In this document: positions 1 through 33,678 of the stretch, in pieces
Numbering within the stretch: position 1 is the first letter of the stretch
Layout of the letters: each line of letters opens with the position of its first letter
Source: a virus
Length of the DNA stretch: 33,678 nt
Reading direction: 5' to 3' (one strand)
IMG/VR virus record: IMGVR_UViG_3300030107_000493
Span: 1-33,678 of that record
Made by a program: the position numbers and the translations under genes
The notes under the pieces: model-generated
What the model saw: the letters and a program-made list of their open reading frames with translations, nothing else
Told to the model about the DNA's origin: nothing
Database searches by the model: none

Positions 1-480
1 ACTATCACTTGCTTTGAGGTACTAGAACATGTAGCACCTGAACACTCAAGACGTATGCTCAACAAGATCTTTGAGCTACTAGAACCTGAAGGTACTGCAT
101 TTGTCAGTACACCTTGCTGGGACCCTGATGTTGGCGCTGCTAACAATCACATCAACGAAATGACTTATGAAGCACTAGGAGGCATGATAGAAGATGTCGG
201 CTTTGCTATCGAAGGCGTGTGGGGTACATTTGCAAGCATAAAAGACTACAAAGATGAACTAGGTGAGCATAAAAATACATTCGATCAGCTACGTTTGTAC
301 TACGATACAAACTATTTAGCTACGATCTTTGCTCCTCTATTTCCTCATAGGTCTCGCAACTGTATTTGGCAACTAAGAAAAAATCCTAACAATGAGACGT
401 GGAACAGACGATTTCAATCATTGAGAGATGTAGATACTCGCTGGTCTAGCTCAGAGGATTGGAGGCAATTACAACCATGA
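1..480 (+). CDS. Class I SAM-dependent methyltransferase, C-terminal part (5' truncated by window edge)
   Basis: Frame 1 is open from the first base, so the gene starts upstream of the window. The first visible residues contain FEVLEHV (bases 13-33), the acidic post-motif of class I methyltransferases. Next comes LLEPEGTAFVSTP, matching the 'L+PgG.l.istP' strand, and then NHINEMT, as in the Methyltransf_11/23 type. The SAM-binding glycine loop lies outside the window. The substrate cannot be read from the sequence. It lies directly upstream of nucleotide-modification genes and overlaps the next start by ATGA, so a role in base or nucleotide modification is possible but unproven; modification of a protein or cell-surface molecule is equally open. 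Confidence 0.75.
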   Translation, partial: TITCFEVLEHVAPEHSRRMLNKIFELLEPEGTAFVSTPCWDPDVGAANNHINEMTYEALGGMIEDVGFAIEGVWGTFASIKDYKDELGEHKNTFDQLRLYYDTNYLATIFAPLFPHRSRNCIWQLRKNPNNETWNRRFQSLRDVDTRWSSSEDWRQLQP

Positions 481-836
481 TAAAAGACGTTGACGCTTTT
501 CTAGCTAAGTTTAGCTTAAAGTATGACGGTTTACCACGTAGCCTAGACAACGCTACTCGTGATGAACGTATACGTCATATGTATGAAGAACTTGAAGAGT
601 ATTCTAAAGCTAATAGTGTAGCAGAGGAGTTTGACGCATTAATTGATCTGATATACCTAGCAATAGGTACTGCACGCATGCAGGGTCTCGACCTTGAGGT
701 TGGTTGGGACCGCGTGCATCAGGCCAATATGCGTAAAGAAAGAGTAATAGACGATGACGGTTACTACAAAGCCGGCATCAAAAAACCAGAAGGCTGGCAA
801 AAACCAGACCTTACAGATCTCACTAATGGAGATTAG
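477..836 (+). CDS. MazG-like all-alpha NTP pyrophosphohydrolase
   Basis: This 119-aa protein has the helical metal-binding pattern of the MazG/HisE/dimeric dUTPase superfamily: EELEE in one helix, then EEFDALIDLIY in the next, followed by GLDLEVGWDRVHQANMRK. Such enzymes split an NTP to NMP plus pyrophosphate. The ATG at 477 overlaps the upstream stop (ATGA) and has GGAGG at 461-465. A TTG at 459 in the same frame is less likely. The next gene begins immediately after the stop. In this operon it could supply dNMP to the kinase and ThyA-like enzyme, as T4 gp56 does from dCTP and dUTP. The actual nucleotide specificity is not visible. Confidence 0.75.
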   Translation: MIKDVDAFLAKFSLKYDGLPRSLDNATRDERIRHMYEELEEYSKANSVAEEFDALIDLIYLAIGTARMQGLDLEVGWDRVHQANMRKERVIDDDGYYKAGIKKPEGWQKPDLTDLTNGD

Positions 837-1835
837 ATGATAATAATATTAGAAGGACCAGACGGTGCAGGTAAGACGACTCTTGCAAAAGAGCTAGTCA
901 GACAAACAAAAGGAATTTATCTGCACCTAAGTTATCGCTGGCCGCAACAGATTTTTTTATATCACACAGCTGCTATACGTTATGCAGCACGTCAAGAACG
1001 ACCTGTAATTATTGACAGATGGTGGCCATCAGAGGCTATCTATGCTACTAGTTACAGAGGACAATCACCCTGGCCATTGCAAGGTCGCATGGCAGATCGA
1101 GTTGCACGTAAACATGGTGCACTATACATTTACTGCCTACCAGAAAACGTTGAAGAACATTGCAACGTCTTCTTACATCTAAAAAAACAACGAGAAGAGA
1201 TGTATGATGACATATACGAAGTTACACATAAATATATGTCGTTGTGGTATGGTAATCAGTTACATGAAAAAGGTGAAAACTACATAGATTTCGTAATACG
1301 TAATGGTGGCTTACAAGACAGAGGTGACCACTTACGTTATAACATAGAAGAACACGGGCATTATATAGATCTATTTGCTGAGCGTGCAATAGACATGGCT
1401 AAAATCACGCGAGAGCTACAATATCAGCCTGCATTACAATATTCTAATTTTAATATATTAGGAAATACTGATATGCTAAAGTACTTATTTGTAGGTGAGC
1501 AAGTCAATCCTAAATATCGTGAGCTTTATTGGCCATTCTATGAGTACAAGAATTCTAGTTTATACTTAACACAGTGTATGCAAGCAGCCGAGATCCCTGA
1601 AGAAGGTATCATGTGGTGTAATGCTTACAACCATGATGAGTCAATAAACGAGAATATAAAACCGATCGTCGAGCAGTATAAGCCGCGAGTCATAACGTTT
1701 GGTGCACATGCAGCAGAGGCTATGGCTAAACTAGGGGTCGAAACATATGACGAGTTAGTTCATCCGTCTTATGCTAAACGATTCGGTAAAGTTAACTTAA
1801 TGGAGGTAATGAAAGATGTCATATTATGCGAATAA
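837..1835 (+). CDS. Two-domain protein: deoxynucleoside monophosphate kinase fused to a uracil-DNA-glycosylase-like domain
   Basis: The 332-aa protein opens with a Walker A loop (GPDGAGKTT, residues 7-15). IIDRWWPSEAIY near residue 60 corresponds to the DR(Y/H) region of thymidylate kinases, and a Lys/Arg-rich lid lies around 115-125. Residues from about 213 are unrelated to kinases and follow the UDG superfamily order: LFVGEQVNP (motif A-like, 217-224), WCNAYNHDES, PRVITFGAHAAEAMAKLGV (283-301, the 'PkvivaLG..A' strand-helix) and VHPSY (308-312, the HPS motif). An in-frame ATG at 1473 with AGGA at 1460-1463 could let the second domain be made alone. Kinase activity is likely; glycosylase activity is uncertain because motif A is divergent. 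GGAG at 828-831 serves the start. Confidence 0.7.
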   Translation: MIIILEGPDGAGKTTLAKELVRQTKGIYLHLSYRWPQQIFLYHTAAIRYAARQERPVIIDRWWPSEAIYATSYRGQSPWPLQGRMADRVARKHGALYIYCLPENVEEHCNVFLHLKKQREEMYDDIYEVTHKYMSLWYGNQLHEKGENYIDFVIRNGGLQDRGDHLRYNIEEHGHYIDLFAERAIDMAKITRELQYQPALQYSNFNILGNTDMLKYLFVGEQVNPKYRELYWPFYEYKNSSLYLTQCMQAAEIPEEGIMWCNAYNHDESINENIKPIVEQYKPRVITFGAHAAEAMAKLGVETYDELVHPSYAKRFGKVNLMEVMKDVILCE

Positions 1836-2625
1836 TGAGTGGCTCAAAGTACTTTATGAAGCTAACAAGTATGGGACTGAACACGCACCTAGAGGAGAGT
1901 ATACGCGTGAATTGTTAGGACGTAAGATACAAGTTAATATGAGGTGGCCAGTCGTAACTGTAGTAAAGCGTAAGCTTTCATACAAGTTTATGGCAGCAGA
2001 AGCTTTATGGATCTTGTCAGGTGATAATAAAGTAGAAACTATAGCCAAGTATAATAAAAATATAGCTAAGTATTCTGATGATGGTCTTACATACTTTGGG
2101 GCGTATGGTCCTAAGTTTGTAGATCAAATTTCATACGTAGCAAGAGCATTATTAAAAGACCATGACACGCGTCAAGCAGTCATGAACATTTGGAGAGAAA
2201 AGCCATACTACACAAAAGATGTACCTTGTACTCTTAGTGTGCAGTGGATGATCAGGCATGGTAAGCTACATTGTTTTGTAAGCATGAGATCGTCTGACAT
2301 ATGGCTTGGTTTACCGTACGACATATTTAATTTTAGTATGATGACGCACTACTTGATGTTGTACCTTGAAGCACAAGGTCTTACAATATCTATAGGAGAC
2401 TTACATCTTACAGCTGCAAGCATGCACTTATATGAACAACACTGGGAACCTGCTTTAGAACTATTAAAACAAGATAGTTATAATTCTACATTTATTCCTG
2501 AAAGAGTTGTAAGGAGTATAGAACCTACAATAGCAAGTTTTATAGACTTCGAGCACTTTTTTCAATACTTAACATATGCTAAAAACCATGGTTTTGAGCT
2601 TGAGGAAAGGCGTGTCGCAGATTAA
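1816..2625 (+). CDS. Thymidylate synthase-fold enzyme, predicted dCMP hydroxymethylase (or dCMP methylase)
   Basis: This 269-aa member of the ThyA fold keeps the catalytic Cys (VPCT, C138), the phosphate-binding pair R158-S159, D161, and H204/Y206 of the HLY motif. The residue aligned to E. coli ThyA Asn177 is Asp169 (GLPYDIF in place of GLPFNIA). Asn-to-Asp at this site is the known switch from dUMP to dCMP, as in T4 gp42. The segments CTxxVQWMIR and MRSSD also look closer to T4 gp42 than to ThyA, and the ThyA C-terminal 'APVAI' tail is missing. The product would be 5-hydroxymethyl-dCMP or 5-methyl-dCMP, with methylene-tetrahydrofolate as carbon donor. The start has GGAGG at 1802-1806 and overlaps the kinase gene by 20 bases. 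The fold is certain; the specificity is inference. Confidence 0.8.
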   Translation: MSYYANNEWLKVLYEANKYGTEHAPRGEYTRELLGRKIQVNMRWPVVTVVKRKLSYKFMAAEALWILSGDNKVETIAKYNKNIAKYSDDGLTYFGAYGPKFVDQISYVARALLKDHDTRQAVMNIWREKPYYTKDVPCTLSVQWMIRHGKLHCFVSMRSSDIWLGLPYDIFNFSMMTHYLMLYLEAQGLTISIGDLHLTAASMHLYEQHWEPALELLKQDSYNSTFIPERVVRSIEPTIASFIDFEHFFQYLTYAKNHGFELEERRVAD

Positions 2626-3076
2626 AGCAACTGAGTATTTTTTAATTATGGCTAGATTAGTCTCGCGCAGAAGTACTTGTGCGAGACGTCAAGTTGGCTG
2701 TGTACTTGTTGACGAGCACAAACACGTGCTCGCAACAGGCTACAATGGCGTGGCATCAGGTAAGACGCATTGCACTGACAAGCCATGTCCAGGGGCTAAA
2801 TGTAAGCCCGGTGAAAATTTAGATTTATGTGAAGCAATACATGCAGAGCAAAATGCAATACTGCAATGCAAAGACTCACAAAAGATTAGAACTGCTTATA
2901 TTACAACTGCACCTTGTGTAACTTGTACTAAGCTATTATTAAACACGTCTTGTAAGACGATAGTATTTATAGAAAGCTATCCTAATTCAGGACGTAAAAT
3001 ATGGAACAGGAGCTGGATAAAGTATGGACCAATTGACGATGTTTTCGCCGAAGTCCTCTTGGATACCACCAAGTGA
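2612..3076 (+). CDS. dCMP deaminase
   Basis: This zinc-dependent deaminase converts dCMP to dUMP. It contains HAEQNA (H77 ligand, E79 proton shuttle), PCVTC (C102, C105 ligands), the N-terminal signature RRSTCARRQVGCVLVD and GYNG. The Cys/His-rich HCTDKPCPGAKC insert resembles the second zinc site of T4-type dCMP deaminases. I chose the GTG at 2612 because GAGG lies 6 bases upstream (2602-2605) and the protein then begins at the usual place (MSQIKATEYF). An ATG at 2576 would add 12 residues inside the upstream gene. The gene overlaps the ThyA-like gene by 14 bases and the polymerase gene by 53. It would compete with the ThyA-like enzyme for dCMP, or balance the pools. Confidence 0.9.
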   Translation: MSQIKATEYFLIMARLVSRRSTCARRQVGCVLVDEHKHVLATGYNGVASGKTHCTDKPCPGAKCKPGENLDLCEAIHAEQNAILQCKDSQKIRTAYITTAPCVTCTKLLLNTSCKTIVFIESYPNSGRKIWNRSWIKYGPIDDVFAEVLLDTTK

Positions 3077-4904
3077 CTTTCCTACATTAAGAGATGCAAC
3101 TACAATTGCATTTGATGTAGAAACATACGATCCTAACTTATTAACGTTAGGGCCTGGCGGTGTAAGACGCGATGGTAAATTAGTAGGTATCTCTGTAAGA
3201 TCAGATTGTGGCTTTTGTGGCTACTTTCCGTTTGGTCACGAAGGCGGTGATAACTTAGAAAAAGAGAAGGTATTACGTTGGGCTAAGGACATCTTAGGAC
3301 GCGATATAGAGTATGTAGGAGCCAATATTTTGTACGATATGGAATGGCTAAGGGCATATGACATAGAAGTCAAAGGAACACTAAGAGATGTACAAGTAGC
3401 AGAGCCGTTGATCAATGAAGAATCACCACAAGGCTACAGTCTAGCAGTATTAGCTAAACGTTATTTAGGCGAAGATAAAAATGAAGATTTATTAATAGAA
3501 GCTGCTCGTGCTCACGGTGTAGATCCAAAAGGTGGTTTATGGAAGTTGCCAGCACGATTTGTAGGTCCATATGCAGAAGCAGATGCTGACCTGCCATACA
3601 ACATATGGCTGCGTCAAATACAAAAACTAAAGAATCAAGACTTGTGGGATATATTTGAACTAGAGTCACAATTGATCAGAGTTATACTTGACATGAGATT
3701 TAAAGGTGTTGCTGTTGATATAAATAAAGCAGAACAACTTAATGAACAATACAAGACAGAAGAAGTTAAGTTACTTAAACAAATAAGAAGTGAAAGTGGC
3801 ATGTTGCTTGAGCCGTGGTCACCTGATGATCTGCAAAAAGCATTTGATAAACTTGGTATATGGTATCCTAAGACAGCTAAAGGTAATCCGTCGTTTGTGT
3901 CTGACTGGCTAAACAACCATGATGAGTCGCTGCCAAAACTGATCGGCCAGTTTCGTAAGACTTGTAAGATGAGAAGAGATTTTATAGAAGGAATTTGCAT
4001 GAAGCAAAATCACAATGGTCGCATACACGCTCAGTTTCACGCGCTCCGCAAAGATGCTGATGGTACTCGTACAGGTAGGTTTAGTTCGTCGACTCCTAAC
4101 CTACAGCAGATACCTGCTCGTGACGATCATTGGGGCCCATTGGTAAGATCGTTATTTACTCCTGACGAAGGGTGCCAATGGGCCTGCTTAGATTATTCAC
4201 AGCAAGAACCTCGTGTACTTATGCACTATGCCTTTCTTAGAAAACTAAGAGGCTCAGAAGAAGCTGTAAAGTTATTTAACAACGATGAGCATGCAGACTT
4301 TCACCAGATTGTATCCGATATGGCAAATATCCCCCGAAAATCTGCTAAGACTATCAATTTAGGCATGTTTTATGGAATGGGTATATTTAAGCTGTCTCAA
4401 CAATTAGGACTGGACATGAATGAAGCAAAGCCATTGTTTGAGCAGTATCATCAACGCGTACCGTTTGTACGGCAACTAGCACAAGAATGTAGTAAGGCAG
4501 CTAGTACTCGTGGATTTATAAGAACTTTACTTGGCAGACAACGTCACTTTGATCTGTGGGAACCATCAGATTCTAGAAACAAGTGGCCAAACAAAGAAGT
4601 ACCTCTGTCATACGATCAAGCATTACGTGTATGGGAAGGCAGACCACTAAGACGTAGCTTTACACACAAAGCACTAAATGCACTAGTACAAGGCTCATCT
4701 GCTGACATGATAAAGAAAGCTATGGTGGATCTACATGAACATGGTATTACACCACAAATTACTGTGCACGATGAAATAGATTTTTCGTTTGATAACAGTC
4801 AGGATTTAGTTATGGCGCAAGAGATTATGGAAAACTGTGTCAAGCTGCATGTACCATTGAGAGTAGATGTAGAAGTTGGTCCTAACTGGGGAGACATAAA
4901 ATGA
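3024..4904 (+). CDS. polA: Family A DNA polymerase with 3'-5' exonuclease
   Basis: This 626-aa replicative polymerase lacks a 5' nuclease domain. Exonuclease motifs are intact: FDVET (D31, E33), N101-xxx-D105 and YAEAD (Y183, D187). Polymerase motif A is LDYSQQEPR (D390, E395), motif B is RKSAKTINLGMFYG (R438, K442, Y450) and motif C is VHDE (H582-E584). The position equivalent to E. coli Phe762 is Leu446, a variant linked in the literature to slower, higher-fidelity synthesis. TGTRTGRFSSSTPNLQQIP (about 348-364) is the conserved template-binding stretch. AGGAG at 3008-3012 precedes the ATG; an alternative ATG lies 15 bases downstream. The start lies inside the deaminase gene. No DnaJ-like insert, as reported in phage HMO-2011, is seen. 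Confidence 0.97.
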   Translation: MDQLTMFSPKSSWIPPSDFPTLRDATTIAFDVETYDPNLLTLGPGGVRRDGKLVGISVRSDCGFCGYFPFGHEGGDNLEKEKVLRWAKDILGRDIEYVGANILYDMEWLRAYDIEVKGTLRDVQVAEPLINEESPQGYSLAVLAKRYLGEDKNEDLLIEAARAHGVDPKGGLWKLPARFVGPYAEADADLPYNIWLRQIQKLKNQDLWDIFELESQLIRVILDMRFKGVAVDINKAEQLNEQYKTEEVKLLKQIRSESGMLLEPWSPDDLQKAFDKLGIWYPKTAKGNPSFVSDWLNNHDESLPKLIGQFRKTCKMRRDFIEGICMKQNHNGRIHAQFHALRKDADGTRTGRFSSSTPNLQQIPARDDHWGPLVRSLFTPDEGCQWACLDYSQQEPRVLMHYAFLRKLRGSEEAVKLFNNDEHADFHQIVSDMANIPRKSAKTINLGMFYGMGIFKLSQQLGLDMNEAKPLFEQYHQRVPFVRQLAQECSKAASTRGFIRTLLGRQRHFDLWEPSDSRNKWPNKEVPLSYDQALRVWEGRPLRRSFTHKALNALVQGSSADMIKKAMVDLHEHGITPQITVHDEIDFSFDNSQDLVMAQEIMENCVKLHVPLRVDVEVGPNWGDIK

Positions 4905-5296
4905 AGGAAAAAGATTTCTGGCGATCACTGCAACCTAAATTAAATGGTCATGTAAGTCGCGTAGAAAATGTAGTAGGTTCAGGTCTACCTGACGTAAATA
5001 TATGCCACAACAGCATTGAAACTTGGGTTGAACTTAAAGTAGCTACAGGTAATTACTTACTATTTGAATGGGCTCAGATCAGCTGGTTTAAATTTAGAGG
5101 ACAAGAAAGAGGTAGAGTAAAAGTTGTAGCTAAACATAAAGAGGATATTATTATCTGTGATGTAGAAGATATACTACGTGTCGAACCAAGGCGTAAAGTA
5201 AAAGCAGGTATTCTGATCGACAGCATACCTAACCTTAAACGTTACAGCAAGCCTTACGATTGGCAAAAGATAAATGATAGTATTTCATTTTGGTAA
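4901..5296 (+). CDS. PD-(D/E)XK-type nuclease, VRR-NUC-like
   Basis: This is a 131-aa protein. GSGLPDVNI is followed by ETWVELKVATG, giving the spaced D...ExK signature of small PD-(D/E)XK nucleases, and RVENVVGSG resembles the entry to VRR-NUC domains. The rest, with WFKFRGQERGRVKVVAKH and IIICDVEDI, fits the closing strand and helix of that fold. Such phage enzymes cut branched DNA or flaps during replication and packaging, or degrade host DNA. The start ATG overlaps the polymerase stop (ATGA), so the two are likely co-translated. It ends the first plus-strand gene block and is followed by a promoter-like gap. Confidence 0.7.
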   Translation: MKEKDFWRSLQPKLNGHVSRVENVVGSGLPDVNICHNSIETWVELKVATGNYLLFEWAQISWFKFRGQERGRVKVVAKHKEDIIICDVEDILRVEPRRKVKAGILIDSIPNLKRYSKPYDWQKINDSISFW

Positions 5297-5312
5297 CACG
5301 ATATGATATAAT
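5284..5312 (+). promoter_or_regulatory. Candidate sigma70-type promoter with extended -10
   Basis: TATAAT at 5307-5312 is preceded by TG at 5304-5305, an extended -10. A weak -35 (TTCATT, 5284-5289) lies 17 bases upstream. It sits in the only sizeable gap (5297-5351) of the early plus-strand block, 39 bases before the ATG at 5352, which has its own strong AAAGGAG. It would drive the unknown, SSB-like, primase and helicase genes using the host polymerase. Confidence 0.5.
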
Positions 5313-5351
5313 TAATAAACAAAAATATTTATTAGAAAGGAGAAATATACA

Positions 5352-5663
5352 ATGACTGTATATGTAGTACAAGAAGTAAAGGGTATGAATCTTTTACCTG
5401 CCACTGAGTTTGGTGAATTAGAAATACTCTTACCACAAGGACAAGTTGGCTTTTCAGCAGGACCTACAGTCAAAAGACTATACTCAGGTTTACGTAAGTT
5501 TACCTATGAAGATTATCTTTTGATGATTGGTGATCCGGCTGCTATTGCATTAGCAGGTGCTGTTGCTAATAATATTAGTAATGGTAAGCTAAAATTACTT
5601 AAGTGGGATAAACAAGAGAAAAGCTATTATGTTATAAAAGCTAATCTCACTGGAGGCAAATAA
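5352..5663 (+). CDS. Unknown phage protein (103 aa)
   Basis: I do not assign a function. The 103-aa protein starts MTVYVVQEVKGMNLLPATEFG and reads as a compact alpha/beta protein: ELEILLPQGQ and two or three strands first, then a helical stretch (YEDYLLMIGDPAAIALAGAVANN) and a basic strand (KLKLLKWDKQEKSYYVIKA). There is no signal peptide, membrane segment or recognisable catalytic motif. AAAGGAG at 5336-5342 sits at good distance from the ATG, and a promoter-like element precedes it. The stop overlaps the next ATG (TAATG), so it is coupled to the coiled-coil protein. First place behind the promoter suggests high early expression, perhaps linked to replication. Confidence 0.8.
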   Translation: MTVYVVQEVKGMNLLPATEFGELEILLPQGQVGFSAGPTVKRLYSGLRKFTYEDYLLMIGDPAAIALAGAVANNISNGKLKLLKWDKQEKSYYVIKANLTGGK

Positions 5664-6178
5664 TGTCTATAGAAGATAAACAACTAAAGACTGTTAGCAA
5701 GTTAGCTGAGTATCAGTTAATACTTGAGAATAAAATCAAGCAAGCTGAAGAAGACTTAGCAACACTTAAAGAACAGTTTAAGCAAGTATCACAAACTGAT
5801 CTGCCAGAAGCATTAGCTGAGACAGGTCTGTCTGAAATAAAATTAACTGACGGTAGTAAAATATCTGTACAGCAATTTTATAATGCTAGTATTCCTAAGG
5901 ATAATCTTGATGAAGCATTTACTTGGCTGCGTGACAACGGTCATGCAGATCTTATAAAGAATACTGTTGCTTGCAGTTTTGGACGTGGTGAAGATGGCGA
6001 TGCTAAGGTGCTCAAAGAAGAGTTATCAAGAATCGGCGTCTCATACACTGAAAAAGTAGGCGTACACCCACAGACACTAAAAGCGTTTGTGCGTGAACAA
6101 GTCGAGTCTGGCCAGAACCTGCCCCTGGACTTACTCGGAGTATATATCGGGCAGAAAACAGTAATAAAAGGAGGTTAA
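5663..6178 (+). CDS. Unknown phage protein with N-terminal coiled coil (171 aa)
   Basis: Residues 1-50 form a long charged helix with heptad spacing (LENKIKQAEEDLATLKEQFKQ), a probable coiled coil. The middle (KLTDGSKISVQQFYNASIP) looks beta-rich. The C-terminal half (LDEAFTWLRDNGHADLIKN; VHPQTLKAFVREQVESG) is helical and ends near GVYIGQKTVIK. No enzyme motif is seen. It lies between a 103-aa unknown and the SSB-like gene, 4 bases before the latter, so it probably serves DNA replication or recombination. Oligomerisation through the coiled coil is a fair inference; any function beyond that is not supported. Confidence 0.8.
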   Translation: MSIEDKQLKTVSKLAEYQLILENKIKQAEEDLATLKEQFKQVSQTDLPEALAETGLSEIKLTDGSKISVQQFYNASIPKDNLDEAFTWLRDNGHADLIKNTVACSFGRGEDGDAKVLKEELSRIGVSYTEKVGVHPQTLKAFVREQVESGQNLPLDLLGVYIGQKTVIKGG

Positions 6179-6182
6179 CATC

Positions 6183-6917
6183 ATGGCTCGTGATGTAACA
6201 ACTAAGAAAGAGCAACTACCCTCTGAAATTAATTTTGCCGAGGATGCTAATGTAGGATTTGAAGATCTTACACAGCAAGACGTTGCTATACCATTTTTTG
6301 TTTTACTACAAAAGATGAGCCCTCAATTAGATAGCGTTGAGGGTGCAAAGGCCGGTCAAGTGTTCAATACTGTGACTGAAGAAGTTTGTGACGAACTGAA
6401 GGTAATACCGTGTGCTTATAAACGTGAGTTTGTAGAGTGGACTCCACGTGAGCAAGGCGGTGGTTTGGTGGCACAACATAGTATTGATAGCGACGCCGTC
6501 AATAGCGCGACACGCTCTGCCGACGGAAGATTACTTTCTGCTGCAGGCAACTGGCTCGTTGAAACTGCATATCATTTCGTGTTAGCAATAACAAAGAATG
6601 GTGTTGAACGTGGCTTACTTACCATGACAAGCACTCAGCTTAAGAAAAACAGACGTTGGAATAGTCTAATGTCTGGCATTAGGTTGAGAGGTCCTAATGG
6701 TACGTATACACCAGCGAGATATAGTCATATCTATAAGCTTACATCATCTCAAGAGAAGAATGATAAAGGTTCTTGGTATGGCTGGAACATTGAGTTAGAC
6801 TCTCAAGTTCTGAAACAGGACATGTATAACACTGCAAAAGAATTTGCAGCGTCTATACAATCAGGTGACGTTAAAACAACTGCTCCTGTTCAGGAAGAAG
6901 AAAAAGAACACTTCTAA
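6183..6917 (+). CDS. Probable phage single-stranded DNA-binding protein
   Basis: The 244-aa protein ends in an acidic tail with a terminal aromatic residue (PVQEEEKEHF), the hallmark used by SSB and T7 gp2.5 to bind replication partners. The body (about 40-215) is rich in strands and aromatics (FFVLLQKM, REFVEWTPRE, YHFVLAITKNGVERGLL, YSHIYKLTSSQEKNDKGSWYGW), consistent with a beta-rich nucleic-acid-binding core; an OB fold is not proven by eye. Its place, just upstream of primase and helicases and downstream of the polymerase, fits. AAGGAGG at 6169-6175 lies ahead of the ATG. A stable hairpin follows the stop. Confidence 0.6.
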   Translation: MARDVTTKKEQLPSEINFAEDANVGFEDLTQQDVAIPFFVLLQKMSPQLDSVEGAKAGQVFNTVTEEVCDELKVIPCAYKREFVEWTPREQGGGLVAQHSIDSDAVNSATRSADGRLLSAAGNWLVETAYHFVLAITKNGVERGLLTMTSTQLKKNRRWNSLMSGIRLRGPNGTYTPARYSHIYKLTSSQEKNDKGSWYGWNIELDSQVLKQDMYNTAKEFAASIQSGDVKTTAPVQEEEKEHF

Positions 6918-6941
6918 TTGCTTATCAACCCAGTTAGAAGG

Positions 6942-6972
6942 GGCGAGAGGTTTTCATTATTTTCCTCTCGCC
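6942..6972 (+). terminator. Stem-loop between the SSB-like and primase genes
   Basis: GGCGAGAGG (6942-6950) pairs perfectly with CCTCTCGCC (6964-6972) around a 13-base T-rich loop; two further G-T pairs can extend it. No T tract follows, so full termination is unlikely. It ends 12 bases before the primase ATG and leaves the primase ribosome site (AGGAAG, 6975-6980) just outside the stem. It may attenuate transcription, mark an RNA-processing site, or tune primase translation. Confidence 0.55.
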
Positions 6973-6984
6973 TTAGGAAGAACT

Positions 6985-8469
6985 ATGAATAAAGAATTTA
7001 ACGAATTATTTGAAGGACTTACACGAGCTCACGGACAATACACTTTATCAGGCACTCAAAGATCTGATGGCAAACAGCAAGGTAGAGCTACAACTGTAAG
7101 AGAAGATGTAACACTAGACAAATGGGATTTACATCTTAAAGGTAAAAAAGGTTTAGGAATTATACCGATCAATGATGATAGTAATTGTAAGTTTGGTGCT
7201 ATTGATGTTGATACGTATAAAGATTTAGACTATAACGAGGTACTACAAAAAGTTAACCAGCTTAAACTACCCTTGTACCCTTGTAAATCTAAATCAGGCG
7301 GTGTCCACTTGTATATCTTCCTATCTCAGTGGGCACCTGCTAAATTAATACAAGACAAACTAAAAGAGTTTGCGTCAGCACTAGGCTTTGGCGGTTCAGA
7401 AATATTTCCAAAGCAAACAGAAATACTAGCAGATCGTGGTGACATAGGTCAGTGGATAAACATGCCATACTTTGGCGATGAACGATGGTATGCTGATAAG
7501 ACTGCACAACAATTTATAAAGCATGTAAAACCTATATCTATCTCTGACCTAGAGAAAATTAAAATAAAAGTAAAAACAGAATTTGATGATGGTCCTCCTT
7601 GTATACAGCATCTAGCTACACAAGGTTTTCCACAAGGTACTAGAAACAACGGTCTATTTAACATAGCTGTGTACTGTCGTAAGAAGAATCCTGATGGCTG
7701 GCAAGCAGATGTAGATACATATAACATAAAGTATATGGATCCACCTCTTGCAAGTACTGAAGTACAAGCTGTAATGAAATCAGCAAATAGAAAAGATTAT
7801 CATTACACATGTAGCAAAGCACCTATAGCACCATATTGTAATGCTGCAGTATGTAAACTAAGAGCTCATGGTATTGACGGCGGTAATGATATGCCAACGA
7901 TACATAGTCTAACTAAGTTTGATAGCAACCCACCGATCTGGTTTTTAGATATAGAAGGTGGCGGTAGACTAGAACTAGAGACAGATGACTTACAAAATCA
8001 AAGACGATTTCAAAAGAAATGCATGGAAAAATTAAACATGCTACCTAGTAAAATGTCAGAACCTGCATGGGCAAAACTAATAAATCACCTCATGGATAAT
8101 TTAACTATCATACCTGCACCTGTAGACGCTAGTCCAATAGGTCAACTCATGGAACATATAGATCGATTTGTAAATGGTAGAGCACAAGCAAGAAGTAAAG
8201 AAGAACTATTGCTAGGTAAACCATGGACTGAGCACAACAAACACTACTTTAGAATGTCAGATCTTATGGCATACTTTGATCGTATGCACTTCAGAGATTA
8301 TCGCATACATCAAGTCACTGCCATACTAAAACAAAATGGTGCGGAACATCACTTCTTTAATTTAAAAGGTAAAGGTACAAACTGCTGGTCTATAGCAAAA
8401 ATAGAAACACATGACGGTAAGTTTGATACACCACGGGAGCTAGATAAAACAGATGAAATCCCGTTCTGA
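6985..8469 (+). CDS. AEP-superfamily DNA primase (prim-pol type) with a four-Cys C-terminal cluster
   Basis: A 494-aa primase of the archaeo-eukaryotic type rather than a DnaG/TOPRIM type. Catalytic elements are AIDVD (D74, D76) and KSKSGGVHLY (S104-H108), with INMPYF as the following strand. From about 203 a helical region has PPCIQHL (C206), GTRNNGLFNIAVY, and then YTCSKAPIAPYCNAAVC (C276, C285, C290). Four cysteines so placed could bind Fe-S or zinc, as in the PriL C-terminal domain. I chose the ATG at 6985 with AGGAAG just upstream; the frame is open back to 6844, but that would run inside the SSB-like gene. It overlaps the helicase start by 17 bases. No helicase domain is fused. Confidence 0.8.
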   Translation: MNKEFNELFEGLTRAHGQYTLSGTQRSDGKQQGRATTVREDVTLDKWDLHLKGKKGLGIIPINDDSNCKFGAIDVDTYKDLDYNEVLQKVNQLKLPLYPCKSKSGGVHLYIFLSQWAPAKLIQDKLKEFASALGFGGSEIFPKQTEILADRGDIGQWINMPYFGDERWYADKTAQQFIKHVKPISISDLEKIKIKVKTEFDDGPPCIQHLATQGFPQGTRNNGLFNIAVYCRKKNPDGWQADVDTYNIKYMDPPLASTEVQAVMKSANRKDYHYTCSKAPIAPYCNAAVCKLRAHGIDGGNDMPTIHSLTKFDSNPPIWFLDIEGGGRLELETDDLQNQRRFQKKCMEKLNMLPSKMSEPAWAKLINHLMDNLTIIPAPVDASPIGQLMEHIDRFVNGRAQARSKEELLLGKPWTEHNKHYFRMSDLMAYFDRMHFRDYRIHQVTAILKQNGAEHHFFNLKGKGTNCWSIAKIETHDGKFDTPRELDKTDEIPF

Positions 8470-9649
8470 TTGGAATATAATATTCGGACCACCTGGCACT
8501 GGCAAGACAACAGCTTGTATGAATCACATTGCTAACTTATTACAAGATGATGTAGATCCAATTCGTATAGGTTACATAGCATTTACAAAGAAGGCAGCTA
8601 ATGAAGCTAGAATGAGAGCTGCACGAGACTTTAATTTTCATAAAGATGACATGCCATATTTTCGTACAATACATAGCTTGTGCTTTATGCAGCTAGGTAT
8701 TATACCATCAAACATGATGCAGCCTAATCATTACAGAGACCTTGGAGATATACTAGGTATAGAAGTAGGTGGCAATAAATTAAATGAAGAAATATATAGC
8801 TTGTCTGCACCTGTAGGTGATAGGCTATTGTTTCTAGATAACTTAGCAAGAATTAGTGAATCATCAATCGAAGACATTTATGATACAGTCGTTGATGACG
8901 ATATAAGTATAGATGAACTTACACTAGTGTCAACTAGTCTAAAAAAATATAAAGATAAGTTTAAGTTATTAGACTTTACAGATCTATTAGAAATGTTTAT
9001 TGACCATGGCGTATGTCCTAAGTTACATACTCTTATTGTAGATGAAGCACAAGATTTATCGAAACTACAATGGCGCGTAGTTCATACACTAGCCGAACAT
9101 GCTGACAATGTATACGCAGCAGGTGATGATGACCAAGCTATATATCGTTGGGCAGGGGCTAGTGTAGAAAATTTTATAGAGCTACAAGGTAACAAGCAAG
9201 TATTAAATCAATCGTATCGTGTGCCACAAGAAGCACACAAGCTAGCAAAAGAAGTATTATCTAATATTAAGAACCGTGTTGTTAAGATGTTTAACCCATC
9301 AGAAATCAAGGGACAAATATACTATCACTTCTCTGTAGATGATATCGACATGAGTCAAGGTACTTGGCTGTTACTAGCACGAAACTCTTTCTTACTAAAA
9401 GAGTATGAACGCGTTGTTAAGATGAACGGATATGAAGATGATGAACGAATTACAATCAGTACGATACATGGTGTCAAGGGCGGTGAAGCAGAACATGTAG
9501 CTATTATGACTGACATGGCATACAGATCGTACAAGTATATGGAACGATATCCTGATGATGAGCACCGGGTGTTCTATGTGGCTCTAACGCGTGCAAAAGT
9601 ATCAATTCATATCATTCAACCTAAATCTCGGATTTATTATGAAATATAA
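8453..9649 (+). CDS. SF1 (UvrD/PcrA-like) DNA helicase
   Basis: The 398-aa protein carries the full SF1A set in order: Walker A GPPGTGKTT (about 13-21), motif Ia IAFTKKAANEA, RTIHSL, motif II VDEAQDL, motif III GDDDQAIYRWAGA, motif IV NQSYR, motif V ISTIHGVKGGEAEHV and motif VI VFYVALTRAK. It is much shorter than UvrD (about 720 aa), so the 1B/2B accessory insertions are reduced; it is closer to compact phage helicases of the T4 Dda kind. It probably unwinds the fork or clears proteins, since no DnaB-like helicase is visible. It starts inside the primase gene, and its stop overlaps the next ATG (TAATG). Confidence 0.93.
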   Translation: MKSRSDWNIIFGPPGTGKTTACMNHIANLLQDDVDPIRIGYIAFTKKAANEARMRAARDFNFHKDDMPYFRTIHSLCFMQLGIIPSNMMQPNHYRDLGDILGIEVGGNKLNEEIYSLSAPVGDRLLFLDNLARISESSIEDIYDTVVDDDISIDELTLVSTSLKKYKDKFKLLDFTDLLEMFIDHGVCPKLHTLIVDEAQDLSKLQWRVVHTLAEHADNVYAAGDDDQAIYRWAGASVENFIELQGNKQVLNQSYRVPQEAHKLAKEVLSNIKNRVVKMFNPSEIKGQIYYHFSVDDIDMSQGTWLLLARNSFLLKEYERVVKMNGYEDDERITISTIHGVKGGEAEHVAIMTDMAYRSYKYMERYPDDEHRVFYVALTRAKVSIHIIQPKSRIYYEI

Positions 9650-11136
9650 TGACCTTAAACATGCCATTTTGGACGGGAAATAACATGTCACATAATAACA
9701 TATACCCATTTAAAACCCGTCCATATTCTCATCAGAGGGAGGCCTGGCAGCTTTCTAAGGATAAGGCTGAGTATGCATTGTTCATGGAAATGGGTACCGG
9801 CAAGTCTAAGGTAATAATTGATACGTTTTCATACCTTTACGACTCTGGTCAGATTGATAATGTATTAATCATAGCTCCTAAGGGTAACTATTTAAACTGG
9901 GTTAACAATGAATTACCTACACATTTGCCTGATCACATAGTATCGCGCATAGCATACTGGTCAGCCAGCCCTAAGAAGAAAGAGCGCATAGCTCTAGATG
10001 ATATCATGACACCAACTGCTGACTTAAGAATATTAGTAGCTAATGTAGAAGCATTTAGCAGTGCTAAGGGTACTAAGTTTATAACAAGTTATGTTGACTG
10101 TTCTAGATCATTTGTATGTGTAGATGAATCAACAACAATTAAAAACCCAAGTGCTATACGTACTAAGAATATACTAAAGCTAAGTACTAAGTGTAAGTAT
10201 CGTAGAATACTAACAGGTGAGCCAGTGACTCGTAGTCCTCTTGATGTATATACACAATGCCAGTTTCTTAATCCTTCACTGCTAGGTTTTAGTAGTTACT
10301 ATAGTTTTAGAAACAGATATGCAATCATGATTGACATGCATAAGGGACCAAGATCATTTAAGAAAGTTGTAGGCTTTCAAAGACTTAACGAGCTGTCTGA
10401 TACTGTAAAGGCATTTAGTTATAGATGTAAGAAAGAAGATTGTCTAGACTTACCTAATAAGATCTATGAACAACGATTTATTGAGCTTACATCTGAACAA
10501 CGTAAGTTATATAAAGAAATATCTGATCATGCATTTACAGAATTAAAAGGTGAAGCATTAACTATTACTAATGTACTTACATCTATGTTAAGACTGCATC
10601 AAATAACTTGTGGTCACTTTAAGTCTGACGATGATAAAATACTAGATGTCAAGAACAACAGGATCGATGAGCTTATGCAAGTACTATCTGAAACAGATGA
10701 TAAGGTTATTATCTGGGCTACATATGTAGCAGACATACAAGCTATATCTAAACTTTTACATTCAGTGTATGGTGAAGATAGTTATGTACAGTATTATGGA
10801 GCTGTAAACAACGATCAGCGTGCAGAGGCTGTAGACAGATTTCAACATGATGAGGCATGTAGATTTTTCATAGGTAATCCTCAGACTGGCGGCTTTGGTT
10901 TAACACTAACAGCTGCCAGTTCAGTTGTATACTATTCTAATAGTTATAACTTAGAACATAGAATACAGTCTGAAGATCGTGCTCATCGTATAGGTCAAAC
11001 AAAGCCTGTTGTGTATGTAGATTTAATCTGTCTTAATACTGTAGATGAAATGATTGTAAAAGCATTACGTGATAAGAAACAAGTTGCTACCCAAGTAATG
11101 GGAGAGCAATGGAAAGAATGGTTAAAAGTAAAATAA
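9649..11136 (+). CDS. SNF2-like SF2 helicase/translocase
   Basis: This 495-aa protein has SNF2-family motifs: YSHQREAW (Q-like), MEMGTGKS (Walker A), VLIIAPKGNYLNWVNE-like motif Ia, VDES (motif II, Ser-Thr in place of the common Ala-His), RRILTGEP (motif III), KVIIWATYVADIQAI (motif IV), GGFGLTLTAASSVVYYS (motif V) and QSEDRAHRIGQ (motif VI). Such phage proteins translocate on duplex DNA and may remodel recombination or replication intermediates. An alternative start at 9685 (MSHNNIYPF) has a GGGA just upstream and would remove 12 residues. It is the last plus-strand gene before the convergent junction. Confidence 0.93.
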   Translation: MTLNMPFWTGNNMSHNNIYPFKTRPYSHQREAWQLSKDKAEYALFMEMGTGKSKVIIDTFSYLYDSGQIDNVLIIAPKGNYLNWVNNELPTHLPDHIVSRIAYWSASPKKKERIALDDIMTPTADLRILVANVEAFSSAKGTKFITSYVDCSRSFVCVDESTTIKNPSAIRTKNILKLSTKCKYRRILTGEPVTRSPLDVYTQCQFLNPSLLGFSSYYSFRNRYAIMIDMHKGPRSFKKVVGFQRLNELSDTVKAFSYRCKKEDCLDLPNKIYEQRFIELTSEQRKLYKEISDHAFTELKGEALTITNVLTSMLRLHQITCGHFKSDDDKILDVKNNRIDELMQVLSETDDKVIIWATYVADIQAISKLLHSVYGEDSYVQYYGAVNNDQRAEAVDRFQHDEACRFFIGNPQTGGFGLTLTAASSVVYYSNSYNLEHRIQSEDRAHRIGQTKPVVYVDLICLNTVDEMIVKALRDKKQVATQVMGEQWKEWLKVK

Positions 11137-11226
11137 GCTCTATCCAACTTATCTTAGGTGACTGCCAGTAAGTTTTAAAACTATGTGGAAAATATATAAC
11201 TAGCACTGCTAGTATAAAAGCCAGTG
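11137..11226. other. Convergent intergenic junction with clustered palindromes
   Basis: This is where the two transcription arms meet; it holds no gene. Three symmetrical elements are visible. AGTTTTAAAACT at 11171-11182 is a perfect 12-base palindrome. ACTAGCA-C-TGCTAGT at 11199-11213 is perfect around one central base. TAGCACTG (11201-11208) pairs with CAGTGCTA (11222-11229) around 13 bases, running into the stop of the minus-strand gene. Read on the minus strand, the second hairpin is followed by a T-rich stretch (TATATATTTT), as in a weak terminator. The set could form a bidirectional terminator or an operator. Confidence 0.6.
11189..11213 (-). terminator. Candidate terminator of the minus-strand (late) arm
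   Basis: On the minus strand the hairpin ACTAGC-AGT-GCTAGT (11213 to 11199) is followed by TATATATTTT (11198 to 11189). The stem is short (6 bp) and the T run is interrupted, so strength is probably modest. Position directly after the last late gene supports the call. Confidence 0.4.
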
Positions 11227-11526
11227 CTAAGACATAATCCATTTCTTTATCTTCCTGTTAAATGACCTTGGCAATGGCAGTTGCTTACATTCTTTAATCC
11301 AAGATTTATCTAGCACAAGACTACCATCTATATCAACTTGTGTTTCATCACCAGACAAGTGTGATACTATAGTAATAGTCTTTTCGTTTTCAGCTACAAT
11401 AATACCCATGGATACACAATCACCTAGTTTAGATCGTAGTTCATGTATATTAGTCCAGCCGCTAGTAGGAGAGATAGCGTCTTCCCAGTTAATTATCACC
11501 AATCTCGGTAAATTCTTCTTTGCCAT
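11227..11526 (-). CDS. Unknown phage protein (99 aa), last gene of the late arm
   Basis: The 99-aa protein has a tidy beta-rich pattern: LPRLVIINWEDAISPTSGW, then a short helix (IHELRSKL), GIIVAENEKTITIVSHLSG and a basic C-terminal tail (PRSFNRKIKKWIMS). The 'W.DA.sptsGW' opening recurs in small phage proteins of unknown role, as I recall. No signal peptide or catalytic motif is seen. It overlaps the upstream nuclease gene by 38 bases in another frame and has only a weak ribosome site, so translation is likely coupled. Its stop lies in the stem of the convergent junction. Confidence 0.7.
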   Translation of the reverse strand: MAKKNLPRLVIINWEDAISPTSGWTNIHELRSKLGDCVSMGIIVAENEKTITIVSHLSGDETQVDIDGSLVLDKSWIKECKQLPLPRSFNRKIKKWIMS

Positions 11527-11869
11527 AATATCGTGTCTTCGAGTGTTTAGCCATGTAGTCTTTACGACGTTTTACAATCCTACATGTATTTTTAGTCAAG
11601 TCTACATATAACAATTGTACACCTAATTCACGAGCTTTTTTACTAATGATTCTAGATCTGATAGCATTAGATCCATCTCTGTTATATCTATTGGCTTGCC
11701 ACGATACAGTCTTTACATCAAGAAACAGTACTTCACCTGTCTTTTGGTGAACAGCAATCATATCTATAGGGCCCTGAGGAGCACGGTTCTTGAACACCCA
11801 ATAGCCCTTACTGACCAGCCATGCTTCAGCTACTGCCTCAGCAAGGTGGCCCTTGTCAGAGTGTTTCAT
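11489..11869 (-). CDS. PD-(D/E)XK nuclease, small Holliday-junction-resolvase-like
   Basis: The 126-aa protein has the order KGHLAEAVAEAWLVSKGYWVF (helix with Glu), APQGPIDMIAV (catalytic Asp) and VLFLDVKTVSW (DxK), followed by a basic strand-helix region. This matches small PD-(D/E)XK proteins such as archaeal Hjc-like and YraN-like nucleases. It may resolve branched DNA before packaging. It is the second such protein in the window; the first is at 4901-5296. Its start overlaps the upstream gene's stop by ATGA, and the next gene starts inside its 3' end. Lys/Arg-rich C-terminus (RIVKRRKDYMAKHSKTRYYGK) fits DNA binding. Confidence 0.75.
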   Translation of the reverse strand: MKHSDKGHLAEAVAEAWLVSKGYWVFKNRAPQGPIDMIAVHQKTGEVLFLDVKTVSWQANRYNRDGSNAIRSRIISKKARELGVQLLYVDLTKNTCRIVKRRKDYMAKHSKTRYYGKEEFTEIGDN

Positions 11870-12069
11870 TGTGCTAGCGGATTACTGCTCTTCTTCTGTA
11901 ACTGCTCAATGTCTTTTTTGATAGCAATGATATCTTTTTCAATGGGCTTTGTATCTACAACTTTAGATTCGAGTACCTCTACTCTTTCTATTAGTTGTCC
12001 TTGAAATACAAATAATCCAGCTATTGTAATTACAAGTCCAACTCCTGTTGCTATTGTCTTGACGTCCAT
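11866..12069 (-). CDS. Small membrane protein with N-terminal TM and coiled coil (possible lysis accessory)
   Basis: The 67-aa product has one membrane segment (ATGVGLVITIAGLFVFQG, about residues 7-24), then a charged helix (LIERVEVLESKVV and KDIIAIKKDIEQLQKK) that reads as a coiled coil. There is no cleavable signal. An N-in membrane anchor plus periplasmic coiled coil is the layout of inner-membrane spanins, though these are usually longer. It starts 19 bases before the end of the secreted acidic protein gene and ends with an ATGA overlap. A spanin-like or holin-accessory role is possible; the sequence alone does not decide. Confidence 0.65.
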   Translation of the reverse strand: MDVKTIATGVGLVITIAGLFVFQGQLIERVEVLESKVVDTKPIEKDIIAIKKDIEQLQKKSSNPLAQ

Positions 12070-13202
12070 AATGTATCCTCGTAAGTTTGGTTTGAGTAAA
12101 TCTGTCTTATATCTGCATAGCTACTAGCTATGTATGAATCTATATTAGCATCAACTAATTCTGGTTGTATAAATATGTCTGCATTAACTTGTGAGTAAGA
12201 AGCTATTTTATTATCTCTAGTCATAACTTTAGCTACAATCATTTGTGTAGCTTTTAGTTGACCGTCAATTGTTTTAATCTTGTCTGCTACTTTAATAGCT
12301 ATTTCTTCTACACTTATATTAACATCGTCTGTAGAGCTATCGTCTGCGACTGTAGTCTCTTCAGCAGTTTCTGTTGGTTCAATAATTTCTTCTGCTTGGA
12401 CACTCTCTTCTTCCACTGTAGTTTCGACATTCTCTTCATATACTTCCTCAGTTACTATTTCAGTTAATAGTATAGTTTCTTCGATCTCTACTATTTCTTC
12501 TACTGGTTCAATATACTCTATTTCTTCTACAATGTACTCTTCTACTACAACTTCTTCTACAACAGGCTCTTCAAATTCTATGGTTTCTATCTCTTCAAAG
12601 ATCTCTTGTATCTCTTCTACTATTTCTGTTGACAATACAACTGGGTCATACTCCATGGTTACCGATATGTTATCTACGTTAGGGCCACCAAGATTAGCAG
12701 GAGCATTAGCATCAGACCCGCTAATAAAAATATTTCCAACATTAGCACCAGTCCCTGTATACGAGACAGTGTCCGTAAAATCTTGGCCATTAATTCCTGT
12801 AACATCTGTTCTCTCCTGTGTTGTAGTAGCTAGCACGCTACCTTGATTATCTTTGATCTGTAGACGTATTGTAAATGTGTCAGCACCGCCACGATTAGGT
12901 GCCCATGATCCAACGCCTCCTTCACCGTTTTGTACCTCGACAGTAGAGTTAAGAGTAACACCATTGTCAAGCATAGGTTGTGTAATCGTATCAGAATATA
13001 ATTTAAAGGTTTGCTCTATGCTGCCATAGTCTCCAAACTCTAAGTCATGACCACCAGGACAACAGTCACCAATGCGTTGTGCATCGCCTGATAGCGTCCA
13101 CCCTGCGGTACCATTATCAAATGTACCATTACTTATAAGGTTTTGTGAAGTGTCTGCGTTTGCTACTAGAGGTAGCAGTAGCAGGAGTAACATCTTTTTC
13201 AT
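12051..13202 (-). CDS. Secreted protein: signal peptide, jelly-roll-like domain, long Glu-rich tract
   Basis: The 383-aa product begins with a clear Sec signal peptide (MKKMLLLLLLPLVANA, likely cut before D17). Residues 18-185 include NLISNGTFDNGTAGW, typical of the start of CBM4/9-like jelly-roll domains, and are rich in strands. Residues about 193-301 are an almost uninterrupted acidic stretch of Glu with Val/Ile (VEEIVEIEETI and similar), lacking Lys or Arg. The last 80 residues are ordinary and helical. Export by a phage gene set within the lysis region is unusual. It might bind calcium or the envelope, or be a lysis regulator. The 5' end overlaps the upstream gene by 74 bases. Confidence 0.75.
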   Translation of the reverse strand: MKKMLLLLLLPLVANADTSQNLISNGTFDNGTAGWTLSGDAQRIGDCCPGGHDLEFGDYGSIEQTFKLYSDTITQPMLDNGVTLNSTVEVQNGEGGVGSWAPNRGGADTFTIRLQIKDNQGSVLATTTQERTDVTGINGQDFTDTVSYTGTGANVGNIFISGSDANAPANLGGPNVDNISVTMEYDPVVLSTEIVEEIQEIFEEIETIEFEEPVVEEVVVEEYIVEEIEYIEPVEEIVEIEETILLTEIVTEEVYEENVETTVEEESVQAEEIIEPTETAEETTVADDSSTDDVNISVEEIAIKVADKIKTIDGQLKATQMIVAKVMTRDNKIASYSQVNADIFIQPELVDANIDSYIASSYADIRQIYSNQTYEDTLWTSRQ

Positions 13203-13704
13203 TCCATCTTTTCCTTGCTTCTTCTCCGATCAATCCATCGATAGGGCACGGGGTCCCTGCATCCATCATCGCTTGCCATACATCTTTGTCTTGGCACATT
13301 AATGATATTGCAGCTACTTTCATACCTAAGCCGTTTAATAATTTAGATTTTTTTCTACGCTCACATTGCATATCATGATAGTAAGTACCCATGCTAGTAG
13401 AAAAACCGATCACTGTCATACCTATTGATAGCGGTATTACACAACTGTCCTGACCATAAACTGACATAGCAGGTGCCGAGCTAGTGTTTACTGCAGTCTT
13501 TTGATTAGTGCTATTATTCGTCGTATTAGTGGTTGTAGTGTTTGAGCTACTTCCTGACTGATATGTTGTAGAACTTTCATAACCACCTGTTATTGCAGTA
13601 TTAGATCCTGCATTGTTTGTTTGTGTATTAGTTGTTGCACCAGAGGAAGTTACATCTGCTGACGCTACATTGCAAAGTAATATCAGTGGTAATAATCTTT
13701 TCAT
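13129..13704 (-). CDS. Secreted protein with Thr/Asn/Ser-rich region (191 aa)
   Basis: The N-terminus MKRLLPLILLCNVASA is a Sec signal peptide with probable cleavage before D17; the Cys at 11 is not in a proper lipobox. Residues 17-75 are low-complexity Thr/Ser/Asn/Gly. A second hydrophobic stretch (CVIPLSIGMTVIGFSTSMG, about 87-105) may be a membrane segment, followed by a Cys-containing helical part with CERRKKSKLL and a basic tail (SSSKRRHFTKPYK). Function unknown. It starts by TAATG overlap with the 28-aa membrane peptide and sits between holin-like genes and another secreted protein, so an envelope role during lysis is plausible. Confidence 0.72.
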   Translation of the reverse strand: MKRLLPLILLCNVASADVTSSGATTNTQTNNAGSNTAITGGYESSTTYQSGSSSNTTTTNTTNNSTNQKTAVNTSSAPAMSVYGQDSCVIPLSIGMTVIGFSTSMGTYYHDMQCERRKKSKLLNGLGMKVAAISLMCQDKDVWQAMMDAGTPCPIDGLIGEEARKRWNEKDVTPATATSSSKRRHFTKPYK

Positions 13705-13790
13705 TAATCATCCTTGAAAACAATATATAAAATCAACATCAAACAAAAAACTGTAATGCCATAGTTCAATGTACATAGCTCAGGTTTCAT
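13704..13790 (-). CDS. 28-aa single-TM membrane peptide
   Basis: A very short reading frame is bracketed by coupled junctions: its ATG overlaps the stop of the holin-like gene (ATGA at 13790-13787) and its stop overlaps the next ATG (TAATG at 13704). The peptide starts MKPELCTLNYG and is mostly one hydrophobic helix (GITVFCLMLILYIVF) ending in KDD. The same frame is open upstream to 13886 within the holin-like gene, but the junction geometry favours 13790. It could be a holin regulator or small pore component. No homology is claimed. Confidence 0.55.
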   Translation of the reverse strand: MKPELCTLNYGITVFCLMLILYIVFKDD

Positions 13791-14221
13791 TTTCTTACTA
13801 GTGACCCACCAAAGTATAGTCCTATAATACTTGATACAACGTGTGTATCTAATGGTGTAATCACTAATCCTGATAATGGTTTCCACTGAGTCATATCTAC
13901 ATCAGTTGCAAAGATCCAAAATCCTTGTTGCACGGTCTCTGTATAACCTACATAAATAGGCATTGATGGATCTATAAATGGTGCTAGTTTAGGTATGACT
14001 AATATAGATACTACTGCTATTAGAGCTATCCATCGTCTAGTATTTTTTGTAAATTGATCTGTAACATTTCTTGCTTTGTCTGCTTGTTGAGCTGCAAACT
14101 CAGCACGCTGCATAAACATCTTTTGTTTTTCAGCTTCAGCTTGTGACTTCTGAGCCATGATCGATAATACGCCACCCAGTACTGTACTAGCTAACATTGA
14201 TAATAATTCCATAGGTATCAT
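13787..14221 (-). CDS. Holin-like membrane protein (three-TM type)
   Basis: The 144-aa product has a hydrophobic N-terminus (ELLSMLASTVLGGVLSIMA, about 5-23), a charged amphipathic helix (QKSQAEAEKQKMFMQRAEF), a clear TM (WIALIAVVSILVIPKLAPFI, about 64-83) and a third hydrophobic segment near the C-terminus (VVSSIIGLYFGGSLV). This resembles the three-TM holin family named for gene-transfer-agent release. Both ends are in ATGA overlaps with small membrane-protein genes, forming a lysis cassette. An alternative start at Met4 is possible. Confidence 0.65.
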   Translation of the reverse strand: MIPMELLSMLASTVLGGVLSIMAQKSQAEAEKQKMFMQRAEFAAQQADKARNVTDQFTKNTRRWIALIAVVSILVIPKLAPFIDPSMPIYVGYTETVQQGFWIFATDVDMTQWKPLSGLVITPLDTHVVSSIIGLYFGGSLVRK

Positions 14222-14382
14222 GAGTTATAAAAATAGCCTCCAACTATTGCTACTATACCACCTAGCCAAGCTATAAATGATATTGCACCTTTGCCTTTGT
14301 TAATAGCCTCTTCTAGCTTAGTAATCCTGTCTTCCAGAGATTCTAGCTTTTCAAGTATTTGTGAATTAGTTACTGTTCTCAT
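14218..14382 (-). CDS. 54-aa XhlA-like membrane protein (coiled coil then TM)
   Basis: This short frame, read from the junctions, gives a 54-aa protein. Residues 1-30 form a heptad coiled coil (ILEKLESLEDRITKLEEAI), then a KGKG turn, then one TM helix (AISFIAWLGGIVAIVGGYF). This is the layout of the XhlA family of phage membrane-associated lysis proteins. Start and stop both lie in ATGA overlaps with the neighbouring genes (14382-14379 and 14221-14218), which strongly supports translation. It probably works with the adjacent holin-like protein. It is easily missed because of its size. Confidence 0.7.
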   Translation of the reverse strand: MRTVTNSQILEKLESLEDRITKLEEAINKGKGAISFIAWLGGIVAIVGGYFYNS

Positions 14383-14687
14383 TTAGGATACTTGTCCTTA
14401 ACTGCTTTGATTGTTGCTTTCCAACCATCTACACCATTGTGATAGATGTCGTCTAGTTGTGCTTCGATACTTGGGTATTCTGCTGCTCTTTTATGTTGAT
14501 ATTCTTTTGCTTCCCATTGAGTTGTTAGCTCAGTTAATTTAGCATTGACTTCACTTTCAGTTGGTTTTGTATTTTCTGTATCATTCCAGACTAATGTAGA
14601 ATATTGATCATCTACTAAACTAAAAGTAGAGCTTGGTCTTAGCGATTTTATTGCATCTGTTATTTCAGGTTTTCTTTTAAAATCCAT
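14379..14687 (-). CDS. XkdW-like / tail-fibre-associated small protein, copy B
   Basis: The 102-aa protein ends in EYPSIEAQLDDIYHNG... AIKAVKDKYPK-type sequence, seen in XkdW-like phage proteins that follow tail-fibre genes. An N-terminal part (SLRPSSTFSLVDDQYSTLVW) looks like a small beta domain, then a helical region begins (TESEVNAKLTELTTQWEAKE). It is a clear paralogue of the protein at 16584-16880. Its role is not known with certainty; a chaperone or small tail component is the usual suggestion. It lies 8 bases after the 201-aa fibre protein gene and overlaps the XhlA-like gene by ATGA. Confidence 0.75.
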   Translation of the reverse strand: MDFKRKPEITDAIKSLRPSSTFSLVDDQYSTLVWNDTENTKPTESEVNAKLTELTTQWEAKEYQHKRAAEYPSIEAQLDDIYHNGVDGWKATIKAVKDKYPK

Positions 14688-14695
14688 GATATCTC

Positions 14696-15301
14696 CTATG
14701 TGCTAATTGTCACATTACTCCCATCTAATTCAAAAACATGAAGGTATGAAGATGTTACAGCATGAGTTGAGTCTGTACTGTTACTTAAGTTAAAACTTCT
14801 ATTAACAGCATAACTACCCTCTGCATCAGACTCTATTTGTACTCTATATGTTAATGTACTGGTTGAGTTTGGTGATAATATACAAGAACCACAAAAGTTT
14901 TGTGAGGCATTTAAATTACTAGATTGTATTTTAAATGATGCTCTATCTCTTGAAGAGCTTGGATCACCGATACCGACTGCTGCATTGTTTTCAGTAAATC
15001 TAAAAGCACAAGACAGCGTTGTAGCAGTACCCACTGAACCTGTAGCAAGTAACAATATTTTATTGCTTGTAGAGGCTGGAGTTATTGCTGCTTCAAGACC
15101 TGTTATATCTGAGAAAGCTCCAGACCCTGTAACAATTGCAGTCAATTCTGCATGAGAACTTTTGACTATCGTGCCAGCTAATTGAGATGTAAGAGCAACC
15201 GTTCCTGTACTAGCTGGAATTGTTAAAGTATTTGTACCTGCTGCTGCTGGTACATCTAATGTTATTTGTCCTGAGCTAGATCCTTTAATTACTAAAGCCA
15301 T
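14696..15301 (-). CDS. Tail-fibre-like / receptor-binding accessory protein (201 aa)
   Basis: The N-terminus (MALVIKGSSSGQITLDVPAA, then GTNTLTIPASTGTVAL) is a widely recurring marine-phage fibre segment, 'siKGs.sG..tL..pa.aGt.tltlPastGtv'. The rest is Ser/Thr/Ala-rich and beta-strand in character (ITGLEAAITPASTSNKILLLATGS; FRFTENNAAVGIGD). It probably forms a distal or side tail-fibre part and may contact the receptor. SD-like GGAGG lies within the end of the upstream 56-aa gene, which it overlaps by TAATG. It forms the second fibre module with the following 102-aa protein. Confidence 0.7.
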   Translation of the reverse strand: MALVIKGSSSGQITLDVPAAAGTNTLTIPASTGTVALTSQLAGTIVKSSHAELTAIVTGSGAFSDITGLEAAITPASTSNKILLLATGSVGTATTLSCAFRFTENNAAVGIGDPSSSRDRASFKIQSSNLNASQNFCGSCILSPNSTSTLTYRVQIESDAEGSYAVNRSFNLSNSTDSTHAVTSSYLHVFELDGSNVTIST

Positions 15302-15471
15302 TAATCTGCCTCCTCTATTGTGTTACCTGCTTTTACCCATTCTTGTATAGCTTGATAGTGTGAATTATTTTCGTCTATTGGTACAAAACATTCAACGCCA
15401 TTTATTGTTGTTCGTATATTATCGTTTTTGCCATTGTATGAAATGTATTTTGCTGATGTAATTTCTGTCAT
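15301..15471 (-). CDS. Conserved small tail-region protein (56 aa)
   Basis: The reading frame was found at the junction of two fibre genes. It encodes 56 aa: MTEITSAKYISYNGKND, then INGVECFVPIDENNSHYQAI and EWVKAGNTIEEAD. The 'vP.D..N.hYq.i..Wv..Gnt.eeaD' pattern is common in short phage proteins or fibre C-termini, as I recall. The start overlaps the upstream stop by ATGA (15471-15468) and the stop overlaps the next ATG (TAATG at 15301). GAGG precedes the start. It probably belongs to the fibre assembly; the precise function is unknown. Confidence 0.75.
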   Translation of the reverse strand: MTEITSAKYISYNGKNDNIRTTINGVECFVPIDENNSHYQAIQEWVKAGNTIEEAD

Positions 15472-16580
15472 AATTCTGCCTCTGCTGTAATATGAATCGT
15501 TGCATTTCTACCTGATGTTGCTGTTGCACCATTAAAAACAAAAAGACCTGAATCTCCTATATTTGCTGTCGAAGCTGTTATATTTACACCTGCTTGATCA
15601 TGCCAACCTGCATTAGCACTACTCGGATTGAAGGTAACAATAGTAGGTGCTGACCTCATGACTACAGGAAACTCTGCTTTAACACAATATGCCGATGCTG
15701 CTGCTGTACTACTTCCACAACTTGTAAACAAAGCTCCTTCTTGTCCTGTGTTTTGAGCAGGAGCTGTTCCTTGGCTAAAAGTTTTATAAAAATACCTCTG
15801 ACATCTAGCCAGACTTGTACTAACATCTTCAAATTGAAAGGCAGGTATGCTGTTAGCATCGTAAGTTCCGACTTCCCATTGAACACCTGTAATTAATACT
15901 TCATTAGCTGTATTATCTCCAAGTCCCAAGTTTGTTCCTACAAATCTATTTGCATCAACACGACTAGCCCATGTACTTGGTAATGAGCCTGATGTAAAAT
16001 TACTTCCAGTATCGAAAGCCCATGAAATCATAATGGATCTAGCACTTGTATTAGCTAATGCACCTGATGTATCAGCAGGAAAGGTACATATATGTTTTTC
16101 CCATGTGTTTGTAGCTGAAATAGTTTTTAATACTGCAACGTGTCTGTCATTAGTTCTATCCCATAATTCAACAGCATAGTTGCCTGTTTTGTTAGATTTA
16201 ATCCAATATGCAAGAGTAGATGTTTTAGCATCTGATGTGCCTTTTTCTAATACCTGTAAATTTTGACCCTCAGACTGCATTGATAAATAAAAGTTATCTG
16301 CTGCTGCAGGACTTGCATCTGCTGTTGTGCAGTCTATTTTAAGAGAACTTGCAAAACCAAGACCTGTAGGTGTATCTGTAGATTGAGTAAATGACCATGT
16401 GCCAAGATTAATCATGTTAATAAAAAATCTATCTATGTTTATATATTGCCCTGCAGTTATACCTGTTTGGTCTCCTCTTTGTGCAATCCTCATATCACCA
16501 TTTATAACTATAGGAGTAGCCGTCCTTCTATCTAAAGCTACTGTATTATCTGAAACTGTGCCATGTATTGTTAGTGCCAT
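15468..16580 (-). CDS. Tail-fibre / receptor-binding protein with carbohydrate-binding-like fold (370 aa)
   Basis: The protein starts MALTIHGTVSDNTVALDRR and then has VINGDMRIAQRGDQTG, the typical 'NGdm.IaQRG' opening of a large group of phage receptor-binding proteins. A jelly-roll-like middle follows (residues about 50-235, with AYWIKSNKTGNYAVELWD and WEKHICTFPADTSG). FQFEDVSTSLARCQRYFYKTF (about 248-268) is the conserved hinge seen in this group, and the C-terminal domain (270-370) is Ala/Ser/Thr-rich. It lies 3 bases after copy A of the XkdW-like gene and overlaps the 56-aa gene by ATGA. Likely a host-binding subunit. Confidence 0.8.
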   Translation of the reverse strand: MALTIHGTVSDNTVALDRRTATPIVINGDMRIAQRGDQTGITAGQYINIDRFFINMINLGTWSFTQSTDTPTGLGFASSLKIDCTTADASPAAADNFYLSMQSEGQNLQVLEKGTSDAKTSTLAYWIKSNKTGNYAVELWDRTNDRHVAVLKTISATNTWEKHICTFPADTSGALANTSARSIMISWAFDTGSNFTSGSLPSTWASRVDANRFVGTNLGLGDNTANEVLITGVQWEVGTYDANSIPAFQFEDVSTSLARCQRYFYKTFSQGTAPAQNTGQEGALFTSCGSSTAAASAYCVKAEFPVVMRSAPTIVTFNPSSANAGWHDQAGVNITASTANIGDSGLFVFNGATATSGRNATIHITAEAEL

Positions 16581-16583
16581 AAT

Positions 16584-16880
16584 TTACCCCTTTGGATATT
16601 TGTCCTTGACTGCTTTAATCTTTGCTGCCATCTCATCTGAGAAAGCTCCTTTTGCATATAAATCATCTAGCTGATCTCCGATAGCAGGATACTCTTTTAA
16701 CCTTTTTAATTGATAATCTAGTTTTTCTACCTCAACAATACTAGCATCTATTTCTGATTGACTTGGTTGTGTTATGTCTTTGCTATCCCATCTGATTGTA
16801 TACTTTTCTTTAGTTCCAAATATTACAAACTGTGCATCTGGTTCTAATCTTAAAATTGCTTGTGCTACTACTCTACTCAT
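16584..16880 (-). CDS. XkdW-like / tail-fibre-associated small protein, copy A
   Basis: A 98-aa protein. The beta-type N-terminus (AILRLEPDAQFVIFGTKEKYTIRW) is followed by a helical part with EYPAIGDQLDDLYAKG and the ending IKAVKDKYPKG. The protein at 14379-14687 shares the EYPxIxxQLDD(I/L)Y and IKAVKDKYPK blocks, so the two are paralogues with different N-terminal halves. Each follows a fibre-type gene (here the 171-aa protein). The start is an ATGA overlap with that gene. Role unknown; possibly fibre assembly. Confidence 0.75.
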   Translation of the reverse strand: MSRVVAQAILRLEPDAQFVIFGTKEKYTIRWDSKDITQPSQSEIDASIVEVEKLDYQLKRLKEYPAIGDQLDDLYAKGAFSDEMAAKIKAVKDKYPKG

Positions 16881-17392
16881 AATATTTCATGTGCTGTTAT
16901 TACTGCAGCTTCTACATCTCCGTCTTCACCAAAAACATGAGTACCACTACCTTGATATGCTTTGATTGCATAAGTATAAGTTCCTGCTGCTACTACATCA
17001 ATGTGAGTGATTGCAAAAACAAAATTTTGTGATGATGTGCCACCATTTTCTGCCTTATGTCTTTTACCTATTTCGGTTGATCCCCTATAAAGTCTGTATA
17101 AAAAGAATCCACCTGTTTGACCTGGATTCGAATTACCACAAGCTGTAAGCATAACGGGTTTCCCTGTTGTTGTAATTGTTACTTCAGCAAGACTAGTTGC
17201 TGTTGAGCTATTAATAGTTACAGCACTTGCATCTGAATGAGACTGCACTTGTGATTGTCCTGTAGTAGTAAACACACCACCTGAACTGAGTGATGCTTTC
17301 GTTGTGCCATTAGATTGTAAATCTATAGCACCACTTGTATCTGATACAAACTTTAATCCGTCTGATGTATCTGCATTAATCTTAACTGTCAT
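16877..17392 (-). CDS. Tail-fibre-like protein (171 aa)
   Basis: The N-terminus (KINADTSDGLKFVSDTSGAI followed by DLQSNGTTKASL) is the common fibre segment 'dgl.f.sDtsG.i.lqsnGt...' of marine phages. Residues from about 60 form a separate beta domain (ATSLAEVTITTTGKPVMLTA; GGFFLYRLYRGSTEIGK; AGTYTYAIKAYQGSGTH), like small knob domains at fibre tips. It overlaps the T7-type fibre gene by ATGA and the XkdW-like gene by ATGA, so it is probably made together with them and attached to the same appendage. The receptor is unknown. Confidence 0.72.
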   Translation of the reverse strand: MTVKINADTSDGLKFVSDTSGAIDLQSNGTTKASLSSGGVFTTTGQSQVQSHSDASAVTINSSTATSLAEVTITTTGKPVMLTACGNSNPGQTGGFFLYRLYRGSTEIGKRHKAENGGTSSQNFVFAITHIDVVAAGTYTYAIKAYQGSGTHVFGEDGDVEAAVITAHEIL

Positions 17393-19071
17393 AGTATAAC
17401 TAACCTCTCGCCTGATGGAATTGTTACTGTAACCCCTGAATTAATTGTAAGTGGTCCAACACACATAGCTGATTTACTAGTAGATAAAGTATAGTTTGTT
17501 GTAACGACTCTTTCGTTTTCAACAAATACCTCATCACCACCGGCTCCTGTTGCACCTGCCGCTGCTGCTGCCGCCCACTTTAATCCTGTTGCTTGACTGC
17601 TATCAGCTGTCAATACATAATTGTTTGTACCTACAGAAAGTGCTGATGGGTTTCCAGATCCGTCACCTGCTAATAGATGTCCCTTAGTTGATAGATCGAC
17701 TGTTGTAACTGCTGATGTACCGTTACCAATCAATACACCGTTAGCTGTATGTGATGTTGCACCAGTACCACCATTAGCTACTGGTAAGGTACCACTGACC
17801 TCAGATCCTAGGGCCGTAGTATTATCTATACTTACCCACGCAGAACCATTATAATATTTTAAAACATTTGACGATGTGTTAAAGGCTAAATCACCAGCAT
17901 CTAATGAGCTAGATGGATCAGATGAATCTACTCTATATCTTTCTGCAAAACTATTGACCCCTGATATATTAGTAGCTACTGTATTAACATTAGCTACTGC
18001 GCCTGCAACTGTAGCTATATTTCCAACAACCCCTGAAGCACCTAGTGTTGCCATGTTAGTTACGTTTGCTGACGTACCTAGTATATTTAAATCTGTTACA
18101 ATGTCACTTGTTGCTAACGTATTAAGATCTGAAACGATATCTGATGTTGCTAAGGTATTGATATCTGAAACTATGTCAGATGTTGCTAATGTATTTAAGT
18201 CACTTACAATGTCAGATGTTGCTAATGTGTTAAGGTCAGAAACAATATCTGAAGTAGCTAATGTATTCATGTCAGCGATAACGTCAGTCGTTGCAAGCAA
18301 CGCCATATCAGCGATAACATCAGTATTTGCTAGTAAAGCCATATCAGCAATGACGTCAGTTGTTGCAAGCAGTGCCATATCAGCTACAGCGTCAGTAGTT
18401 CCTAATCTTCCAATCTCAGTTGCTTTAGCCGCTACAGCTCCGATGTCAGTGGCATCGGCAGCTACAGCGTTTATGTTAGTCGCATTACCTGCGACTGAAG
18501 TGACGTTTGAGGAAATTCCTGCTACTGTTGTAATGTCTGATGTAATACCTGCTAAGGTTTCAAGGTTCGCGGTTGTTGGCCCCATCTCCAAGCCATCAGC
18601 TGCTGAATTAACTTTTACAACTTTATCAGCTACAAGTTCTGACATACTAATGTTAGACGTAGCCGATGATTCTTGAACCTTGACTGATCGATCAGCAACC
18701 TCAGAGATCTGAGCTGCAATAGTTGTTAACTTATCAAGTGCTGATTCGTGTGTTTCAGCAGGAAAAGGATCTCCTGCTACATAATCTGTTGTTTGTGTAA
18801 ATGGTACGTTACGTATAATAACGACTCTAATTGTATCAGGCGGTGGATTGTTTAGTGTTATTGTTGCAAACTTAGTACCAGCATTAATTGTTACTGAATA
18901 ATCATAAGTACCGCTACCGCCTTTTGTCTGTAATGTTTGTACGCCAGTTGCTATTACAACTGTAAAAATCTTTAATTCTGTATCTGCTGCGACAGGGGCA
19001 TTGAAGGCAAAAGCAGTCGTACTGCTATTACCTGTGTATACTACGCGACCTAACGAACTTCCTATTGTCAT
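17389..19071 (-). CDS. T7-type tail fibre protein with 12-residue repeats
   Basis: This 560-aa fibre has the N-terminal tail-attachment domain of T7 gp17: VVYTGNSSTTAFAF, IRVVIIRNVPFTQTTDYV, then GDPFPAETHESALDKLTTIA and DRSVKV (residues 1-130). A long Thr/Ala/Asp-rich shaft follows, including about eleven 12-residue repeats (consensus LATSDIVSDLNT, about 222-354). Residues 400-520 carry NGGTGATSHTANGVLIGNGT-type beta repeats, then a short C-terminal domain (TLSTSKSAMCVGPLTINSG). It probably forms a trimer. Receptor contact is likely handed to the small proteins encoded just after. Start overlaps the ejection-protein stop by ATGA. Confidence 0.88.
   Translation of the reverse strand: MTIGSSLGRVVYTGNSSTTAFAFNAPVAADTELKIFTVVIATGVQTLQTKGGSGTYDYSVTINAGTKFATITLNNPPPDTIRVVIIRNVPFTQTTDYVAGDPFPAETHESALDKLTTIAAQISEVADRSVKVQESSATSNISMSELVADKVVKVNSAADGLEMGPTTANLETLAGITSDITTVAGISSNVTSVAGNATNINAVAADATDIGAVAAKATEIGRLGTTDAVADMALLATTDVIADMALLANTDVIADMALLATTDVIADMNTLATSDIVSDLNTLATSDIVSDLNTLATSDIVSDINTLATSDIVSDLNTLATSDIVTDLNILGTSANVTNMATLGASGVVGNIATVAGAVANVNTVATNISGVNSFAERYRVDSSDPSSSLDAGDLAFNTSSNVLKYYNGSAWVSIDNTTALGSEVSGTLPVANGGTGATSHTANGVLIGNGTSAVTTVDLSTKGHLLAGDGSGNPSALSVGTNNYVLTADSSQATGLKWAAAAAAGATGAGGDEVFVENERVVTTNYTLSTSKSAMCVGPLTINSGVTVTIPSGERLVIL
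18010..18405 (-). repeat. Eleven tandem 36-bp units in the tail fibre gene
   Basis: The unit codes for 12 residues, LATSDIVSDLNT with variants such as LATTDVIADMAL. The middle five copies are nearly identical in protein but differ at third codon positions, so they are old or under selection for protein only. Outer copies diverge. Twelve-residue periodicity suits an extended trimeric shaft. Expansion or contraction of units would change fibre length. Confidence 0.85.
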
Positions 19072-21812
19072 TCTTGTAACATCCTAGGGACCATATACGA
19101 TTGTCCTCTGTCCCTCATTATACGCTGTTCTTCCCTACGAAGATACCCTGGATTTGATAATTCCATAACAAAATTGTACAATAAATAGTCCTGGATAGCC
19201 TTACCGTAGAATAAGTTTTGATAAGGCATGTTTTCTTTAACGAATCTAGTAGCATCTCTAGGCAACTTTTCTGGCTCTCTAAACGTAGTTTGTACTAATC
19301 CTAAGACATCTCCAAGAGTATTAAGACCAGGGCCTAGTAATTGTTCCCATGGACTTCTACCTCTGTAGTTACCTAATAATGTATCACCGTAGATACCTAA
19401 GCTGCCACCTTGTAATAATGCATCAATCCAAAATCTATCATCAAACATATCTCTTGGTTCTCGTCCTTTAAATGCTTCTTTTGTTTGTATGGCCATGGCA
19501 CCAAGGATCGATGAGCCTACAATTAAAGTAGCCATACCAGCATAGTTTCTTTTACCAGTATATGATTTAGAATAAATCTTGTTAAGTAAAGCTTTTCTAA
19601 GTACAGTTACTGGAAATGTTTTAAATAACATAAGTTGTCTTCTAAACTCACCAGCATAACTTCCAGCTCTTGAACTTCCTTTTATAAGAGCTTGCTCCCA
19701 AGCCCCTGGAATCATGACACCATTTCTTGATGTATCATTAATCATGGTTACAAAACGTCTTTTTATTGTGCTTAAATATTCCGCTTTATTAAATTTATAT
19801 CGTTGTGTTTCACCCTTAATAACTGTAGTCATATCTTGAAATGCACTATCAGTTCTAGAATCTATAATCGCATCAACATCTGCTTTAACATCTCCCTCAT
19901 ATTTAATATTTTGTACTGTCATCATGTCATCTGCATCTATTTTTTCTATGCCATATTTTCTAAGTATATCCCACTCTTTTTCACCGATCCTATAATCTTC
20001 TAATGTTTTTCTCATTTCAGGCATCAGCTTATCAAAGGATAATTTTTTATGACTAGCAAGGTGATTCATAAAAGTGAATGACATACCTATAGCGTGCGAG
20101 TCATTCCACCAAGACATTAAATTAAATTTAAAGAATTGATTTTGTAAGCGTGTCATCATGCCAGGAAAGTTATCAGTACCTGCACCTACTTTAGAAAGCA
20201 ATGCGCCTCTAAATGACTGTATTCCTAAGCCTAAAGAGTTTGCATATTTTTTTCTTATTTTTGGCTGTCCACCTAGACCATCTAAAATATTACCAAATGC
20301 TTTAGCTGTAGCAGAAAGACCAGGCATACCAGCATTTGTAAGGGCTGCTACCTGAAATGCAATATCACCAAATGCTGAAATGGTGGCTTGTCCTAATTTT
20401 GACATAACCTGTACAATTCTTAAATTACGTGAATATGCAGCAATAATGTTTGCGTTAGTTCCGGAATCTAATTGATTAGCCGAACCGTCTAATTCTGCTA
20501 AATATCTTTCTGTATCAATATTAAAGTCGTCTTTTGCAGGTTTTTCTAGTGTCCTTAATTGATCTGTCTGAAACTTTTTTTCTTTTGGATCTGTAGCATT
20601 TTTTATTCTAGTTTGTACAATATCACTTACTCTGCCATATATTTTTTTAAGTTGATTTCTAGGATTAGTTCCTAGTTCTCTAAGTAATACGTTATTATTA
20701 GTTTGCCCTGTAACTTGATTGTATACAGATTCTACAAGTGATCTTTTTATATATTTATCTTTGTATTCTTTTGCAGCTTTACCTGACTTAAATTTAACTT
20801 GTGCAGGTGTAGATTCTTTAGCACCTAAATTACCTTTACCTGAGTATGCTTTTCTAACTACATTTTGTAATCTTCTTACAAATAAGTTTTGGCCGCTGTT
20901 TCCAAAGGCATATGAATCACCACTGTAAATCATGTTCTTACCTGTCGTGATAGTATCCCACAACTGATCTAAATGACTATCAATGTTATCGTCGGTAACA
21001 CGTGTTTCTATGTTTCCTTCAGCATCTATAAATACAGAATTTTCTGTATCCATATTGTTCTTCATAAATTTTTTCCATTCATCTTTATCTGCTTTATACA
21101 AAGTAGTTTGATCGTGACCTTGCATTCCAAAAATTTCTTCAAATGAATCTTCGGCTTTACCTTTGTATGCTGCATTGTCCATAGATACTTTAGATCTTGC
21201 TTCCCACTGTTTAATTAATATATTAGCTATTTTTACTGCAGCTTCTTCTTTTGGACCTGTTGGTTTAAACTGTGGGTCTTTTAATATTTTATAACCTACA
21301 TCAAGTATTGTCTCCTCCATCTTTTCATCTCTAAAAATTTCTAAGACATTTTGTTCTTCTAGTTCATTTTGTAAATTACCGACTGCTTGTTCTTTTTCAG
21401 TAACCTGCATAGTATCAATAGAAAGTTTAGAACCTTCTTGTTTTGCAACACCACCAGTTTTATTTTTAGTTGCAACTGTGCCGACTAAAAATGATTGTAG
21501 CGCACCAACAGGATCTTCGGCTGCTGCTATTCTTTCTACAGCAGTCTCTACAACTATTGCATCGTGTAAAACTGCTTTTACTTCTAATTTTCTAGCAATT
21601 TCTAGTTCAGCTAAAACTTCTTTTGTTAACTCAGCGTCAGTTCTAGGAAATTTTAATTTTTGCGAATTTTTAGCCATTGTAATTTCTACAATGCTATCTA
21701 TTAAATCATCGATTTTTCTGTCAGATAATGGTAAGTTTCTTTTTTGTAAATTTTCCCTAGTTATTAATTTTCTAAGTTCTTCTTTAAATGATAGGCTACT
21801 ACAACTTGTCAT
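19068..21812 (-). CDS. Large internal virion (DNA ejection) protein (914 aa)
   Basis: Position between smaller internal proteins and the tail fibre, and size, match T7 gp16-like ejection proteins, though I see no lytic transglycosylase motif. The N-terminal 450 residues are charged and helical. The middle has hydrophobic helices (KLGQATISAFGDIAFQVAAL, about 476-495). The C-terminal part has a membrane-like segment (AGMATLIVGSSILGAMAIQ, about 758-776), Gly/Pro-rich loops (LLGPGLNTLGDVLG) and ends in RMLQE. Proteins like this are packed in the capsid and pass into the host envelope. Start and stop are both in ATGA overlaps. Confidence 0.72.
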   Translation of the reverse strand: MTSCSSLSFKEELRKLITRENLQKRNLPLSDRKIDDLIDSIVEITMAKNSQKLKFPRTDAELTKEVLAELEIARKLEVKAVLHDAIVVETAVERIAAAEDPVGALQSFLVGTVATKNKTGGVAKQEGSKLSIDTMQVTEKEQAVGNLQNELEEQNVLEIFRDEKMEETILDVGYKILKDPQFKPTGPKEEAAVKIANILIKQWEARSKVSMDNAAYKGKAEDSFEEIFGMQGHDQTTLYKADKDEWKKFMKNNMDTENSVFIDAEGNIETRVTDDNIDSHLDQLWDTITTGKNMIYSGDSYAFGNSGQNLFVRRLQNVVRKAYSGKGNLGAKESTPAQVKFKSGKAAKEYKDKYIKRSLVESVYNQVTGQTNNNVLLRELGTNPRNQLKKIYGRVSDIVQTRIKNATDPKEKKFQTDQLRTLEKPAKDDFNIDTERYLAELDGSANQLDSGTNANIIAAYSRNLRIVQVMSKLGQATISAFGDIAFQVAALTNAGMPGLSATAKAFGNILDGLGGQPKIRKKYANSLGLGIQSFRGALLSKVGAGTDNFPGMMTRLQNQFFKFNLMSWWNDSHAIGMSFTFMNHLASHKKLSFDKLMPEMRKTLEDYRIGEKEWDILRKYGIEKIDADDMMTVQNIKYEGDVKADVDAIIDSRTDSAFQDMTTVIKGETQRYKFNKAEYLSTIKRRFVTMINDTSRNGVMIPGAWEQALIKGSSRAGSYAGEFRRQLMLFKTFPVTVLRKALLNKIYSKSYTGKRNYAGMATLIVGSSILGAMAIQTKEAFKGREPRDMFDDRFWIDALLQGGSLGIYGDTLLGNYRGRSPWEQLLGPGLNTLGDVLGLVQTTFREPEKLPRDATRFVKENMPYQNLFYGKAIQDYLLYNFVMELSNPGYLRREEQRIMRDRGQSYMVPRMLQE

Positions 21813-23587
21813 AATATCTCCTTACATTTCATAATTCTTCTTAGTACATCATTTACTTCTTTACTGCCCATAGTTACTTCAAATGTATCATTAATGTTTT
21901 TTACATTTTCTACTAATTCGTTTGCTTTATCTTCTCCCATCATATCAGTAAGGATTGCAATGCTGTTTTCTGTTTCTTCGTCTAAACCTTTGTCCTCTTT
22001 TTTATGTGTAGACTTAAACTCAGCAGAATCTTGATCAACTAATCTTGGACCTACAAAATCATCACCTGTATTATTAGCAAGATTAATTATTTTTTCGCGC
22101 ATCATTTCGCCTTTTTTAGCTCTATAATCACTCTTAGTTCTGCCTCGAGCTTTCATACCGTCAGTGGCCATAAATTGATGTTCCATATCAAACATATTTA
22201 TTATTTCATCAATCTCAGCATCATCTTTTCCTAATCTTCTAAAAAGATCTGTAAGTCTATCTTCTGATACTTTAATTTTATCTTGTTTTATTTTTTCATT
22301 TTTTAGAGCTAGTTTCTTTTCTTCACCTGTTAAGTCATCAATATTAAATGTCTTTTCTTTACCGTCAACTGTCTTTGTAAATTTATTAGGTTGATTTGAT
22401 ATAACAACATTTTCGTGTTCACTAAATGCTCTTATAATACTTGATAACTGTTTGTAGTTTTTAGGTGCACTTGCTAATAATTGTGCTTTTTTATTTTCTA
22501 GTTCATCTATTTTTTTAGCATGAGCTTCTATTTGTTTATCTGTTGGAGTCTGTTTTTTATTAAAGTTTGCATTAGCTTTATTTATTCTTACATCAAGCGC
22601 TAGTACATCATCATATGTACGGTGTGCATGATCAATGTCTGTTTTTGATATATGTAATCCTGCTAATTCATCAATTGGCCCTACGTCTACAGGTTCACCA
22701 TTTTGTATATCTAATGCTGCTTTATTTAATTTAGCTTTTACAACTTCATTAGAATCTCCTAAACCGCCCCTATATGGTAGATTTCTTATAACACCTGCAC
22801 GATCTCTAGGAGCTACAATATTACCTATTACTCTAGCATCCATACCTGTAGCATGACCTAAAGTACCAAGAGCCCCTGAAAATATACCGCCAAATGCTAT
22901 ATTGATAACTGAGTTTACAGCCGTATAATCTAATTGATCTTGATTTGCTTGTGTTGCTATTGGTACTTCTAATACAGCAGAAGCAGCAACACCTGTATAT
23001 GTAGCTAACTGAACGTTGGCACTTAATCTACTAGATGATTTTAAACGATCTATAAACCATGCCGGTTTTGTAAATGCAGCAGAAAACATAAGAGGTATAT
23101 TTAATGGATCTACAACTGCAGCAAACATTTCAATACCCATACCTCTCAAAAAATTTGTACCTTCAGCTTGATTTAATATCCAATTATTTTCCATGGCTTC
23201 ATGCTTACGTCTAATTAAATTAGATAAACGTATATTAGATATAGGACCATCTATTTCTAAATGTTGTTCTAGACCAGCGTCTTTAATTTGTGCACGTGCA
23301 TCAAGTTCACTTAATACACTAAATTCAGTAAGTTCTTGTGATTCGTCTAGGTCGATTAAATGATTTACTTCTTGACCACTTAATGCATTGCCATTCATTG
23401 TTTTTTGTTCAAAGCTCTTAAGTAAAGAATCTTTGTACATTCTTTTTAATGAATCAGTACCTGTAAAATTCCAGCCACGCTCCCATGCAGCATCTGATAC
23501 AGCTTTAGTACCTATGTCAAGTCGATCATAAAGTCTGCCATAACCTTGAGTATCAACGTGTTGTTTTTTTATTTGTAGAAAGTTCAT
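21809..23587 (-). CDS. Probable internal virion protein (592 aa)
   Basis: The N-terminus (MNFLQIKKQHVDTQGYGRLY) precedes a helical part. Residues about 150-250 contain three hydrophobic stretches (GIEMFAAVVDPLNIPLMFSA; TYTGVAASAVLEVPIATQ; VINIAFGGIFSGALGTLG) able to enter a membrane. The rest is highly charged, Lys/Glu/Asp-rich helix (KKIDELENKKAQLLA). No enzyme motif is visible. Membrane-active core plus coiled flanks fits an ejection protein that helps build the DNA channel. ATGA overlaps on both sides tie it to its neighbours. Confidence 0.65.
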   Translation of the reverse strand: MNFLQIKKQHVDTQGYGRLYDRLDIGTKAVSDAAWERGWNFTGTDSLKRMYKDSLLKSFEQKTMNGNALSGQEVNHLIDLDESQELTEFSVLSELDARAQIKDAGLEQHLEIDGPISNIRLSNLIRRKHEAMENNWILNQAEGTNFLRGMGIEMFAAVVDPLNIPLMFSAAFTKPAWFIDRLKSSSRLSANVQLATYTGVAASAVLEVPIATQANQDQLDYTAVNSVINIAFGGIFSGALGTLGHATGMDARVIGNIVAPRDRAGVIRNLPYRGGLGDSNEVVKAKLNKAALDIQNGEPVDVGPIDELAGLHISKTDIDHAHRTYDDVLALDVRINKANANFNKKQTPTDKQIEAHAKKIDELENKKAQLLASAPKNYKQLSSIIRAFSEHENVVISNQPNKFTKTVDGKEKTFNIDDLTGEEKKLALKNEKIKQDKIKVSEDRLTDLFRRLGKDDAEIDEIINMFDMEHQFMATDGMKARGRTKSDYRAKKGEMMREKIINLANNTGDDFVGPRLVDQDSAEFKSTHKKEDKGLDEETENSIAILTDMMGEDKANELVENVKNINDTFEVTMGSKEVNDVLRRIMKCKEIL

Positions 23588-25089
23588 TCTCTAAATAAAG
23601 CTCCGAAGTCAATAAAGCCGCCAGGTTCGTTGCCTTGTCTAATAGCCTTTAAATATAAATCTTCATTTCCTATAACGTCAAAAGGTATTATTAATTGTTC
23701 TCCATTTTTTCCGTGCATATCAAAATAATCATACATTTCTTTTAATTGTATTGCAAAACCTTTACGTCCATCTTGAGCATTTACTAATCTCATGTTGTCT
23801 CTAAAAGCACTTTTTAATTTTGTCATAGTTCTTTCTTTAATTTTTTCTTCTAATACTTCAGCCGTAGCACCTTCAAATTCTTTTTCAACTTCAACTCTTA
23901 TTCCTGGAATATTAGTTATCATCTGTGGAGCCACTATATCAAATATTAATTCTCTAAGCTTTTCATTTTCTACATTATCTATAAAAGTTTCTACATTGTA
24001 GACAAAGTCAGGTCTTGAGCCGTCTGAGTTATATGTTCTGCTTAAATAATCCATATCCATGCTTCCTACAAAATTAAGTGGATTATTTACAAATTTTCGA
24101 TCTTCACTTTCAAATAACATGCGGGCATGTTTTGTGGCATCTTGAGCAGAAAAACCGTTGTTAGTTATATATCTATAAATAACCTGTTTCATTTTATCAG
24201 TAAATTCATCGGCACCTATCATTGAACCTGCTGTAAACGCAGGCATTAAATCTGCTGATATAGCTTTAGCACCTCGTGTAATCTCAGCTGAAAATTCAGA
24301 AGACTCTATATCTCCAACACTAGCATTAGATTCAAAATATACCCTTGCCTGTGGTTCATTTAAAATCATACCAGCTCTATCTACAATACTAAAGTTAGAT
24401 TTATCTGTAGCACTTACAGCATATATAAATTCTTCAAAAACTTCTCGTCCCATAGTTTCCTGCAGACCTAACAAGTAACTAAGTTTTTGTGTACCTGTTA
24501 ATGTAGCATACTTATCATTTTCTGCTTTTATAAAGTTTTTATCAAAGCCATTATCTAGTTTAATATTATACTGATCTGCAAAACCTCTTAATATTTCATG
24601 ATATTCTTTTTGTTCTGGTACAAAATCTTTTAATGCATCTTTAGCACCTGGTGCTGATGATAAGATAAAACCAGTTCGATCATTTGCATATTGCTTTTCT
24701 TTTATACCATATTGCCTAAGTGTTAACTGAAAAATTTCCTTTGCGTCTTCTTTATTTCTAAAATCAAGATCATATTTATTTGCAAAAGCTTGTGTACCTG
24801 CATAAACATCGCCACCAGCTTCCATAACATTTTGTTCTAAATCTGCCATGTCTCTACTAAGGTCTAATCTAAATTGTTCATCAGATATTTTACTTGTCAA
24901 CTTACTAACATTACTTGCTGCTGCCTTATTTAATTCTGTTTTGTCTTTAGCTCTTAGTAAGGTATTACTAATATTCATAAGAGTGTTGCCTAAACCAGAT
25001 CTTGAAATTCCTGGTATAGGTGCACCGCCACCGATTCCTCCAAAATTAATATCTAAACCTTTTTTAGCTGTATATGTTTTAATCGCCAT
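23584..25089 (-). CDS. Probable internal virion protein (501 aa)
   Basis: Residues 1-35 are Gly/Ile-rich (GLDINFGGIGGGAPIPGISR), then the protein is almost wholly helical and charged. It has no signal peptide, membrane helix or catalytic motif. It belongs to the run of four large proteins after the gp14-like gene, so I infer a virion-internal or ejection role by position; the family itself is not recognised. It overlaps the upstream gene by 11 bases and the downstream gene by ATGA. Confidence 0.62.
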   Translation of the reverse strand: MAIKTYTAKKGLDINFGGIGGGAPIPGISRSGLGNTLMNISNTLLRAKDKTELNKAAASNVSKLTSKISDEQFRLDLSRDMADLEQNVMEAGGDVYAGTQAFANKYDLDFRNKEDAKEIFQLTLRQYGIKEKQYANDRTGFILSSAPGAKDALKDFVPEQKEYHEILRGFADQYNIKLDNGFDKNFIKAENDKYATLTGTQKLSYLLGLQETMGREVFEEFIYAVSATDKSNFSIVDRAGMILNEPQARVYFESNASVGDIESSEFSAEITRGAKAISADLMPAFTAGSMIGADEFTDKMKQVIYRYITNNGFSAQDATKHARMLFESEDRKFVNNPLNFVGSMDMDYLSRTYNSDGSRPDFVYNVETFIDNVENEKLRELIFDIVAPQMITNIPGIRVEVEKEFEGATAEVLEEKIKERTMTKLKSAFRDNMRLVNAQDGRKGFAIQLKEMYDYFDMHGKNGEQLIIPFDVIGNEDLYLKAIRQGNEPGGFIDFGALFRE

Positions 25090-26152
25090 AGCTTAACATC
25101 CTTGACATTTGTTTACTTATCCTTGTTGCTTGCTTTTCATCTTTTACAGCTAGAGCATCACCTTGTTTTAAGGCATAAAAAAAGTAATCATCTATTCCCT
25201 GTATCTCATTACCATTAACATCCCATCTTATTGTAGGATATAAGTAAGCTGTACCTTCGAACGTAACTGATTCAGTTCTTTGTGATTCACCTCTGCTTGT
25301 ACGTCTCGTTTTATCAATCATGTTTTTACCAAACCAAGGGGTAAGTGCTGCCATTTGCATAACAAGATCGTCTGTATAATAATCTTCCATTGTTAAAGTT
25401 TCAATGCTACTAGCTTCACCCATGTGTATTTTAGCTAATTCATTACTTACAAACTCATTAAGCTGTTTTATATTTTCTCTTGATTGCACTACATAGTTAT
25501 TAAATGCAGTCATATATAATTTTTCTTCTTCTTTTTTACTTACACTACTATGTGCACCTGATAATATTTCGTCCATAAGTTTCATAGGCGATTGTTTAGC
25601 AGTACCTTTCATGTAAGCTAGTTTATAATCTTTTGTAGCTTTTTCTTGTAACTCAAATTTAGTATTTGTAGATATATATGATTCAGCACCTTCTAGCGCA
25701 AACATTGTTTGATTTTGTTTTATTTGAAACATGTCAGGGTCTGTTTCTATTAGTTTAGAATAATCATTTATTGTATTTGTAAGTATTGTTTTTCTACCAT
25801 TCATATTTATAGCAGATTCTGCAACAATAGCTTTTGTTAATGATTGTTCTTTATATTTATTTGTATATGCTGACCATAAATCTTCTGCTGCTTTATTAGG
25901 AGGTGTATACTCTTGCAGTGAATCATCAATAAAACCTTTTATTTGGTTTGTGTAACTTTCAGGATTATCTCGATCAGAATTACGAGGGTCTCTTGCATAT
26001 TCTACAGGATCTATTGAAGTATTTAATTTTTTTTCAAAGTCAAGTTCTGACTGCTCAAACTTTGCTGAGTTATTAAAAACCCAAGTCTTTGCTTCTTCTA
26101 ATTCAAAGTTAGAAACCGTTTGCTGTGTATTAAGTGTAGGTACTATTGGCAT
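25079..26152 (-). CDS. Probable internal virion protein (357 aa)
   Basis: This 357-aa protein starts MPIVPTLNTQQTVSNFELEE and is helical and charged throughout (WVFNNSAKFEQSELDFEKKL; NEFVSNELAKIHMGEASSIE). It ends in a region with WFGKNMIDKTRRTSRGESQR and a beta-like stretch (FEGTAYLYPTIRWDVNGNEI). I do not recognise a family. It is placed directly after the gp14-like protein with TAATG overlap, and is likely part of the same internal or ejection complex. Confidence 0.62.
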   Translation of the reverse strand: MPIVPTLNTQQTVSNFELEEAKTWVFNNSAKFEQSELDFEKKLNTSIDPVEYARDPRNSDRDNPESYTNQIKGFIDDSLQEYTPPNKAAEDLWSAYTNKYKEQSLTKAIVAESAINMNGRKTILTNTINDYSKLIETDPDMFQIKQNQTMFALEGAESYISTNTKFELQEKATKDYKLAYMKGTAKQSPMKLMDEILSGAHSSVSKKEEEKLYMTAFNNYVVQSRENIKQLNEFVSNELAKIHMGEASSIETLTMEDYYTDDLVMQMAALTPWFGKNMIDKTRRTSRGESQRTESVTFEGTAYLYPTIRWDVNGNEIQGIDDYFFYALKQGDALAVKDEKQATRISKQMSRMLSYGD

Positions 26153-26610
26153 TACGGATTTACTCCCTTATATATATCGTATTGTTTTTTTCCACCGCCT
26201 AGTATTGTTTCAGTCATAGCTAATGTTGCCTGTGTTTCTGCCATTTGGCCTCTAAATCTTGTTGTAGCTTTTTCTGAATCTAGGTTAGCTTGTTTAACGT
26301 CACCACCATAAATAATAGCAAGTCGATCAATTTCGCCTTGTGTTGCAGTGTCCATAGCTACATTTAATGGTGTACCTTCCATTGTAACTCCTGCTGCGCC
26401 ATATCCTGCTCGTTGGCTTCCTAAAATTCGTTGTACAGCGTCTGTATGTCTAAATACAGCAAAGTCAGTCTGATCTGAAACCATTTTTTTATTAGTATCA
26501 GCTAAAGCTATATTATAATTAGTAGACGCTTGGGCAGCGTCTGACTCTATTTGCTGACTACCTAAAGCTAAGGCTGTTCCGGCTGCTGCAAATGCTGCTG
26601 TTACACACAT
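26152..26610 (-). CDS. Internal virion protein, T7 gp14-like
   Basis: The 152-aa protein begins MCVTAAFAAAGTALALGSQ, a hydrophobic Ala/Gly segment, then a long helix. RAGYGAAGVTMEGTPLNVAM followed by GEIDRLAIIYGG is the pattern of gp14-like internal proteins ('GA.Gv...Gtp..v..d......ei..i'). I chose the ATG at 26610, which has AAGGAG at good spacing; the frame extends to 26673 inside the nozzle gene but lacks support. In T7, gp14 inserts in the outer membrane during ejection; the same is inferred here. Stop overlaps the next ATG by TAATG. Confidence 0.7.
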   Translation of the reverse strand: MCVTAAFAAAGTALALGSQQIESDAAQASTNYNIALADTNKKMVSDQTDFAVFRHTDAVQRILGSQRAGYGAAGVTMEGTPLNVAMDTATQGEIDRLAIIYGGDVKQANLDSEKATTRFRGQMAETQATLAMTETILGGGKKQYDIYKGVNP

Positions 26611-26647
26611 TAAAATATTCTCCTTTTTTGTAATAGTATATCGTATA

Positions 26648-28657
26648 TCATCTGTCGGACACCACCAATGCATACATAATAGCTAAGACCGTACAAGGTT
26701 GTGGCTTATTATGTTGTATAACTAGGTTAAATTTACGCTCTGGCTGATGATTTATAAGTATACGTTTATCGCCGGTAAATAAAGTAATAGTATCCATAGG
26801 GTCACTAGCAGATCGAAAAGGTATCTCTTCAATCGTACCGCCTTCTTCTCCAACTTGTAGAGTATAAGTATCTACAACTCGTATACTAGCTCGTTCTATA
26901 CGTTTTACTTTACCTTGAGCTGTGCCTGTTTCTGTCTGAACTTCAGGGTCTAGGGTAGTGGCTGAAGCTGTAAAGCCTAATCCTACATGACATTTAGTTG
27001 TAGTCCTTGTTAATGTGATAGCCCCTGATGATACTGCAACATCAGGATGTGTAGCACCATCAGCTAACACTTTTACTGTTTGTCCTTCTAAGTGACTAAG
27101 ACCTGATATAGTTGAGGCAGCTCCGCCTGTGTATGTTAAACCTGAATCTACAAAAAATGCATCTGATGCTGTCTTACCTTCATTTGTGTCAAATACTTCT
27201 TCTAAAAATTCTACGTAGTGTTTTGTAGCACCGTTAATTGTACGACTTACAATTAAATAAAGTTGATTTTCTGTTTCTGTTTGATTAGGTATAGTTGCAA
27301 TTGATTTTATACTTACATTTGTACCGCCTAAAGTGTGACGATGCAATGCTACAACATTTTGATCGCGTTCATAAGTCATACCTCTTAATGTACCATCTGC
27401 TAATAACATCCATATAATGTTGTTAGGAGATCTCGCATAGGCTAGTGATTTAATTGTAGACCCGCCGGTTATATGCTCTGCAAGCAAAGTTAAGTCACTA
27501 GTTACAAAACCGTCTGTCTCTAATTTATAACCTAGTTCTCTAATACGTCTTTTGTTTGAATCTGTATATATTGTAAATTTACCAGCACCAACTGGTTTTT
27601 GTGCAGCTACGCCGTCTGTTGATTCTCTATTTACTGTAACGTTTGTAGGTGTTAGTGCTAAGTTATCAGAGCCTGATGACATAAAAAATGGACCGTCTGA
27701 TGTACCTATTTCTAATTGTTTTGCACCATACATCCAACGTATAGCATTTACCTGATCTGTTGATAATGTAAATATAAGAGCTGAATCATCAGAAACAGCC
27801 CCTGTACTAACATCATTTGCTGCAAAGTTTTCAAAGTCACCTGATTTACTACTAAATACTGTATTTGGTTGATTTGTAGTATTAGCAAAGAATAATCTAT
27901 CTTGATAGAATGTAGCACAAGCAGGCCAACCTGTTGTACTTGACCATGCACCTAGCGCCCAGTCTGTTTGAGCTCCAGTGCTACCAATTGCTACAGTTAC
28001 CGTTACAGTAACTTGAGTAGCTGATGTATAGCCTGTAATTAAGCCATAACCATCTTTTAACCTATATACACGGTCTACGTCTGTGGATGCAAATGTATCA
28101 GCACTTGCAGTTAATGTTCTACCTGTACCTACAGCTGCATTGTTAATAGTTAAAGTTGTACTAGTTGTATTGTCAGTTAAGTATGGACCATCTTGTGGTT
28201 CGAACTTTGTAATAGTAAATGCTGTATGACCAGTTCTACTTAACTTACGTGTTTGAAATTCAGGGTGTGTTATATATAAAACGTCTGCTGATTGTACAAA
28301 GGATAAATCATCTAAGTATTCTTCACCATATGGACTTGATATTTCATATGCTGAACCTGAGTCTGTTATTTGACCTTCATTACGATAAAATCTAATGTAG
28401 TCATTACCAAACTCTAGTATATAAGCTTGTGTTGTACTAAACACAAATGGTATTAATCTTTTATTATTTGTACTATCTTTACACTCAGCTATAAACCTTG
28501 TGCCTGATCTTTTAGTTAATCCGCCATGTGGAAATACAATATAGTTTTCTATGTTTTTACAGCTTTGTGTATATTTTTCTAAATCTACTCGACCAAATAG
28601 CTTTGGGCTAATTTCACCACCTGTGAAGTTTGTTTGTATCGGAGTAACTTTAGCCAT
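26648..28657 (-). CDS. Tail nozzle protein, T7 gp12 (tail tubular protein B)-like
   Basis: The 669-aa protein opens with NFTGGEISPKLFGRVDLEKY, then NIENYIVFPHGGLTKRSGTRF, the diagnostic start of gp12-like nozzle proteins in T7-like and related phages. The rest is beta-rich, as expected for the multi-domain nozzle (AYILEFGNDYIRFYRNEGQI; CATFYQDRLFFANT; ARSPNNIIWMLLADGTLRGM). It forms the hexameric tail tip below the adaptor. It lies 2 bases after the adaptor gene. Length is near that of T7 gp12 (about 790 aa) but shorter. Confidence 0.9.
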   Translation of the reverse strand: MAKVTPIQTNFTGGEISPKLFGRVDLEKYTQSCKNIENYIVFPHGGLTKRSGTRFIAECKDSTNNKRLIPFVFSTTQAYILEFGNDYIRFYRNEGQITDSGSAYEISSPYGEEYLDDLSFVQSADVLYITHPEFQTRKLSRTGHTAFTITKFEPQDGPYLTDNTTSTTLTINNAAVGTGRTLTASADTFASTDVDRVYRLKDGYGLITGYTSATQVTVTVTVAIGSTGAQTDWALGAWSSTTGWPACATFYQDRLFFANTTNQPNTVFSSKSGDFENFAANDVSTGAVSDDSALIFTLSTDQVNAIRWMYGAKQLEIGTSDGPFFMSSGSDNLALTPTNVTVNRESTDGVAAQKPVGAGKFTIYTDSNKRRIRELGYKLETDGFVTSDLTLLAEHITGGSTIKSLAYARSPNNIIWMLLADGTLRGMTYERDQNVVALHRHTLGGTNVSIKSIATIPNQTETENQLYLIVSRTINGATKHYVEFLEEVFDTNEGKTASDAFFVDSGLTYTGGAASTISGLSHLEGQTVKVLADGATHPDVAVSSGAITLTRTTTKCHVGLGFTASATTLDPEVQTETGTAQGKVKRIERASIRVVDTYTLQVGEEGGTIEEIPFRSASDPMDTITLFTGDKRILINHQPERKFNLVIQHNKPQPCTVLAIMYALVVSDR

Positions 28658-28659
28658 AG

Positions 28660-29265
28660 TTATTTCCTTGGAGGTGTTTCAATATTAGGCCTGTTTAATC
28701 CTTGTCTTGATTCAATAAAGTAATCTGCTTCTAATGTTTCATAACAATTTTCTTGTGCATCTACATATCTAGCTTCTTTTAATTTAGTTTCATATAAGTT
28801 AAACATGTCTGCCATTGCACTAGTGCTTTGCAGTAAAGGTTGTGCTAATTCGTATGCAAGCCTTGCAGCTAAAGCATCTTTTAATAATGGATCATATTTG
28901 GTAACATCAGTATCTAGTGCTACGTATTTAATATTTAATGTATCTTCATCATATAAGATAAATCCATTTTCAATCTGAAAGTTTTCTAAGTCGTTTTCTA
29001 TATTTATAAGTCTTAAGTAATCTGCTGGTAAAGCATATTTATAGGTATAGCCATATGCAGGTGCTACAGCATCTTGTGCTAGTGAAGCACGTTTAATTAA
29101 ACAATTCCAAGGATGCGCTCTAAATACTGAAGCCCTTGTATCATCAAACAAGACACTTGCAGTTGCTGCAGGTTTACTTGTATCTGCTAATGAAGTAATA
29201 GCTTCAACACCAAGTAATGCTAAAGCTCTATTTACTAAATCTACGTCTGCTGCTGCTGTTGCCAT
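28660..29265 (-). CDS. Head-to-tail adaptor, T7 gp11 (tail tubular protein A)-like
   Basis: The 201-aa protein contains VDLVNRALALLGVEAITSLAD, then RASVFRAHPWNCLIKRASLA, and YALPADYLRLINIEND. These are the standard gp11-like adaptor motifs: N-terminal helix, 'aHPWnfa' turn and 'lP.DylR'. Length matches T7 gp11 (196 aa). It forms a ring between portal and nozzle. AGGAG lies ahead of its ATG, downstream of the UUCG hairpin. Confidence 0.92.
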   Translation of the reverse strand: MATAAADVDLVNRALALLGVEAITSLADTSKPAATASVLFDDTRASVFRAHPWNCLIKRASLAQDAVAPAYGYTYKYALPADYLRLINIENDLENFQIENGFILYDEDTLNIKYVALDTDVTKYDPLLKDALAARLAYELAQPLLQSTSAMADMFNLYETKLKEARYVDAQENCYETLEADYFIESRQGLNRPNIETPPRK

Positions 29266-29281
29266 CTTTATTCTCCTAGGT

Positions 29282-29301
29282 GGGGGTACCGAAGTACCCC
29301 C
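29282..29301 (-). terminator. UUCG-capped stem-loop behind the capsid gene block
   Basis: On the minus strand GGGGGTAC-TTCG-GTACCCCC forms an 8-bp perfect stem with the extra-stable C(UUCG)G tetraloop. No T tract follows (ACCTAGG), and the adaptor ribosome site comes right after. It most likely slows or partly stops transcription, or protects the 3' end of capsid mRNA, giving more capsid than tail proteins. Confidence 0.75.
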
Positions 29302-29308
29302 GTTTATA

Positions 29309-29794
29309 TTAGTCTACAACATAAAGTATGTAACCGACTAGGTCATCGCCTGAAGCAAGAGCTTGGTCTTGAGAAGTAGCACGGAGTACAACACCGTCTC
29401 TACTTTCAAAAACATAGCTTCCGCCTGTAGCAGCAACGCCAGATCCTAATGAAAACTGACCGACTGTGTCTACGTTAAGACCGTCGATAAGTCCATTTGG
29501 GTCAGCTGCTGTAGTTGTACCATCAGTTGCTGTATAAGCATCCCATCCAAGATCTAATGTAGCTGAACTTGTAGTCCAGTTTACATAAGCATTAGATGAT
29601 GATAATAGTACGCGTACTCTACCGCCTGGTATTTTTCCTAGGGCTACACTTGATGTAGCATCTCCTGCGCCGTCTTGGTCATGAGTAAAAAACAATACTC
29701 TAACACGGCCTTGAGCTTCTGTAGGTTGAGCAAAAGTTGGTGGAGTTGCAGTAGCATTAGTATACTCTGTTGATTTTTGAGTTGTTACAGCCAT
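29309..29794 (-). CDS. Probable capsid-associated (decoration-type) protein (161 aa)
   Basis: The 161-aa protein is Thr/Ala/Gly-rich and beta-stranded (TQKSTEYTNATATPPTFAQP; GRVRVLFFTHDQDGAGDATS; GGRVRVLLSSSNAYVNW). It sits 11 bases after the major capsid gene and ahead of the UUCG hairpin, so it shares the strong capsid transcript. Size, composition and position fit a decoration or head-fibre protein, but no specific family is recognised. Confidence 0.65.
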   Translation of the reverse strand: MAVTTQKSTEYTNATATPPTFAQPTEAQGRVRVLFFTHDQDGAGDATSSVALGKIPGGRVRVLLSSSNAYVNWTTSSATLDLGWDAYTATDGTTTAADPNGLIDGLNVDTVGQFSLGSGVAATGGSYVFESRDGVVLRATSQDQALASGDDLVGYILYVVD

Positions 29795-29805
29795 TGGTTA
29801 CCTCC

Positions 29806-30690
29806 TTATTCTGCACATTTAATTTCAAGTACTTTGTTTTCTTCCATACGAACAGCGCCGAATGAAGCAGAACAATATACTTGTGTTGAATTACGTTTAT
29901 CACGTCTTGGACCGATATCTACATTTATATCTGCGCCTACTGCAAGCAGCATTCCAGATTTAGTGTAGCAAATAACTCTTCTGTAAGAGTTTGAGTCAGT
30001 CGCAACGAGCTCAGTTCTAATAAACTCAAAGCCCATGAACGAATTAACGTCCCCTTGTACCAAAGCTTTAACAGAGTTAAAGTCAGCGCTTGTTACTTCA
30101 GTTGATTGTAGCAAATCATTAATTTGTTTTGCTGTACAAATAATGTAACGAGGATCACCTGGATCTGTTTCGTTTTGGTCTAATAGTTGTTTAGCTCTTC
30201 TTAGTTTACCAATGGTAAGACCAGAGTTTGTAGCACCGCCGCTTTCAACATAGTTGACCGCAATCACATTCCCTGCAGGATGTGTTACAGAGCTAGAACC
30301 TGTTTTACCTGTGAAAACTGTTCCAAAAGCTGATTCAATGATAATTTCATCCATTTTTCTGCCTAAAGCAAAACCTGCGTTTTGACTGTATGGAGAAGTA
30401 GGATCAATTAACAATCTAATACGATCGGTTCTATCAATTAATTCTGCCCAATCAAAGTCACGTAGTGAGACACGTCTTCTATCGTGTGGTACTGTAATGA
30501 GCGGAGTATCTTGATGACGACCGGTTACTTCTTGCGCATTGGTAGCGCCTATTCTGTCATAAAATTCAAACTCAGCATTCTGAGATTCGACTCTTACGTA
30601 TGGACGTAGGCGAGAACCTTTTTGTTGCAAGAGGTGTTCAACATTCGCTTTGTACTGTTGCACAAAAGCTGTCGTTATTTGAGTTGACAT
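29806..30690 (-). CDS. Major capsid protein
   Basis: The 294-aa protein follows the scaffold gene and precedes tail genes. It contains QYKANVEHLLQQKGSRLRPY, RVSLRDFDWAELIDRTDRIR, GRKMDEIIIESAFGTVF and FMGFEFIRTEL, matching the HK97-fold capsid group of marine podoviruses ('Q.y...v..l.qq..s.lr', 'D.iD..d'). It builds the icosahedral head. AGGAGGA lies 7 bases before the ATG, and a promoter-like element plus a structured leader sit upstream, consistent with high expression. Confidence 0.88.
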   Translation of the reverse strand: MSTQITTAFVQQYKANVEHLLQQKGSRLRPYVRVESQNAEFEFYDRIGATNAQEVTGRHQDTPLITVPHDRRRVSLRDFDWAELIDRTDRIRLLIDPTSPYSQNAGFALGRKMDEIIIESAFGTVFTGKTGSSSVTHPAGNVIAVNYVESGGATNSGLTIGKLRRAKQLLDQNETDPGDPRYIICTAKQINDLLQSTEVTSADFNSVKALVQGDVNSFMGFEFIRTELVATDSNSYRRVICYTKSGMLLAVGADINVDIGPRRDKRNSTQVYCSASFGAVRMEENKVLEIKCAE

Positions 30691-30696
30691 AGAATG

Positions 30697-30800
30697 TCCT
30701 CCTGTTGTGGTTAAACTTCTCGCAGTGGCTACCCTTTCGGACCTCCGCTACCCTAAGCCTGGGTATACAGCTACGGACTCAGTGAGCTACCCGTAATTCG
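30697..30800 (-). ncRNA. Structured 5' leader of the capsid mRNA with repeated GTAGC motifs
   Basis: Between scaffold and capsid genes lies a 135-base gap that codes nothing. In the minus-strand RNA the motif GGGTAGC occurs three times (30792-30786, 30753-30747, 30734-30728) and GTAGC a fourth time (30774-30770). Helices can form: UACGG with CCGUA, UACCC-AGGCUUA-GGGUA, and UCC-GAAA-GGG with a GNRA-type loop. GC content is clearly higher than in the flanking sequence. The leader ends in AGGAGGA and the capsid ATG. I match it to no known riboswitch or ribozyme; a translational or stability element is likely. Confidence 0.5.
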
Positions 30801-30801
30801 G

Positions 30802-30830
30802 ATTATATACCTTATTTATGCATAATTAAA
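30802..30830 (-). promoter_or_regulatory. Candidate promoter for the capsid gene
   Basis: On the minus strand TATAAT (30807-30802) lies 17 bases after TTTAAT (30830-30825), a weak -35. It overlaps the end of the scaffold gene and would start RNA just before the structured leader. A perfect -10 in the only large gap of the structural arm supports it; the -35 is poor. Confidence 0.45.
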
Positions 30831-31671
30831 CAGCTTCTTCATTATTTGGATATGCATAGTCATATAAGTATTGCATCTTCTTGATTGCTTCTTCGTGTCC
30901 TTGTGCCTCTTTATCAGTATATTGATTCATAAAGTTAGGATCTCGTTGTAATCTAGCAATCTCTGCCATTGCAGTTTCAGGTGTCATTTCAAATGATTTT
31001 ACATCTCCTGGTTCAGCACCAGCTTCTGACATCATTTTGCCGATCTTAGCAAATAGCTTAACAAACATAGGATTATCACCCTGTCCTGTCTCATCAAACC
31101 ATTTTAGTAAATCTTCACCGCCTAGTTCTTGAGCAGCACGTTGTGATAAGTCAACTGACTCATCATAAGCTTTGCCAAGGTCTTTTCTTAACTGTGAATC
31201 CCACTCTGCTCTCATCTGATCATTTTGACCTAAAGCTTCTTGGTATTCATTACCTAAATACTGTAAGTATCCTGAATATAGTTTATTAGCTTGAGCATTT
31301 GTTAAACCTGTTTCATGCATAAGTTGTTTCATTGCATTATCCATAGGTTCTGAATGTTCAAAACCTTCTGGCAGATCTACTTTTTCAAACTCATATTGTT
31401 CTGGGCGTCCTAAACGATTATAAAACTCATTTAGCTCATCTGGTGATGCATCAGCACCTGGTATAACTACTTTATCAGCACCTACCATTTTCTGTGCATT
31501 AATAAATGACTTTGCCAGCCCATTTATATCTTTTATGTCCGCTAAACTTGGGTCGCCCTGTAATTCTTGATCTATTCCAGATCTCCAATCAGCTGAGCTA
31601 CCCGCTGCATCTGCTACTGTCTCAGCTGCCTGAGCATTAACTTCTGCGGACCCTGTTGATTCTTCAACCAT
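30826..31671 (-). CDS. Capsid scaffold/assembly protein
   Basis: The 281-aa protein is acidic and helical, Gln/Glu/Met-rich, and sits directly before the capsid gene. DIKDINGLAKSFINAQKMVG, then IPGADASPDELNEFYNRLGR and P.YEF, is the typical N-terminal sequence of podovirus scaffold proteins ('l.dla.s...a.k..g...v.vP.......e...f...lG.P..Y.f'). The middle has HETGLTNAQANKLYSGYLQY. It is expected to leave the head during maturation. It overlaps the Bbp19-like gene by 8 bases. Confidence 0.85.
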   Translation of the reverse strand: MVEESTGSAEVNAQAAETVADAAGSSADWRSGIDQELQGDPSLADIKDINGLAKSFINAQKMVGADKVVIPGADASPDELNEFYNRLGRPEQYEFEKVDLPEGFEHSEPMDNAMKQLMHETGLTNAQANKLYSGYLQYLGNEYQEALGQNDQMRAEWDSQLRKDLGKAYDESVDLSQRAAQELGGEDLLKWFDETGQGDNPMFVKLFAKIGKMMSEAGAEPGDVKSFEMTPETAMAEIARLQRDPNFMNQYTDKEAQGHEEAIKKMQYLYDYAYPNNEEAV

Positions 31672-31915
31672 TGTTATTCTCCATCATTGCTTGTATATCC
31701 TTAGGATCTTTTTCAATAAACCTAAGAATAGATAATACTAATCGACGTTGCCCCTCACGGTGCACTGTCTCGTGTGAATCGCCTTGTACATAAGTTGAAT
31801 CATGTATAAAAGCGCTTTTACATAGATGTTGTAGTACACGTTCTCCATCTGGTGTGGAAAACACTGCCCTATAAGCATCATGTAATTCGTTAAGTTTCGG
31901 TTGTTTCGTTGCCAC
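31664..31915 (-). CDS. Bbp19-like small phage protein (83 aa)
   Basis: The 83-aa protein has YRAVFSTPDGERVLQHLCKS and HETVHREGQRRLVLSILRFI, the 'F.t..G..vL..L' and 'e...reGqR..vl.I' blocks of the Bbp19-like family found between portal and scaffold genes in podoviruses. Function in the particle is not established. It starts 26 bases inside the portal gene's end and overlaps the scaffold start, so it is likely co-translated with both. Confidence 0.75.
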   Translation of the reverse strand: MATKQPKLNELHDAYRAVFSTPDGERVLQHLCKSAFIHDSTYVQGDSHETVHREGQRRLVLSILRFIEKDPKDIQAMMENNNG

Positions 31916-33512
31916 CTATTAGTCCTGCCGCACTGGCGTCTTTAGCAGCGCCTGCAATTTGTTGTGCTTGTTCAGCTTGCATAGCTGCTTCTTGTTGTTC
32001 TTGTCGTTGTTGTCTCATTTGTGCTACGCCTTCTTCTGCCATTAATGTTTCCATTGGAGCGTCTAGTGTACCATGAGCCCACTTAAATGCACCGTCAGCA
32101 TCTAAGTTATCAAATATTTCAGGTCTGATATTTGCTAACGGCATTATTTGTTCCATAAAACGAGCAAAGTTAAATATTTGTTGTGACCTTTGTGCTCTTG
32201 CTACAGGTGATACATATTCAACTTTTAATTTTTCGCCTTGTATCTCTGGTGGCGGAGATGCAATAGCTTGTCTTCTTGCCATAATAGCAAATACACGATC
32301 GATCAGTGGTCCTAAGAACTCTGTTTGTAAGCGACCTACCATCGGGCCTAGGAGTCGCATTTTTTCTTCTTGGCGTTGTAATACTTCTGTTGCAGTCATT
32401 TGTGGACCATCTTGTCTCATTTGTAGCCAGTCAACGTGAAATGTTTTAGTAATGTGCTCGCGTCTAGATTCTATAAAATCTAGCCCTATGTCAGGTCTTG
32501 CATTATTAACCAGTGGCTCAATCTTATCTTGAGTACCGGATCTATAGTAATTCAGACCCCCGGGTACGGTCCTTAATGGAAGCATAAAACCGTCATCAGG
32601 TACGAGCAATGGGGGGTCGGTCAGCTTTTGAGCTGCCCTGATAACAGTTTTAGTCATTTCGTTTACCATGCGTATGTCTGGTAAACATGTCATCGCGGGG
32701 GAACGTCCATATATTTCACCGGCAGTCTTAGACCAACGGGGAACCATATACGGAAATTCATTAAATCCTGATTCATCTAATAAAATCTTTTCTTCCATTA
32801 ATACATAACAACTGCTAAATGGCATTTGTGTACTCATCTTAGTTTTAGGTGAGTATGTATCTCTAGGTTCTACAGCATGTATACATGTAAACTCTTGATG
32901 TGGTTGTTTATATGCAGTCTCAATAAACTTTTCAGGTAACTGATCGGGATACATTTGTACTAGTTGTCTAGCTGTATGTTTATACTTTCTGTATAATACA
33001 TCTACACGTCCTTCTGAATCTTCAGCTATATAGCACTCAGCTAAGTGGAATGTTCTAAAGTTTATAGGTCTACCTGGTCTATCATCTACATACATAACAG
33101 CAGTACCATATGCCCCTAGATCTAAATACAATTCATGTACTGAAGTTGTAAAGTTAGATTCAGGTGTATTAAATACTTCATCAAACATTGTTTCAGTTGT
33201 ACCTTGTAACCAGTTACGTACTGATTGACTTAAGATATCATCAATTTGTGGTATGGTTAGACTAAACCATTGTTCTGCAGACGATGTAAGAAAACCGTGT
33301 AAGCCTGATGCTAACTGTTCATTAGCAAGAGGTGCTGTAGAATCATACACTTTATCATAACGTGTACGATCACCTTTACCTCGTTCTATAGAAAAGTCAC
33401 CGCGCCTTGGATTTACAAAGTCTGTACAATCTTGCCATAGACTTTCCCAAGGAGCTCTTGCTGATTCAAGCTGTCCCATACGTTTTATAATGTGGTCTAC
33501 TTTTGTATCCAT
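31890..33512 (-). CDS. Portal (head-tail connector) protein
   Basis: The 540-aa protein begins with IIKRMGQLESARAPWESLWQ and DCTDFVNPRRGDF, then YDSTAPLANEQLASGLHGFL, the classical start of T7-type head-tail connectors. Further blocks are ELYLDLGAYGTAVMYVDDRP, IYGRSPAMTCLPDIRMVNEM, and QMTATEVLQRQEEKMRLLGP in the crown region. The Gln-rich C-terminus (QMRQQRQEQQEAAMQAEQAQ) is helical. It forms the dodecameric DNA channel at one capsid vertex. The ATG overlaps the upstream stop by TAATG. Confidence 0.94.
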   Translation of the reverse strand: MDTKVDHIIKRMGQLESARAPWESLWQDCTDFVNPRRGDFSIERGKGDRTRYDKVYDSTAPLANEQLASGLHGFLTSSAEQWFSLTIPQIDDILSQSVRNWLQGTTETMFDEVFNTPESNFTTSVHELYLDLGAYGTAVMYVDDRPGRPINFRTFHLAECYIAEDSEGRVDVLYRKYKHTARQLVQMYPDQLPEKFIETAYKQPHQEFTCIHAVEPRDTYSPKTKMSTQMPFSSCYVLMEEKILLDESGFNEFPYMVPRWSKTAGEIYGRSPAMTCLPDIRMVNEMTKTVIRAAQKLTDPPLLVPDDGFMLPLRTVPGGLNYYRSGTQDKIEPLVNNARPDIGLDFIESRREHITKTFHVDWLQMRQDGPQMTATEVLQRQEEKMRLLGPMVGRLQTEFLGPLIDRVFAIMARRQAIASPPPEIQGEKLKVEYVSPVARAQRSQQIFNFARFMEQIMPLANIRPEIFDNLDADGAFKWAHGTLDAPMETLMAEEGVAQMRQQRQEQQEAAMQAEQAQQIAGAAKDASAAGLIGGNETTET

Positions 33513-33678
33513 TATGTTTTCCTATTATTCCTAGCAAATGATGCTGCTTCACCTTTACTGCTAAAGCCCCATGCTTTTAGTGCTAGTGCTAATCTTGTTG
33601 GTTTACCTTGATCATCTTTCATCGGTCCTTTCATTCCTGAAAATCTTGCTGCAAATGATACTCTTCGCCCGTCTTTAC
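33512..33678 (-). CDS. Conserved small phage protein, C-terminal 54 residues (cut by window edge)
   Basis: The frame is open from the right edge to a TAA at 33514-33512 that overlaps the portal ATG (TAATG). Visible residues include GRRVSFAARFSGMKGPMKDD, then GKPTRLALALKAWGFSSKGE and AASFARNN. The 'FAaRFaGMkGPMk...GkPTrLalALkaWGF' block recurs in small phage proteins near portal and terminase genes (DUF6321-like, from memory). Function unknown. The rest of the gene, and probably the terminase, lies beyond the window. Confidence 0.75.
   Translation of the reverse strand, partial: KDGRRVSFAARFSGMKGPMKDDQGKPTRLALALKAWGFSSKGEAASFARNNRKT

Follow-up and report, generated by a model that had tools for sequence, protein, structure and literature searches.

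Gene order and composition of the locus

A preliminary description made from sequence alone read four genes near the start of a 33,678-nucleotide stretch of viral DNA (IMG/VR record IMGVR_UViG_3300030107_000493; here, the window) as a pathway for cytosine nucleotide modification, parallel to gp56-gp1-gp42-cd of phage T4. The locus raises the question of which chemistry it encodes and how far the T4 parallel extends. The four enzymes originally named (a MazG-like pyrophosphohydrolase, a kinase, a ThyA-fold enzyme, and a dCMP deaminase) were all present, and the genes for them make up a cytosine nucleotide cassette at 459 to 3076 of the window, lying between a methyltransferase gene and a polymerase gene:

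1 to 480, plus strand: SAM-dependent methyltransferase (MTase) gene, 3′ part, joined across the record ends
477 to 836, plus strand: MazG/PRA-PH-type NTP pyrophosphohydrolase (PPase) (PF01503; PHROG)
837 to 1448, plus strand: kinase, N-terminal P-loop nucleoside-monophosphate-kinase-like domain (PHROG; predicted fold)
1449 to 1835, plus strand: kinase, C-terminal uracil-DNA-glycosylase-like domain (Foldseek; PF03167 in some members)
1816 to 2625, plus strand: ThyA-fold pyrimidine hydroxymethylase, predicted substrate dCMP (PF00303; residue table, tree)
2576 to 3076, plus strand: dCMP deaminase (PF00383; PHROG)
3024 to 4904, plus strand: family-A DNA polymerase (PolA) with a 3′-5′ exonuclease domain (PF00476)

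The four genes had been described as overlapping, which holds for the kinase/ThyA-like and ThyA-like/deaminase junctions (~20 and ~50 bases) but not for PPase and kinase, which abut (PPase stop ending at 836, kinase ATG at 837); the 3′ end of the deaminase gene also overlaps PolA. The PPase matched PF01503 (E = 1.7e-8; 35.2 bits, cutoff of 21.3) and a nucleotide pyrophosphohydrolase PHROG (E = 3.4e-17), with a TTG at 459 as an alternative start. The deaminase matched PF00383 (E = 8.8e-20) and a dCMP deaminase PHROG (E = 1.4e-38), with intact HAE and PCxxC motifs. PolA (PF00476; E = 4.3e-65) is the final gene of a six-gene order, MTase-PPase-kinase-ThyA-deaminase-PolA, that was seen again in dozens of viral contigs. 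Of 55 loci inspected, 51 of them retrieved with the kinase and four serving as references, 40 had this order complete, and contig ends truncated most of the remaining ones. Such recurrence is far beyond chance, and the cassette is common to many unrelated phages, the window phage being marine. The suggestion that two PD-(D/E)XK nucleases attack unmodified host DNA found no support: the first, a VRR-NUC-like open reading frame, follows PolA here and in related loci, the second matches YraN/UPF0102 only weakly, and neither gave a sign of specificity for unmodified DNA.

Two cultured Stenotrophomonas phages, AXL3 (gp31-gp27) and PW916, carry MTase, PPase, kinase with its C-terminal domain, ThyA-like enzyme, and deaminase in the same order as the window; unlike the window phage, they are siphophages whose genome backbone differs and whose PolA gene lies elsewhere. 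Identity of the AXL3 proteins to the window family was ~49% for the ThyA-like enzyme, ~30% for the MTase, and ~25% for the kinase. According to published work, AXL3 DNA is left uncut by 35 of 37 restriction enzymes and is cut only by enzymes recognizing AATT and TTAA.

The ThyA-like enzyme is likely a dCMP hydroxymethylase

The ThyA-like protein matched PF00303 (E = 7.3e-26), and its closest relative in the PDB was the CMP 5-hydroxymethylase MilA (E = 4.7e-23). Its specificity motif is LPYD, compared to LPFN in E. coli, placing Asp at position 177 (T4 Asp179) and bearing out the dCMP-type active site first proposed. In the catalytic motif, DVPC, an Asp lies three residues before the catalytic Cys (C-3; T4 Asp145), where E. 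coli has Leu. Both aspartates were found in 116 of 116 distinct ThyA-like proteins sharing a locus with the MTase, as were the equivalents of Cys146 and Glu58 (catalytic Cys, Glu58/60). Asp at C-3 was common to all three characterized hydroxymethylase types compared (T4 gp42, SP8, and MilA), whereas L, V, or N occupies this position in the methylase clade, and a structural study of the T4 enzyme names this Asp as a signature of hydroxymethylation (PMC6400193). Substrate residues differed among these types: the SP8 enzyme has Asn177 (dUMP), and MilA prefers CMP via Ala176 and Lys133, whereas the window enzyme carries the Ser and Arg that switch MilA from CMP to dCMP. The T4 motif Ser94-x-Tyr96 reads Gly-Ala-Tyr in the cassette enzyme, with Tyr kept and Ser replaced by Gly. 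Since the SP8 dUMP hydroxymethylase likewise lacks Ser94 and the T4 S94A mutant retains ~25% activity, Ser94 marks the T4 subfamily rather than activity.

The phylogeny with T4 gp42 and Xp12-type enzymes that had been called for was run with AXL1, a relative of Xp12, standing in for Xp12 itself, which lay outside the comparison. Cassette enzymes branched with those of SP8 and phage G (support of 95/95), the SP8 clade being nearest, and apart from T4 gp42, ThyA, and the AXL1 enzyme; AXL1 gp63, in which C-3 is Asn, fell together with ThyA (100/98). Other MTase-linked ThyA-like enzymes branched with gp42 (99/98). Because of Asp177, Asp at C-3, and its place in the SPO1-type hydroxymethylase clade, dCMP hydroxymethylation is the likely chemistry, and we conclude that the window enzyme is likely a dCMP hydroxymethylase of this clade and not a T4 dCH.

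These results bear on the T4 parallel, which stands as an analogy of function. The same reaction set is proposed for the cassette, and the ThyA-like enzyme shows superfamily-level homology to gp42 (hhalign probability of 99.4%) with the Asp179 and Asp145 equivalents and the catalytic Cys in common, but it belongs to a different clade. Neither PPase nor kinase has detectable kinship to its T4 counterpart: the PPase gave an hhalign probability of 0.7% against gp56, and the kinase aligned with gp1 only over residues 2 to 27 (the P-loop; probability of 9.4%). In further contrast to T4, the cassette forms one operon, has an MTase where T4 has glucosyltransferases, and carries a uracil-DNA glycosylase (UDG)-like domain on its kinase.

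The kinase carries a candidate UDG-like domain

The kinase gene (837 to 1835, plus strand) encodes a 332-amino-acid protein with the P-loop GPDGAGKTT that matched a thymidylate kinase PHROG (E = 1.3e-14), as did the N-terminal domain (E = 5.3e-15). The predicted fold of the N-terminal domain (pLDDT of 92.9) most resembled that of SPbeta YorR (2axp/3kb2), with TM-scores of 0.71 to 0.74 by target, and a search of plasmids with the kinase returned no match. The C-terminal domain resembles uracil-DNA glycosylases in its predicted fold, for which Foldseek gave UdgX (6iod; E = 3.7e-4), and in its motifs GEQVN, WPF, N, and HPS..KRF, of which GEQ, PF, N, and HPS are common to the UdgX/UDG superfamily; here, the candidate UDG-like fold is fused to a nucleotide kinase. 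Of 22 members, 6 matched PF03167 (UDG) in this domain, at E = 2e-4 for the strongest, the window protein scoring 17.7 bits, under the curated cutoff of 24.3, and a PDB profile search with the domain gave no match.

The methyltransferase is a conserved member of the system

The window begins inside the MTase gene, whose 5′ part lies at ~40885 to 41247 of the 41,384-bp record. The two record ends share a 137-base overlap containing 2 mismatches, and the protein joined on this basis has 280 amino acids. A ThyA-like gene was found in 65 of 66 MTase-found loci (counting loci that have such a gene or 4.5 kb or more of downstream sequence), and, reciprocally, the MTase was found in 65 of 74 ThyA-found loci not cut short. 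A single locus (L034) had the MTase without the cassette. Among 50,697 phage records, the MTase occurred only in AXL3, PW916, ct3Et533, and ctUtU524, all four of which have the cassette, and a genome collection outside phages held only two true members, the rest being weak class I matches. The suggestion that an upstream methyltransferase "might act further" was therefore understated: the MTase is a conserved member of the system in a recurring order, not merely a possible accessory.

Pfam Methyltransf_23 matched the MTase of a close relative (L022; E = 1.4e-13). E127, E130, H131, and H171 were invariant across the family (128 of 128 readable among 130 distinct sequences), and NHxNE, GTFAS, and SRNxxW were conserved as family-specific motifs. 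With HEN1 and UbiG O-methyltransferases, the MTase shares, at low identity, motif I, an ExxEH that aligns and follows strand 4, and an invariant His after strand 5, the last equated with that of HEN1 by its place after that strand rather than by a printed alignment. The MTase can thus be assigned from its residues to the HEN1/UbiG branch of class I, with a putative ExxEH...H metal quartet of HEN1-type O-methyltransferases and predicted methylation of a hydroxyl. A DNA N4/N6 or C5 methyltransferase was rejected: (D/N)PP(Y/F) and PC/ENV motifs were absent, motif IV reads FEVLEH (alignments A2 and A3), and DNA-methylase Pfam families gave no match. Foldseek did not discriminate among substrates, returning more than a thousand generic class I matches at E < 0.001; the tRNA enzyme CmoM at the top of the list is suggestive only.

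Proposed pathway

We consider it probable that the cassette supplies the phage genome with a modified deoxycytidine nucleotide, through pre-replicative formation of 5-hydroxymethylcytosine (5hmC) followed by MTase methylation, perhaps to 5-methoxymethylcytosine. The PPase, judging by its family, would convert dCTP to dCMP, and the ThyA-like enzyme, as its residues and phylogeny strongly suggest, would hydroxymethylate dCMP at C5 with methylene-THF. The kinase would phosphorylate the hydroxymethylated product, the deaminase may turn surplus dCMP into dUMP for dTMP, and the co-conserved family-A polymerase would incorporate the modified dCTP. Conservation and linkage suggest that the MTase methylates the hydroxymethylated cytosine, as a nucleotide or in DNA. 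The UDG-like domain, more speculatively, may recognize a pyrimidine base as a selector or sensor. Pre-replicative hydroxymethylation, toward which the T4 parallel of the preliminary description pointed, agrees with the protection of AXL3 DNA at G/C-containing sites. A more specific version, which we advance only tentatively, is that the MTase is a metal-dependent O-methyltransferase capping the 5hmC hydroxyl, that a large environmental phage group carries 5-(methoxymethyl)cytosine, and that the UDG-like domain inspects the base, either on the nucleotide or in DNA.

A close precedent comes from MetaGPA, in which Asp177 thymidylate synthases, PF01503, and deaminase domains were found together on contigs with modified cytosine (PMC8670742). 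Its carbamoyltransferase system, which makes 5-carbamoyloxymethylcytosine, likewise combines an Asp177 ThyA-like enzyme, PF01503, and a deaminase with an enzyme capping the hydroxymethyl group (PMC8670742); in contrast, the conserved partner in the cassette is a SAM methyltransferase, and the word methyltransferase is absent from the MetaGPA main text (PMC8670742). In the literature searched, whose reach mostly excluded subscription papers, we found no report of methoxymethylcytosine or O-methylated 5hmC in a phage.

Alternative explanations

The strongest alternative, although unlikely, is a plain 5hmC pathway as in T4, with the MTase doing another job (on an RNA end, tRNA, or protein) and linked only by operon history. 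Consistent with this, the best MTase PHROG is "tRNA methyltransferase" (E = 1.5e-8), CmoM is a structural neighbor, and the HEN1-like quartet is that of an RNA 2′-O-methyltransferase. Pelagiphages HTVC119P and HTVC200P, which encode both the ThyA-like enzyme and the kinase, manage without the MTase, indicating that hydroxymethylation does not depend on it. However, members of the MTase family neighbor hydroxymethylases of two lineages, and the gene orders differ: in ~12 loci they are ~3 to 5 kb from a gp42-like, T4-like dCMP hydroxymethylase (Ser94-x-Tyr96, Asp145, and Asp179 all present). In the 50,697-record collection, the family is absent from phages lacking a hydroxymethylase-type enzyme. 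Operon history alone is therefore insufficient to account for the linkage.

We regard as very improbable an Xp12-type system, in which the ThyA-like enzyme would be a dCMP methylase and the DNA would contain 5-methylcytosine (5mC). Asp177 alone also occurs in dCMP methylases, the PPase-thymidylate synthase-deaminase set is also present in AXL1, and most G/C enzymes fail on both AXL3 and Xp12 DNA. Nevertheless, the cassette enzyme falls in a separate clade and has Asp at C-3 rather than L, V, or N, and no DHFR was seen in the window record, whereas AXL1 carries one. Moreover, Xp12 5mC DNA is cut completely by KpnI and AhdI, whereas AXL3 DNA resists these 5mC-tolerant specificities (KpnI and the AhdI isoschizomer Eam1105I).

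Ordinary thymidylate supply (deaminase to dUMP, ThyA-like enzyme to dTMP, kinase to dTDP) fits the names given in databases (thymidylate synthase, thymidylate kinase), and the AXL3 authors themselves read their genes as a thymidylate pathway. It is nevertheless the least credible explanation, given that every cassette enzyme has Asp177 and thus lacks the dUMP determinant, that AXL3 additionally has ThyX, and that AXL3 DNA is modified.

Implications for phage DNA modification

Phages protect their DNA by replacing cytosine, and a new base blocks restriction or Cas nucleases; a modified base is also a target of type IV defenses and of glycosylases such as Brig1 and Brig3. The cassette differs from T4 by pairing predicted hydroxymethylation with a dedicated methyltransferase, and the DNA of the window phage may contain a previously undescribed cytosine base. 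AXL3 and PW916 are cultured, ready test objects, and for AXL3, resistance of the DNA to cutting at G/C-containing sites is already on record. If the proposal is correct, the MTase would offer a new enzymatic means of labeling 5hmC, and methylated hydroxymethylcytosine would be a small, stable cap, unlike the sugars of T4 or the carbamoyl group, across hundreds of environmental phages.

A candidate cytosine-nucleotide modification cassette recurs in phages

All four genes named in the preliminary description were found in the window at the positions it gave:

477-836 (alternative TTG start at 459), NTP pyrophosphohydrolase (PPase), MazG/PRA-PH type
837-1835, P-loop kinase
1816-2625, ThyA-fold protein
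2576-3076, dCMP deaminase
3024 (start), family-A DNA polymerase (PolA), directly after the deaminase
4901-5296, VRR-NUC-like ORF; 3' of PolA in relatives, where further replication genes also lie
11489-11869, minus strand, YraN-like ORF; match only just at cut-off

The PPase and kinase genes abut rather than overlap, as had been stated for all four; the remaining junctions do overlap. The suggestion that two nucleases attack host DNA was unsupported, the VRR-NUC-like ORF lying in a replication-gene context and the YraN-like ORF barely reaching the cut-off. The full virus record (G000) is 41,384 bp, of which the window covers bases 1-33,678; its ends share a 137-base overlap with two mismatches and split the methyltransferase (MTase) gene upstream of the PPase gene, whose joined product is 280 aa. 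No DHFR, ThyX, or glycosyltransferase turned up in the window record when its principal early ORFs were put through family searches and the list of ORFs was read. The portal protein is most similar to those of HTVC010P-type pelagiphages (45-46%), which are podoviruses. Just beyond the window end, a 10-N run (G000 33679-33688) has near-duplicate flanks, with the portal gene start present twice, with differences; this looks like a scaffold join between two strain variants. The polymerase (3024-4904) scored 315 bits against NCBIfam DpoZ (aminoadenine-incorporating polymerase; cut-off 500), and this enzyme, like its relatives, may have adapted to handle modified bases. Three genes 3' of it (5352-6917) match the phage Pam3 gp32, gp33, and gp34 families, and such genes lie downstream of the cassette in several relatives too.

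Three scans of metagenomic, redundant databases gave counts that are not independent, because many contigs are common to them: the 332-aa kinase as query in IMG/VR yielded 51 loci, which together with four references showed the complete MTase-PPase-kinase-ThyA-deaminase-PolA order in 40/55, most of the others running into a contig end; the MTase (at least 210 relatives, 80 kept) was accompanied by a ThyA-like gene in 65 of the 66 loci with such a gene or at least 4.5 kb downstream; and the ThyA-like enzyme (456 relatives, 80 kept) was accompanied by the MTase in 65 loci, with 6 cut short and 9 lacking it. In a 50,697-record phage collection, the MTase occurred only in AXL3, PW916, ct3Et533, and ctUtU524, each with the cassette. 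Among 84,980 bacterial and archaeal genomes, true members lay on only two contigs. A true relative (46%) is on a bacterial contig of Nitrospiraceae UBA8922 (L095); given this and the Nitrospira matches reported by the AXL3 authors, Nitrospira may harbour a related prophage.

The ThyA-like enzyme has hydroxymethylase residues

The window enzyme retains the catalytic Cys and Glu58 and, as had been proposed, a dCMP-type active site, with Asp at position 177, the dUMP-versus-dCMP determinant. Its DVPC motif places Asp three residues before the catalytic Cys (C-3), the water-activating signature of hydroxymethylation according to the T4 dCMP hydroxymethylase structure (PMC6400193). C-3 Asp is also present in T4 gp42 and the SP8 dUMP hydroxymethylase (our alignment) and in the CMP hydroxymethylase MilA (printed pairwise alignment); the residue is Leu in E. 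coli ThyA, Asn in the Xp12 relative AXL1, and Val or Leu, depending on alignment, in the S28C10 pelagiphage-type enzyme. At MilA positions Ala176 and Lys133, changes to which switched MilA from CMP to dCMP, the window enzyme has Ser and Arg. The T4 signature Ser94 is Gly here and is absent from SP8 as well. Phylogeny, proposed earlier as a check against T4 gp42 and Xp12-type enzymes, placed the cassette enzymes outside both the gp42 and the ThyA/AXL1 clades, with SP8 and phage G (95/95), although long branches come together in the tree, so that its deep splits are less certain than the residue comparison.

In pelagiphage S28C10, the genomic slot of the hydroxymethylase-type genes of HTVC119P and HTVC200P is occupied by a gene (L017:8380-9138) whose product belongs to the ThyA clade and has Asp177 together with VLPC; dCMP hydroxymethylase and dCMP methylase have probably been exchanged for one another within one phage genus.

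The predicted structure of the kinase N-domain resembles SPbeta YorR. The C-domain, predicted with high confidence, resembles UdgX (Foldseek E 3.7e-4); Pfam UDG matches occur in 6/22 members (best E 2e-4), and conserved positions include G-[E/D]-x-x-N, W-P, S-S, N, G..A, and H-P...R-F. It is an accessory part, since the ct3Et533, HTVC119P, and HTVC200P kinases lack it. Because Brig1 and Brig3, two defence enzymes of the UDG superfamily, recognise glucosyl-5hmC and 5hmC (PMC13160076), it is plausible that this domain reads a cytosine derivative, the weakest part of our account.

The MTase may act on hydroxymethylated cytosine

The MTase (METHYLTRANSFERASE) has a predicted class I fold (mean pLDDT 89.5), and its PDB profile matches were a rickettsial protein lysine methyltransferase (E 2.3e-8), UbiG (3.5e-4), and Arabidopsis HEN1 (7e-4). 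FEVLEH after strand 4 aligns with HEN1 CLEVIEH and UbiG CMEMLEH, and E127, E130, H131, and H171 are invariant in 128/128 readable sequences (130 distinct). The HEN1 metal ligands are E796, E799, H800, and H860, the last past strand 5 (PMC10781085); H171 likewise comes after strand 5. Because the ExxEH-type motif and H171 match this layout, the sequence suggests a metal-assisted O-methyltransferase, an enzyme type whose natural acceptor would be the hydroxymethyl group. The MTase could instead methylate N4 or act on RNA. Neither a DPPY nor a PC/ENV motif was found in the MTase; Foldseek ranked the tRNA enzyme CmoM first, a rank that cannot decide the substrate because too many proteins match the class I fold.

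The best argument that the MTase would act on hydroxymethylated cytosine is its independent pairing with two hydroxymethylase lineages in differing gene orders. At about twelve MTase loci, the cassette PPase, kinase, and PolA are not adjacent, and a T4 gp42-clade enzyme lies about 3-5 kb away, with the Ser94-x-Tyr96, Asp145, and Asp179 equivalents all kept. Across all loci, Asp177 and C-3 Asp were present in 116/116 distinct MTase-linked ThyA-like proteins (15 of the T4 Ser-Asn-Tyr type, 101 Gly-x-Tyr).

L034 (MTase at 6017-6868), the sole clear MTase locus that shows no ThyA-like gene within its available sequence, has a C5-cytosine DNA methylase 1.5 kb upstream (3330-4463; PF00145, E 5.3e-13), so the family might also act beside 5mC.

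Relation to phages with altered DNA and to T4

In the cultured Stenotrophomonas phage AXL3, gp31-gp27 are the MTase, PPase, kinase with C-domain, ThyA-like enzyme, and deaminase, and ThyX is encoded separately. Of 37 restriction enzymes for which the genome contains sites, only those recognising AATT and TTAA digested the DNA; the AXL3 authors deduced altered G/C bases and annotated the cassette enzymes as thymidylate synthesis (PMC7504290). That annotation, in both AXL3 and PW916, is probably wrong. The PW916 kinase gene is present but unannotated (L007:2211-3296). AhdI is an isoschizomer of Eam1105I. The altered base of AXL3 is unlikely to be 5mC, because KpnI and Eam1105I are among the 35 enzymes failing on its DNA (PMC7504290), whereas KpnI and AhdI cut Xp12 5mC DNA completely (PMC7653180) and both KpnI and Eam1105I cut AXL1 DNA partially. 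In independent work with MetaGPA, Asp177 thymidylate-synthase, PF01503, and deaminase domains occurred together on modified-cytosine contigs (PMC8670742).

All cassette functions are assigned from sequence. On that basis, the parallel drawn earlier with T4 gp56-gp1-gp42-cd holds for how the pathway would work but not for the gene set: the ThyA-like enzyme belongs to a clade other than gp42, homology of the PPase to gp56 or of the kinase to gp1 was not detectable, and the place of the T4 glucosyltransferases is taken by an MTase. The high interest of the preliminary description rested on the T4 parallel; the MTase is the more surprising part.
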